Shown: positions 1-52,346 of the stretch, piece by piece
How positions within the stretch are numbered: position 1 is the stretch's first letter
Layout of the letters: each line of letters begins with the position of its first letter
NCBI GenBank assembly: GCA_028278265.1
Contig: JANQET010000323.1
Location: 1 to 52,346, forward strand
DNA length: 52,346 bases
Source of the DNA: Myxococcota bacterium
GTDB taxonomy: Bacteria > Myxococcota_A > Polyangia > JAAYKL01
Direction of reading: 5' to 3'
Notes under the pieces: generated by a model
What the model was told of the DNA's origin: nothing
Databases searched by the model: none
What the model saw: the letters and a program-made list of their open reading frames with translations, nothing else
Made by a program: the position numbers and the translations under genes

Positions 1-94
1 GAAGCCTGAATACTTGGGGTATTTGGGCGCCGAGCGATGCCGGCAGAATTGATGGATCTGCTCTCAAAAACGGAAGTTGTTTTTGCGCGAGTCC
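1..94. mobile_element. Truncated MITE-like repeat, left-edge copy
   Basis: Bases 1-94 match 52159-52252 with only three differences (positions 77, 79 and 89); the first 76 bases are identical. The copy ends in a TIR-like TTTTTGCGCGAGTCC and is followed by TTA, as is the complete copy near the right edge. The left end lies outside the window. It is non-autonomous; no transposase is visible. Confidence 0.75.
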
Positions 95-405
95 TTAGCA
101 CAAGTTGTCTATCGGCGTCGTTGAGTAGGATTGAAATTGCGTATGCCGATATTTGTAGCCGTGAAACTGTGTTTTGAACAGTTCGGCAAACGGTCTGGGC
201 ACCTCAGGCGTGCAAATGTACGGTTGAAATCCCAACCTTCTACTGGGTACGCCGCGGTAAAATTTTCCTTCATTTTTAGATAGTTACACCCAAGTAGCTG
301 ATGTTGTTGAACTTGAGTTTCAATCAGATTCATTTCGTCGGGGTTGGCATTCTCCTTGCTATTAGATTAATTATCAACGTGGCCAACCAGAATTGGAGGT
401 GCTCA
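95..405. other. Intergenic region upstream of the trypsin-like protease
   Basis: I see no convincing gene here. A 74-aa minus-strand frame at 109-333 has no homology I recognise and no good ribosome site. Bases 301-405 extend the protease frame upstream but lack a good start signal. The only clear element is GGAGGT at 395-400, the ribosome binding site of the protease. Confidence 0.5.
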
Positions 406-1650
406 ATGGTGCGGCGGATTGTTGTGACGTTCCTGATGGTAGTAGCGGTCGTCGGCGTGTCCCCAGCTGTGGAGGCGATTGAGAACGGGGAAGAGGGAGG
501 GTATGATCGAAAATATCTCACAGCCATGTTCTATGCCGATTGGAAAGGATACCAATACACGTATCTCTGTGCCGCGGTCGTGGTTCGTCCCAATTGGCTC
601 TTGACCGCGTCCCATTGCGCGGCGATGGTGTTTGATCATTCCTCCGATGACACCGACCCCCGTATGTGGCCCTCTATTGTCCTATTTGGCTACCAGCCCC
701 AAAGTCGTTTCGATGTCGAAGAGGTTCATTTCTTTTCTCGGGGGCATGATGCTGAACAGCCAGAAAATTATGGCGATGCAGCGTTGATCAAAATAGCCGG
801 ATCCCTGTCCGACGCGATTGTACCCAATCCATCGAATTCGCGCCGACCCGGGTGTTACATGGGACCGGAGATTTATTCAGAAACCAGTGAATCATTGATA
901 GGCGAAGAATTACTCTGCCTTGGGCCGGGCGGCTCTCCATATATTCACATCTGGGACTATCGAACCAAAAAGATTACCTATGGCTATTTGCCGGTCGATT
1001 ATTCGGGTGAGAAAATGTTCATCGTTCGGGAGAGTTTCAACGATGATGGGCAAAAAGTGTACACCACCTGCGGGGACTCGGGTGGCCCCTGTTTTGTGGA
1101 AAATGCCGACGGTTCACTCGTGCTTGTAGGTACGGCATCTCGAAACCGAACTATTCATGAGGTGGACGGAACGACCATTGAGAGAACTGCCTATCTACGG
1201 ACATCGTACGCAGCGTCCTGGATGGACAGTATCCTGCCACCCGCTTCAGAACAACTTCCCGGTCAACCGGAGGTCGTTGACATCACACATCGTCCATTTC
1301 CTTTTCCCCAGTCCGAGCGGGACCAAAATGATCAATCGTCCCCGGCACCAGGTGCTTTTGAATCGTACTCCCATTTCAATATTTCGTTTAATCGCGGGGA
1401 AAACGCAAAGTGGCACCAGGTTCAATATTCCAATAACCCGGAGGATCCCTATCCGGAGTCAAGCTCGTGGTTTAAATCTGATTCGATTACGATTTCATTA
1501 GAACCGGGGAGAATTTACCACATTCGGGTTGCTGCGATGACCCATTGTGGCATTGCTATCAGTGAAGAGGTCACATTCGCCGCCACGGTGGATCCTCCAA
1601 AGCTGGAGCTCCCGATAGTAACTCCCCCACCGCAGATCGAGTTGCCGTGA
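406..1650 (+). CDS. Secreted trypsin-like (S1) serine protease with C-terminal FN3-like domain
   Basis: Exported endopeptidase of the chymotrypsin/trypsin family. The ATG at 406 is chosen because GGAGGT lies five bases upstream and a Sec-type signal peptide follows directly (residues 1-24, ending near VEA). The triad is visible: His70 in TASHC, Asp124 in GDAALIKI and Ser225 in CGDSGGPC. After the protease domain, about residues 320-414 look like a fibronectin type III fold (alternating strands, then a Pro-rich end). No lipobox or C-terminal sorting signal is seen, so it is probably released or periplasmic. It stands alone, followed by about 215 AT-richer bases. Family assignment is firm; the substrate is unknown. 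Confidence 0.9.
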   Translation: MVRRIVVTFLMVVAVVGVSPAVEAIENGEEGGYDRKYLTAMFYADWKGYQYTYLCAAVVVRPNWLLTASHCAAMVFDHSSDDTDPRMWPSIVLFGYQPQSRFDVEEVHFFSRGHDAEQPENYGDAALIKIAGSLSDAIVPNPSNSRRPGCYMGPEIYSETSESLIGEELLCLGPGGSPYIHIWDYRTKKITYGYLPVDYSGEKMFIVRESFNDDGQKVYTTCGDSGGPCFVENADGSLVLVGTASRNRTIHEVDGTTIERTAYLRTSYAASWMDSILPPASEQLPGQPEVVDITHRPFPFPQSERDQNDQSSPAPGAFESYSHFNISFNRGENAKWHQVQYSNNPEDPYPESSSWFKSDSITISLEPGRIYHIRVAAMTHCGIAISEEVTFAATVDPPKLELPIVTPPPQIELP

Positions 1651-1867
1651 ATGCACCGAGGTGGGGCGTGAGAAAAAAAGTACCCGCCGAAATGCTGTTC
1701 CAATACTGTAGAGATGTTTAGTATGAGGTGAAAACGCCCATCATCGAAGTCAATTTTTTATATCGTTAACAAATCATTTGGTTTATACTGGCATAGTAGA
1801 ATTTTTTAATTGTCGGTGATGATTGGACTAATTAGGGCTCGCGACAGTCGCGCATTGGGGGTACGTC

Positions 1868-3655
1868 ATGGTCCGACCCAAAACCGAGCTCCATTCCCGG
1901 CTGGAAGAAGGTGCTCCTCCCCGGTCCGCTGCGGCTGATTCCGTACCCCACTCCTCCTATCGGCTAACCGCAATCATTGGTGTCGATGCTACCGGAACCC
2001 TGTATCGCGCAACGCTCGCCGGCGGCGGCGAAGTGGCGATAAAAGCCCTTTCTGATGACGTCGTCGTGGATCAGGGACGAGTGGCCAGCGTGTCCCATGC
2101 CAATCTTCTGCAAATTCGCGACCTGCTCGCGGATCGCAACGGTTCGACCCTCGTGCTGTTGGATCTGCCCCGCGGCGCCTCGCTCGCGGCGGCGTTGAAC
2201 CGCCGAAAATCGGTCAAGCGGCGGGTGGCGATGACCGTGATACTGCGGCTGCTCTCTGTGCTCGAAGAACTTCACAGCCGAAAGATCCCGCACCATAACC
2301 TCAATCCCAACACAATTTTTTTGACCCGCTCCCAAGAGGGATTCCTCGACGTCGATTTGCTCTTTCTCGGTCTCAGCGGCCCCGGGGCGCTGCTAAACGA
2401 CGTCGGCTATCTCCCGCCTGAGCAGACCACCGAGACGGAGCTCTCCGATCCCCGCACGGATATTTGGACCGTCGGGGTGTTGTTGTACGAATTGCTCTTC
2501 AACTGCCGCCCCTTTGAGGGGCGCTCACGGGAGGAGGTGATCGGGCGCATTTTGACCGACCAATATCGCCTGCCGGATCGGTTTGCGGTCGATCAGCCGG
2601 CGTTGGCCGAGGTGTTGCAGAGAGCGCTGAGCCGAGACCCCCACGCCCGCTTTGCAGATGCAGCGGCCATGCTCAACGCCCTCTGGGCAGTGAATGATTC
2701 GATGGACGAGGCGACGGCAAACGAGTCTGCTCCGCCGCTACCATCATTGGCATCGACGATGGAGCCGCTTGTCGATCCGACTGACGCGGCGCGGGTCGAC
2801 GCGGAACTTGAAGCGGCGGCCGCCCTGATCGTGGAGGAAGGGAATACCGCATCCCGCTCGGGTATCCAGACTATTGCCCTGGGGGGGAAACCTGTGATCA
2901 CAGCTTCGGAGGAGGAAGAGGAGGAGGGATCCCCTGCGGCCTCACTGGCCAGCAAATACTTGGCCTCGATGGCCAACCTCAATGCCATGGGTCCGTCCAG
3001 TGAAGTGCCGCCCGGCGAAGTGTCGTCCCGTGGTGTACCCCAAAACTCCATTACACCGCCATCGCCCAAGCCGACCGATTTTCAAATCATCGCTGTTACG
3101 ACAAATACCCACAAGAGAAGTCGACTCAGATTGTTTCTGGCTGCTGCTGCAGCGTTTGTCGTGGTTTCGGCAGCGCTCGTGTGGTGGAATATCAACCCGT
3201 CCGGGCAACTGCGGCACGGCGAGTCCCTTTCTACCTCGGCAAACCGAGCGGTGGTCGGTTCGCTCCGTCCTGAGCCTGCGCCACCCGAGTTGACCGGGGT
3301 GGTTGCGCCCTCAGGGGCCGTCCCCGACGGTTCCATCAATTCAACCAGCGAGCCCACTTTGGCAACACCACCGGAGCAGCCCTCAAAGCCGGGGAAAAGC
3401 CCGGCGATCAAAATGATCACCATCGAGCTCGGAGAGTTACCACAAAACGCCCGAATCACGGTGGACGATCGCGCGGTGGAACATCCAATCACTTTACCGT
3501 GGTCAGAAAGTCCGGCCGAGCTGGTGGTCTACGCCAATCGTATGGTCGTCTTCAAGAAGACCATTGTTCCCACACAGAATTACATCATCAGTTTCGTCAA
3601 TAAAGCCCAGCCGCACGCCAGCGGAGCGCGTGGTAGGAAAAAACGCGGTCGTTAG
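1868..3655 (+). CDS. Membrane-anchored Ser/Thr protein kinase-like protein, probable pseudokinase, with PEGA-like tail
   Basis: The N-terminal ~290 residues follow the Hanks kinase fold: VAIK with the ATP-binding Lys is kept, and the C-lobe block YLPPEQ...DIWTVGVLLYELL is well preserved. The catalytic HRDxKxxN is replaced by HHNLNPNT, so the catalytic Asp is Asn, and the DFG metal-binding motif is absent (LLFLGL instead). Catalysis is therefore unlikely, and a scaffold or sensor role is inferred. A Pro/Ser/Glu-rich linker leads to one transmembrane helix (about residues 420-440), then an outside domain of about 60 residues resembling PEGA (ITVDDRAVEHPITLPW). The stop overlaps by four bases that of the convergent DUF1232 gene. 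Confidence 0.82.
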   Translation: MVRPKTELHSRLEEGAPPRSAAADSVPHSSYRLTAIIGVDATGTLYRATLAGGGEVAIKALSDDVVVDQGRVASVSHANLLQIRDLLADRNGSTLVLLDLPRGASLAAALNRRKSVKRRVAMTVILRLLSVLEELHSRKIPHHNLNPNTIFLTRSQEGFLDVDLLFLGLSGPGALLNDVGYLPPEQTTETELSDPRTDIWTVGVLLYELLFNCRPFEGRSREEVIGRILTDQYRLPDRFAVDQPALAEVLQRALSRDPHARFADAAAMLNALWAVNDSMDEATANESAPPLPSLASTMEPLVDPTDAARVDAELEAAAALIVEEGNTASRSGIQTIALGGKPVITASEEEEEEGSPAASLASKYLASMANLNAMGPSSEVPPGEVSSRGVPQNSITPPSPKPTDFQIIAVTTNTHKRSRLRLFLAAAAAFVVVSAALVWWNINPSGQLRHGESLSTSANRAVVGSLRPEPAPPELTGVVAPSGAVPDGSINSTSEPTLATPPEQPSKPGKSPAIKMITIELGELPQNARITVDDRAVEHPITLPWSESPAELVVYANRMVVFKKTIVPTQNYIISFVNKAQPHASGARGRKKRGR

Positions 3656-4122
3656 TCAGCGCTGCGGGATTTGCGTGGTTTGACGAATCGCTCGGCCGGG
3701 GTGCCGGCCAGTTTGTCCAGCGCTGACCTGACCCAGCCGGCGACCCGATCGAATAGTTGGTTGTCGAGCCAACTGACCGCGGTGAGGACCCGCTTGAACG
3801 ATGCATCATCACCGGGCCACAGTTCGGCGGCAACCTCTTCGTCGGTTTCGGCGACGAGGCACTTGATACCGTGGACGATGAGGATGATGTCATCTACCCC
3901 GCCGAGGCCGGGCAGGGCATCGATATCGTCCGGGATCAGATCCCCCTCGATCCAGCCATAGAGCCCCGAGCCCAACAGTTTCAGTTTCGCCGATTGGGGC
4001 ACTCTCGGATCCCGTAGCAGCCGGAGCAGGTAGCGCGCTAGTCTGAAGGGATCGCCTGCGAAATCCACCACCTTGCCCAGCAGCTCCTCCACCTGTCTTT
4101 TGGTCTTCTTTTGTTCAGTCAA
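3652..4122 (-). CDS. DUF1232 (YkvA-like) protein
   Basis: The central part, roughly residues 20-80, carries the YkvA/DUF1232 pattern: a run of basic and aliphatic residues, then LYGWIEGDLIPDDIDALPGL and GGVDDIILIVHGIK. The family is found in small, often membrane-associated proteins of unknown function. At 156 aa it is slightly longer than the minimal family, with a charged C-terminal extension. Its TAA stop shares bases with the TAG stop of the convergent pseudokinase gene (TTAG at 3652-3655). The function cannot be stated. Confidence 0.75.
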   Translation of the reverse strand: MTEQKKTKRQVEELLGKVVDFAGDPFRLARYLLRLLRDPRVPQSAKLKLLGSGLYGWIEGDLIPDDIDALPGLGGVDDIILIVHGIKCLVAETDEEVAAELWPGDDASFKRVLTAVSWLDNQLFDRVAGWVRSALDKLAGTPAERFVKPRKSRSAD

Positions 4123-4234
4123 CTTGCCCTCTCCTCAATTGTGTGTTCGGCGCATTGTACCACCGGATGAAAAAGATGGAGATCTATTTTGTCGCCGAGT
4201 GGTACGAGCTGGGTGGTGGCCGGTGTAGTTCGGG

Positions 4235-4732
4235 TCAGTGTTGTTGATCCAGTAACTTTTGCCGAAGCTCGTTCTCTTCGTCTTCCAGTTTGTCTCGGTC
4301 GAAGTATATTTGGCTTGGATCGTCGGGATGGACGATCACTGGAATTTCGTTGCCGGACTTTTTCAACCGATAGCTGGCCTCCTTGCTGATGAAAAAAAGT
4401 TTGTCGTAAAAAGAGGAACTGTCTCCGCAATATGTTTTTCGTCCTTCATCTTTATCGGCGCGTTGAACCTTTCCGGATTGATCTTTGTACTCAACGGTGA
4501 GCTTGTACATCTCTGCGCTTTCAGTCTGCACGGTGCCACCAACAGGGCCGAAGTACTCTGTTTCAACGATGGTCGCCGTTGTGGCAAACCCATTTGTGGT
4601 CCAGTGATGATGAAGGGCTTCCATTGACTCCTTGCGCTTTGTTGAGCGCTTATTCAACGATCTGAGAACTAAAACAATAACGACAAGTACAACGGGAATT
4701 GAGACTAGGGGTATGATGATTTCCGGTGACAT
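4235..4732 (-). CDS. Single-pass membrane protein, DUF3592-like
   Basis: 165 aa. An N-terminal hydrophobic helix (about residues 4-24, IIIPLVSIPVVLVVIVLVL) is followed by a basic stretch and a soluble domain of alternating strands. The pattern VEYKDQSGKVQRADK ... IPVIVHPDDPSQIYFD is like DUF3592 membrane proteins, in which a small beta domain follows the helix; this match is by pattern only. It has a helical, charged C-terminus. It lies downstream of the TonB-like gene on the same strand (about 150 bp gap) and may or may not be cotranscribed. Function unknown. Confidence 0.6.
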   Translation of the reverse strand: MSPEIIIPLVSIPVVLVVIVLVLRSLNKRSTKRKESMEALHHHWTTNGFATTATIVETEYFGPVGGTVQTESAEMYKLTVEYKDQSGKVQRADKDEGRKTYCGDSSSFYDKLFFISKEASYRLKKSGNEIPVIVHPDDPSQIYFDRDKLEDEENELRQKLLDQQH

Positions 4733-4881
4733 TACAGGCTCCTAAGGACTCGAGGTACTGATCGATATTGTCAGGAATTGCTACATTTGAAAACTGTTTC
4801 GTCGAGAAAATCCCTTCGCGCACCAAAGTACTCCGGGCTTGGTGTGTTTGTGTGGTGCGTGGCGGCCTGCAAATGAACGAT

Positions 4882-5979
4882 CTATTTATCCGTCAAGATA
4901 TATCCGCTGCCGCTTCGAGGGCCGTTGCGGCGGGGATTTCGATAGAAGGACCACCGGATGTAGGCCAACAGATTGTGGGACAAGATGTCGGTCGGCGGTT
5001 TGGGAAACGGGGCGCTCTGAACCACACAGGATACGCATGCGGCGTCGAAGACAGCGTGCCCGGAGGAGCGAACCACCAGGATATCATTGAGCCGTCCGGT
5101 TCGATCCAATTCGAATTCGGTGACGGTGACCAGGGTGAGATCTCCGATGGGGTGAGAGCCCAGTGACGTTGCCACTTCATTGTCCGGCGGAGGAGAATAG
5201 AATGGATTGTATTTCAGAAAGCTCGATTGAACCTTGCGATGCAGTTGATTGTTAACCGATTCCGAAGAGTGGAGAAACGTCGAAAACCGCGGTCCGATTT
5301 TTTTGTCGAGCTGCCGCAAGTAAGCCGCAAAGGACTGCTGACGATCAATCCCCAACACTTCCTGGTTGCCGGGCTTGACCCATCCAGGGCGGGGCTTCAT
5401 CGAGTTCTGTACAATCTTGGTCAGGGAACGGCCCTTGCGCGAGGCCGGCGAGCGCCCCCTGATCGCTTTTTCTTTGTCGTCACCGCGATCCTGGGCCATT
5501 TCGGCACCAAAAAGACGATCCAAATCGGACCGAGCGATACGCAAGTCGAGGTTCTTTAAATCAACCTGACGGGTGCCGGCGTCCGCGGGCTGCTCGTTGG
5601 GTGACGGCAGCGGCAGTCCTTTATCCAACGGCGCTGAATCACTCTCTCGTACCAATCGATCGGTCCGCAGGGGCTCGGCTGACGGCTCAGAACGGCGGCG
5701 CTCCGGTCCAGCCGAGGTCAGCGGAGGTGGACGACGTGATGGGTGGCGGGGTCGCCAGGTGTCGATGGGCTGATCGGGCAACGGCACGCGGACAACCCTC
5801 GCGGGCTCGGTATCGCCGGAAGGGTCCGGAATGATGGTCAACTCAACAGCACGGGGAGCGGCATGTCGGTCGCTCGGAGCCGAATCCAAGGTGAACCAGC
5901 AAAACACCCCATGAACCATCACCGAAGCAACGATGGCAATCGTCCAGGTTCTGCGTTGTTTTGGGTCGACAGCACTCAC
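4882..5979 (-). CDS. TonB-family protein (energy-transducing or TonB C-terminal-domain protein)
   Basis: 365 aa with a GTG start. The layout is TonB-like: a short cytoplasmic basic N-terminus, one membrane helix (about residues 12-32, TWTIAIVASVMVHGVFCWF), a long Pro/Arg/Ser-rich periplasmic spacer, and a C-terminal domain of about 90 residues. That domain contains VTEFELDRTGRLNDILVVRSSG, then FDAACVSCVVQSAPFPKPP, the usual TonB_C beta-alpha-beta pattern. The spacer is unusually rich in Arg and Asp rather than Pro-Glu/Pro-Lys. No ExbB/ExbD genes are adjacent, though a MotA/MotB-like pair is present 21 kb away. It could be a structural TonB_C protein rather than a true transducer. Confidence 0.8.
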   Translation of the reverse strand: MSAVDPKQRRTWTIAIVASVMVHGVFCWFTLDSAPSDRHAAPRAVELTIIPDPSGDTEPARVVRVPLPDQPIDTWRPRHPSRRPPPLTSAGPERRRSEPSAEPLRTDRLVRESDSAPLDKGLPLPSPNEQPADAGTRQVDLKNLDLRIARSDLDRLFGAEMAQDRGDDKEKAIRGRSPASRKGRSLTKIVQNSMKPRPGWVKPGNQEVLGIDRQQSFAAYLRQLDKKIGPRFSTFLHSSESVNNQLHRKVQSSFLKYNPFYSPPPDNEVATSLGSHPIGDLTLVTVTEFELDRTGRLNDILVVRSSGHAVFDAACVSCVVQSAPFPKPPTDILSHNLLAYIRWSFYRNPRRNGPRSGSGYILTDK

Positions 5980-6095
5980 GGTTGCCCCATTCTATGTCTA
6001 CACAACACCGCACTGTCGCAGTTATTCCGTTCGTGTGGTTTGTTTAGGGCACGTCTATTCGGAGAGACCTAAAACACTCGTTACGGGCGATTCGT

Positions 6096-6260
6096 CTATC
6101 CGCGTGATCCGTTGTCGGTCGGCTCGGGCTGCTTGGCGTCTTCCTCGATCTGACCCACAACTGCGCCGATGATGATTCCAAATGTCAACTGCCTCTCCTT
6201 ATCAACTCCGTCCACAGCCAATCTTGCCTCAGACAGAATTCCATCACAAGTCAATCGCAT
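6096..6260 (-). CDS. Possible small protein, 54 aa
   Basis: In the ~360-base gap between the TonB-like gene and the lipoprotein/radical SAM pair there is a 54-codon minus-strand frame (ATG at 6260, TAG at 6096-6098). Its product has a short glycine-containing hydrophobic centre (FGIIIGAVVGQIEED) and an acidic Pro-rich end. AAGGAGAGG lies inside it before a TTG at codon 24, so a shorter product is also possible. I see no ribosome site at the ATG. It points toward the TonB-like gene 117 bases downstream. This may be chance; confidence is low. Confidence 0.25.
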   Translation of the reverse strand: MRLTCDGILSEARLAVDGVDKERQLTFGIIIGAVVGQIEEDAKQPEPTDNGSRG

Positions 6261-6338
6261 CAGTCGTATTGAAAAACGTTTCCCAACACTTGGTCTTATG
6301 GCACGATGGGAACACTACTCGTACTCCAGGGTAAAGCG

Positions 6339-7217
6339 ATGACAGTCAAAGCCAAGGCGCTCAAACGCGTGACCACACCGGCCTATCCCACACTGACGGA
6401 TGTCGAGTGCGATCCCACACTGCTCAGCAGACGGCTGCCGCCGGGGTGGATGCGGTCGCCGAAGGTGGCCCGTATCGCGGCGGCGGCATTGGCGTTGGGC
6501 GCCGGAGGGTGCGGTGGTTCGATCGGCCAATCCCTCCCATCCGATGCACCGTTTGAACGATTGACCGCGGACACTTCTGAGAATCGGTGCTCAAATCCAT
6601 TGGATATCCGCGTGACGGGTAGTCGGGCAATAGGTTGCATCTACAACCCACCGGTCTTCCTGTCAGAGGACGAGGCCTTCGGGATCATCGCCGAGGAGTT
6701 GTCCAAAGCCGGTGTGTCCTTGTCGCGACGAGAGATTCCCCATAAAGAGGTGTTTCTGTCTCGATGCTCGATACGCCTGGGCTATGACTATCGGTGGGTC
6801 GACGGCAGCTCGAAACTGTTCGAATTCAGGAACAAGCGTCAGACCTTTGTCCTCGATGCGATGGATCCGGATAAACAGATCGCAGTGGAGTTTGTGTCAA
6901 AGGACGACTACTCCCAGCTCGCCGGTTTTGAAGTCGGCGGGAAATACATGCTTGATTTATCTACTCCGGCAAAGGAATTGGAGCGGCATATCGCCGAGAA
7001 CAGACCTGAACTCATTTTTCGCGCTTTTTTTTTTCCTTTGGCTTTTCCGCTTTTCCAGGACCACGACTGCTATGGAAAAGTTTCAAGCGACACCAAATTC
7101 GGTCGGGGGGCCAAGCACGAGCTGCTCAAGAATCGGCTGAGAAAGGCGTCGGTGGACAACCTGAGGCGCCAAGCAGCGGCCTTTGTGGGTTGGCTGGAGG
7201 AACGCGGGGTGATCTGA
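6339..7217 (+). CDS. Lipoprotein-like protein paired with a radical SAM maturase
   Basis: 292 aa from the ATG at 6339; an upstream ATG at 6306 is also possible. About 37 residues containing TPAYPTLTDVECDPTLL precede a basic hydrophobic segment ending in a lipobox-like GAGGC (cysteine near residue 58). The signal-like region is thus internal unless translation starts at the ATG at 6453. The rest is a soluble domain with charged segments (AFGIIAEELSKAGV, FVLDAMDPDKQIAVEFVSK) and a helical C-terminus. I do not recognise the family. Its stop is one base before the GTG of the radical SAM gene, so the two are almost surely translated together. It may be the substrate, partner or exported product of that enzyme. 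Confidence 0.7.
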   Translation: MTVKAKALKRVTTPAYPTLTDVECDPTLLSRRLPPGWMRSPKVARIAAAALALGAGGCGGSIGQSLPSDAPFERLTADTSENRCSNPLDIRVTGSRAIGCIYNPPVFLSEDEAFGIIAEELSKAGVSLSRREIPHKEVFLSRCSIRLGYDYRWVDGSSKLFEFRNKRQTFVLDAMDPDKQIAVEFVSKDDYSQLAGFEVGGKYMLDLSTPAKELERHIAENRPELIFRAFFFPLAFPLFQDHDCYGKVSSDTKFGRGAKHELLKNRLRKASVDNLRRQAAAFVGWLEERGVI

Positions 7218-7218
7218 A

Positions 7219-8379
7219 GTGCAGTTGACGCTCTTTCTAACCCGCGCTTGCAACATGCACTGCGAGTATTGTTATTCGCCCAATGAGGAGTGCGACGGCA
7301 TGAACCGGGAAACCGCATTCCAAGCGCTCGAGTTGGGCCTTCGGCTCAATCGCGGAAAACCCTGCAGTATCGTGTTTTTCGGCGGGGAGCCGCTGCTGCG
7401 TCGCGATGTCATCTACGCTACCGTTTCACGGGCTCGGGAAATGACCCGTGAAGGGAAGGGGAGATTCTATTTCAGGCTGACCACCAACGGGCTGCTGCTG
7501 GACAGCGAGTTGCTGTCGTTTTCGCTGGCGAATAACATACAGATCGCCATCAGTATCGACGGCATTCGCGAAGCACAGGATACCCACCGGCGATTGCCTG
7601 ACGGTAGCTCCTCGTTCGATCGGGTGCGCGCCAAGTTGGAACTGCTGCTCGCGGCTCAGCCCTACGCCAGTGTGCTGATGACCGTCACCCCGGCGACCGT
7701 GAAATTTCTCGGCGAGTCGGTGGAGCAGCTCTCTGAAATGGGTGTCAAGTACATGGTAATCTCACCGGATTACACCGCACCGTGGCAATCAACGGATCTT
7801 AAAGTCTTGAAAGGTCAATATCAGCACCTGGCCGACCTCTACCTCGCTTGGACGAGAGAACACCGCAAGTTCTACCTCAGTCCGTTCGAGGTCAAGCTGC
7901 TGTCTCATATCGATCGACAGTGCCACCTGAAAAATCGCTGCGAGTTGATCCAACGTCAAATAACGGTCGATCCGCAAGGCTTTCTCTTTCCCTGTGTACA
8001 GTTCATCCGTGGCGGACCACAGAGCAGTTGGTGCATCGGTCATCTGAAACAGGGAGTCGACGAGGCTGCCCGCTCCCGAATTCACGCCCGTTCCACCATC
8101 GAAAAGGAACCCTGTCGGACATGTGCGATCAGAGATCGTTGCAACAACACCTGCAGCTGTCTCAATTGGCACGCCACCGGTTCAATCGAAACCGTCTCCC
8201 CGGTACTATGTCGCAGTGAACAGATGCTGCTGCCGATCGCCGACCGGGTGGGTAAAATCCTCTACGAAGAGCGCAACGAAACATTTGTACACAAACACTA
8301 CAACCCCGCCTATCCGGTCCTATCGCTGCTCGAAGATACCCTATGCGTAGGGCAAATACCGAAAATGCTCAGCAGGTGA
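7219..8379 (+). CDS. Radical SAM/SPASM peptide-maturase-type enzyme
   Basis: 386 aa, GTG start. The radical SAM cluster motif CxxxCxxC is at Cys11, Cys15 and Cys18 (CNMHCEYC), followed by FFGGEPLL (SAM-binding GGE) and a (beta/alpha) barrel. The C-terminal third is a SPASM domain with cysteines at CHLKNRCELI, FLFPCVQF, CRTCAIRDRCNNTCSC and VLCRSE, expected to hold auxiliary Fe-S clusters. SPASM enzymes usually modify ribosomal peptides or enzyme subunits (PqqE, anSME, sactionine synthases). No PQQ genes, sulfatase or obvious short precursor is present; the only partner is the protein just upstream. The 3' end overlaps the convergent Mth938-like gene by 11 bases. Enzyme class is firm, substrate unknown. 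Confidence 0.9.
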   Translation: MQLTLFLTRACNMHCEYCYSPNEECDGMNRETAFQALELGLRLNRGKPCSIVFFGGEPLLRRDVIYATVSRAREMTREGKGRFYFRLTTNGLLLDSELLSFSLANNIQIAISIDGIREAQDTHRRLPDGSSSFDRVRAKLELLLAAQPYASVLMTVTPATVKFLGESVEQLSEMGVKYMVISPDYTAPWQSTDLKVLKGQYQHLADLYLAWTREHRKFYLSPFEVKLLSHIDRQCHLKNRCELIQRQITVDPQGFLFPCVQFIRGGPQSSWCIGHLKQGVDEAARSRIHARSTIEKEPCRTCAIRDRCNNTCSCLNWHATGSIETVSPVLCRSEQMLLPIADRVGKILYEERNETFVHKHYNPAYPVLSLLEDTLCVGQIPKMLSR

Positions 8380-8716
8380 GATGCAGGCCCATGACCATCC
8401 CTGAGATGTCGTCTAAGGAGGTGTAATATTCGCAGGCCTGTTTTGTCGGCATTGAGGTGAGGTCGATTCCTCGGGCTGACAACCAATTTTTCGTTGAGTC
8501 CGGCACTGTTAGTCGTCCCGGATCACCCGTGCCGATAATCAACTGCTCGGGATGATGGTTCATAATCGCCTCGAGGTCTTCTGGATAGAGGCTGTGCCCC
8601 TCTTTTCGCCACCAATTTTCGACAATTGTTTTGGGGCAGATGATGAGATCCTTTTTGTACGTTTTTCCATCTATCACTATCTGGCCAAAGCTGTACGCTT
8701 CAATTTCGAACCGCAT
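8369..8716 (-). CDS. Mth938-like (DUF498) domain protein
   Basis: 115 aa, the normal length for this single-domain family (NDUFAF3/Mth938 fold). Visible hallmarks are IEAYSFGQIVIDGKTYKKDL at the start, a central Trp-rich turn VENWWRKEGHSLYPEDL, and PEQLIIGTGDPGRLTVP, the conserved GTG loop. Family members are small soluble proteins of poorly known role, in mitochondria linked to complex I assembly. The last 11 bases overlap the end of the convergent radical SAM gene. Confidence 0.85.
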   Translation of the reverse strand: MRFEIEAYSFGQIVIDGKTYKKDLIICPKTIVENWWRKEGHSLYPEDLEAIMNHHPEQLIIGTGDPGRLTVPDSTKNWLSARGIDLTSMPTKQACEYYTSLDDISGMVMGLHLTC

Positions 8717-8845
8717 TCGTGTCTCCCTCAGTTACACCACATCCAACACCTTATCCTGATTCGGTGAAAACCTGAACGCAAATCGACCTGTGTTGACCGG
8801 GGCCCGCGTCACCACTAGAATTTCGGTAACCATGGGAGGTATTTG

Positions 8846-9256
8846 ATGACCGAAATTCTACGCTTGGATGATTATTTGAATTCACTGACCGACAAATTCG
8901 AGAAACGGAAGAAATTGCTCATCCTGTCCAGCTTATTCTATCGAAAGAGCTCGGAGAAGGTCATAACGGGTTTTCGCTATTTCGATTGCCCGATCGATCC
9001 GTTGAAGGAGGCCTTCGAACGGCAGGATTTCGCCGCGATCATGGCGCTGCCCTTTGCTGTTGATGAGGATGGTGACGTGGACACCAGCGCCGTTTTATTG
9101 GATTTGGCATACACCTACTCTGGCGCTTTTGTTGCGGCTCAACCGGTGGAGTATCAGGATTATAATCCGACACCTGTTGCGTCCCCGCTATTGATCGAAG
9201 GGGAACCGGCCAAACAGCTGTTTGCCCTCATCAAAGAACTCGATCAGACCGAGTAG
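8846..9256 (+). CDS. Hypothetical soluble protein
   Basis: 136 aa from the ATG at 8846, which has GGGAGGT at 8834-8840; an adjacent in-frame TTG at 8843 is less likely. The product is acidic and predicted soluble, with an N-terminal amphipathic helix (YLNSLTDKFEKRKKLLILSS), then mixed strands and a C-terminal helix. No signal peptide, membrane segment or motif I can name. It is monocistronic between two minus-strand genes. The coding bias looks normal for the window, so I consider it real but of unknown role. Confidence 0.65.
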   Translation: MTEILRLDDYLNSLTDKFEKRKKLLILSSLFYRKSSEKVITGFRYFDCPIDPLKEAFERQDFAAIMALPFAVDEDGDVDTSAVLLDLAYTYSGAFVAAQPVEYQDYNPTPVASPLLIEGEPAKQLFALIKELDQTE

Positions 9257-9326
9257 ACCTCAACGCCTCATTCGAGAATTCGCTTCGACTCTTCAGGAAA
9301 GTTCTACGGCAGGTGCATAAACCAGG

Positions 9327-12044
9327 TTAGGTGACGATGTAGATCCGGATGGTGATCTCGTCTTCGGCTTCGTTGGTGTCGCTGTCGATTACCTTGGCCG
9401 TGATGGTGTGGTTCGAGCTGCCCACGTCGGTCATGTAGATGCGCGCCGTGGTGTTTGCCCCGGTGCCCACCAACCCCTGGTTCTCCTCGTACCATTCAAT
9501 CGTCAACGTGGCGTCGTCGTCTTCGTAATCCGTGGCCGTGGCCTTGAGGGTGACATCGGCGTAGGTGCCGTCGTCGTCGTAACCGGTCGCCATCATCACT
9601 GTGCCATCGGTCGGGGCGGTGATCACGATCTGGGGCGCTTGATTACTGCACTGGGTATCGGTGACGGGAATGATGTCGATGTCCAGATAGTCGGACGCCG
9701 TTTTGCCACCATCGTCGATCACCGAGACGGTGATGCGCTGCTCGCCCACCGGGAGTTGGTCGGTGCTGATCACCGCGCCACTGCCCAGGGTGTAGATGAT
9801 CGGGAAGGGATTGGCGTCTTTGGCGGATATCCAGGCGTAGTCATCGTCTTCGAGGGTCTGGTTGGTGTCGGAGCCGACCGCTCGGAACAGGATGGACTGT
9901 CCCTCACACAGCAGGTCTCCTGCGGACGGGGTCTCGATGGCAACGGTGGGCGCCGGGTTCGTCACGAGCACGGTGGCCGTTTCCACGAGGGTGATGGGCG
10001 GGAAAATACCCCATGGGTCGCCGGGCCGATCCATTTCGGCGGTTACGGTCAACTCGTGCAGGCCCCCTGTGAGGGGATAGTCGAGATAGACGCGCGCCGT
10101 GTGCACGTCCCCTTCGTCACATTCGACCGTGACCTCTTTTGTGCCGAGCTCCCCGTCAATGGAGGAGGTCCAACTGAACGACACGTCGATGTCGGGCCGC
10201 GGTTTGGAGACAAAGGTGATGTCCGCGGTGAGGGGCGTGGGGATACCCTCGATGATTTCGCTGCCGGACGCGGGACTGACGAACTCGAGATCCCTCAGAA
10301 TACCCACTGAGGTCAGCACCGCTTCGTACGCATTGACCTTCTCTTCCCGATAGCCGTCGGCCGTATCGGCCAGAATCTGGGATACATCCGACGCGCTCAG
10401 CTGGGGATTCGCCGCCCATACCAGGGCCGCCACACCGGCGACAAAGGGGGACGAGATACTGGTACCACAAGAGGTGTGGAAGACATCGTTTGCCGGATTG
10501 GGCCCCACCGCGACACACCATGGGCCGTAGAGATCAACGCTGTTGTCGCCGTAGTTGGAGATCGGATCGATGGTGTTGGGGCCGCTCAAGCCCCCCACAC
10601 AGGTGACCCCGCCGTTCTCACACGGGGTGTAGAAGGTCTTCTCCCAGCAGTGACCCAAAAAGCAGATCTTCGAGTCCACGTTTTTGTGCTCGTTGCCCGC
10701 AGCGGCGTAGAGCAGCACACCGGAATCCCGAACCGCGCTGGTGGCGTGGCGGAATCCGGCTGCGGTCCATTTGAGCCACCAGGGGACCGGGGTGCCGTAG
10801 CTCATGTTGATGATTTTGGCCCCCTTGCTGCGCGCTCGATACACGGCCGTGATCGAGGCCAGGTAGTCGTAGGTGGTGTAGACCAGCACCGGCTCACCCA
10901 CCGGACCGCCCGAGCCGGCAGAGCCGAACCGATTGTCCGGGATCCCCATCGCCGCGCCCGACACGTCGGTGCCGTGCCACGGACAGGGGGTCCCGCCGCT
11001 GCAGCTGTAGTCGTTCTTCCGGTTGAGGGGGCCGAATCCCGGCCAGACCGTGGTGGCCGTGACATTGTCGAGATCACCGGTGACCTTGAAGCCCATGTCC
11101 AAGATGGCGATTTTGACCGAGTTGTCGAGGCGACCGCCGTGGTAGAGCATATCCCACGCCTCGGTCACACCGGTCTTCATCCCGGTATCCAAGCCGAACC
11201 AGTCAAACGAGTAGGCGTCGTGGTAGCCGCCTGCACCGTTGGGCGCCTCCTCGGTGCTGCCCGGAATTCTGGTGGGCTGACCGACCCAGTTGACGGCGAC
11301 GTTCAGTCCCTGTTCGTGGGCCTCTCTCGCAGCCAGGGCGATCAGCGCTGCTCCGACTTCGTCAGAGAACAGCAGGGTCGCGTCCTCCGCCGTGATATCC
11401 TCCCCGTCATCGCCGTGCTCCCCGTCGTCTGTCAGGGCGTTGACCGCCAGCGCAGGGATCGTGGTGGCCATCGTGGAGGGATCCACTTGCAGCGAACCGA
11501 GGCTGATCAGGTGCATGCGCGGCCCGTTCACACCGCTCGTCGTGGGATCCTCTTCGAGGACCCGCTCACCGCCGATCCGGGTCACGAACGCGTCGACCGC
11601 GGCGTCGTCGTCGCTGAAGAGCACCAGCTCGTTTCGAACAAAGGTGGAGGTGGGCATATCGGTGCCCCCCACGGCCGAGAGCGGTCGGTCCGCGCCCCCT
11701 TCTGTCAAGGGATGCAGGGCGTCGGCAAAGGGCACGATCGTCTCGTCAACTTCCCACAAAAACTCGGGTAGTTCGATTTCATTGCCACCGGTGTCGGCAT
11801 CGGTGTCGGTGTCGGCATCGGTGTCGGCGTCTGCGTCGGTGTCGGCGTCTGTATCGGTGTCGCTGTCGCTGTCGGTATCGGTGTCCGTGTCCCCCGACGA
11901 TCCCCCATCCACCGGATCGTCTCCGGCTGAGCCCCCACCCCCGCAGGAGGCCATTCCCAAAACAAACAGGCCGGTCATCGACCACAGCCAAGCCTGTCCC
12001 CTCCCGTGCCCGCGATCCGTCTCATCTCGATTCAAAACTGTCAT
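9327..12044 (-). CDS. Subtilisin-like (S8) serine protease lipoprotein with Asp-rich linker
   Basis: About 905 aa. The ATG at 12044 is chosen because GGAGGA lies six bases upstream and a lipoprotein signal follows (LFVLGMASC). After the lipidated Cys come Gly/Ser residues and an Asp-Thr/Ser/Ala dipeptide linker (about 11780-11895). The peptidase S8 domain has its triad: Asp near residue 315 (AILDMGF), His near 356 (PWHGTDVSG) and Ser near 529 (CGTSISSPFVAGVAALVW). The C-terminal ~300 residues look like two or three Ig/cadherin-like beta domains (APTVAIETPSAGD, APQIVITAPTDGT). It is probably displayed on the outer membrane by a lipid anchor. It shares its linker type with four other proteins in the window. 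Confidence 0.9.
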   Translation of the reverse strand: MTVLNRDETDRGHGRGQAWLWSMTGLFVLGMASCGGGGSAGDDPVDGGSSGDTDTDTDSDSDTDTDADTDADADTDADTDTDADTGGNEIELPEFLWEVDETIVPFADALHPLTEGGADRPLSAVGGTDMPTSTFVRNELVLFSDDDAAVDAFVTRIGGERVLEEDPTTSGVNGPRMHLISLGSLQVDPSTMATTIPALAVNALTDDGEHGDDGEDITAEDATLLFSDEVGAALIALAAREAHEQGLNVAVNWVGQPTRIPGSTEEAPNGAGGYHDAYSFDWFGLDTGMKTGVTEAWDMLYHGGRLDNSVKIAILDMGFKVTGDLDNVTATTVWPGFGPLNRKNDYSCSGGTPCPWHGTDVSGAAMGIPDNRFGSAGSGGPVGEPVLVYTTYDYLASITAVYRARSKGAKIINMSYGTPVPWWLKWTAAGFRHATSAVRDSGVLLYAAAGNEHKNVDSKICFLGHCWEKTFYTPCENGGVTCVGGLSGPNTIDPISNYGDNSVDLYGPWCVAVGPNPANDVFHTSCGTSISSPFVAGVAALVWAANPQLSASDVSQILADTADGYREEKVNAYEAVLTSVGILRDLEFVSPASGSEIIEGIPTPLTADITFVSKPRPDIDVSFSWTSSIDGELGTKEVTVECDEGDVHTARVYLDYPLTGGLHELTVTAEMDRPGDPWGIFPPITLVETATVLVTNPAPTVAIETPSAGDLLCEGQSILFRAVGSDTNQTLEDDDYAWISAKDANPFPIIYTLGSGAVISTDQLPVGEQRITVSVIDDGGKTASDYLDIDIIPVTDTQCSNQAPQIVITAPTDGTVMMATGYDDDGTYADVTLKATATDYEDDDATLTIEWYEENQGLVGTGANTTARIYMTDVGSSNHTITAKVIDSDTNEAEDEITIRIYIVT

Positions 12045-12264
12045 AGCCATTCCTCCAATCCTTTGCGGTGTTGCGCCGATGGGGCGCAAGAACCGCCGGT
12101 GTCATGGCCCGTTGGGAATGGAAGTTTCGTGCCAGACCGCGCTCCCGGTCTGTTCTTTTGCGATATCTGTTTGAATTTATTGAGAAAACGTCACTTTTGT
12201 GTTGTGCTTCTACCGCCGTTTTTTCACTGGAGAAGCGGGATCGTAACCCGGGTTACACCGAAGG

Positions 12265-13347
12265 TTACAGACCGAACCGCGTCACCAGGAATACGGCCAC
12301 AGCCAACAAGACGACCGCGGCGACAACGAAGATCGAGGTGCGAACGGCCCGGCTTCGCAGCGGAGCCGCATCTTCAGGAGGTCCGATTGGATCCGTTTCA
12401 TCGGGCGATTGAAAGGGCGCGTTGTCCATCGTCACCGCCGTGGGTGCGGAGGTCTCTCTCGACAGCGGGAGGACGTCGATCGTGGCGGCCAACTCAAAGG
12501 CCTGCTTCATCGCTTGGGCGCTCGAGAATCTCTGGGCCGGATCCTTGGCCATCGCCTGAAGGATGACCTGCTCCATGGGCAAAGAGATTTGAGGATTGAT
12601 CCGTCTAGGTGCCAAAAACGGCTCGCCGATTATTTTGAAAACGAGTTCGTTGGTGGAAGATCCAGAATAGGGCCGCCTCCCGGTCAGCACCTCGTAGAGG
12701 ATCACCCCCATGGCGTAGATATCGATTCGGTGATCGATCTCCTTGGCCCCTTTGGCCTGTTCGGGCGCCATGTAGGCGGGCGTACCGATGACGGTTCCCT
12801 CCTTGGTGTAGACGGATCCGGTCTCGTTGGAGACCAACTTGGAGATGCCGAAGTCGAGCAGTTTGACGAATACATCACCGTCCGAGTTGGAGTTGACGAA
12901 GATGTTGTCCGGTTTCAGATCGCGATGGACAATCCCCGCCTTGTGGGCCGCCATCAGGGCCGAGAGGGTTTGGCAGATGATGCTCGAGATTTGGCTGGGG
13001 AGGAGCGGCGCTTCATCCGACTTCAGCCAACTCGACAAGGGACGCCCGCGGAGCAGGGGCATCACCAGGAAGGGGAGATCGCTCGGCAAGGTGCCCAGAT
13101 CGATCACCTCGCAGATGTTGTCGTGGCCGATTGCCGTGGCCAGGCGCGCCTCCCGATGAAATCGGCTCACCACCTCGGGGACGTGACAATATTTCTCGTG
13201 CAGAACCTTTATCGCCACGGTGTGCCCGGAGGCGAGCACCGCTGCCTCGTATACCGTGCCCATGCCCCCGGTGCCGATGACCCGCGTGATGCGGTACTTG
13301 TTCTCGATAATGGTGTTGGAACTGAGCGTCGTCAAAGCCTCTGTCAT
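12265..13347 (-). CDS. Hanks-type Ser/Thr protein kinase, membrane-anchored (PknB-like)
   Basis: 360 aa. All catalytic motifs are present: glycine loop GTGGMGTVYEA, Lys47 (VAIKVL), HRDLKPDN with catalytic Asp143, DFG with Asp165, and GTPAYMAPEQA in the activation segment. After a short Pro/Asp-rich linker there is one transmembrane helix near the end (about residues 336-356) and almost nothing beyond it. It therefore lacks an external sensor domain, and the signal must come from elsewhere. It is divergent to the FHA-AAA+ gene, about 115 bases away; a phosphothreonine-binding FHA protein next to a kinase suggests they act together. Confidence 0.92.
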   Translation of the reverse strand: MTEALTTLSSNTIIENKYRITRVIGTGGMGTVYEAAVLASGHTVAIKVLHEKYCHVPEVVSRFHREARLATAIGHDNICEVIDLGTLPSDLPFLVMPLLRGRPLSSWLKSDEAPLLPSQISSIICQTLSALMAAHKAGIVHRDLKPDNIFVNSNSDGDVFVKLLDFGISKLVSNETGSVYTKEGTVIGTPAYMAPEQAKGAKEIDHRIDIYAMGVILYEVLTGRRPYSGSSTNELVFKIIGEPFLAPRRINPQISLPMEQVILQAMAKDPAQRFSSAQAMKQAFELAATIDVLPLSRETSAPTAVTMDNAPFQSPDETDPIGPPEDAAPLRSRAVRTSIFVVAAVVLLAVAVFLVTRFGL

Positions 13348-13464
13348 CGAAGGGATGTTAGCCCAACTCGGCCCGCCTTGACCAGCAGATAGCGCCGACC
13401 GAATCTATGGCGGTGATGGCCTGAGCGTCTTTCCAAACCGGGCTTTTTTTGCAATACTTTGTCG

Positions 13465-14871
13465 GTGACCGATGAGACCACCACCCAACGCTCCACCCGA
13501 CACAGTCATGTTTTTGGAATGGGAACGGCCACGCCTGGGTTACTTCTCGCCTTTGCGCCGCCGGGCACTTTGACCACGGATCGGTGCGTGGTCTCGAACC
13601 GGTTTGTCGTGGGCCGGGGCTCGGACAGCGACCTGCCGCTGTTCGACGACAAAGTGTCCAAGCAGCACTTTGTCCTCTCAAAGGGGACGCGGGGATTTTT
13701 CATCGAAGATCTCGACAGCACCAACGGCACGTTTGTCGGCGGCAAGCGGATCATTGGCAAGCAAGCCTGCCCGGACGGTGCTGTGATCCGCGTCGGCAAG
13801 AACGTTCTGGTGTTTCACGCGAACGCCGGTCCCATGCTCACCCCTCCTCCTGCCACGCGCTACGGCATGGACGGGCCGTTCCACAGCGGCACCATCATTC
13901 AGGGATTACTCGAAGCGGCCCACTCCAACAGGCACGTCCTGCTCACCGGGCCGTCGGGCTCGGGCAAGGAGCTCGCCGCAAAAGCGCTCAGTCACATGCT
14001 GGCCTCCGGGGATGTGCCATTGAACATCCTGGACTACAATGCGGCGCGGTTCACCTCTGAAGACGAAGCGACCGCGACCCTGTTCGGCGTGACCGCTCGG
14101 GTGTTTTCCAACGTGGATCCCAGACCAGGGCTGATCGAACAGGCCGGGGGCGGCATTCTCTTCCTGGATGAGGTGCACAACCTGCCCAATCGGGTGCAGC
14201 GCGCCCTGCTCAGAACGCTGGAAGACGGCCAATTCTCCCGCATCGGCGAGTCCAAACGGCACAGGACGGATGTGCGATTCGTGCTGGCCTCCAATGATGC
14301 GCCGCCCACGTTTGGTCTGGCCCACGATCTGCTCGCGCGCCTGCGAGAGGTGCATATCCCGCCGCTCCACCAACGCGTGGCGGATATCTCCCATATTTTT
14401 TTCGCCACACTTGGCGCTGCACTGAACGACAACGGACACGACGTCGATGCCATCATGCCCCTGTTCGGGACCGACCATGTGGAGGCCATGTGCCTGGACG
14501 GATTCGAAACCAGCAATGTTCGCGGGGTGCTCGATCTGGTGGATCGCCTCATCTCCAAAATGGTCACCGGAGTCGAGCCGAAGAGCGCCGTGGCCACGGT
14601 CTTTGCCGAGCGGTTCGGCAGTGGTCCGGTCGCCCTGCGACATCAAAAGGTCGTCCCGGCCGATCGAGAAGAGCCACCACCGATTGAACCGGTCAAGGAA
14701 GACGCGACAACGACAGCATCCCACTACGACATCTACCGGGAGCAAATTGAGTCCGCCTATCACCAGTGCAACGGAAACCTGGCCGCCACGGAGCGCATGC
14801 TGCGCTCGGCGGGAATTCGCTGCACCCGTCGCTGGCTCGGCATCTACCTCAAGAAATGGGGGCTGCGGTAA
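13465..14871 (+). CDS. FHA-AAA+ (bEBP-like) regulator with degenerate GAFTGA loop
   Basis: About 468 aa; GTG at 13465 is my choice, with TTG at 13459 or ATG at 13519 possible and no clear ribosome site for any. The N-terminal FHA domain (about residues 25-115) shows GRGSDSDLPL, VSKQHF and DSTNGTFVGG, which bind phosphothreonine. The AAA+ domain has Walker A GPSGSGKE and Walker B GGGILFLDEV. In canonical sigma-54 activators the loop LFGHEKGAFTGA follows; here it reads LFGVTARVFSNV, so the sigma-54 contact is doubtful. The C-terminus is a Fis-like helix-turn-helix (NLAATERMLRSAGI...RRWLGIYLKKW). It may read the output of the neighbouring kinase. Confidence 0.85.
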   Translation: MTDETTTQRSTRHSHVFGMGTATPGLLLAFAPPGTLTTDRCVVSNRFVVGRGSDSDLPLFDDKVSKQHFVLSKGTRGFFIEDLDSTNGTFVGGKRIIGKQACPDGAVIRVGKNVLVFHANAGPMLTPPPATRYGMDGPFHSGTIIQGLLEAAHSNRHVLLTGPSGSGKELAAKALSHMLASGDVPLNILDYNAARFTSEDEATATLFGVTARVFSNVDPRPGLIEQAGGGILFLDEVHNLPNRVQRALLRTLEDGQFSRIGESKRHRTDVRFVLASNDAPPTFGLAHDLLARLREVHIPPLHQRVADISHIFFATLGAALNDNGHDVDAIMPLFGTDHVEAMCLDGFETSNVRGVLDLVDRLISKMVTGVEPKSAVATVFAERFGSGPVALRHQKVVPADREEPPPIEPVKEDATTTASHYDIYREQIESAYHQCNGNLAATERMLRSAGIRCTRRWLGIYLKKWGLR

Positions 14872-14934
14872 CCACCTACAGGTTGCATTTAGAGCGTTGG
14901 GAGAGCCGGAAGTGTACGGGGAGCGAGGAGCCGG

Positions 14935-16344
14935 TTACTCGATGATGATGTTGGCCAGTTGCATTCCGGTCATGTCGCTGTAGGTGTAGGGGGAGTCGCC
15001 GATGGACACGGTTTCGATGTCATAGGTATCGGGGTGGACTTTGTACGCCGCGTTGGCCGAGCGGGAGACGACCCAAACGTACCCCTCATAGTCAACCGCC
15101 ACCCCGATCGTGGCCAGTCCACCGAATGGTCCGGGCTCTTCGAGTTTGATCGTCTTTTTATGCTCCATGGTCTCTACATCGAGCTCGATCAGTCGGCCCA
15201 GGGTTTCAGCGATCCATACGGATCCCTCACTCGGCGTGTCCTTGACCCCGATGGCGATTCCCCTGCCCCAGGTCAACTTCTGAATCGAATCGACCTCGTC
15301 CTCGGTCTCGGTCGACGGGTCGAAGCGCACCACGGCCGAGCTGGCAGTGGTCCAGACCCGTCCGTCGGTATCGATGCAGATGCCGTACGCCCCGCGAACA
15401 CCGTAGGTCGTCACCGTGAGGTTGACCGTGTCGATGCGGGCAATCGCATTTTCCCCGGTGGGGGAGCTGTTGGCGATCCAAAACCCCCGGCGCCCGTCAA
15501 TGGCCCCGCCGTACGCACCAAAGGGAATTTCAATCTCCTCCAGCACGTCTCCGGTCTCCCCGTCGAGCTTGAACACGTATTCCTGAGCCGAGGGGTCGTC
15601 GTGTTGCTGGAATGAGCCGATCCAGAGGAAATCCTCACCATCCCAAGCAGTGGCGCGGGCGCCCACCTGTGCACCGTTGCCGTGGGGATCGAGCTCGGTG
15701 TACCAGAGCATGCACTCGTCCTCACCCCAGGGCCGCACATCGCCGGGGCCGGTGGAGGTATCGATCACCCCGTTGGTGTTCCGATCGATACAGCGATCTT
15801 CGACCGAGGCGAACTTGGTCACCGACGAGGGTCCCTGACTGGGTTTGCGATTGGTCACCACCGCGTTGCCCTCCAGGCTGACCGAGGTCCGCGAGGGATC
15901 CGAATTGGCCACCGGGGAGGTGCGGTACCGGCCGACCTCGATTCGGGTTTCCGTATCGATTTTCGAAAGGGTGCCCTCTCCTGAATTTGCGATCCAGATG
16001 TACGACAACACATCGGCATCGGTGTCCGAATCGCTGTCGCTGTCCGAATCGCTGTCACTGTCCGAGTCGCTGTCACTGTCTGAATCGCTGTCCGAATCAC
16101 TGTCTGAATCGCTGTCGCTGTCCGAGTCGCTGTCGCTATCTGCGTCGCTGTCCGTGTCGGCATCGGTGTCGGCATCGCTGTCCGCATCTGCATCGCTATC
16201 CGCATCTGCATCGGAATCAGCATCACCGCCCGGGTTTGTGCCACTGTCGTGCAATTCGATGGGGTCAGAGGGGGGGTCTTCACAGTGAAGAAACAGTATT
16301 GCGGCGATCACAAAAACGATGATCGATGGTGTTTTGTTATGCAT
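14935..16344 (-). CDS. Beta-propeller (NHL/Vgb-like) lipoprotein with Asp-Ser linker
   Basis: About 469 aa. The ATG at 16344 follows AAGGAGT at good spacing and starts a lipoprotein signal ([14 protein letters not shown]). A linker of about 70 residues, almost pure Asp-Ser/Ala/Thr, leads to a propeller domain. Its blades repeat patterns such as [51 protein letters not shown] and [15 protein letters not shown], as in streptogramin-lyase/SMP-30-like propellers. No catalytic site can be assigned. Likely anchored in the outer membrane and exposed. The linker DNA is a hexamer-like tandem repeat on the minus strand. Confidence 0.85.
16009..16229 (-). repeat. Low-complexity Asp-Ser/Ala/Thr coding repeat (propeller lipoprotein linker)
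   Basis: Tandem GAY-WSN/GCN hexamers encode alternating Asp with Ser, Ala or Thr. On the plus strand it reads as TCGCTGTCC-type repeats, which open spurious Ser-Val/Leu and Pro-Thr frames. Boundaries are approximate. Confidence 0.85.
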
Positions 16345-16552
16345 TTTTGACTCCTTATAAAGTACAGGCCTTTCGGAGTTGACGATCTCGCCCAAAAAAA
16401 ATCCTTTCTCCTAGCAAACCGCACATTCTCCCGGGCGAAATTTTGATCTCACGTTATTATTGTACACATTTGTTGCCAATACAAACTATTTTATGCGAGA
16501 AGCAGCAGAAATATGCACCAATATCCATCATTGTTTGACCTACCGAGCTGGG

Positions 16553-17545
16553 TTACTCCCAGCGAATGTTGTCCACGCTGATCACGAGCTCAGCGCCGGG
16601 TTGTACGGCGGTGGACCAACCGAATCCGCCCAATACACCGTCTTTGTCATACGATTGGCCGTTCACGTTGATGGAGAAGGCCTGCGGTGTGGTGGTTAAA
16701 CTGAACTCCTGAACGACGAGGATTTCGTCTTTGTAGGGCAGGTCCTCGCTGGTGATACCGCCCACCATGAAGTTCACCGCGTGGTTGCCGCTTGCAATCC
16801 AGGCCATAAACGATACGGTGGTCGCTCCGGGCTCCACTCGCAGTCCCGGATCCAGGCCCCAGTTGTTGACCGGATACTGCCAATACACCCCTCCCCAGGG
16901 TACGTCCGGATTCTGCCCCGGCGCATAGCGAAACTTGCGGCAGGGGACCTCAGTCGGCGCTTGGTTGTTGCAGCCCTCGTCTCCGGTGATCTCTTCAACG
17001 GCGTAGTAGTCTCCGATGTACCCGCTGGCCACGTAGTAATTCTCAACCCAAAAAGGGAGTGCCACGTCCCAGGGATCGGTGTCCCCATCGGAATCGCTGT
17101 CGGTGTCACTGTCCGAATCGGCGTCTGTGTCGCTATCGGTGTCGGCGTCGGAATCGCTATCGGTGTCAGCGTCCGTGTCGCTATCGGTGTCGGCGTCGGT
17201 GTCACTGTCACCGTCACTATCGGTATCTGAATCCCCGTCACTATCGCTGTCCGAATCCCCGTCTGCATCGGAATCGCTATCGGTGTCGGCGTCGGCATCA
17301 CTATCAGCATCGGAATCGGTATCGGAGTCCGCATCAGAATCGGTATCGGAATCAGCATCGGCGTCTGTGTCGGCGTCTGTGTCGCTATCGGTGTCACTGT
17401 CCCCATCCGCATCCCCGTCGGCATCACCTCCGGTGTCTGCGTCATCGTCGTCATCTCCGGAATTATCACCACAACACAAGGCGACCATTGCTACCGCCAG
17501 GCACAAGAGCAGGGCGGTGACATGATGATGAGCTTTTTTGTTCAT
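16553..17545 (-). CDS. Lectin/CBM-like lipoprotein with very long Asp-rich linker
   Basis: 330 aa from the ATG at 17545 (AAGGAT upstream), starting a lipoprotein signal that ends [14 protein letters not shown]. About 130 residues of Asp-Ser/Thr/Ala/Gly dipeptides follow, the longest such linker in the minus-strand group, taking up over a third of the protein. The C-terminal ~165 residues form one beta-rich domain: [61 protein letters not shown], and a terminal [10 protein letters not shown]. That is the look of a jelly-roll carbohydrate-binding module. Binding of sugar is inferred; no enzyme motif is seen. Confidence 0.75.
17075..17456 (-). repeat. Low-complexity Asp-Ser/Thr/Ala coding repeat (lectin-like lipoprotein linker)
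   Basis: About 380 bases of GAY-NNN hexamers encoding the linker of the lectin-like lipoprotein. It is imperfect at the base level, with mixed Ser, Thr and Ala codons, so protein-level selection rather than a recent pure expansion is likely. Boundaries are approximate. Confidence 0.85.
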
Positions 17546-17672
17546 GATGTATCCTTGTGGCAAATATATAGTTTGTTATCGCTACAAATTTGCTAATTTG
17601 AGCATATCGCTCTTCGGATTTACCGTCAAGAGAACTTGAATTTTTACTTTGCCGCGGTAATCGAGTGTCCTG

Positions 17673-18794
17673 TTATTCGACGATGATCGTATCCTGGTCC
17701 GGCTCGGTGATGAACTGAAAATCATCCAGGATGACTTGGGAGTCGAAAATGGAGTCAGCCGTGTCGTGAAGGTGGTAGATAAGCGTAAATGTCTCGCCTT
17801 CGTCGACCGTCCAGGTGGTCTGCAGCCAACCGGTGGACGAGCCGTTGTCCGAGCCGTCGTTACCCTCGTTGGGCGCGCAACTGTAGCCGGTCCCGGAGAT
17901 ATCGGTCTCCCCTTGTCCGTCGGGACAGCCGTCATACCAACAACAATCCGAAAAGGCCGCGTTGATTGCGATATAGCAGTACTTTTCTCCCTCTTCGCAG
18001 CCCGTCTGGTCTTCCTCGCAGATAAAGTCGTAGTACTCTTCAGGGTCCCGGCAGCGGGTGAAATTGATGATGGTCCGCTCGCCCCCGTTGGTGCTCTCTG
18101 CCTCAATGAAAACGTAAAACTTATCATTGAATTTGGATGACACGAAATCATCGTATTCCGCTGAGAAGAACACATATTTGAAACGAAATGCCTTGGCCCC
18201 CGGGGGGGTGGTGAGCTTCATCCGCCATTCGACCACATCGAACATAAACCCGGTATCGCTGCTGAACGGATCGGACACTTCCCCACAGGGCCCCACCGGA
18301 TTGCCCGAGTTGCAACAGGATTGGTCGTGCACGGTTCCTTCGGCAAAACCGGTGGCCATCAGCGCATAGGAGCCGTATTTTTGAGGGGTCAGTTCATTGG
18401 AGGGGTCGCCGAACCGTTCGACGGCTTCGTACGAATCCTCCAGCACACAGGTGTCCGGGTTGAACGGTGTGGCAGTGGTGTATTCCTGTTCGACGAGAAC
18501 GCTGGTGCCGTCGACCTTGCACACGTCAAACGCACAGGCCATATTTTCCAGGCTCGAGCCCGTGTTGTCGCAGTCGGAGCAATCCATTAGCAGCAGATCG
18601 GTATCCCCGTCCGCATCGCTATCCCCATCAATGTCCATATCCATATCCGAGTCACTGTCCGCGTCCCCGTCGGCGTCACTGTCACCGCTCGTGTCGTCGT
18701 TATCTTCGCTTGCAGTATCGCTGCTGGCGCAAGCCGCCAAAAGCGTCCACATCATCAAGATGATTAGCGAAACAGTCCAATAGCATCGAGACAT
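17673..18794 (-). CDS. Choice-of-anchor-L domain lipoprotein with Asp-rich linker
   Basis: 373 aa from the ATG at 18794, preceded by GGGAGGT at six bases. The signal ends in a lipobox (MMWTLLAAC), followed by a shorter Asp-Ser/Ala/Met linker. The body matches the choice-of-anchor-L pattern: SYALMATGFAEG, then FMFDVVEWRMKLTTPPGAK, AFRFKYVFFSAEYDDFVSSK, FNDKFYVFIEAES, and late in the domain HDTADSIFDSQVILDDF. The family is a surface beta domain often C-terminally sorted; here the anchor is an N-terminal lipid instead. Many cysteines (CCNSG, CEEGEKYCYI, CCWYDGC) suggest disulfides. Same strand and style as the two preceding lipoprotein genes, but gaps of more than 120 bases suggest separate transcription. 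Confidence 0.83.
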   Translation of the reverse strand: MSRCYWTVSLIILMMWTLLAACASSDTASEDNDDTSGDSDADGDADSDSDMDMDIDGDSDADGDTDLLLMDCSDCDNTGSSLENMACAFDVCKVDGTSVLVEQEYTTATPFNPDTCVLEDSYEAVERFGDPSNELTPQKYGSYALMATGFAEGTVHDQSCCNSGNPVGPCGEVSDPFSSDTGFMFDVVEWRMKLTTPPGAKAFRFKYVFFSAEYDDFVSSKFNDKFYVFIEAESTNGGERTIINFTRCRDPEEYYDFICEEDQTGCEEGEKYCYIAINAAFSDCCWYDGCPDGQGETDISGTGYSCAPNEGNDGSDNGSSTGWLQTTWTVDEGETFTLIYHLHDTADSIFDSQVILDDFQFITEPDQDTIIVE

Positions 18795-19062
18795 AATGAC
18801 ACCTCCCATCATTGCTCATGTGGCCACATATACTTGGTTATTGTTGCTTATTGCAGTCCTCATCGCTACTTTAGTATGTCTTAACAACAAACAAAAGTAA
18901 ACCAAAGGTTTGTAAAAATACATCATTGATAAAAGCGACAGAATTCGACATGTCGGTATTCTCGAACCGGTTATCTCGGCGTGGATAGAGCCGGCATTGG
19001 GGAGTGTGCATTTTGGGGTGGTCGGGGACCGGCATTTTGTGATTAAGTAGGAAACAAAAAAA

Positions 19063-19905
19063 GTGAGCAGAGATAAATCGATGGATTTGAAAACTCTAGA
19101 AAATACGCCGCCTTGGGACTGGCCGGAGGATACTGCTGAGATTCTATTGAGCTCGATCCGCAATGGGGATCTCGAGCTACGGCAGCGCCTGACTGCAATT
19201 GAGCTGGCCGGTGACATCGTGGCCATGAACGACGATGTGGCCGCTGAGCTACTGTTCATCGTCGGTAACGGTGAAGCGCCTGAAGAGCTGCGCAGATTGG
19301 CGGCGGCCGCCTTGGGACCGGTGCTCGAATACGCCGATATCGAGGAGTTCGAAGATCCGGACGCCGTGCCGATTTCTCAGGAGACGTTTCAGCGGATCAA
19401 CAAGATATTTCAACAGTTGTACACCGATGCCAGTGTCCCCGAGGAGGTCAGGCGTCAAGTGCTCGAAGCCTCGGTACACGCCCCACAGGAGTGGCATCCG
19501 GATGCGGTTCGCGCAGCGTACCACTGCAATCACGAACAGTGGCGGCTGAGCGCCGTTTTTGCGATGCGATTCGTTCGCGGGTTCGATGAACAGATTCTCA
19601 ATGCGCTCGAGAGCCCGAACGCTGAGATTCACTATCAGGCGGTCGTGGCCGCGGGAAATTGGCAGCTCGAAGGGGCCTGGCAACACCTGGTTCGACTGCT
19701 CAATGGTGAGAACACAGAGAAACCCCTGTTGCTCGCAGCGATTGAAGCGGCGGTCAACATCCATCCGGCTGAAGTGGGGTTGCACCTCGTCGACCTGGCC
19801 GATCACGAGGACGAAGATATTGTCGATGCGGCTCATGAGGCCATGGCCTTTGCCGAAGCGGAAGCGGGTCTGGTCGATTTCGATGATGATGAAGGTATTT
19901 ACTAG
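19063..19905 (+). CDS. HEAT-repeat-like protein
   Basis: 280 aa if the GTG at 19063 is used (AGGAAA upstream); an ATG at 19081 gives 274 aa. The product is almost all alpha-helical and acidic, with paired helices such as LELRQRLTAIELAGDIVA, ELRRLAAAALGPVLEY, EVRRQVLEASVHAPQEW, AEIHYQAVVAAGNWQLEGAW and DIVDAAHEAMAFAEAE. These are typical of HEAT/PBS-lyase-like repeats, which act as protein-binding scaffolds. No signal or membrane segment. The partner is unknown and neighbours give no hint. Confidence 0.7.
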   Translation: MSRDKSMDLKTLENTPPWDWPEDTAEILLSSIRNGDLELRQRLTAIELAGDIVAMNDDVAAELLFIVGNGEAPEELRRLAAAALGPVLEYADIEEFEDPDAVPISQETFQRINKIFQQLYTDASVPEEVRRQVLEASVHAPQEWHPDAVRAAYHCNHEQWRLSAVFAMRFVRGFDEQILNALESPNAEIHYQAVVAAGNWQLEGAWQHLVRLLNGENTEKPLLLAAIEAAVNIHPAEVGLHLVDLADHEDEDIVDAAHEAMAFAEAEAGLVDFDDDEGIY

Positions 19906-19950
19906 GAACCAACTCAGCCATCCTTGATTAAGCGCCTACCGGGGGTTCAG

Positions 19951-20985
19951 CTATGAGGATTTTTTTCGAAGTGCGTTGACCAGCTCGGTGAGGTCTTCGA
20001 GGGTGTACTCACCGGTGAGATCCAGCTTTTGCTCGGTGCGAAATTTTTGCAGCGCGGCCTGGCTCTTTTGGCCGAAGGAGCCGTCGATGCCGTCCTTGTT
20101 CGGGCCGTAGTTGCCCAAATTGTACCCCAGTTGGACGAGCAACCATTGGACCGCTGACGGTTGGTTCAGTTGGGGATCATTGGTAGTGGCATCTTCAATT
20201 GGAATATCGGCGGTGATTTGGCGGGCGATTTTGCGGGAGGCCCCTTCCCCGTGTAACCACTTGAGGCTCCAATAGGCGACTTCGTCGGCCCCGGCTTGGC
20301 GCGTCCCTTCCAGTGATTTGAGCAGGGATTGTCTGGCGTCCATCAGGGGCAGGTTGCCGAAGCGCGCCGGCCGCTTGGCCCAGTAGTTGGACAGCCCCAT
20401 CACCAGCGGCTTGCCCCCCTCGCTCCACGAGGCCCAAGAGGTGAGCTGTTGCGTCAGCGGTTCAGTGGACCGGGAATGGCTCCAATGATCCGGTGAATTG
20501 GGCTTCCAGATACTGTAGGCCTGGCCCAATCCATAGTCGCAAACTTCCAGCAGTGGCTTGACCGTTTGATGCAAGTTGGACAGGCCGGTCACTCCCAAGG
20601 GACACGGCATCTCGGCAAACACCTGCTTGACCAACTTCGCTGCCTCCGGTGCGGAGATACCCCACCCTTTGTGCCAGTCCTTTTCAGCGTCCAGCATGCC
20701 CGACTCCGCCCCGGTCTCCCGGCAGATCCGACACATCCAATCGCCGCATTGTCGGATATAGGTCTTCTGCCGGTAAATCCAGGCCATGATGTGGACCCGC
20801 ACGCCCAATTGTCTGAGATCGTCGACCGCGGCGACGATTTTGGCCGTGGAATAGGAAGGTTTGAACTTGTTGGTCTTGGGCAACACCACCCCCAGCACCA
20901 CGTCGGTGAAACCGAGCGCTTCGATCAGATCCAAGTCTTTTTGTACGGGCAGTTTCCAATCGGCAAAGATCCATTTTTTCTTCAT
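19951..20985 (-). CDS. Peptidoglycan-binding protein with N-terminal TIM-barrel-like domain
   Basis: 344 aa. The N-terminal ~250 residues look like a glycosidase-type barrel: KKWIFADWKL, TDVVLGVVLP, LGVRVHIMAWIY, SGMLDAEKDWHKGWG (an acidic pair in a strand end), CDYGLGQAYSIW and GADEVAYWSLKWL. The C-terminal ~75 residues are a PG_binding_1 domain (SAVQWLLVQLGYNLGNYG...DGSFGQKSQAALQKFR). A cell-wall hydrolase or spacecraft-like endolysin role is possible, but no signal peptide is seen and the catalytic residues are not certain. It converges on the HEAT-like gene with a 45-base gap. Confidence 0.68.
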   Translation of the reverse strand: MKKKWIFADWKLPVQKDLDLIEALGFTDVVLGVVLPKTNKFKPSYSTAKIVAAVDDLRQLGVRVHIMAWIYRQKTYIRQCGDWMCRICRETGAESGMLDAEKDWHKGWGISAPEAAKLVKQVFAEMPCPLGVTGLSNLHQTVKPLLEVCDYGLGQAYSIWKPNSPDHWSHSRSTEPLTQQLTSWASWSEGGKPLVMGLSNYWAKRPARFGNLPLMDARQSLLKSLEGTRQAGADEVAYWSLKWLHGEGASRKIARQITADIPIEDATTNDPQLNQPSAVQWLLVQLGYNLGNYGPNKDGIDGSFGQKSQAALQKFRTEQKLDLTGEYTLEDLTELVNALRKKSS

Positions 20986-21155
20986 CTCATTCTCCCTTGC
21001 AAAAAGTAATCAGAAAGTCGATCCCCATTCCTCTACTTTAAATCCGATATCCCAACATCTTTGAGTGAGTAAATGATAGCTTGTTTTGGACTCTAACAAC
21101 AGATTCATTTAAGCTGTGGTGGCGGCAATTTCGGTATGCCGTGGACGGGGAGACG

Positions 21156-22148
21156 ATGAAACTTCGCATTGTTGCACTGTTTAATGTGATTTTGGTGTTG
21201 AGCTTGGGCTGCGATCGGCCGACCGGGAGCTCCCCTCCTCGAGAACGAATGGAGCGGAAGATGTCCCCAGCAGAACAACAGCGATCGATCGAGCGAACAC
21301 CAACTGACGCCGCCTTGAAGACCCGAGTGGTATTGTTGGGAACGGGGACCCCCAATGCGGATCCTGATCGGTCGGGTCCGGCAGTGGCGGTGGTGGTCGG
21401 CGGGCGCTCCTATCTGGTGGATTGCGGACCGGGGGTGGTGCGGCGAGCGGCTGCGGCCTATCACAACGGCATCGAATCGTTGCGGGCCGATCGGCTGACC
21501 CGATTGTTCATCACCCATCTGCATTCGGATCACACCATCGGCCTGCCAGATTTGATTCTCACCCCGTGGGCGCTCGACCGCAAACAGCCCCTCCAGGTCT
21601 ACGGCCCGCCGGGGACAGAGCAAATGACCGACCACCTGCTGAAGGCCTATGCCGAGGATATCGCCGTGCGGCTCCACGGCAATCAGCCGATCGATCCGCA
21701 GGCGCAGATTGTGAAGGCAAAGGACGTGACCCCGGGCCGGGTTTACCGGGACCAGCAGGTGGAGGTCACTGCATTTGCCGTACGACACGGGGCGTGGAAG
21801 CACGCCTACGGGTTTAAATTCGTGACCGCCGATCGCACGGTGGTGATCTCCGGGGACACCACGCCGGCCGACAGCGTCGTCGAGCAGTGCAACGGGTGTG
21901 ACGTCCTGGTGCACGAGGTCTATTCCAAGGCAGCCTTTGATCGCCGAGAACCGAGTTGGCAAGCCTATCACGCCGCCTCCCACACCTCGACCGAGCAGCT
22001 CGCCGAGATCGCCCGGAGGGCCAAGCCGGGCCTGCTGGTGCTCTACCACCAGTTGTTGTGGGGCGCGACACCGCAACAGTGTCTAGATGAGATTCGCCGG
22101 GGATACAGCGGAAAAGTGGTCTACGGCAACGATTTGGATGTGTATTGA
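21156..22148 (+). CDS. Metallo-beta-lactamase-fold hydrolase lipoprotein (RNase Z-like clan)
   Basis: 330 aa from the ATG at 21156, chosen because GGGGAGA precedes it and a lipoprotein signal follows (ALFNVILVLSLGC). The metal-binding core is clear: VVLLGTGTPNADPDRSGPA at the start of the fold, ITHLHSDHTIGLPDL (HxHxDH), a later VISGDTTP with a metal Asp, and VHEVYSK, then YHAASHTST with a distal His. This is the RNase Z/arylsulfatase-like branch of MBL hydrolases. The lipid anchor places it outside the cytoplasm, so RNA processing is unlikely; a phosphodiester or sulfate ester substrate is inferred. A strong terminator follows. Confidence 0.88.
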   Translation: MKLRIVALFNVILVLSLGCDRPTGSSPPRERMERKMSPAEQQRSIERTPTDAALKTRVVLLGTGTPNADPDRSGPAVAVVVGGRSYLVDCGPGVVRRAAAAYHNGIESLRADRLTRLFITHLHSDHTIGLPDLILTPWALDRKQPLQVYGPPGTEQMTDHLLKAYAEDIAVRLHGNQPIDPQAQIVKAKDVTPGRVYRDQQVEVTAFAVRHGAWKHAYGFKFVTADRTVVISGDTTPADSVVEQCNGCDVLVHEVYSKAAFDRREPSWQAYHAASHTSTEQLAEIARRAKPGLLVLYHQLLWGATPQQCLDEIRRGYSGKVVYGNDLDVY

Positions 22149-22152
22149 TGTC

Positions 22153-22179
22153 AGGGCAACCCCTTGTGGTTGCCCTTTT
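22153..22179 (+). terminator. Rho-independent terminator of the MBL-fold gene
   Basis: Perfect 9-bp stem AGGGCAACC / GGTTGCCCT (22153-22161 and 22168-22176) around a six-base loop, then TTTT, starting five bases after the stop of the metallo-hydrolase gene. Confidence 0.9.
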
Positions 22180-22234
22180 GAATGGTGATGATCGGTTTCT
22201 TGCATCCAAGGAGGGCAGGCACGGGGGCCTACCC

Positions 22235-22633
22235 CTACACCGGGTTCCCCAGATTGGCGGCCAGTTGCTCTGTCAATTCTTCGAACCGGCTGAGGAGCTC
22301 GTGGGCGAACAGAAAGTAGGGTTTGATCGGCGGCACGGCCCGTTGGAGTTGGAAGTAGTAGTCGATGATATCCTGAGTTTGATTGAGGCTGTGCTCGAAA
22401 TGGCTCAGATCGACGATGCCGATGGCCGGTCGGCGGTGCCTGACTTTTTCGGCGGGGAGAAACACCAGGTCGACGAGCCATTGGGGATCCCCCACCCGCA
22501 CGTCGTTCTGCAGCGACCGTTTCACCTGGAGCCGTTTCGAGCGGGAGAACTGGTCGAGATAGAGTTGAAAGAACAGCTGTCTCAAACACAGGCCGGTGTC
22601 GTCGACCGGTGCGGCCAGGTCGACTGCGCTCAC
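22235..22633 (-). CDS. Unknown last gene of the motor-helicase operon
   Basis: 132 aa; its GTG start overlaps the TGA stop of the helicase gene (GTGA, 22630-22633), so translation is coupled. The product is soluble and mostly helical, with LCLRQLFFQLYLDQFSRSKR, a strand-like DPQWLVDLVFLPAEK, and a helical end HELLSRFEELTEQLAANLG. I do not recognise a domain. It could be a helicase accessory subunit or a split-off C-terminal part of the helicase. No nuclease motif is visible. Confidence 0.7.
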   Translation of the reverse strand: MSAVDLAAPVDDTGLCLRQLFFQLYLDQFSRSKRLQVKRSLQNDVRVGDPQWLVDLVFLPAEKVRHRRPAIGIVDLSHFEHSLNQTQDIIDYYFQLQRAVPPIKPYFLFAHELLSRFEELTEQLAANLGNPV

Positions 22634-25600
22634 GCCGGAGGCCTCCTTTCGATTTCAGGTGCCGCGCTGATGTACTTGCGCCAGAGGTAATCGGTGATGC
22701 TCGCCTTGGCGTGGGGTAGGCTCTTGAAATCCCGGTGGAGGAAATGAAACGCCCGGATCTTGGGTCGGCTCATCAGGACGTTCAGCTCCCCTTTGCGCTT
22801 GGCCGGATCGTCCCCCTGTTTGAAGAATTTCATATTGGATTTGTTGATATCCCACAGGTAGAAGATGAACTCCCGCTCCTTGCCCTGCAGGGCGGCGCCG
22901 GCCCCGTCGAGCACGTCCTCCCCGCGCCTCAGCCGGGCGAGAAACTCCCCTTTGACATTGTCAAAGTAGGGACCGTTTTTGAGCAGGAAGTAACACAGGG
23001 CGACCTCTTTGTTCATGTCTATTTTTTTGCCGAATTCCCGCTCCAGCGCTCTTATCGTGCCGCTGATGAAGTCGAGAAACCGATCGACCATCTGGGTTTC
23101 GATGCCGCGGAACTTGCCCGATTTGGCCCGCTCGCTGGGGGGGGCTTGTGCTTCGCTGTAGTCCACGACCACCGCCGGCGGGGTGTCCTTCATCGTCCAC
23201 TGCATGATTTTCAGTTCATTTTCGTAGACGTAGCGATTGGAGTACTCGATGATCTCCGGGGCACAGCGATAGTGCTCGTCGAGCATCACCGACGCCTGCT
23301 TGATCCGCTTGACCAGACCGAACAGATGGGAGCCCCCCACCTTGACCCCACGGGCGCCGGAGGTGCGCAAGTACTCGTCCAGGTCAAAGGCGCGAAAGAG
23401 AAAGTCGTCCAGTGCCGAGTCCTTGGCCAGCACGGTCTGCTTCTCGTCCCCGACGACCATCAGCTTTTTAGCCCGAAAGAGGAGGGGAAGGGCGTCGTCC
23501 ACCCGGCATTGGGTCGCTTCGTCGACGATGACCAGGTCAAAGCACTTGGCCTCACAGGGAAAGAGAAAAGAGACGGCCCGTTTGCGGCACAGCCACACCG
23601 GGAAGGTGTCGAACAGGAGCTGCTGCAACTCCTCGAGCACGGGCCAGCCACTGGCCAGGGATTCATAGCTCTCCAGGCTGTCGAGCAGGGAGAGGATGGT
23701 GGTCAGGGGGCTGGTGTTGCCGGACTTGGCGGCATGCTGTGACCGGGCCGCGATTTCAAACAGACGGCTCAGCAGTTGCTGGCGCACCAGGCCGTCTCGT
23801 TGCTGCTGCAATTCGGCGATCTTCTCGAGGTGTTGATGGATGAACAGGGGGTCTTCAGCGGCGCGCATGCGAGCGGCAAAACGGCCGAGCTCGAGGACGA
23901 GAGGCGGCGCGTCCCCTTCTTGAAAGAGTGCTTTGTGCAGCTGTTTCAACTGCACCCACAGGGCATTGTCGATGGCCGAACCGTACGAGAGCAGGTCGAT
24001 GTGGTGCGCCAATAGCCGTTTGAGCGGGGTGATGTGTTCCATCAACGGATGGCGATAGCGGCGCTTGAGCCGCGTGACGAAATTCCACGAGGCGTTGGCC
24101 CGATCGGGGAGCGCCTGTTCCAAACAGCTCGTCAGGTATTGGGCCAGCTGCCGATCCGGTGCGTGCCGGCAGTGGTCGGCCCACTGTTCGGCCCCCCGGG
24201 GCGGGGTATCGATCAGCCGATCGAGCCATTGGTCAATGGTGTGCAGCTGCGTGATCGCCTCTTCCCAATGGGCGTAGCCGGGGATGTCGAATAGATGACT
24301 GCAAGCGGCGAGATCGATGGCGTGGATCTGATCCCGATCGGCGATGAACCGATCGACCAGATCGCAGAAATCCCGGTCCGACTCGGCGAGGCACGACCCA
24401 TTCATCAGCGCCTCGATAAAGACGAGCAGCTTGGCGATTTCGGCTTCGCTCCTGGGGTGGTTGCCCTTGGGGGTGACCCGGTCCGATGGGCTCTCCCCGC
24501 TATTGAAGTAACGGGCCAGCTGGTCGGACATCGACTCGGCGGTCCAGTCGATTCTGGCGTCGATGCGTTGCACCCGCGTTGCCAATTGCTCGGCGCGCGC
24601 CGGCGCCTGCACTTCGGTGACCCGATCGACCCCGAGCATCTCCCGCAGTTGGCGCGTCCACTCGGCCAGGGATGTGTCGTGGTCCGGGATTTGATCGATG
24701 GCCTTCACGCCGGCAGCCCACAGGGTGGAAAGCTGCTTGGCCTCGGTCGACGTCCGGTCGTCCCCGACCAGGTAGTCGGTCAACCGCTCCAGCAGCGCCT
24801 GGATCGCCGAGCGCCGATCGCTGACCACGAGCAGCCGCTTGCCGCTGGCGATGCAGTGAATGATCAGATTGGCGATGGTGTAGGTTTTGCCGGTGCCAGG
24901 CGGTCCCTCGAGCAACACCAGGTTGCGGCTGTTGAGCCGCTCGATGAGCAGCCGGGTGCTCTTGGGTTGGGGACCGGGAAACCAGAGCGTCTCATCGAGG
25001 GAAGGGACCGCTTCTTCGACGGCCGGTCGCGAGGGGGAGAGTACGCGGCCCAACAGGGAGTTGAAGAACAGCTTGGGTTGCTGGTGGGAGGTGGTGGCGA
25101 TATCATCCAGGTCGTGATCCAAGGCCCAGACCGTCGGGGTGGTCGGTCGGGGGGAGCGATACAGTTGGGTTGCTTCGAGATCGCATTCGATGCTGGCTAC
25201 TTTCAGGTCGCCGAGTAATCCTCCCTTGCCCTGTTCTCCGGGAAAGCCGATCAGGATCTCCCGAATGCGGGTGTAGATCTCTTCGTGAAACGGGAGCAGG
25301 CGGGTGATGCGCAGCCGATCGGAATCCCCGTCGATCTCGAATTTCTGATTGAGCAGGGTTTTAAAAAAGTTGGCCAGGGTCTCCTGGCTGTTGCGCGATT
25401 TGGAAAACGTCTCCACCAGATTGGCCAGGCCCAGGTGGTTGAGCAGCACCCGGTTGGTTCGCGGGTGGAGCTCCACGTGGCGCCCGGATTCCTCGAGGGT
25501 GACCGGCAGATAGTAGAGGGGAAAGCGGTAGGTGCGCAGCCCCTTGCCCTTGCGAAAGATGCAATCGAGGATTTCGAAACCGACGAAGTACTCGCAGTCC

Positions 25601-26544
25601 CGCGCGGCGAGAAATTGGCGGCGCATCTCTTTGATCTGTTGAATGCCGAACTCACAGCGAAAATACTTGGAAGAGAACTCCTTGATATCGCCGGCGATCA
25701 ACGGCAACTGGACGCAGTTGCCGATCTCATCACCGGCAGCGACTTTGAGCCGGGTGTCACCGGATTTGGCCCCGCGGCTCTCCGGTTGTTTGACCGCCTC
25801 TTGGAACAGCTGTTCGTAATTGACCGCGTAGTCGTCCTGACGATCCTTTTCGGCCAGGCGGGAGCGGAAGAAGGTGCTCTTGGTCTGCTTGGGCCCCGGT
25901 GGGCGGGAGGTGCGCTCCTGCTTGGCCCCCTCAACAGCGGCGGCGGTTTCGGCTGGTGTCGCCTCAGTGCTGCGCTTGCCCAGGGAGGGGTGGTAAACGG
26001 CCGTCTCGCAGAGCACGTCCTTGCGCAGGATCAGGTCGCTGGTCATCGAGCGGCTCTCGTCGGCAAAACTGAATTGAAACAGCTGGTGATAGGTGATGAT
26101 CCGTTCGAGCAGGTCGAAGCGGTGTTTCAGCTCCGGATTGAACAGCAGATTGCTCAACGTGCCGATGCCGTCCCAGGGCACCGAGAGGGAGCCGGTGGAA
26201 CCATTGAACGGCCGGTGCTCGCTTACCGAGAGCTCCTTGGGCTGGCTCTTCTTGGTCACCACGGAGAAGATCTTTTGTGTGCGAAAAAAGAGGTTGCGGC
26301 GATAGGCCCGCCGTTCCCGGTCGTCCTGAGCCGCCAGGGAGGCGCGAAAGATCTCCGAGCGAAAGAGGTCGAACAGATCCTGGGGAATGTAGATGCGCTC
26401 GCCCCGGGCAGTGTTCTCCAGAATGTAGACCAGCAGGCCGCGCTTGCTCTGCACACGGGAGATGCGAAAGCGGTAGCGCCGGTGGTGAGCGGTGGTGATC
26501 CCCTGCTCGATCGAGGGGGTGGAAAATAGTCGGTCTAGGCCCAC
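22630..26544 (-). CDS. Large SF1 (DNA2/NAM7-type) helicase of the motor-helicase operon
   Basis: 1304 aa, GTG start with AGGAG seven bases upstream, 34 bases after the MotB-like gene. The first ~520 residues are a large unassigned N-terminal region. Walker A GPPGTGKT is near residue 547 and motif Ia is in KRLLVVSDRRSA. After an insert of about 450 residues come motif II VIVDEATQ (near 1003), motif III GDEKQT, motif IV-like LDEHYRCAPEIIEYSN, and a motif VI-like LNVLMSRPKIRAFHF near 1258. The order and spacing match AAA_11/AAA_12-type SF1 helicases. Usual motif VI in this branch is T/S-R-A-K; here it is SRPK. No PD-(D/E)XK nuclease is evident at the C-terminus, but the N-terminal region could hide one. 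The operon context suggests a DNA-acting defence effector. Confidence 0.87.
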   Translation of the reverse strand: MGLDRLFSTPSIEQGITTAHHRRYRFRISRVQSKRGLLVYILENTARGERIYIPQDLFDLFRSEIFRASLAAQDDRERRAYRRNLFFRTQKIFSVVTKKSQPKELSVSEHRPFNGSTGSLSVPWDGIGTLSNLLFNPELKHRFDLLERIITYHQLFQFSFADESRSMTSDLILRKDVLCETAVYHPSLGKRSTEATPAETAAAVEGAKQERTSRPPGPKQTKSTFFRSRLAEKDRQDDYAVNYEQLFQEAVKQPESRGAKSGDTRLKVAAGDEIGNCVQLPLIAGDIKEFSSKYFRCEFGIQQIKEMRRQFLAARDCEYFVGFEILDCIFRKGKGLRTYRFPLYYLPVTLEESGRHVELHPRTNRVLLNHLGLANLVETFSKSRNSQETLANFFKTLLNQKFEIDGDSDRLRITRLLPFHEEIYTRIREILIGFPGEQGKGGLLGDLKVASIECDLEATQLYRSPRPTTPTVWALDHDLDDIATTSHQQPKLFFNSLLGRVLSPSRPAVEEAVPSLDETLWFPGPQPKSTRLLIERLNSRNLVLLEGPPGTGKTYTIANLIIHCIASGKRLLVVSDRRSAIQALLERLTDYLVGDDRTSTEAKQLSTLWAAGVKAIDQIPDHDTSLAEWTRQLREMLGVDRVTEVQAPARAEQLATRVQRIDARIDWTAESMSDQLARYFNSGESPSDRVTPKGNHPRSEAEIAKLLVFIEALMNGSCLAESDRDFCDLVDRFIADRDQIHAIDLAACSHLFDIPGYAHWEEAITQLHTIDQWLDRLIDTPPRGAEQWADHCRHAPDRQLAQYLTSCLEQALPDRANASWNFVTRLKRRYRHPLMEHITPLKRLLAHHIDLLSYGSAIDNALWVQLKQLHKALFQEGDAPPLVLELGRFAARMRAAEDPLFIHQHLEKIAELQQQRDGLVRQQLLSRLFEIAARSQHAAKSGNTSPLTTILSLLDSLESYESLASGWPVLEELQQLLFDTFPVWLCRKRAVSFLFPCEAKCFDLVIVDEATQCRVDDALPLLFRAKKLMVVGDEKQTVLAKDSALDDFLFRAFDLDEYLRTSGARGVKVGGSHLFGLVKRIKQASVMLDEHYRCAPEIIEYSNRYVYENELKIMQWTMKDTPPAVVVDYSEAQAPPSERAKSGKFRGIETQMVDRFLDFISGTIRALEREFGKKIDMNKEVALCYFLLKNGPYFDNVKGEFLARLRRGEDVLDGAGAALQGKEREFIFYLWDINKSNMKFFKQGDDPAKRKGELNVLMSRPKIRAFHFLHRDFKSLPHAKASITDYLWRKYISAAPEIERRPPA

Positions 26545-26578
26545 GGGGGTACTCCTGGCTGTTGGCGGTCAGGGACCA

Positions 26579-27223
26579 TTATTTCACGAGCAGCGATACG
26601 CGGCGGTTCTCGGCCCGGGCGCGCTCGAGCTCATCGCCGAATTTGTCGAACACGTCGACCTTTGGTTTGGTGTCCGCATACCCGACGATGCGAACCCGCT
26701 CGGGTGAAAAACCGTAGGTGATCAGATGGTGCAGCACCGCGCTGGCCCGCCGCCCGCTCAAGGACCAGTTGGTCTCGATCTCCCGTCCCCGTTTGCGGTG
26801 GAGCGGCACGTCGTCGGTGTGGCCTTCCACGTCGATCTGGTACTCGGTGTCGAGCAGCAGGCGCAACAGGGGGGCGAGCATCTCCAGGGCTTGCGGTTTG
26901 AGCACCGCGCTGCCCGTGTCGAACAGGGCGGCCGTGTCCAGGTCCAGGCGCACCCCGTCCGCGGCCAGGCCCACCTCGACTCCGGGCACCCCCGGCGGGG
27001 TCTTGGCCACGTATTGCAGGGTCTGGTTCAGCTCGACGAGGGTGTCCTCGGTGCTGCCGGTGACCCCGCTGCGAATTCTCTCGAACGAGCCTTTATCGAT
27101 GTTGCTGATGCTGACGATCATGGCGAAGAAGACGCAGAGCAGGATCATCAAGTCGCTGAGGCTGATGTAAAACGGGTTGACCTCCTCTCCGTTGACCGCC
27201 TCCTCGAGCTCGTTCAATTTCAT
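26579..27223 (-). CDS. MotB/OmpA-like stator subunit (ZorB-like)
   Basis: 214 aa. It starts at the ATG overlapping the stop of the MotA-like gene (ATGA, 27220-27223). A short cytoplasmic start is followed by one membrane helix, ISLSDLMILLCVFFAMIVSI, that carries Asp24, the ion-binding residue of MotB/PomB-type stators. A plug/linker follows, then an OmpA-like peptidoglycan-binding domain: IDVEGHTDDVP, NWSLSGRRASAVLHHL, VRIVGYADTKP, ENRRVSLLVK. With the preceding gene it should form an ion-driven motor fixed to the cell wall. No flagellar gene lies nearby; the next gene is a helicase. Confidence 0.9.
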   Translation of the reverse strand: MKLNELEEAVNGEEVNPFYISLSDLMILLCVFFAMIVSISNIDKGSFERIRSGVTGSTEDTLVELNQTLQYVAKTPPGVPGVEVGLAADGVRLDLDTAALFDTGSAVLKPQALEMLAPLLRLLLDTEYQIDVEGHTDDVPLHRKRGREIETNWSLSGRRASAVLHHLITYGFSPERVRIVGYADTKPKVDVFDKFGDELERARAENRRVSLLVK

Positions 27224-28002
27224 TGGGGCTCCTGCTCGGGGATGTGAACCGAGTCCAGGTGGCGCTCCTCGCGGATCAGCATGATGCCCACCTTGCTCAT
27301 CAATCGTTTGTGGATCTCGACGTAGATGGTGTTGTGGTGTTCCAGCCGGCCGGCCAGGGGATTGAGCACCAACGAGCCCAAGCCGGCGCCGTAGGCCGTG
27401 GTCATCAACGCCAGGGACATGGAGGGACCGATTTGGCTCGGATCATCCAGGGAGTTGAGCACCCCGATCAGTCCGATTACCGTGCCGAACAACCCCAGGG
27501 CCGGAGCGATGATCGAAGCGCGACGAAACACGGCCACCGCCACCTGGCGATCGAGCACCTCCTCGGCGATGCGCGAGGTGATGAACTCGTCGATCTCTTC
27601 GAAGAGCAGTCCCCGGCGGTACATGTAGACGATGTCGTTGAGCAGATCCCCATCCAGCTCGTCACCGGCCCGCAGGCTCAGGATCTGGGCGTTGCTGACG
27701 ATCGCCTCGTCGAGTTGGCGAATGGTGAGCAGGGTCTGCTTGCTCGGCGTGCCCAGAAAGGAACGCAGAACAACCACCACGCTGGCGAAGACCGATCGCA
27801 GGTCGTACTGAAAGAGCACGCAGGCGATGGTACCGATGAAGACGATCAGGAAACTGCGCAGATCGAGCAGGTTGCGGGCCGTTTCGAAATTGGCCACCGC
27901 GACGATCACTGCGGCGAGTCCCGCCGTGCTGACGATGAGCGAAAACGGATCGAACCGCTTTTTGGTCGTCCGCAGATAGTACTTGGTGCGCATTCCTTCC
28001 AC
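27220..28002 (-). CDS. MotA-like proton/sodium channel subunit (ZorA-like, tailless)
   Basis: 260 aa; the GTG at 28002 has GAGGT upstream and shares a base with the stop of the preceding gene (an ATG at 27993 is an alternative). Four membrane helices are visible: about residues 22-40, 48-66, 165-188 and 195-218. The last two have the MotA/PomA signature (APALGLFGTVIGLIGVL; SMSLALMTTAYGAGLGSLV). A basic/acidic cytoplasmic loop lies between helices 2 and 3. Zorya ZorA proteins normally carry a long cytoplasmic coiled-coil tail after the last helix; this one ends about 40 residues after it. It matches MotA in length. Confidence 0.9.
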   Translation of the reverse strand: MEGMRTKYYLRTTKKRFDPFSLIVSTAGLAAVIVAVANFETARNLLDLRSFLIVFIGTIACVLFQYDLRSVFASVVVVLRSFLGTPSKQTLLTIRQLDEAIVSNAQILSLRAGDELDGDLLNDIVYMYRRGLLFEEIDEFITSRIAEEVLDRQVAVAVFRRASIIAPALGLFGTVIGLIGVLNSLDDPSQIGPSMSLALMTTAYGAGLGSLVLNPLAGRLEHHNTIYVEIHKRLMSKVGIMLIREERHLDSVHIPEQEPQ

Positions 28003-29120
28003 TAGGGGACCTCGTCCTCTGTTTTCTTGCTGCGGGGGGCAGCGCCGGGAACACCCAGATTGTGGCTCGACTGTTTGATCACCAGGGATTCCTGGATCCG
28101 GGCCACCAATTTCTTTTCGGCCTCATCTCCGTATGGGGCAAAGCGGACCAGGTGGTCGTCGACAAAGTAGAGCGCGATGCGCTGGCCCCGGGAGAGCCCG
28201 CGAATGATCTCCTCCTCGCGTACGTTGTACGCCGTGATCAGCCAGTGGCGCCGGCGTTCGTCCCGCACCTTGCAGCGCTCGTTTTCCACGTGGAGCACCC
28301 GGGCCAGGGTGACCGACATGGAGACCCCCGGATCCTCGTGAAAGAGGAGCTCGATGGCCACGCCCTCCTGCAGGCTGATCAGGCATTTCTGCCCGGGGGA
28401 AGGAACCGCGCTCAGCCGCGCCATCGGTACGGTAATTGTCGTTTGGGTGGTCTTGAGGGTGATCTGTCGGTTGGCATAAGAGACCTTGTGCACGGTGCCG
28501 ATCTGTACGTTGGCCGGCAGGATGTTCATCTCCTCGAGGGCCTTGGAGGCCTCTCTGTTTTGCCGCGTAGCCGAGTCCAGTTTCTGCACCAGCTCGTCGA
28601 GCTTCTCCCGCAGGGCGCTGTTTTCCCGCTTGAGCTGTTTGTTTTCCTTTCGCGTATCAGCGGGATGGGCATCCGCTTCGGGATTGCCAATCGCCATTTT
28701 GTGCAGGCGAGCGACCTCTGCTTCGTAAGCCTGAATCTCCTCGTAGAACTTTTTCAGTAGGGGCCCGACCCGCCCCTTCTGGGGCAGATCGAACTGAATG
28801 CAGGGGGTGTATGCGTCGGCCACCGGAGTCTCCAATTCGTTGGATTTATGGGATAATTTCACCCTGAGACCCAGCTTGAAGCACTCGAGACAGCTGAGCA
28901 GGTTCTCCAGGTTGAGCTCGTAGTTGTTGGCCTCGAGCACGGTGCTGACAATGTCGTAGGCGCTGCGAAAGCGAACGTTGGCTTCGGTGGCAAAGAACAG
29001 CCGCCCCGCCTCGTCGAGACCGATGCCGCCGAGCGCCTCGCTCAACGAAGCGCGGGAGAGATCACACGCCTCCCGCTCGACGACCACCCGTTCTTGAGAC
29101 GAGAATATGCCCTTGCTCAA
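28002..29120 (-). CDS. Coiled-coil protein, first gene of the motor-helicase operon
   Basis: 372 aa, soluble, no signal peptide. An N-terminal helical domain (ESA-rich, residues 1-110) is followed by a coiled coil at about residues 115-205 (EEIQAYEAEVARLHKMA; KENKQLKRENSALREKLDEL). A C-terminal domain of about 130 residues of short strands follows (VQIGTVHKVSYANRQITLKT; MSVTLARVLHVENERCKV; RGQRIALYFVDDHLVRFAP). The last looks like a small beta-barrel of PilZ type, but the c-di-GMP motifs RxxxR and D/NxSxxG are absent, so I do not call it PilZ. Its stop overlaps the MotA-like start by one base. It may supply in trans the cytoplasmic tail that the MotA-like subunit lacks. Confidence 0.75.
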   Translation of the reverse strand: MSKGIFSSQERVVVEREACDLSRASLSEALGGIGLDEAGRLFFATEANVRFRSAYDIVSTVLEANNYELNLENLLSCLECFKLGLRVKLSHKSNELETPVADAYTPCIQFDLPQKGRVGPLLKKFYEEIQAYEAEVARLHKMAIGNPEADAHPADTRKENKQLKRENSALREKLDELVQKLDSATRQNREASKALEEMNILPANVQIGTVHKVSYANRQITLKTTQTTITVPMARLSAVPSPGQKCLISLQEGVAIELLFHEDPGVSMSVTLARVLHVENERCKVRDERRRHWLITAYNVREEEIIRGLSRGQRIALYFVDDHLVRFAPYGDEAEKKLVARIQESLVIKQSSHNLGVPGAAPRSKKTEDEVP

Positions 29121-29263
29121 CGGTCTCCCTTTCCGTCCATCCGCTTGCCGGTGTGCGCGACGGTGTGCCTCGCTCCCCTACTGAGAATTATAGCAGCAAT
29201 CGGTGATCGGCAATTGAGTCATTGAATTTGATCAGGCGTGGATGACTCGATTGTAAAAGGGAA

Positions 29264-30505
29264 TTAAAAGTGGAAGACCCCGGAGAGGCCGAACATGAAG
29301 GAGTTGGTCGCGTACTCGCCGCCGAGCACGCCGGTCTCGGCGTTGTCTTCTACTTCCTCGCCGCCGAATGACCAGTAGCCGCCGAAGTTGATGTCGAAAT
29401 AGACCAGGTGGAGGCCCGTGCCCAGGTGAATCCCGTGGAGCAGGCCGGGGGGCGTGAGGAAAGGCTGGGCGTTCGTTTTCGGCGTGGCCGAGTTGGACAA
29501 ACTGTAGCCGGCGCGCAGGTCGAGCAAGGGGAGGAGCGCGTACTCCACTCCCAGGTGAACGGCCAGCACATTCTTCCAGTTCATCTTCATTTCCTGAGGG
29601 GGCAGCTCGGTGCCGTCCGGTAGAAAGGTCCTAATCGTCATGGTCTCGGCGACCGGCTTGTACAGCGCGAATTTCAAGTCGAGCGCCAACATCAGTTTTT
29701 TGTTCAGCAGGGAGACCGCCGTGCCGAACCGGAAGGTGTGGGGCGCGGCAAACTCGGATCGGGTATCAAACGTCGCCCGCTCCCCAGCCGGGGCCGGGGG
29801 CGGTGCGTTCATCTCGGTGGTGCCTTCGGAGATGAGGTCGATTTTGTTGCGAAAGACAAAGCTGAAGCGCAGCATATCGATCGGCTGGAAAAAGAGGCCC
29901 GCACTCAACCCCTTGAAATTCCAGCCCGACATTTCGGACTCAATTTTGCCCATCATGAAATCGTGAGCCACCATTTGGTTCAACGTGAAGGTGCCCCGCC
30001 AACCGACGCTGACTGCGAGACCGTCGATAATGGTCAGGATGATGGGGGTGTGAAATTCGAGTGATGTGATGGTCTGTTCGATCGACTCGCCCCCGTAGAT
30101 CTCGATGTCCTCGAACTTGGCGCCAAAACCGGCGGTGGGGTACACCGCCGCGGCGAGGATCGGCTTGACCGGCATGTCGTCCCACAGGCGGTAGGCGGCG
30201 CCGAGGAAGAACAGCGGGAATGCGGAGCGGGCGGAATCGATCTGTTCCACCCCTCCGGTCATCGCGGGGAACGGAGCGGTGGCCCGGGGGATGAACAGAG
30301 AGACGTCGAGGGTGGCGACGAACGTCTCCATCTGTTCCAGGCTGGCCGGATTGAAGGCCAGCGCGGCCCCGTCATCCAGGTAGCCGGCACCCGCACCGCC
30401 CAACGCCATGCTCCGGCCGTCGTATTGCGCGGGGAGCTCTGTTGAGGCCCATCCCGCGAGCGGTAAAACGACCGCGATGAGGATGGGGATAAACTTAGAA
30501 ACCAT
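29264..30505 (-). CDS. FadL/OmpP1-type outer-membrane transport protein
   Basis: 413 aa with a signal peptide (MVSKFIPILIAVVLPLAGWA). The start of the mature part, YDGRSMALGGAGAGYLDDGAALAFNPASLEQ, has the FadL N-terminal hatch pattern (GRAxxGGA..ADDASAxxxNPA). Repeated amphipathic strands and a C-terminal aromatic residue (GVFHF) fit a 14-strand barrel. Likely takes up hydrophobic compounds. It lies 143 bases upstream of the motor-helicase operon on the same strand, far enough for its own transcript. A possible divergent promoter lies between it and the next plus-strand gene. Confidence 0.87.
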   Translation of the reverse strand: MVSKFIPILIAVVLPLAGWASTELPAQYDGRSMALGGAGAGYLDDGAALAFNPASLEQMETFVATLDVSLFIPRATAPFPAMTGGVEQIDSARSAFPLFFLGAAYRLWDDMPVKPILAAAVYPTAGFGAKFEDIEIYGGESIEQTITSLEFHTPIILTIIDGLAVSVGWRGTFTLNQMVAHDFMMGKIESEMSGWNFKGLSAGLFFQPIDMLRFSFVFRNKIDLISEGTTEMNAPPPAPAGERATFDTRSEFAAPHTFRFGTAVSLLNKKLMLALDLKFALYKPVAETMTIRTFLPDGTELPPQEMKMNWKNVLAVHLGVEYALLPLLDLRAGYSLSNSATPKTNAQPFLTPPGLLHGIHLGTGLHLVYFDINFGGYWSFGGEEVEDNAETGVLGGEYATNSFMFGLSGVFHF

Positions 30506-30607
30506 AGGGATCTCCTTTCACTAGCGCCCTGGTAGTTGAATCTTCTGAGTTCTGGTAAGCTTAGAATCGAGGGTGGGGGCTGTCAACTTTTCGGCCCCTG
30601 TTCATTT

Positions 30608-30635
30608 TTGTAATTGATTCTGTTTTTTCTAATTA
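30608..30635 (+). promoter_or_regulatory. Candidate promoter for the SnoaL-like lipoprotein gene
   Basis: In a locally AT-rich stretch, TTGTAA (30608-30613) and TAATTA (30630-30635) are 16 bases apart, about 55 bases before the start at 30691. Match to a sigma-70 consensus is moderate; not proven. Confidence 0.25.
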
Positions 30636-30690
30636 TATCAGTCTGTTAGTTGGCTCTTGGGAAACATAACCAGGTGTGAGGAGAGGTTGG

Positions 30691-31242
30691 ATGAAACAGG
30701 TGCGATACAGCACGCGCGGAAAAAGGGGGGCGGTTGGGAGGGCAACCGGAAGGTGGCTGGTTTGCGCCTTTCTGGTTACCGGTTGTACGGGCTCTCAGGG
30801 AAATTCCGCAGCAACCACCGCGGCGATTGAGACGGTGCTGAACGATTGGCACGATGCCGCTTCAAAAGCGGACCAACAGCGCTACTTCGGGCATATGGCA
30901 GCAGAGGCGGTTTTTTTGGGAACGGACGCCAGTGAGCGTTGGACCATGGCGGCGTTTCGCGCCTACGTCGAGCCCTACTTTTCCCAGGGGAAGGGGTGGA
31001 CCTACCGGCCGCACAATCGGTCCGTGATGCTCTCGGCCGATCACCGGCTGGCCTGGTTCGACGAGCAGCTCAGCAACGAAAAATACGGCGAGCTCCGCGG
31101 TACCGGCGTGCTGCGCAAGGCCAAAGGCAAGTGGAAAATCGTGCACTACAGCATGGTTTTCACGGTGCCCAACGGGGTGGCCAAGGCGGTGGTGGAGACG
31201 ATTCGGCGAGGGAGCGAGCAGTCTGGCTCCAGTACCGACTAG
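30691..31242 (+). CDS. SnoaL-like/DUF4440 (NTF2-fold) lipoprotein
   Basis: 183 aa from the ATG at 30691 (GGAGAGG just upstream). The signal ends in a lipobox (CAFLVTGC). The mature part has an NTF2-like fold: VLNDWHDAASKADQQRYFGHMA, AVFLGTDASERWTMAAFRAYVEPYF, MLSADHRLAWFDEQLS, and KAKGKWKIVHYSMVFTVPN. These are the helix and strand marks of SnoaL/DUF4440 proteins with an unknown ligand. The stop overlaps the stop of the convergent TlpA-like gene by four bases. Confidence 0.82.
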   Translation: MKQVRYSTRGKRGAVGRATGRWLVCAFLVTGCTGSQGNSAATTAAIETVLNDWHDAASKADQQRYFGHMAAEAVFLGTDASERWTMAAFRAYVEPYFSQGKGWTYRPHNRSVMLSADHRLAWFDEQLSNEKYGELRGTGVLRKAKGKWKIVHYSMVFTVPNGVAKAVVETIRRGSEQSGSSTD

Positions 31243-31811
31243 CGCGTTAGTTCGCGAATCGCCCGTTCGATAGTGTCGAGGCGTTTCTTCCCGTCGTCGG
31301 CCTTCGACGCTTTTCCCCCAAAAAAGAGCCGCACGCTCCCGTGTCGGTCGACCACGAACAACCGGGGAATTTGGGCACCGACGCCAAAGGCGCGCCGGGC
31401 GGCCCAGGAGCTGTCCCACACCACCGGGAACGACACGCCGAGCCGATCCAAGGCGGCGATCGCATTGCCCCGATCCAGATCAATCGAGACGGCGATGAAC
31501 TTCACCGGGAGATGGCGGATCCTCTGCCAAAGGATCTCGAGCCTGGGCAGCTGTTCAAAGCACGGGGGACAGAACGATCCCCAAAAGTAGACCAGGGTCA
31601 CCTGACCGGAATGGGGTACCGGGAGGCGCTCTCCGAGGTGACCGGAATCGATTCGAATCGTCTCGCCGGCTGCCACGGGCCGATTGAGCAACGGGTGTCG
31701 CTGGGTCAGGAGGGAGGGGGTACAGGAGAGGGCAAAAGAGCAGACGAGAATAAGGGTGAATGGCCGATTTACGGGAAACCCTGTCAGGTGGTTTGTGATG
31801 ATCGTCAACAT
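31239..31811 (-). CDS. TlpA-like thiol-disulfide lipoprotein
   Basis: 190 aa with a lipoprotein signal (LILVCSFALSC). The thioredoxin-fold core has LVYFWGSFCPPCFEQLPRLE, so the active site is CPPC, and later AQIPRLFVVDRHGS with the cis-Pro loop. It is a TlpA/ResA-type periplasmic redox protein; whether it reduces or oxidises is unknown. It lies downstream of the first PstS-like gene on the same strand with a gap of about 160 bases. No cytochrome c maturation genes are present, so the target may be the Cys-rich lipoproteins nearby (inference). Confidence 0.85.
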   Translation of the reverse strand: MLTIITNHLTGFPVNRPFTLILVCSFALSCTPSLLTQRHPLLNRPVAAGETIRIDSGHLGERLPVPHSGQVTLVYFWGSFCPPCFEQLPRLEILWQRIRHLPVKFIAVSIDLDRGNAIAALDRLGVSFPVVWDSSWAARRAFGVGAQIPRLFVVDRHGSVRLFFGGKASKADDGKKRLDTIERAIRELTR

Positions 31812-31969
31812 CGGTGAAGTCTATACCCTTTTGCCGTCGGAAAAAATCTCCCAACGGACCTGGACGTAGAGGTGCCTGTAATGGCGCAAGTCGGCCGCGA
31901 ACACGAACCGAGGGTGACCAAAGACGAAATTGGGTCTATCAACCAGGCTGACTGTCGACCCAAAGCGGG

Positions 31970-32443
31970 CTAAAACTTGACCTTCAGGACTTTGGTCGGC
32001 CCCTCGTGGTACTTGCTGCGCGCGCAGTATCCGATGGCGCTTTCGAGCTTGAAAACTGCTCGCTGGGAACGGCTGAATTCCGGGGGGGCCGTTACACCGT
32101 CTTTGACCTTTCGCTTTTCCCAATAGTGCTTCTCATCGGTCGGACTCATCCGGAGGAATTTTTTCTGAAACTCAATTCGAATCCCGGAGCCGGACTTGGC
32201 GTTGATCGGCGTCACCTTGCGCCCCATGAAGGTCCCCTTCTTCTTGAGGAAGATAGCCCTGAGCTCTTCGGCGTCGATGGAGTCCGCTTCGAACGACTTG
32301 TTGGCAATGATCACGATGTCGTTGAGCTCCTCAGCCGAGAAGCTGGCTGGGAGTACCGTCACGAGCAGCGTCCCCATCACCAGCGAGAACAGCTTGCACT
32401 TCCTTCTCCGCTCGCAGCGGTTCATTGGTCCATGCTCACGCAT
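31970..32443 (-). CDS. Short PstS-like periplasmic protein, cassette copy B
   Basis: About 157 aa from the ATG at 32443, which overlaps the stop of the porin gene (ATGA); an internal ATG at 32425 is also possible. A signal peptide ends near LPASFSAEE. The core, IVIIANKSFEADSIDAEELR then AIFLKKKGTFMGRKVTPINA, with HYWEKRK and AIGYC later, matches the small PBP-like proteins related to PstS phosphate-binding proteins but is about half their length. It is the third gene of a cassette found twice in the window and resembles the protein at 36500-36949. Confidence 0.75.
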   Translation of the reverse strand: MREHGPMNRCERRRKCKLFSLVMGTLLVTVLPASFSAEELNDIVIIANKSFEADSIDAEELRAIFLKKKGTFMGRKVTPINAKSGSGIRIEFQKKFLRMSPTDEKHYWEKRKVKDGVTAPPEFSRSQRAVFKLESAIGYCARSKYHEGPTKVLKVKF

Positions 32444-33999
32444 CAGAATGACACGACCAACTGGGCGTTCAGCAACTTCAGCGGCCCGCCCCATAGCTCA
32501 CTCTCTGGGACGGTATAGACAAATTCGGTCTTGATGGTGACATATGGCGATGGTTTGAAGTTCACGCCACCACAATAGAAATCGTTGTTATAAGAAGGCA
32601 ACGTGTCGTCCATCTTGGTATGTTCCAACATGAAATAGGGAGTGATCCGCATCCCGCCGGTCAACTCTTTTACAGGTAGTGTCCAGGCCAATAACACGTA
32701 GTAACCCAGACCCAAATAGCTGGCCTGGAACAGCGGCATAGTTGCCGGAGCACCTGACAGTATTTTATCTGGATCGCTGCGTTCTGCCGGTATTCTATAA
32801 TCGACATAGTGCCAGATGAATTCCGACTGAATGCGTACGCCAAATAGCTCGATTAACAGATCGGCAGCTGTGGCATATTCGAAGTAGTTTTCCCATTCGT
32901 CGACAACGAATCTCATTCTGCGACTACTGTCGAGCGAGCCATCCGAATTGAGCCACATTTCCACATGTTTGTGTGTATCGCTGTATTCCCCCAAATACCC
33001 ATAGCCACCGGCGGCGATCGCCACTCTGTCGCCTTCGTAGGACAACCGTAGCCTCAGCCCAACCCCTTTGTTCTCATCGAAATCCAACACCTCCTGAGCC
33101 GGACCTCGACCGTTGGAGACCGTGATCGCATAGTCGAAAAACAGGTCGTAGCGCGGATAAAACCTGCCGTAGACCTGCAGCCCGGTTTGAGCCAAGGGTA
33201 TCATTCGCTTTCTTTGTAAGTATGGCGGAAGAACCGGAATGATTACCGGCGAGCCGTGGTCGGTGTTCCAGATACCATACGGCGTCAGGTAGTAACCTGC
33301 TATTACATTGAACCAATCCAGCGGCGTATAGATCAGCTGTGCCCGTTCAATCATTACACCGCCTGTTTTGTTGATGATATTCTCGGAATAGTCATAGTAT
33401 TCGGTATTTATACGAACATACTCATTGCCCGATAGCTCGGTGTTGCCCAGGTGAGCGATGAAAGGGTGTTCCGATTCAAAGCCGGCGGGCCAAAAGGTAA
33501 ACCGAAGCTCTACCAGTGCTCCGAGCGTCTGGGTCATCTGGCTGGCAAGATACAGGTTGATCTGGGACAACACAAAAGAGCTGTTTGAGGGGACCGAGGT
33601 GTGATAAAAGCTATCTCGCTCAACCAACGTCTTCATAAATTGCAGTTCGAAAAATCCGAATAGCTTGAGTAGTCTACTATCCTCCAAGGCGTTGTCCTCA
33701 ACGGCGGCTAGGGCCTCCTCCTCCTGGAATTCGGTCAGCTCATCGATCTGCTGTTGCTGCCCCTCAAGCTGCCGTTGTTGTGCCTCCAACTGATTTTGTT
33801 GTGCTTTGATCTGCGTTTTGTGTTGATCCAGCTCGCCCTCGATGGCGGACAACTTCTCGGCGACAGTTGGTTCATCCGTTTCTTCGCTTGCCTGTTCTTG
33901 CGCCGCGATTGTGGTAGGTGCTGCCAGCCAGAAAACTATAATCGCGAGTCTCATCGTGGCAGACACCCCGGAGGGCAATTTCCAGTTCATTGTGGTCAT
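32443..33999 (-). CDS. Coiled-coil porin-like outer-membrane protein, cassette copy B
   Basis: 518 aa from the ATG at 33999, which overlaps the stop of the Cys-rich gene (ATGA). A signal peptide ends near TIAAQ. A short periplasmic coiled coil rich in Gln follows (KTQIKAQQNQLEAQQRQLEG), then a barrel of alternating aromatic strands ending in LVVSF with a terminal Phe. Shared blocks with the copy at 36968: LGALVELRFTF, PLDWFNVIAGYYLTPYGIWN, TGLQVYGRFYP, FDYAITVSNGRGP. The family resembles phosphate-selective OprO/OprP-type porins in layout. The ligand is unknown. Confidence 0.82.
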   Translation of the reverse strand: MTTMNWKLPSGVSATMRLAIIVFWLAAPTTIAAQEQASEETDEPTVAEKLSAIEGELDQHKTQIKAQQNQLEAQQRQLEGQQQQIDELTEFQEEEALAAVEDNALEDSRLLKLFGFFELQFMKTLVERDSFYHTSVPSNSSFVLSQINLYLASQMTQTLGALVELRFTFWPAGFESEHPFIAHLGNTELSGNEYVRINTEYYDYSENIINKTGGVMIERAQLIYTPLDWFNVIAGYYLTPYGIWNTDHGSPVIIPVLPPYLQRKRMIPLAQTGLQVYGRFYPRYDLFFDYAITVSNGRGPAQEVLDFDENKGVGLRLRLSYEGDRVAIAAGGYGYLGEYSDTHKHVEMWLNSDGSLDSSRRMRFVVDEWENYFEYATAADLLIELFGVRIQSEFIWHYVDYRIPAERSDPDKILSGAPATMPLFQASYLGLGYYVLLAWTLPVKELTGGMRITPYFMLEHTKMDDTLPSYNNDFYCGGVNFKPSPYVTIKTEFVYTVPESELWGGPLKLLNAQLVVSF

Positions 34000-34427
34000 G
34001 AGCAACTGCATCCGAAGCCAATTGCGGCAGCCGCGTCGTCGGCGTTCATGCAAACTGCCGCGTCGGCGCCTTGTTCCGTGCAGTCGCAGCACTGATAGTC
34101 CCCTGGGCAATCCCCCGCAACACAGTCAAAAATGGTGCAATATCCCGGGTCGTTCGGTGTCAGCGGATTGATGGCACAATAGTCGGCGTCATACGGCGCA
34201 CAATCCGGCTGGTCGACGCACTCGTTGCCGAGGCCGGAAACGCCACCGTCCGTTTCGCTATCCGTCCCGTTAGTTGTGTCCGAGTCGGTGTCGTCCTCGG
34301 CGATTGGCACGCACGATTTGTACGAGCTTGACCATACCAAGTAGTCGGGACAACGGTCCTTGTCTGCGATTTGGCACGCCGGGGTCGACAGTCCGGTGAT
34401 GATGAACAGTGTGAAAGATGCCCTCAT
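33996..34427 (-). CDS. Cys-rich lipoprotein, cassette copy B
   Basis: 143 aa from the ATG at 34427 (TGAGGC upstream). A lipobox-like cysteine ends the signal (TGLSTPAC). The mature part has about 14 cysteines: DKDRCPDYLVWSSSYKSC, a short Asp/Ser/Thr-rich stretch, GLGNECVDQPDC, YCAINPLTPNDPGYCTIFDC and CPGDYQCCDC. The block YC..NP..xxGYCTxxDC..DCPxxYQCCDCT is shared with the cassette A protein. Disulfide-bonded surface domain of unknown role. The gene starts the second cassette after a 298-base gap behind the C69 gene. Confidence 0.75.
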   Translation of the reverse strand: MRASFTLFIITGLSTPACQIADKDRCPDYLVWSSSYKSCVPIAEDDTDSDTTNGTDSETDGGVSGLGNECVDQPDCAPYDADYCAINPLTPNDPGYCTIFDCVAGDCPGDYQCCDCTEQGADAAVCMNADDAAAAIGFGCSCS

Positions 34428-34725
34428 GCATTGCCTCACAGCAGTAGGTTGCCGCTCCTGCCTCAACCCACCGATTGTTTATAGTTCTGCCACCAATATG
34501 GAAAACGGGACTTTCAAGTAATAAGGGTATCGCCAGACAACCACTCGTCAATGTTGTGATGACTTTTTTGGTTCGTCTACCGTCGATAAATTTTGCAGCA
34601 TTTTGCCGCCGATGTATCCCGGCTCCCCGCGTTGCTCGTCAAGAGCGCGCGCCATGCCCGCGCCTTTCGATCCGGGGCCCTCGACGCCCGCGATACGCGC
34701 AGAGTTTATGGACTGTGGTACTGGG
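34428..34725 (-). other. Intergenic region between the C69 dipeptidase and the second cassette
   Basis: No convincing gene is seen. Plus- and minus-strand frames here are poor and lack start signals. It probably holds the promoter for the second cassette, but I cannot point to clear boxes. Confidence 0.4.
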
Positions 34726-36366
34726 TTATTCGCGGTTGTTGGTATACTTGGTGATCGTTTTGTCTCTCAGTTCGATGAACATCTCGGTGACCCGGTTCTG
34801 CAATCCGTTGGCGTACTTGGTGAGTAGGTCCCGCGCGGCCTTGGGATCCCTTTTGTGGAGCTTGAGCGCCTGTTGCTCGATCTTTTTTTGCGCGGCAAAA
34901 ATCTTCTTTTCGAATGGATCTCGGACAGCCCGGACATCCTTGATCACCGCTTGAAATTTCAATTTGGCCAAGTTGTCCACGAAGTCGATCGCCCAGCGGG
35001 CGGATCGATCGTCGTACTTTTCGGGATTGTAGGTGCTGTAGCTGCGGTGCACCGAGCTGTTGCCCGCGTAAATCGGGACGTAGGGACTGAAGTAGGGATT
35101 GTCCAGGTAGACCCAGTAGACCCCGCCGATAGAGTTGGGCAGCCAGCCCCGCAGCTGGCAGACCATGCCGTAGTGGCCCCGGTGACGGGCGATGGGGCGA
35201 CGGTAGGTGAGCTGCAGCAATTCCCGCAGGTCCTTGCCCGGAAAGGGCGTGGCCAGGGGGCTCTTCTGCAGTTGACCCTTTTTGTTGGGCACCAGCCACT
35301 GGGGGCTGGCGGTCATGTCGTAGATGGTGCCCTCGAAAGTGGATCGCTGGAAGGCGATGATGTCCCGCAGGGAAATTTTCTTGTCCGGCTTGACCGAGAA
35401 GGGGTAGATGGAGAGCGGTTCGACGGTTTGAAAATACTGATTCAGTCCCTTGTACCGATCCTTGCCGAGGGATCGATCCGGCCACTTGGCCTGTTTCTTG
35501 GCAAAGGTTTGATGAAACAGCCAGAACCGCCCGGTGGCGAACTCCACGGGGAGGGGGGCATAGGCGTTCTGCCAGATAAACGGCTGGCCCGAGGAGGGAT
35601 CGTAGTAGCCCCGCTCGACCGCTTCGCTGCGATAGTTCGAAGAGACCAGGAAGTTCTTCTCATCCTTGGGATCGATTTCCTTGATGATGCTCCAGTTGGG
35701 GATCATCGTCGCCTCGTCGTCGGGCAACCGTTGGGCCGCCCAGATCGCCCCGGGTTTTTTGCTTTTGAGGGACCACTTGGGGCCCACACCGAATACCTCG
35801 AAGACCCAAGCTTCGTTCGGGTCGGCGATGACCAGCGCTTCGGAGCCGTCGCCGCTGGACGGTAGAAATCCGTAGGTGGTCATCAGGGAGCCGATAAACT
35901 CGACCGCCTCCCGCGCCCGTTTGTGGCGTTCGAGAGCGAAGATCATCGCCTGCTCGACGGTCATGATCTGCTTGCCGGTCTTGCGCGTGACGGCGAGCGC
36001 TTTGCGCTGCACGGTGGTGCTCTCGGCGATGGCCAGCTGGTGCTCGTTGATGTGGGAGTAGGCGGACTGAAAGTAGGTATAAGTGCGCGAGACCTGGGGA
36101 ATGTAGCCCAAGACATCGCCGTTGTCATTCAGCGGTCGCTCGGCATCTTGAATACCGAAGTAGACCGGGGCTTTGGAGCCGGGCTTGAATGTGCGACCGG
36201 GAATCACCACGATTCGCGAATCAGGGCCCGCGTCCGTATGGGAGATGAGTACCGAACCGTCGGTGGTCGCCTTTTTGCCCACCGCCACAACTGTGCAGGC
36301 GTCAATGCTCGGCGGCACCAGCGAGAGTGTGAGACAAACTATCGCGATAATTCTGACATGGTCCAT
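34726..36366 (-). CDS. C69-family dipeptidase (exported Ntn hydrolase)
   Basis: 546 aa from the ATG at 36366, chosen for GAGGAAGG upstream and a signal peptide (IIAIVCLTLSLVPPSIDA). Cleavage after Ala exposes Cys24 in ACTVVAVGKKAT, the N-terminal nucleophile of C69 dipeptidases, so export and self-maturation are linked. Other family marks: GSVLISHTDAGPDSRIVV, PNEAWVFEVFGVGPKWS, WAAQRLPDDEATMIPN and FLVSSNYRS. A charged helical C-terminus (about residues 470-546) lies beyond the usual domain. It sits between the two copies of the porin cassette on the same strand and may supply amino acids or trim envelope peptides. Confidence 0.88.
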   Translation of the reverse strand: MDHVRIIAIVCLTLSLVPPSIDACTVVAVGKKATTDGSVLISHTDAGPDSRIVVIPGRTFKPGSKAPVYFGIQDAERPLNDNGDVLGYIPQVSRTYTYFQSAYSHINEHQLAIAESTTVQRKALAVTRKTGKQIMTVEQAMIFALERHKRAREAVEFIGSLMTTYGFLPSSGDGSEALVIADPNEAWVFEVFGVGPKWSLKSKKPGAIWAAQRLPDDEATMIPNWSIIKEIDPKDEKNFLVSSNYRSEAVERGYYDPSSGQPFIWQNAYAPLPVEFATGRFWLFHQTFAKKQAKWPDRSLGKDRYKGLNQYFQTVEPLSIYPFSVKPDKKISLRDIIAFQRSTFEGTIYDMTASPQWLVPNKKGQLQKSPLATPFPGKDLRELLQLTYRRPIARHRGHYGMVCQLRGWLPNSIGGVYWVYLDNPYFSPYVPIYAGNSSVHRSYSTYNPEKYDDRSARWAIDFVDNLAKLKFQAVIKDVRAVRDPFEKKIFAAQKKIEQQALKLHKRDPKAARDLLTKYANGLQNRVTEMFIELRDKTITKYTNNRE

Positions 36367-36499
36367 GGATTGCCTTCCTCTGTAGTGAGCTCGCTCCCTC
36401 AGGCGAGATCGACTCAGAGTCGAGCGGATTGTGTACCAAAAGTCAACCAGTCCGAGGTTCATTCCCGCCGCCGAACGAAACCGCCGCGAGGGGCGCTGC

Positions 36500-36949
36500 C
36501 TACTCAGCCGGAAATGTGGCCACTATCTTGACAACTCCTTCGATGTAGTCTTTGCGGAGCACGTAGGTAATCGATCCTTTGAGACGAAACGCCGCTTTGA
36601 GCACATCCTTCAACTCAGGGGGGTCTTTCAGACCGCTGCGCATTTTTTGATCCTCCCAGTAGTCCTTCTCCTTGGCAGCGGTCATGGCGAGGACAATCTT
36701 TCGAAAACGATTCCTCAGCTCGGGATTGCCTTTTACATGCAGCGGGATGATCTTTTGACCTCCGGGCCAGGTCTGTCGTTGTTTGAGAAAGATCTGCTTC
36801 AAATCATCCTTGGTAATCGTATCGATCGGCACAGTGGAATTGGCCACGATGAGTAGGTCCAGGGGATTTTCCGCCCGAGCCTCCCGACCGACAATGCCGA
36901 GTGCCAAGGACAGAATTAGCAGGGAGAAGATTCTCATTGATGTTGTCAT
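36500..36949 (-). CDS. Short PstS-like periplasmic protein, cassette copy A
   Basis: About 149 aa from the ATG at 36949, ten bases from GGAG; the ATG at 36958 is too close to the ribosome site but cannot be excluded. A signal peptide (FSLLILSLALGIVGREARA) is followed by LLIVANSTVPIDTITKDDLK, QIFLKQRQTWPGGQKIIPLH, DYWEDQKM and GSITYVLRKD. This is the same half-length PstS-like domain as at 31970-32443. It follows the porin with a gap of about 20 bases. A periplasmic ligand-binding or scaffold role is inferred. Confidence 0.78.
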   Translation of the reverse strand: MTTSMRIFSLLILSLALGIVGREARAENPLDLLIVANSTVPIDTITKDDLKQIFLKQRQTWPGGQKIIPLHVKGNPELRNRFRKIVLAMTAAKEKDYWEDQKMRSGLKDPPELKDVLKAAFRLKGSITYVLRKDYIEGVVKIVATFPAE

Positions 36950-36967
36950 GGTATTCATTCTCCCCGG

Positions 36968-38437
36968 CTAAAACGAGACGGCGATCTGGCCCGCGATAGA
37001 TTTGATCCCATCCCCCATCCCCTCGTGTAGGGGCTTGGTCACGCCCGCATCCAGCTTGAGCGTGATGTAGCGAGACGGTGCGAAGTTCAGTCCGCCGATA
37101 TAAAACACCGAGCGGGAAAAATCGGCCGTATCATCATATGAGGAGTACTCGAAGAGGAAGTAGGGTGTGAGGGCCATCTCTCCCAGGAGGGGGATGCGAT
37201 AGGAGAGCAAGCCGTAGGCCGCGGTGCCGATGTAGCTCGGCATGTAGATATCGGCCATGCCCGTTCCACCGGCAAAGAGCCCGACCGAGAAATCTCTGGC
37301 AGGGCTCTTCTCCATTGCGGTTCGCTGCCAGATATACTCTCCTTGGAGCTTGAAGCCGAAGATCTCAATCGTCAAATCTGTGGAGACCACGTATTCGTCG
37401 TACTTCATCATCATCGCGGTCTCGACCTTGATCGGCTCCTCGGGGGTAATTTCCGGATCCAACCCGACGACGTGCAACACCATTTTCGAATCCGAAACCT
37501 GTCCCATATAACCGTATCCGCCCAAGGCGATGTTGAAATTGTCGGCCTGATAGGTGAGCTTCAGCTTGAGCCCGACCGCCTTGTTGTCGTCGATATCCAC
37601 GATCTCGTTGATCGGACCGCGGCCATTGGAAAGGGTGATCGCGTAGTCAAGGAAAACCCGTTGGACCGGGAAAAATCGGCCAAAGACCTGTAGCCCGGTT
37701 TGCGCCGGGGTTAAGAACCCGATGGTTTGGGTGAAGGGCACCCGAGTGGTCAACCGAACAGTGGACGCGTGGTCCACGTTCCAGATGCCAAACGGGGTGA
37801 GGTAGCGACCGGCGATGACGTTAAACCAGTCCACCGGCGAGTAGGCCATGTGTGCGCGCTCGATTCTGACGCCCCCTAACTTTGATCGCTCGACCGAATA
37901 GAAATCCTGGATTTCTGTGTCGACCCGCTCAAACGCTACCCCCGGATAGTTGAAATACTCGTATTCCAGAATTTTTCCCTGGGGGGCGAAAGTGAACTTC
38001 AGCTCGACCAGGGCGCTCAATGTCTCGGTCATCTGGCTGCTCACATAGAGGTTGACATTGGAGAGGAGGAAGGTCGACCGATCGTGGACGAACAGCTTGT
38101 AGGGGCTGTTTTCTTCCATGAAGATGTTGAAAAAGGTCAAATCGAAAAAGCCGTAGACATTGAAGTATTTTTCAAATCCATCGACGTCGGCGGTCATCTC
38201 CTCCAGGGCGGCCAATTCTTGCTCCTCCAGCTGGGCTTCCAGGGCCTCGATGCGTTTCTTGTTCTCCGAGTCCCGCGCTTCGATCTCCTCTCTCATTTCC
38301 CGGCGCAGCTCTTCCTTGAGCGCTTCGATGTCGATCTCCTGCGCAGGCGTGGCCTTCTCGGTCTCGTCCTCCTGTGCTAGGGTGGTCAGGGGAAGAAAGC
38401 TGGTGCAGAGCACAATTAATAGAACGTTGTGTTTCAT
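36968..38437 (-). CDS. Coiled-coil porin-like outer-membrane protein, cassette copy A
   Basis: 489 aa with a signal peptide (LLIVLCTSFLPLTTLAQ). A Glu/Arg-rich coiled coil at about residues 30-75 (EALKEELRREMREEIEARDS) precedes a barrel domain of amphipathic strands ending GQIAVSF. Blocks shared with the copy at 32443: LSALVELKFTFAP, PVDWFNVIAGRYLTPFGIWN, TGLQVFGRFFP, LDYAITLSNGRGP. The coiled coil is charged here but Gln-rich in copy B, so the two have diverged. It is the middle gene of the cassette. Confidence 0.85.
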   Translation of the reverse strand: MKHNVLLIVLCTSFLPLTTLAQEDETEKATPAQEIDIEALKEELRREMREEIEARDSENKKRIEALEAQLEEQELAALEEMTADVDGFEKYFNVYGFFDLTFFNIFMEENSPYKLFVHDRSTFLLSNVNLYVSSQMTETLSALVELKFTFAPQGKILEYEYFNYPGVAFERVDTEIQDFYSVERSKLGGVRIERAHMAYSPVDWFNVIAGRYLTPFGIWNVDHASTVRLTTRVPFTQTIGFLTPAQTGLQVFGRFFPVQRVFLDYAITLSNGRGPINEIVDIDDNKAVGLKLKLTYQADNFNIALGGYGYMGQVSDSKMVLHVVGLDPEITPEEPIKVETAMMMKYDEYVVSTDLTIEIFGFKLQGEYIWQRTAMEKSPARDFSVGLFAGGTGMADIYMPSYIGTAAYGLLSYRIPLLGEMALTPYFLFEYSSYDDTADFSRSVFYIGGLNFAPSRYITLKLDAGVTKPLHEGMGDGIKSIAGQIAVSF

Positions 38438-38452
38438 TTCTTGGCGCCCCCT

Positions 38453-38926
38453 TTATTCACAGGTACAACCGAACCCGCCAACCAAAGTTGCGTCATCATC
38501 GGTAAGGCAGGCGATTTCCTGAGCCACCGCTTGACTGGCGGTGCAATCACAGCACTGGTAGCCGGTGGGGCAATCCGGTGCGGCGCAATCGAGCAACGTG
38601 CAATACCCGCTTCCCGTGGTGGGGTTGACGGCGCAGAAGCTCGCCTCCAACCCCGCACAAGCGCTGTCGTCCGTACACTCCGTGCCGAGCCCGTCAATTC
38701 CATCGGAATCGCTTGCGCTGTCCGAATCAACCCCGGCATCCGGAGGGGGAGATGCACAGAGGAGCGGGTTTGTCGGATCGTACACGTGTCCTTCGAGACA
38801 GCAGGACTCAATTTCCGGTACGTAGAAAAAACCGCTGGGACACCTGTCTTCGTCGTCGATCGTGCAGCTGGTGGACGCGACAATTGCAACGAGCGCGATT
38901 GACCATCCGAATAGTTGTATTCGCAT
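38453..38926 (-). CDS. Cys-rich lipoprotein, cassette copy A
   Basis: 157 aa from the ATG at 38926, with AGGAGG six bases upstream. The signal ends in a lipobox (ALVAIVASTSC). Cysteine pairs follow: DEDRCPSGFFYVPEIESCC, a short Asp-Ser stretch, GLGTECTDDSAC, SFCAVNPTTGSGYCTLLDC and CPTGYQCCDCTAS. It is clearly related to the protein at 33996-34427 and is followed after 15 bases by the porin gene. Confidence 0.77.
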   Translation of the reverse strand: MRIQLFGWSIALVAIVASTSCTIDDEDRCPSGFFYVPEIESCCLEGHVYDPTNPLLCASPPPDAGVDSDSASDSDGIDGLGTECTDDSACAGLEASFCAVNPTTGSGYCTLLDCAAPDCPTGYQCCDCTASQAVAQEIACLTDDDATLVGGFGCTCE

Positions 38927-39057
38927 CTTGCCTCCTGGATTCTGCTTGATCAGCCCCCCGTCATGTAACAATAACTATGAATAGATAATCAATCGGGTCA
39001 AGAAAACGGCACTTTGTAAAAGCTCATCGCCGTCAGTGTGTCCGGTCTCGGGGGGCA

Positions 39058-39249
39058 TTACAGGCCGTGGAGAACCCTGCGAAGAAACTGCTCGCTGGGA
39101 GGAGATTCGATGTGCATAGCCATGTGAATGTAGGAGTTCTCCATCGAACTGAATGAATGGGCCACAACATCGGGATGCCTGTTTGCGAGGACCAAGATCC
39201 AATTGAGTGAATTCCAATTGTTGAGCTCTGCCCCCTGGATCTGGACTGA
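39058..39249 (-). CDS. Possible small ORF directly behind the histidine kinase stop
   Basis: After the TAA of the histidine kinase the same frame stays open for 63 codons. The translation looks like real protein, e.g. LNWILVLANRHPDVVAHSF, then MENSYIHMAMHIESPPSEQF, ending FLRRVLHGL. A TTG in ILVLAN, or the internal ATG, are possible starts, but no good ribosome site is seen. It could be a short gene, a degraded domain, or the former end of the kinase cut off by a stop mutation. Otherwise the ~320-base gap 38927-39249 shows nothing. Confidence 0.3.
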   Translation of the reverse strand, partial: SVQIQGAELNNWNSLNWILVLANRHPDVVAHSFSSMENSYIHMAMHIESPPSEQFLRRVLHGL

Positions 39250-41589
39250 TTACTCGGCAGCAACGGGTAAGCGGATGGTGAAGCGGGTCCCCTCTCCAGG
39301 TGTGCTGGTGACCCCGATGGTTCCGTTGTGCTCTTCGATTATTTTTTGGGAAATGGACAGGCCCAGGCCGGTGCCCGATTCTTTGCCCTTGCTGGTGTAG
39401 AATGGCTCGAAGATCTGGTTCAGGTTCTCCTCGGCGATCCCACAACCGTTGTCTTCGACGATAATCTCAACCTGGCTCGGCTCGTCTTTGCACCGGCGGG
39501 TGATCAGTCGCAGCCAGGAATCCTCCTTGTCCGCTGCTTGTCCAGCGTTGATCACCAAATTGATCAGCACCTGCTCTATTTTGCCGGCGCTCATCTTCAC
39601 CGGCGGTAAATCATCGGCGGTCTCCACGTCGAAGCGCTTGACCATTTTGCGCACCTGCTTGCCGATCAGCGTCATCACGTGGTCGATCACCCCGTTGATC
39701 TGTTGAGGTGAATAGGACGGCGCCTCATCCAACCTCACGTAATTCTTGAGCTCGGAGACGATGCCAGTGATGCGCTCTGACCCATGGGCCATGTTCTCCA
39801 GCAATTTGAACAGGTCCTCGCGGAACAGCTCAAACGGCATATTCAACACCGTCAGCTTTGGGTCTTCGGCCAGATGGTGTTCCAGCATGGGTTGAATCGC
39901 GTCGATATACTTCTTGAGAATGGGCAGATTGAAATAGATGAAGTTGTTCGGATTGTTGATTTCATGGGCTACTCCGGCGATGATCTGGCCCAGGGAGGCC
40001 ATCTTCTCCGCGCGAAACATCTGCTGTTCGGTCTGCTTGCGCTTGGTCACGTCGAATGCAGTGGAGATTACCGCCTCGTCGCCGTCAACCTCGATCCGCA
40101 TGCCGGCCACCTCGAAACAGCGTCCACTTGGCTCACAGAGTTCATAGCGAAACTGGTCATCACCCCGTTCACTAGCTTCGGACCAGGCCAGCTCGGCCGC
40201 GTGGAAGGCCTCCGGGGCCAGCACGTCCTTGAGCGGCGTGTTCTCGAGCTCAACCCAGCTCCGTTGTGAGTAGTCGATAAACGCCTTGTTGGCGTAGACG
40301 ATTCGGCCCTTCTTGCTGATCGCGATATGGGCGTTGGTCGAGTTGGCCAGGGTGCGAAACTTGCGCTCAGACTCCTGCAATGCCGCACCAGCGGCCTCCC
40401 GTTCCCGGCGCAGGATGCCCATCCGGTCGCCGAGAGCGAGGGTGAGCAGAATTGCGTTGGCAGCGCAGCCCCCTTGAAAAAAGTACACTTCGAGCCACCC
40501 CATGTCTACCGGCAGGGCAAACAAGAAGATGCAGATGCTGAAAATACCCCAGGCGGCCAGATGAAAACGGGCCGCGCGAAAACCACGGCGAAGCCCCTGA
40601 ATGCCCGGTAGGATAGTCGCCAGCGGAGTGCCCAAGCCGAGCACCATGGTGAACCACATGAGAAAACCAGGACTACAGAACGGCAACAGGACCAGCCCGG
40701 CCACACCACCGGCCATGTAACCCAACAGGAGCTTGTCCAATCCGGGAAATTGCGCCTTGGTGTTCAAAAATGAGCGGGTGAATGCTCCGGAAAAGAAGAC
40801 AATTAAACTGATCATCACCACGTGGAAGTAAACCCAGGTCAAAAAGAGGGGGGTGGGAAAATAGGTGTCAAAGAAGCCGTTCTGACCCAACGTGTAGATA
40901 ACGAGCATGGTCTGATAGGCAAAACAGAGCAGGTAACTCTTGTCCCTGAGGTAGAGGAACATCACCAGGTTGATCAACACGAACAACCCCATCAACCCGT
41001 AGAACACACCGAACCAGAACAGGAGGCGCTTTCCTTCTTCCTTACTGGCCTGTGCGGTGAGAACACAAAACGTGAGATAGATGCCGCTCTCGTTCTCCAC
41101 GCGAACGTAAAAGGTCTGAGCGCCCCCGGCGTCGCTGAAATGGAGTGGTGCGACGATGGGGAAAGTGACTTCGCCGATTTCCCGGTATCCCCGTCCGATG
41201 ACCCGCCACCCGTCATCGAGGCGCGTGAAGAGCTTGAACGAGTCCATCACTCGGGTCCGGGTGTCGAGCACCCAGTGTCGGTGATCACCCCTGACGGCCG
41301 AGTTGTCGACGGTGAAGCGGAACCAGACCGCGCCACGGGGATCATTTATCGAGCCGGGTTGACCTGGCAATCGTTCGAATCGGTCGGAGAGGGGGGCGGT
41401 GGATACGTCGTCTATCGACCAATTCCGGTCCGGATCGTGCAACATCTCGATGGCGCCGTCCGGACCGTAACCATCGAGCCCCGGCTCGAGTGTGATCACG
41501 GCGTCGGCGAGTACCGGATGGGCGAACAGCCACACTGAAAACGCGATTGTGATATTGAAGTAGAGAGTACGTTTTTTAGTCGTCGTCAT
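39250..41589 (-). CDS. 7TMR-DISM sensor histidine kinase with PAS domain
   Basis: 779 aa. A signal peptide (residues 1-28) is followed by a periplasmic 7TMR-DISM extracellular domain (about 30-185; WFRFTVDN..., FYVRVENESG), then seven membrane helices (about 185-400). A PAS domain comes next (about 415-530; FRTLANSTNAHIAISKKGRI). The HisKA domain has MASLGQIIAGVAHEINNPNN with the phospho-His, and the HATPase domain has LINLVINAGQAAD (N box), VEDNGCGI and GTGLGLSISQKIIEEHNG. No response regulator is adjacent, so the partner is elsewhere. DISM domains often sense sugars or other small ligands. It is about 320 bases upstream of cassette A on the same strand, which is typical of a PBP-porin-kinase linkage. 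Confidence 0.9.
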   Translation of the reverse strand: MTTTKKRTLYFNITIAFSVWLFAHPVLADAVITLEPGLDGYGPDGAIEMLHDPDRNWSIDDVSTAPLSDRFERLPGQPGSINDPRGAVWFRFTVDNSAVRGDHRHWVLDTRTRVMDSFKLFTRLDDGWRVIGRGYREIGEVTFPIVAPLHFSDAGGAQTFYVRVENESGIYLTFCVLTAQASKEEGKRLLFWFGVFYGLMGLFVLINLVMFLYLRDKSYLLCFAYQTMLVIYTLGQNGFFDTYFPTPLFLTWVYFHVVMISLIVFFSGAFTRSFLNTKAQFPGLDKLLLGYMAGGVAGLVLLPFCSPGFLMWFTMVLGLGTPLATILPGIQGLRRGFRAARFHLAAWGIFSICIFLFALPVDMGWLEVYFFQGGCAANAILLTLALGDRMGILRREREAAGAALQESERKFRTLANSTNAHIAISKKGRIVYANKAFIDYSQRSWVELENTPLKDVLAPEAFHAAELAWSEASERGDDQFRYELCEPSGRCFEVAGMRIEVDGDEAVISTAFDVTKRKQTEQQMFRAEKMASLGQIIAGVAHEINNPNNFIYFNLPILKKYIDAIQPMLEHHLAEDPKLTVLNMPFELFREDLFKLLENMAHGSERITGIVSELKNYVRLDEAPSYSPQQINGVIDHVMTLIGKQVRKMVKRFDVETADDLPPVKMSAGKIEQVLINLVINAGQAADKEDSWLRLITRRCKDEPSQVEIIVEDNGCGIAEENLNQIFEPFYTSKGKESGTGLGLSISQKIIEEHNGTIGVTSTPGEGTRFTIRLPVAAE

Positions 41590-41846
41590 CGTGCCATCCG
41601 GCCATCTCCGGTCGCTCTCAGTCCGCAGGCCACACCTGGACTCCTATCGGTGCACTATCCTGAACCGGCCCGAACCGGCCCGTAACCCCGCTGGTTTCGC
41701 AGTGTAGTCCCTGGGGGCGGGATGATCAAACATCCGGAATTCACGGACGACTCAGGTGAAAGGCTAGCGGTACGGTAGTTTTACACTATCCTTTTTGATT
41801 CCGATTCATTATGATTCGGTGGAGCTGCACAAAAAGGAGGTTTGAC

Positions 41847-43637
41847 GTGGAAATGCGTATTACTTGGATATTGGTCATCAGTGTCGTGATTGGGAGTTGT
41901 GGAGGGGTGAACAACGTGGACACCGACGCCGGTGGTGGGGATGGGGACACCGATACGGACACCGATACCGGTGGCGACACAGATACGGGAAGCGGGGATG
42001 CGGACACCGATTCGGACGCGGACTCGGATACAGACGCTGATACGGACACGGATGCGGATGCGGATACCGATACGGATGCGGATTCGGATACCGATACGGA
42101 CGCCGATGCAGATACGGATACGGACACAGACACCGACACTGACGTGGACACGGATGCGGATACCGATACGGACACCGATACTGATACCGATTCAGACACC
42201 GATTCAGACACCGATACGGATACGGACGCGGACACCGACACGGACACCGACAGCGATACGGATTCGGACACGGACACCAGCCCGGTGGGCCGTGTTTACT
42301 ACGTGGACAAGGACAACCAGTTCGGCAATGGTGCTGACAACGACTGGCCCGGGACGATGGATCAGCCCAAGCTGAATCTGCAACACCGCTGGTTTCAACG
42401 GGATTTGGAACCCGGAGATACAGTCATAATTCGACAGGCTACTTCGTACGGAGCCGTGCGGCTCTATGACTCGAGCAGCGGTACGGTTGACGATCCGGTG
42501 GTGATCAAGGCCTGGCCCGGAGAGACCATAGTGCTCGACGCGGCAATTGTGCCCACTGAATATGCGGTGAGAATGCTCGACGGTGCGTCAAATATCGACA
42601 TACAGGGGCCGATGACCATCACGGGGCACCAATACTCCTATGAGACCCGGGAAAACAATACCAACATCAAGCTGAGCAACGCCGAAATCCACAATTGTGA
42701 AAACGGGCCGATTCTCAACGGCTTGATCGGCGGTGAGTTCAAGAATCTGTCGATCCACGACCTGTCCGTCAACGGTTTTCAGCTCGAGGGTCAGGGGAGC
42801 GCCACCAGCGGACCTCCCTGCGAGAATATTCTCATTGAAAACGTAGACGTTTACAACGTGGACGACGGCCTGCTGCCCAATGCCAGCAATGCGGACGGGT
42901 TTCACACCTATGGGGGCGAGAACATCACGTTCATCAATTGCGACACCTGGGGCAATGCGGAAGATGGCTTCGATTTGAATGCCAATGCGGTGATGGTCAA
43001 TTGTACATCTCACGACAATGCCGGTTCCGGATTGAAGGTTTGGCGGAGGTCACAGGACAGCTGGGCCGATAAGACGGTGACCGTGATCAACTCGATCTTC
43101 GCCGAGAACGGCTATTCCACGGACGCGACCAGTCCCGGAGTCAGGGTTAGCAACGGCGCCGGGCTCAATATGTATCACTCGGTGGTTTCCGGGGGGTACA
43201 AAGAGGGGATTTTCGCCCGGTTCACGATGAGCGATGTCCCGTATCAGGAGGGGGTTCCCTACCAGGCGGTCAAGGTGTACAACACTATCATCGCCAACAC
43301 GGATGACGGCGCGGGCATGCGCGCCAGTGTCCACCCGGTCCAGGGGGTGTTCCTCGAAGCGGATTACAATCTCTATTTCAATAATCCGCAGGATGTGCAG
43401 GACTTCACCATGGGCTCCAATTCGCTCACCGGCCTGGATCCACTCTTCGTCAACGTCGCCACCCAAGACTTCCACATCCAGGATGGCGGCGGGGCAGTCA
43501 ACGTGGGAACCGACCTGCTGGGGACCGACACCCTCTACGATCAATACGGCCAGCTCGATTACGACGGTGTGTCGCGCCCGGAAGCCGGGGGCATCGACAT
43601 CGGCGCCTTCGAGTGCGTGGGGTGTACGACCCCCTGA
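41847..43637 (+). CDS. Right-handed beta-helix lipoprotein with Asp-Thr linker
   Basis: About 596 aa from the GTG at 41847, six bases from AAAGGAGG; the ATG at 41853 is an alternative. Lipoprotein signal (TWILVISVVIGSC), then about 120 residues of Asp-Thr/Ala/Ser dipeptides. The C-terminal ~440 residues are a parallel beta-helix of the pectate-lyase/polysaccharidase kind: RVYYVDKDNQFGNG, PGDTVIIRQATSYG, DDPVVIKAWPGETIVLDA, repeated coils such as ITFINCDTWGNAEDGFDLNA and VMVNCTSHDNAGSGLKVW. It ends GGIDIGAFEC, the usual end of such DUF1565-like helices. A surface polysaccharide lyase or adhesin is likely; no catalytic residues can be assigned with confidence. Confidence 0.87.
   Translation: MEMRITWILVISVVIGSCGGVNNVDTDAGGGDGDTDTDTDTGGDTDTGSGDADTDSDADSDTDADTDTDADADTDTDADSDTDTDADADTDTDTDTDTDVDTDADTDTDTDTDTDSDTDSDTDTDTDADTDTDTDSDTDSDTDTSPVGRVYYVDKDNQFGNGADNDWPGTMDQPKLNLQHRWFQRDLEPGDTVIIRQATSYGAVRLYDSSSGTVDDPVVIKAWPGETIVLDAAIVPTEYAVRMLDGASNIDIQGPMTITGHQYSYETRENNTNIKLSNAEIHNCENGPILNGLIGGEFKNLSIHDLSVNGFQLEGQGSATSGPPCENILIENVDVYNVDDGLLPNASNADGFHTYGGENITFINCDTWGNAEDGFDLNANAVMVNCTSHDNAGSGLKVWRRSQDSWADKTVTVINSIFAENGYSTDATSPGVRVSNGAGLNMYHSVVSGGYKEGIFARFTMSDVPYQEGVPYQAVKVYNTIIANTDDGAGMRASVHPVQGVFLEADYNLYFNNPQDVQDFTMGSNSLTGLDPLFVNVATQDFHIQDGGGAVNVGTDLLGTDTLYDQYGQLDYDGVSRPEAGGIDIGAFECVGCTTP
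41917..42279 (+). repeat. Low-complexity Asp-Thr/Ala/Ser coding repeat (beta-helix lipoprotein linker)
   Basis: Tandem GAY-ACN/GCN/TCN hexamers, about 360 bases, encoding the linker of the beta-helix lipoprotein. Its antisense gives a spurious 163-aa Ser-Val frame. Boundaries are approximate. Confidence 0.85.
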
Positions 43638-43647
43638 TTTCTCTACC

Positions 43648-43674
43648 AGATAGAATCCCCCTATCTCCCTTTTT
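43648..43674 (+). terminator. Weak hairpin terminator after the beta-helix gene
   Basis: A six-bp stem AGATAG/CTATCT (43648-43653 and 43661-43666), then CCC and TTTTT. It is short, but positioned 11 bases behind the stop. Confidence 0.4.
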
Positions 43675-43819
43675 CAAGGTAATCTGAGCATTCCCAAACC
43701 ATAAATATGGTGACATACCGGCCCTTGTTCAGCGTCTGTAATCGATAGATGCGAATTATGAATGGATTGCCAGTGATAGTCTCGTGCTACTCAATCGGCT
43801 GGGGGGAGGAGCGATTGGA

Positions 43820-45106
43820 ATGAATGTGCACGAAGTGGCCTCAAGGGCCAAAGCCGCCTCGTTCAAAGCGGCGGCTCTAACAGATGATCTTAAGAATAGC
43901 GCGCTGCTGCGAGTGGCCGAGCTGCTCGAGGCCCATCGCGCTGAGGTGCTGTCGGCCAATGGAGCGGATCTCGCCCAGGCGCGGGAGGACCAGATTGGCG
44001 ATGTATTGCTGAAGCGCCTCGCCCTTGATGAACAGAAAATCGCCGGCATCATCGAGAGCTTGCACCATGTGGCGGAGCTGCCCAATCCGGTGGGGCGGAC
44101 AAAACTGCGCCGGGAATTGGATCAGGGGCTGGTATTGGAACAGATCACCACCCCCATCGGTGTGATCGGCGTCATCTTCGAATCCCGACCGGATGCCCTG
44201 GTGCAGATTTCGAGTCTCTGTCTCAAAACCGGAAACGCCGTGGTGCTCAAGGGGGGCTCCGAGGCGAGGAGTACCAATGAAGCGCTGCACCGGCTGATCG
44301 AGCGAGGTCTGGCCGACACCCACCCGGATTTTGCCGGGTGCGTACAGCTGCTGGGCAGCCGCGAAGAGGTCCGGGCCCTGCTCGCCCTCGACGATCAAAT
44401 CGACCTGATCATTCCCCGGGGCTCCAATGCCCTGGTCAAACAGATTAAACAAAACACCCGGATTCCGGTCCTGGGGCATGCCGACGGTATCTGTCACCTC
44501 TATGTCGATCGGGAGGCCGACTTGAAGATGGCCCGCGCGCTCACGTTCGATGCCAAATGTCAGTATCCGGCGGTTTGCAACGCCGTGGAAACCCTGTTGG
44601 TCCATCGAGATATTGCCCTTGACTTTCTCGGCGGCCTGGCGCCGGTGCTCTTCGATGTGGAATTGCGCGGAGATCGACGTGTGGCAGAGCTGATCGATGT
44701 CAGACCGGCAACCGAGGAGGATTGGCGCACCGAGTACAATGATTTGGTGCTGTCGATAAAAGTGGTCGATTCCCTGGCCGAGGCGATTGAGCACATCAAT
44801 ACCTTTGGCAGTCACCACACGGACAGTATCGTGACCGCCGATGAATCCACTGCGCGCGCATTTATGGCGGGCGTGGATTCGAGCTCGGTGATGTGGAACT
44901 GTTCGACCCGCTTTGCCGACGGATTTCGCTACGGACTGGGGGCCGAGGTGGGGATTTCGACCAACAAGATTCACGCCCGCGGCCCGGTGGGGCTGGAGGG
45001 ACTTACCTCCTACCAGTACCGCGTCATTGGCCACGGACACGTGGTTGCGGACTACGCGACCAGCAAGCGACACTTGACCCATCGGGACTTGAAGCCGGCC
45101 GGCTGA
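43820..45106 (+). CDS. proA: Glutamate-5-semialdehyde dehydrogenase (gamma-glutamyl phosphate reductase)
   Basis: 428 aa from the ATG at 43820 (GGAGGAG upstream), the normal ProA length. It reduces gamma-glutamyl phosphate to glutamate-5-semialdehyde with NADPH, the second step of proline synthesis. Family marks: N-terminal MNVHEVASRAKAAS, PIGVIGVIFESRPDALVQI, NAVVLKGGSEARSTN, the catalytic Cys in FDAKCQYPAVCNAVETLLVH, and C-terminal RFADGFRYGLGAEVGISTNK IHARGPVGLEGLTSY. It is 21 bases upstream of proB, so the two are an operon; the order proA-proB is the reverse of the common proB-proA. No proC is in the window. Confidence 0.97.
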   Translation: MNVHEVASRAKAASFKAAALTDDLKNSALLRVAELLEAHRAEVLSANGADLAQAREDQIGDVLLKRLALDEQKIAGIIESLHHVAELPNPVGRTKLRRELDQGLVLEQITTPIGVIGVIFESRPDALVQISSLCLKTGNAVVLKGGSEARSTNEALHRLIERGLADTHPDFAGCVQLLGSREEVRALLALDDQIDLIIPRGSNALVKQIKQNTRIPVLGHADGICHLYVDREADLKMARALTFDAKCQYPAVCNAVETLLVHRDIALDFLGGLAPVLFDVELRGDRRVAELIDVRPATEEDWRTEYNDLVLSIKVVDSLAEAIEHINTFGSHHTDSIVTADESTARAFMAGVDSSSVMWNCSTRFADGFRYGLGAEVGISTNKIHARGPVGLEGLTSYQYRVIGHGHVVADYATSKRHLTHRDLKPAG

Positions 45107-45127
45107 GCGGCCCGGACGGACCTCATC

Positions 45128-46243
45128 ATGCAACGGGATTTTTCAAAAACAAGGCGGGTGGTGATCAAGATCGGTACCCGCATCCTGACCAATGGCAACG
45201 GGATCGATGATAGTTTCATCGAGCGCATCGCCGGCCAAATCGCAACCATCCGCAAGAGAGGCCTGCAGGTGTTGCTGGTCTCTTCCGGCGCTATCGGAAT
45301 CGGCGCGCAGACGTTGGGGATGGCGCACAAGATCACCAAGATCAGAATGCGACAGGCCTGCGCGGCCATCGGTCAACCCCTGTTGATGCATCGCTACCGG
45401 CTGGCCTTTGGACAATACGATACGCCGATTGCCCAATTCCTGGTCACCCGGGATGTGCTCAACAAACGGGAATCATCGGTCAACCTGCAAAACACGCTCG
45501 AGTCGTTGCTCAACATGGATGTGCTGCCCATTTTCAATGAGAACGACTGTATTTCCATCAGTGAGATCGGACACACCTTCGGCGACAACGATCAGCTGAG
45601 CGCCCACATCGCCAGCAAGCTCGATGCGGACCTGTTGCTAGTACTTTCGGACATCGATGCGCTTTATGACAAAGATCCCCAGCGGCACAGGGACGCCCGG
45701 CCGATACACCTGGTGCCTGAATTGACCGAGGAGATCGTCAACGGGGCGAGTGAAAAGGGGAGTGTCTTCTCCACCGGAGGGATGAAGACCAAGCTTCTCG
45801 CCGTCTCCATCGCCCGCCAGGCCGGGTGTAGCACCGTGCTGGCCCACGGCCGGGTCGAACGGGTGATTCCGCGAATCCTCGATGGAGAAGAGCTGGGCAC
45901 CTTGTTCTGCGCCGCCCCCCGGTTGAAGAACCGCACCCGCTGGATTTTGAACTCCGCGCCGATGGGCCGGGTGATCACCGATGACGGTGCCGAGCGGGCA
46001 CTGGAGGAGCGGGGAAGCCTGTTGCCGGCCGGTATTCGATCCGTCGAAGGGGAGTTCAAAGTCGGCGACGTGATTCTGATCAATGACCGGTTCAAAGCAG
46101 TGTCTGGATTGAGCAGCACTGACATCAGAAAGATTGCCGGCTGCCATTCCAAGGAGGTCACTCGAATCCTCGGAACCAATAGAGCCGAAGGGGTGGCCCG
46201 CTCATCGGACATCGTCCGCCTGGACAATCCAATTACGACTTGA
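45128..46243 (+). CDS. proB: Glutamate 5-kinase
   Basis: 371 aa with the amino-acid kinase domain plus a C-terminal PUA domain, the long form of ProB. It phosphorylates glutamate with ATP, the first committed step to proline, and is normally inhibited by proline. Visible blocks: RVVIKIGTRILTNGNG, LLVSSGAIGIGAQTLG, PIFNENDCISISEIGHTFGD, LLLVLSDIDALYDKDPQRH and GSVFSTGGMKTKLLAVSIA. The PUA region starts near residue 270 (GRVITDDGAERALEERG ... FKVGDVILI). It directly follows proA. The last 11 bases overlap the convergent gene at 46233. Confidence 0.97.
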   Translation: MQRDFSKTRRVVIKIGTRILTNGNGIDDSFIERIAGQIATIRKRGLQVLLVSSGAIGIGAQTLGMAHKITKIRMRQACAAIGQPLLMHRYRLAFGQYDTPIAQFLVTRDVLNKRESSVNLQNTLESLLNMDVLPIFNENDCISISEIGHTFGDNDQLSAHIASKLDADLLLVLSDIDALYDKDPQRHRDARPIHLVPELTEEIVNGASEKGSVFSTGGMKTKLLAVSIARQAGCSTVLAHGRVERVIPRILDGEELGTLFCAAPRLKNRTRWILNSAPMGRVITDDGAERALEERGSLLPAGIRSVEGEFKVGDVILINDRFKAVSGLSSTDIRKIAGCHSKEVTRILGTNRAEGVARSSDIVRLDNPITT

Positions 46244-46568
46244 GTACCTTCACACCGCGACCTTGATTGTACCGATTGCAAAGCAGCGGGACGGCCTTGT
46301 CGCGCCAAAATTCGGGAGAGATATGGCCGCTGGACATCCCCCCGTGGCTCGAGCGCTCGAGGTGGAACGCTTTTAGGGCGGAGATCGGCCGACCGGTCAA
46401 CGCCTTGAAGGCTGCCCCAATCAACACGGCGAGCTCATCGGCTGCCGACGGTAGGGGGACGTGTTCGAAGTGCCGTCGCATCTCCTCCCAGAGATAGGGA
46501 TCCCCGCGCAGTCCCCAGTTCATCGGTTCTTTTTGAAAGAGGTCGGCGACTGTTTTTGGTTTGGCCAT
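46233..46568 (-). CDS. Conserved-looking hypothetical protein, 111 aa
   Basis: A small soluble protein: KTVADLFQKEP followed by MNWGLRGDPYLWEEMRRHF, then a helical part (ADELAVLIGAAFKAL), and ISPEFWRDKAVPLLCNRYN near the end. The pattern reads as one conserved domain, but I cannot name it. It overlaps the end of proB by 11 bases convergently and lies just downstream of the AraC-type regulator on the same strand (gap about 45 bases), so it may be the last gene of that unit. Confidence 0.6.
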   Translation of the reverse strand: MAKPKTVADLFQKEPMNWGLRGDPYLWEEMRRHFEHVPLPSAADELAVLIGAAFKALTGRPISALKAFHLERSSHGGMSSGHISPEFWRDKAVPLLCNRYNQGRGVKVLKS

Positions 46569-46612
46569 TCAGCGATCTCCAGTCGGTACCGCGTAGCTGC
46601 GAAAAAGGGTGT

Positions 46613-47455
46613 TCAGCCGATCGGGATGTACACCGATACTTCGGCAGTTTTCAAGCCGGGGCTATCGCGTACCAGGTGGAATTGTTCGAACGGTGGGCGT
46701 GATGGGTGAACCTGTTTATTGTAAAGAGGACACCACTGGTAGATCAGGTAGTGATAGCAGCCGGTCAATTGGTCGAAGGGGCCGTCGTATTCGGCTTTGG
46801 CATAGTACCCATCGCTGATCTCACACTGCGGTTCGGTCGTTGCCACCCCGTCGGGGAGAGCGACACACGCGTCATAGCGAATATGGTGCGCGCCGGTGAT
46901 CGTCGGATCGTCGTGGCTGATCCCGAACAGCTCCAGTTCCTCCAGGGGGCGATGAGGCAGTGGCAGGCGCTGGACCAGCAGGCGCCACAAAGAGGAGGCG
47001 TCTTCGGGCCTTCCACTTTTTTCGTACGGCCCGGTAAAACGCCGGAAGGTACAGGCCCGTCGTTTGAAACGGACGATTCTGACCCGGCGAATGTGCTGAT
47101 CAGAACCGCGAACCTCAAACCAGTTCTTGTACCTCGACGGGTTGACCGAGAACCGTTTGCAAAATGCCCGGGTAAAGGTTTCATGGGTGAAATAGCCGCT
47201 GCTGAACGCCAGATCGATGATGGGTTTTTGTTCGATACGGAGTCTGAAAGCGGCGTTTTCCAGTCGTAGCCGGCGGATGTACGATTTGACCGATTCCCCC
47301 AGAAATTGGCGAAACATCCGGTGAAAATAGTAGGGCGAATATCCCGCGTGCGCAGCGACATCAGCCAATCGGATTTCGTCGTTCAGGTGATTCTGGATGT
47401 AGATCACAGCGCGCCACAAGGCCTGGTGATTCAATTTGAGCGACCGTTCGGACAT
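46613..47455 (-). CDS. AraC-family regulator with GyrI-like effector domain
   Basis: 280 aa from the ATG at 47455; a GTG at 47470 is possible. The AraC helix-turn-helix pair is at the N-terminus (residues 10-110: EIRLADVAAHAGYSPYYFHR MFRQFLGESVKSYIRRLR; IIDLAFSSGYFTHETFTRAF). The C-terminal ~150 residues are GyrI/SoxS-Rob-like (RIVRFKRRACTFRRFTGPYE; ELELFGISHDDPTITGAHHI RYDACVALPDGV; YAKAEYDGPFDQL). This arrangement (DNA binding first, GyrI domain after) is that of Rob/multidrug-type regulators that bind small hydrophobic compounds. It lies about 50 bases downstream of the VOC gene on the same strand. Confidence 0.88.
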   Translation of the reverse strand: MSERSLKLNHQALWRAVIYIQNHLNDEIRLADVAAHAGYSPYYFHRMFRQFLGESVKSYIRRLRLENAAFRLRIEQKPIIDLAFSSGYFTHETFTRAFCKRFSVNPSRYKNWFEVRGSDQHIRRVRIVRFKRRACTFRRFTGPYEKSGRPEDASSLWRLLVQRLPLPHRPLEELELFGISHDDPTITGAHHIRYDACVALPDGVATTEPQCEISDGYYAKAEYDGPFDQLTGCYHYLIYQWCPLYNKQVHPSRPPFEQFHLVRDSPGLKTAEVSVYIPIG

Positions 47456-47502
47456 AGCTATCAATAACACGATCGAGCACCATCGGAGTGAGGCAATGAT
47501 GG

Positions 47503-47877
47503 CTAGACATGCTGCACCACGTCAACGGGGATGCCGTTGGGATCCACAATGCCGAAGTGAAGCTGTCCCCACGCCTCTTTTTTGAGATCGAACGCGATCG
47601 GTACGTCGGCCAGTTTGATTTTTTCGTAAAGTGGCTCAACAGCATCCACCTGAATGCTCAGAATGAGCCCTTGGCCGTTCCAGCGCGGCTGGAACAGAGG
47701 GGGTTGACTCGGATGGTCGGGTTCCATGAACGCCAGTTCGGCGCCGTCAGCTGCGCGGAGTTGTTTGTAGAACCCCACGTCGGCAACCGTCTCAAAGCCG
47801 AAATGTCTTTGATAGAACGCCACAGATTCTTCCATTTTGTCCGTCGCGATAACGCTGTAAATAACTTCAATAGACAT
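47503..47877 (-). CDS. VOC-family (glyoxalase/bleomycin-resistance-like) protein
   Basis: 124 aa, with AAGGAGC six bases before the ATG. A single VOC module pair: IEVIYSVIATDKMEESVAFY QRHFGFETVADVGFYKQLRA, a glutamate/acid pair AELAFMEP, and the late HFGIVDPNGIPVDVVQHV with a metal-type His. VOC proteins include glyoxalases, dioxygenases and drug-binding proteins; which one cannot be told here. The AraC/GyrI-like regulator behind it suggests a response to a toxic small molecule. Upstream lie two long palindromes that may be its operator. Confidence 0.85.
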   Translation of the reverse strand: MSIEVIYSVIATDKMEESVAFYQRHFGFETVADVGFYKQLRAADGAELAFMEPDHPSQPPLFQPRWNGQGLILSIQVDAVEPLYEKIKLADVPIAFDLKKEAWGQLHFGIVDPNGIPVDVVQHV

Positions 47878-48245
47878 CTGAATGCTCCTTTTTTCTGTTG
47901 TTGCCCAGATCCAACCCCATGGCGGGTTGAGCCTATTGGGTGTCTATCAGATGCTTAAGTCCACCAGCAGACCGCCGCTTGACATTTCTTGCGCTTTGGG
48001 GAGAGCCGCGCCGACGAAGTCCCGGCCATGCCAATGCCACCACCACCAATTCGTCAAATGACGATTTGGTGCAGAGATGTTTGTCGAGGTCTCTTTGCAC
48101 CAATTTGGCAAATGACGATTTGGTGCAGAGATATTCGTCTCGTTTTCATCAGCACCAAGTTGACAACGCTACGCTCGAAAGTCGTTCATTTTTCGAAAGT
48201 TTAAGCCGAACTTGGAGCTACTCCCAAAAAGGACGTGGTTACGAT
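47878..48245. other. Intergenic region between VOC gene and POT transporter
   Basis: About 370 bases without a convincing gene. It holds the two palindromes and a ribosome site for the VOC gene (AAGGAGC next to 47877). A plus-strand frame of 103 aa at 47940-48251 has no recognisable features and runs through the palindromes, so I do not call it. Confidence 0.5.
48044..48132. repeat. Two near-identical palindromes, 54 bp apart
   Basis: CAAATGACGATTTGGTGCAG occurs in both copies as part of an identical 24-base repeat (48055-48078 and 48109-48132). Each copy is the right arm of an imperfect palindrome: CACCAA...TTGGTG at 48044-48071, and CTCTTTGCACCAA...TTGGTGCAGAG at 48091-48130. A third half-site, GCACCAAGTTGACA, lies near 48152. 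They lie upstream of the VOC gene and downstream of the POT gene. An operator, a structured 5' leader or a repeat element are all possible. Confidence 0.7.
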
Positions 48246-49550
48246 CTATGACTTGATCTCCTCGGCGCCGTGGGTCAGCGCTTTGAGCTTTTTGAAGAAC
48301 ACCAGCAACAGCAGACCGAACACCGCACAGAAGACGAAGATGCCGGTGAACACCTCGAACTCTCCTGCCCTGGTGGCGAGCTCGCCCACCTTGCCGGCCG
48401 CTAGACCGCCCAATCCGGTGGCCGCAAAATAGAGCCCCATCATGCTCGCCGCGTACTTGGCCGGGGCCAGCTTGGTGATGAACGACAGGGCCACCGGCGA
48501 GAGGCAGAGCTCACCGACGACGTGAAGCAGGTAGGCCATCACCAGGAAGATGAGCATCGCTTTAACGCCAGTCTCGGCCTGCATCGCCGCCCCGGACATG
48601 AACAGGAACCCCGAGCCGGTGATCATGATCCCCAACGCCATTTTGAATAGGGAGGAGTTCTCTTTGCCCTTTTTGCTTCTCCTGGCCCAAAACGCCGCGA
48701 CGACACCGCCCAGGATGATGACGAACGCCGCCGGCACGGACTGGAACCAGCTCGTGGGAATCTTCCAGTCGAAGATGACCCGGTTGATCTTTTCCTTGGT
48801 GTAGAGGTTCATCAACCCGCCGGCTTGTTCGTAGGCAGCCCAGAAGACCACCACAATGAGGAATGAAATCAACAACACGATCACCCGATCCCGTTCAACT
48901 GGGGTCAGCGGTGTCTTTTTGTCCACTTCAGCAGCTTTTGGTGAGGTGCGCAGGCCCACATCCTTGAGGTGTTTTTGACCCCAAAGATAGACGGCCAGTC
49001 CGAGCAGCATACCGATGCCGGCCATGCCGAAGGCATAGCGCCACCCGTATAATTCGCCGACTGCCCCCACAGCCAGCGGGGCGGCGAACGCGCCGATGTT
49101 GATCCCGATGTAGAAAATGACGAATCCGGAATCCCGCCGGGAATCCCCTTCCCGATACAACCCGCCGACCATCGTCGAGATATTGGGCTTGAGACATCCG
49201 ACACCCGAGATGATCAGCGCCAACCCCGCATAAAATGTTTCTATCCCAGGGACGGCAAGGGTCAGCTGGCCGGCAGCGATGAGCACCCCTCCGACCAGGA
49301 CGGTTTTCTTTTGCCCCAAGAGACGATCAGCGAGGATGCCGCCGGGAATGGACATCCCGTAAACTAATCCCATGTACCAAGCGTAGAGGGAGAGGGCGTC
49401 GGCCTTGGTCCAGCCCAATCCCGGGTTTTCGCCGATGGTTTCCTGGGTGAGGTAGAGCACCAGAATGGCGCGCATGCCGTAAAAGCTGAAGCGCTCCCAC
49501 ATCTCGGTGAAAAAGAGAACGATTAGACCTTTGGGGTGGCGATTTTTCAT
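48246..49550 (-). CDS. POT/PTR2-family proton-dependent oligopeptide transporter
   Basis: 434 aa, the short end of the usual POT length (about 450-500). The family motif is present near the N-terminus: FFTEMWERFSFYGMRAILVL (ExxERFxYY). The protein is a row of about 12-14 membrane helices with the MFS motif GILADRLLGQKKTVLVGG and GLGWTKADALSLYAWYMGLV. It imports di- and tripeptides with protons. It is divergent to the ferredoxin remnant (about 80 bases between starts). The C69 dipeptidase elsewhere in the window could supply its substrates, but no link is shown. Confidence 0.92.
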   Translation of the reverse strand: MKNRHPKGLIVLFFTEMWERFSFYGMRAILVLYLTQETIGENPGLGWTKADALSLYAWYMGLVYGMSIPGGILADRLLGQKKTVLVGGVLIAAGQLTLAVPGIETFYAGLALIISGVGCLKPNISTMVGGLYREGDSRRDSGFVIFYIGINIGAFAAPLAVGAVGELYGWRYAFGMAGIGMLLGLAVYLWGQKHLKDVGLRTSPKAAEVDKKTPLTPVERDRVIVLLISFLIVVVFWAAYEQAGGLMNLYTKEKINRVIFDWKIPTSWFQSVPAAFVIILGGVVAAFWARRSKKGKENSSLFKMALGIMITGSGFLFMSGAAMQAETGVKAMLIFLVMAYLLHVVGELCLSPVALSFITKLAPAKYAASMMGLYFAATGLGGLAAGKVGELATRAGEFEVFTGIFVFCAVFGLLLLVFFKKLKALTHGAEEIKS

Positions 49551-49629
49551 GAAGTCTTCTCCTCGAGCAGGTGGATTCGCGCGGATGATACCCGCTTGAA
49601 AAATTTTTCTCCTCTAATAAAACAGCCCT

Positions 49630-49893
49630 ATGGTCAAAAAGTACGTACCGATTGGCACAAACCTGGGATACCGGGGCGGCATTATCGTGGACCGGGACCG
49701 GTGCACGGGATGCAAGAAGTGTTACAACATCTGTCCGGTGGATGTCTTTACCTTTGATCGGGCGGCCAAGCAGGTGATCACCACCTATCCCGAAGAGTGC
49801 TGGAGCTCGAGGGCGACGGTCGATCGCTTAGCCAGAACCTGGAGAGCGCCTCGAAATTCGACCGCTACGTGGAGACCCAAACCATGGGGTTGA
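49630..49893 (+). pseudogene. Truncated 4Fe-4S ferredoxin
   Basis: The start is a normal small ferredoxin: YVPIGTNLGYRGGIIVDRDR, CTGCKKCYNICPVDVFTFDR, VITTYPEECW. The first cluster motif CxxCxxCxxxCP is complete. Family members usually continue with a second cluster motif (ECWxCGxCxxxCP). Here the sequence leaves that path right after EECW at about 49800 and runs on in an Arg/Trp-rich, non-ferredoxin tail to 49893. That tail overlaps the good reading frame of a different gene. I read it as a ferredoxin fused by deletion to an unrelated gene remnant, though a single-cluster protein could still be made. Confidence 0.65.
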
Positions 49894-50296
49894 ACGCGGA
49901 GCTGCTGTTCAACGACGCCTCCCGGATTCCCGGATTCCCGGATACCCCGAGACCAACGGGGAGATGGGCGAGCTGCTCGAGGCCGAGGAGAACGAAGCGA
50001 CTAGTCTGGCCTCACAACTCGAATGCGTATTGCTCAATCAGTTTTTGGTGGACGATTTCGAATCGGGAGAGATTGGTATCTACACTGTGCAATTGGATCG
50101 AATCGAGGCCGGCGGCCTGGAGACATTCGAGTTGCACAACCACAATTGCCCCTTGCTAAACGATACCTGGGACATAGAATCGGTTTACGTGGAGGCGATG
50201 TTGGACGACGGCTCATAATACGACAGCCGATTCAATTACCCAATCCCCGAAATAGACGAAGACGAATCGTTCATTCCGCCGAGCTGCTACAACTGA
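49797..50296 (+). pseudogene. Frameshifted and interrupted unknown gene
   Basis: The frame from GTG 49797 reads LELEGDGRSLSQNLESASKF, then ELLFNDASRIPG and shifts. The frame from about 49922 continues RIPGYPETNGEMGELLEAEE, ECVLLNQFLVDDFESGEIGI, YTVQLDRIEAGGLETFELHN. An 8-base unit CCCGGATT is tandemly duplicated at 49921-49936, with a third partial copy to 49943; removing one copy joins the two frames exactly. A TAA at 50216-50218 is then followed in the same frame by YDSRFNYPIPEIDEDESFIP PSCYN and TGA at 50294-50296. Acidic protein of no family I know; at least two lesions. Could be a real pseudogene or, less likely, base errors. Confidence 0.7.
49921..49943. repeat. 8-bp tandem duplication causing the frameshift
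   Basis: CCCGGATT CCCGGATT then CCCGGATA. Removing one unit restores a continuous reading frame across the interrupted gene. Confidence 0.85.
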
Positions 50297-52039
50297 TCAG
50301 TTCGAAAGATAGACCGTCTTTCCACCAATGATGGTGCGCACCACACGGGTGGTCAAGATCTCCTTGGGCGGGAGGGTGAGAATATCTTTGTCCAGGATGA
50401 TCATGTCGGCCAACTTGTTCACTTCGATGGAGCCTAACAGATCTTCTTGCCAGGCGGCCTGGGCGGCCCAGATGGTAAAGCCGCGGATGGCCTCTTCGAT
50501 GGTCAGCTTTTGCTCGGGGTACCATCCCCTTTCGGGCGTGCCCCGATGATCCTGTCGGGTGACGGCGGCGTAGATGCCGAGCAGGGGATTGGGTGATTCC
50601 ACCGGAAAGTCCGAGCCGAAAGGCAGGATCAACCCGGCGTCGATGAACGATCGCCAGGCGTAGGCCCCCTTGGCCCGCTGTGCGCCGATGCGCTCCTCTA
50701 CGAAGTCCATGTCCGAGGTGCAGTGGGTGGGTTGCATCGACGGGATTACGCCGAGCTCGGCGTACTTGGCGATGTCTTCGTCGCGGACGATTTGGGAGTG
50801 CTCGATGCGAAAGCGGTGGTCCCGGCCGGGAAACTCTTTGAGCGCGATTTCGTAGGCGTCCAGGCAGGCCCGGTTGCCGCGGATGCCGATGCTGTGGGTG
50901 TTCACCCCCATCTTTGCCTGGAGCGCGGCTCGGGACACCTCGGTGATGTACTCCGGAGTGATTCTGAACAGCCCCCGGTTGCCCGAGTCGTCCGCATAGG
51001 GCTCGTAGAACGCCGCCCCGCGAGAGCCCAGCGCTCCGTCGAAAAACAGCTTGATGCTCTTCACAGTCAAGCGGTGGTTGCCGTAGTTCTCCAATCGATG
51101 CTGCTTGAAAAAGTCGACCAAGTCGTCGGCCTCGAACATCGGTTTTTCCTGTTCTCCGAGCATGGCGTAGACCCGGACGTGGATTTTGTCCTCGTCGATC
51201 AGCGCTTTGTAGCGGGCGATTTCCCACGGGTTGATGCCGGCCTCGTGCACACCGGTGAGCCCCAGTTGTTCGCACTGCTCCAAGGCGATGACCACGCGCT
51301 GTTCGTACTGTTCGGCACTCTCCCGGGGCAGGTGGCGTTTAACCAGGTTCATCGCCTGGTTGATCAGCACCCCGGTGGGTTCGCCGCCGGGCTTGCGGAC
51401 GATCTTGCCGCCGGGGGGATCGGGAGTGGATGGGCCGATACCGGCGAGCTTGAGGGCCGCCTGATTGACAAAGGCGGAATTGCCGTCGACCCGGCTCAAG
51501 TAGACCGGGTTGTCCGGCGAGGCGGCACTCAAAGCGTCGTGTACGGGAAACGCCTTGCCCGGCCACTTGGTCTGATCCCAACGTCCGCCGACAATCCATT
51601 CCCCCTTGGGGATCATCTCTGCCTTTTCACCGACCCGCTTTACCACGGCGTCGAAACTCGGCGCGTCGGAAATCTCGAGCAGCTCGAGCTTCTTGCCCAA
51701 TCCGTAGATGTGGGCGTGAGCATCGATCAATCCAGGAACCACGAGCCGACCCTGCAGATCGAACACCTCGGTCCTTGGGCTGAGATAGGTGTCGAGTTGC
51801 TCGTCGGTGCCGACGAAGATGATTCGATCGCCTTTTATCGCTACCGCCTGATGGATTGAAAACGCCCCATCGACTGTCGCGATCTTGCCATTTTTAAGGG
51901 CCAAATCCGCTGTCATCGACTCTCCTGAAGGGGTAGGGGCGTCGCCGCCCAAATGGCCCCCGCAACTGAGCAGCAGAGCGCTCAAGCCGAGCCACACCAC
52001 TGGCCATACAATTGTCGATCCGGTCTCTTTTTTCATCAT
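50297..52039 (-). CDS. Amidohydrolase-family (YtcJ-like) lipoprotein
   Basis: About 580 aa from the ATG pair at 52036/52039. The upstream part of the open frame (to 52225) runs into the MITE and is rejected as coding. Lipoprotein signal: VVWLGLSALLLSC. The metal-dependent hydrolase core follows: LVVPGLIDAHAHIYGLGKKL (HxH), the middle block GVNTHSIGIRGNRACLDAYE, FRIEHSQIVRDEDIAKYAEL, and the last metal Asp region PFGSDFPVESPNPLLGIYA. These fit the YtcJ/AmdS-like subgroup of long amidohydrolases; the substrate is unknown. It abuts the pseudogene stop exactly (50296/50297). Confidence 0.88.
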   Translation of the reverse strand: MMKKETGSTIVWPVVWLGLSALLLSCGGHLGGDAPTPSGESMTADLALKNGKIATVDGAFSIHQAVAIKGDRIIFVGTDEQLDTYLSPRTEVFDLQGRLVVPGLIDAHAHIYGLGKKLELLEISDAPSFDAVVKRVGEKAEMIPKGEWIVGGRWDQTKWPGKAFPVHDALSAASPDNPVYLSRVDGNSAFVNQAALKLAGIGPSTPDPPGGKIVRKPGGEPTGVLINQAMNLVKRHLPRESAEQYEQRVVIALEQCEQLGLTGVHEAGINPWEIARYKALIDEDKIHVRVYAMLGEQEKPMFEADDLVDFFKQHRLENYGNHRLTVKSIKLFFDGALGSRGAAFYEPYADDSGNRGLFRITPEYITEVSRAALQAKMGVNTHSIGIRGNRACLDAYEIALKEFPGRDHRFRIEHSQIVRDEDIAKYAELGVIPSMQPTHCTSDMDFVEERIGAQRAKGAYAWRSFIDAGLILPFGSDFPVESPNPLLGIYAAVTRQDHRGTPERGWYPEQKLTIEEAIRGFTIWAAQAAWQEDLLGSIEVNKLADMIILDKDILTLPPKEILTTRVVRTIIGGKTVYLSN

Positions 52040-52098
52040 TCCGCCATCTTCGGCGCTGGGACCGATCGGGTCAAGTCTTCTGTTGGAGTTTACCGTTA

Positions 52099-52252
52099 GG
52101 ACTCGCGCAAAAATAAATGCCGAATTTTGAGAGTAGAGGCGTAATTGTGCCAAAGAGTGAAGCCTGAATACTTGGGGTATTTGGGCGCCGAGCGATGCCG
52201 GCAGAATTGATGGATCTGCTCTCAAAAACGGAAGGTATTTTTGCGCAAGTCC
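52099..52252. mobile_element. Complete MITE-like element, 154 bp, with TTA target duplication
   Basis: 17-bp terminal inverted repeats, GGACTCGCGCAAAAATA at 52099-52115 and TATTTTTGCGCAAGTCC at 52236-52252, match with one mismatch. TTA flanks both sides (52096-52098 and 52253-52255), and also follows the left-edge copy at 95-97. It encodes no transposase. TNA-type 3-bp target duplications are known for IS1031-type IS5-family elements, so mobilisation by such a transposase in trans is inferred. Confidence 0.8.
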
Positions 52253-52346
52253 TTACCTCTGAGCAGGCCTTGTACCTCTTCGTAGTCACCTGGGACGGGA
52301 CTACTTTCGCGCAAGAGTTGTCATCAAGGGAGATCAATTTGAATTC
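52195..52346 (+). CDS. Possible partial CDS running off the window
   Basis: An ATG inside the MITE (52195) starts a frame that stays open to the window end. Past the element it reads like protein: TSEQALYLFVVTWDGTTFAQ, then ELSSREINLN. It may be a real gene whose start was rewritten by the MITE, or the C-terminal side of a gene cut by it. I see no ribosome site. It ends at the window edge, so it is partial. Confidence 0.3.
   Translation, partial: MPAELMDLLSKTEGIFAQVLTSEQALYLFVVTWDGTTFAQELSSREINLN

Follow-up and report, generated by a model that had tools for sequence, protein, structure and literature searches.

A cassette of Cys-rich lipoprotein, OprP-like porin and half-length PstS-like protein recurs in Myxococcota

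The porins OprP and OprO (Pfam Porin_O_P), selective for phosphate and pyrophosphate, are 16-strand barrels characterised by an arginine ladder and anion selectivity, and PstS, whose partners are PstCAB, has a two-domain PBP fold of about 250-300 aa; its phosphate loop R-x-x-x-S-G-T we take to be Arg135, Ser139, Gly140 and Thr141 of the E. coli protein. TraA and TraB are an outer-membrane exchange pair of Myxococcus, with PA14 and MYXO-CTERM in TraA and an OmpA domain in TraB. In Proteobacteria (Alteromonas, Pseudoalteromonas, Caballeronia, Saccharobesus) a short substrate-binding protein adjoins a gene annotated as porin or hypothetical. These short proteins are of the same family as the one described below (profile E 2e-25 to 4e-30), but the porins are of another subfamily, of which that from Saccharobesus alone reaches our profile (E 2e-14), and a Cys-rich lipoprotein is absent. 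No paper on the proteobacterial pairs and no description of the three-gene module reported here was found in the literature searched. On Alteromonas plasmids (loci L150 and L152), a short protein of this kind and a hypothetical barrel-like gene lie beside a type IV CRISPR csf operon.

The window, by which we mean the whole stretch of 52,346 nucleotides analysed (contig JANQET010000323.1 of a Myxococcota bacterium, assembly GCA_028278265.1), carries two cassettes on its minus strand. Copy 1 (38926-36500) starts with a Cys-rich lipoprotein (CRL; 38453..38926) of 157 aa with lipobox Cys21, followed after 15 nt by the porin (POR; 36968..38437), which has a signal peptide, and after a further 9 nt by a half-length PstS-like periplasmic protein (SBP; 36500..36958) of 152 aa. 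Copy 2 (34427-31970) encodes a CRL of 143 aa with lipobox Cys18 (33996..34427), a porin (32443..33999) and an SBP (31970..32443), and here starts and stops overlap at both gene junctions: the porin ATG at 33999 overlaps the CRL stop (ATGA), and the SBP ATG at 32443, with an alternative start at 32425, overlaps the porin stop (TGATG). The SBP of copy 2 has a weak match to PBP_like_2 (E 0.022). A sequence-only reading of the window had described two tightly spaced cassettes of the same order on one strand, a PstS-like protein of half the normal length, and blocks shared by the porins (DWFNVIAG-YLTP-GIWN) and by the Cys-rich proteins (YQCCDCT); the six minus-strand genes, the length (about 150 aa vs about 250-300 aa) and the blocks are all confirmed. 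The alignment of the two copies that it called for gave, by BLASTP, 57/151 identities (38%, E 3e-28) for the CRLs, 195/507 (38%, E 2e-113) for the porins and 47/139 (34%, E 2e-30) for the SBPs. Homology between the copies holds for all three genes, far above chance.

Copies of the module are spread across uncultured Myxococcota, often beside sensor kinases or chemoreceptors. Loci L038-L076 were picked by CRL and are therefore biased for it, and loci L078-L149 were picked by the porin motif alone. Among the 32 porin-selected loci of other Myxococcota with sufficient flanks, an SBP lies within 1.5 kb of the porin on the same strand at 30 and a CRL at 28, so the three-gene linkage supposed from the window is found elsewhere. 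Four gene orders hold all three genes at these porin-selected loci; the orders recorded are CRL-POR-SBP, POR-SBP-CRL, SBP-POR-CRL, POR-CRL-SBP and CRL-SBP-POR. The common ancestry of the Cys-rich proteins survived profile comparison by hhalign, in which the CRLs of family f1 matched two groups from other Myxococcota (E 3e-16 and 6e-18). In five loci from other phyla, mostly metagenome bins that are possibly misassigned (Chitinivibrionales, Poribacteria, Dependentiae, an unnamed bacterium and Candidatus Uabimicrobium), porin and SBP are adjacent in each and no CRL was found. In a phylum-wide set selected by SBP, strongly profile-matching porins are accompanied by a CRL in 5/5 loci, three of which were already in the porin-selected set, and many diverged porins have an SBP without a CRL; within the Myxococcota the CRL therefore goes with a single porin subfamily. 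A search of the phylum with the porin, in which four candidates were scored per genome, gave a count of at least 14/333. Porin and SBP are the core of the module, and the CRL is an addition of the Myxococcota that is not obligatory even in this genome.

Profile searches of this genome gave 19 SBP and 12 CRL genes, and 17 porins were seen in the loci read. The porins are distributed as two in the window, one each on contigs C251, C367, C112, C341, C395 and C503, three in tandem behind a single CRL on C305, and six in porin-SBP pairs without recognised CRL (C48, C409, C27, C473, C228, C173). Altogether these are 17 porin-SBP pairs, of which nine have a CRL beside the porin; an SBP lies beside all 15 porins with sufficient flanks. 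Two SBPs (C451, C98) and three of the 12 CRLs (C302, C109, C83) stand alone. The sequence-only reading had proposed to ask of other genomes whether the porin is invariably accompanied by the Cys-rich protein; already in this genome it is not. Within the same family, SBPs are found in 12/14 genomes, from 1 to 19 in each, and in genome G005 a tandem of three complete cassettes is seen (L059). In a genome of this family, L100 is an elaborated cassette with about four CRL domains before one porin and three SBPs after it.

The cassette had been called duplicated, and this stands as paralogy and falls as local duplication. Each of the three gene trees places copy 1 closest to the cassette on C251, whose porin is 56% identical to that of copy 1, vs 38% for copy 2; in closeness to copy 1, copy 2 comes only 4th in the CRL tree, 6th in the porin tree and 14th in the SBP tree. 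A recent or local tandem duplication is thus rejected and the copies are old paralogues. Distances between cassettes correlate from gene to gene more strongly than in within-genome label shuffles, with r 0.74 vs 0.54 for CRL-POR (0/2000 shuffles), 0.60 vs 0.48 for POR-SBP (0/2000) and 0.59 vs 0.48 for CRL-SBP (12/2000), values to which the tandem triple of G005 contributes. The cassettes were therefore inherited largely as units; a few SBP placements disagree.

The sequence-only reading had also linked the module to a sensor, and this finds support at the level of the module. A periplasmic N-terminal domain without Pfam name is shared by proteins encoded within 5 kb of 17/32 cassettes of other Myxococcota (a raw count). 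These proteins are mostly histidine kinases, several of them hybrids of the HisKA-HATPase-REC-Hpt type. The sensor domain, which is about 120 residues long, lies between two predicted membrane helices in hybrid and other kinases near cassettes (L114, L121, L122, L127 and others) and is a candidate new domain family. Chemoreceptor genes adjoin the cassettes L063 and L077 and, at L144 and L146, the porin-SBP pairs of Poribacteria and Dependentiae; the pair of Uabimicrobium has a Ser/Thr kinase as neighbour, and two of the six proteobacterial pairs read have a signalling neighbour, an EAL protein in Caballeronia and a chemoreceptor in a Pseudoalteromonas. The shared sensor domain lies near cassettes at 2/25 loci of family f1 and at 0/15 in this genome, in which a genome-wide search, run without positive control, found none; signalling here would therefore need unlinked or different sensors.

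For the kinase of the window this link was not supported. The 7TMR-DISM sensor histidine kinase upstream of copy 1 (39250..41589, minus strand; 7TMR-DISM_7TM 9e-29, HATPase_c 1e-27), the C69 dipeptidase between the cassettes (34726..36366, minus strand; PF03577, E 3e-49) and the TlpA/ResA-like thioredoxin (31239..31811, minus strand; Redoxin 8e-15) were each identified correctly, as Pfam confirms. The sensor part of the kinase has no match near the other cassettes examined, and the kinase was rejected as a conserved partner; it is a possible, non-conserved partner of the module, and it may be an unrelated neighbour because the shared sensor domain was not found in this genome. The C69 dipeptidase recurs, among the cassettes examined, at one further porin-SBP pair of the same genome (L156, 35% identity) and is probably a neighbour outside the module, of which it was rejected as a part. 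No TlpA homologue lies beside any other cassette examined, and the suggestion that this thiol protein services the disulfides of the CRLs as a conserved partner had to be given up. A clustering of recurrent neighbours gave for the most part shadow frames of the porin. Two further genes of the window may be mentioned. One (41811-43637, plus strand) encodes a secreted lipoprotein-like protein in which a long Asp-Thr/Asp-Ser/Asp-Ala repeat linker, of the same kind as the CRL linkers, is followed by a right-handed beta-helix (PF13229, E 7.5e-10). The other (29264-30505, minus strand), near the cassettes, encodes a FadL/TodX-like outer-membrane protein (PF03349, E 5e-10).

Detection or uptake of something at the cell surface is the probable task of the module. 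It is read most economically as an outer-membrane module for sensing or acquisition, with interchangeable inner-membrane outputs, to which the Myxococcota added the CRL; to the view that the cassette serves sensing or ligand acquisition in the outer membrane we give slightly less than an even chance. A role in uptake only, which we regard as rather doubtful, has to be weighed first. The porin would then be a selective channel, and the SBP would carry or buffer an anion, for instance phosphate, in the periplasm and so feed a separate transporter, with the CRL capturing the substrate outside. The structure of the porin speaks for this: the AlphaFold2 model of copy 1 (pLDDT 83.5) has an N-terminal helix (37-83) and 16 strands (counted by hand from DSSP), its best Foldseek match is OprP (2o4v, E 1.9e-11, TM 0.5) and OprO comes third. 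The likeness to OprP and OprO ends with the barrel, since identities are only 10-13%, TM-scores 0.5-0.6, the porin is paired with SBP and CRL, and its barrel part is net acidic with 32 K+R vs 46 D+E in a count of net charge over the whole barrel; this charge would speak against an anion channel of this kind. Porin_O_P (PF07396) is matched by 3/36 porin members below the curated cut-off, with a best E of 0.023. The most conserved stretch of the porin, G-R-F-L-T-P-Y-G-I-W-N-x-D-H, follows strand 5 and, according to our reading of the topology, would be at the place of the classical constriction loop L3.

Similar considerations apply to the SBP. Its family profile does find PstS (4exl, E 1.5e-4), in line with uptake, but the match covers only part of PstS (positions 36-96, about 60 residues), and where PstS has its phosphate-binding arginine, 8/99 SBPs have Arg and about 92% another residue. 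Ser/Thr is found at the serine position in 76/99, the Gly position is variable and the Thr position is mostly Leu, whereas R54, F57, W73, P85 and Y104 of the SBP alignment are nearly invariant. Because the canonical arginine is replaced in most SBPs, a phosphate role for the module is not supported, and since other residues are nearly invariant, binding of another ligand or of a protein is likely. The subset of cassette neighbours scanned contained no recognisable ABC permease or ATPase, in contrast to PstS with its PstCAB partners. The SBP as the PstS of a transporter was rejected by its length and the lost residues; two full-length PstS-like proteins are encoded elsewhere in this genome. Some catabolic neighbours (a GH5 cellulase at L062, a D-serine dehydratase-like protein at L043 and the C69 peptidase) would suit uptake, which leaves the recurrent sensor neighbours without explanation.

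That SBP and CRL are accessory subunits of the porin, acting as gate, plug or assembly factors and having no role in sensing, is unlikely. The constancy of the pair, which is also what the module has in common with known clusters of a porin, a PstS-like protein and a sensor (15/15 flanked porins here, 30/32 in other Myxococcota), the tight spacing with the overlaps in copy 2 and an N-terminal porin helix that could dock a periplasmic partner would all be expected from such subunits. The stand-alone SBPs and CRLs and the repeated pairing with kinases and chemoreceptors would not.

The CRL consists of the lipobox Cys, a small N-terminal Cys module, an acidic or low-complexity Asp/Ser linker and a C-terminal Cys-rich domain, with nine further invariant Cys besides the invariant lipobox Cys in 39 members. 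Across the 39, no Pfam family matched consistently, nor did copy 1 have a consistent NCBIfam match, and the confident model of copy 1 (pLDDT 88.6) has no fold match in the PDB; Dickkopf, EGF or another known Cys-rich family was rejected on these grounds. Variants are seen: on C473 (L158:3364-4041, plus strand) a different Cys-rich lipoprotein, which shares the N-terminal D-x-x-R-C module of the CRLs and has another Cys-rich body, directly precedes an SBP-porin pair, and this suggests exchangeable heads. In a stand-alone CRL (L060:8234-8995, plus strand) a long linker of Glu-Gly repeats is combined with a tandem of two nearly identical Cys-rich domains, and related genes of an unknown family directly upstream of divergent stand-alone CRLs (L066:4913-5380, L068:4320-4808, L047:9970-10434) are possibly a second CRL pairing. 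It is very unlikely that the CRLs, multiplied and divergent as they are, serve as adhesins or in self/prey recognition on a porin base by analogy to TraA/TraB, with which the module would share a disulfide-rich surface protein and a barrel partner: the lipid anchor, flexible linker, disulfide-rich head and up to 12 CRL matches per genome would fit, but the CRL is a small lipoprotein, no PA14, MYXO-CTERM or OmpA-type match was found in the module proteins with Pfam and NCBIfam, identity to copy 1 spans 27-56% for the CRLs, the same range as for the porins (31-56%), and there is therefore no sign of special CRL diversification, and the constant SBP partner would be left unexplained.

For the sensing or acquisition module that we prefer, the following course of events may be envisaged. 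The lipid-anchored CRL, presumably exposed at the surface on its flexible Asp/Ser/Thr-rich linker at or near the mouth of the porin, would capture or screen the ligand, which the 16-strand OprP-like porin, probably a trimer, would admit past the constriction-loop motif P-F/Y-G-I-W-N-x-D/E-H. The periplasmic half-PstS, possibly docked on the N-terminal helix of the porin, would be a ligand-responsive adaptor and signal to an inner-membrane histidine kinase or chemoreceptor, whose gene adjoins the cassette in many Myxococcota and in this genome presumably lies apart from it. The 17 porin-SBP pairs would represent a set of channels or receptors with different specificity. Two findings count against sensing: most loci of the family to which this genome belongs are without adjacent sensor, and the kinase in the window carries another sensor domain. 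It is tempting to go further and speculate that CRL, porin and half-PstS form a hitherto undescribed tripartite envelope complex, in which the CRL sets the specificity of the porin and the half-PstS reports its occupancy to kinases or chemoreceptors, and that this complex was multiplied into a repertoire of surface receptors in this family; this is possible, and we propose it tentatively.

The CRL is a lipoprotein family without Pfam or NCBIfam model that is tied to a porin subfamily and a half-PstS in much of the Myxococcota, and the sensor domain that recurs beside the cassettes has no Pfam name either. If the module senses, it would account for the short proteins annotated as 'phosphate ABC transporter substrate-binding protein' without adjacent transporter, and it would provide a testable way for a channel of the outer membrane to pass information to kinases and chemoreceptors of the inner membrane.
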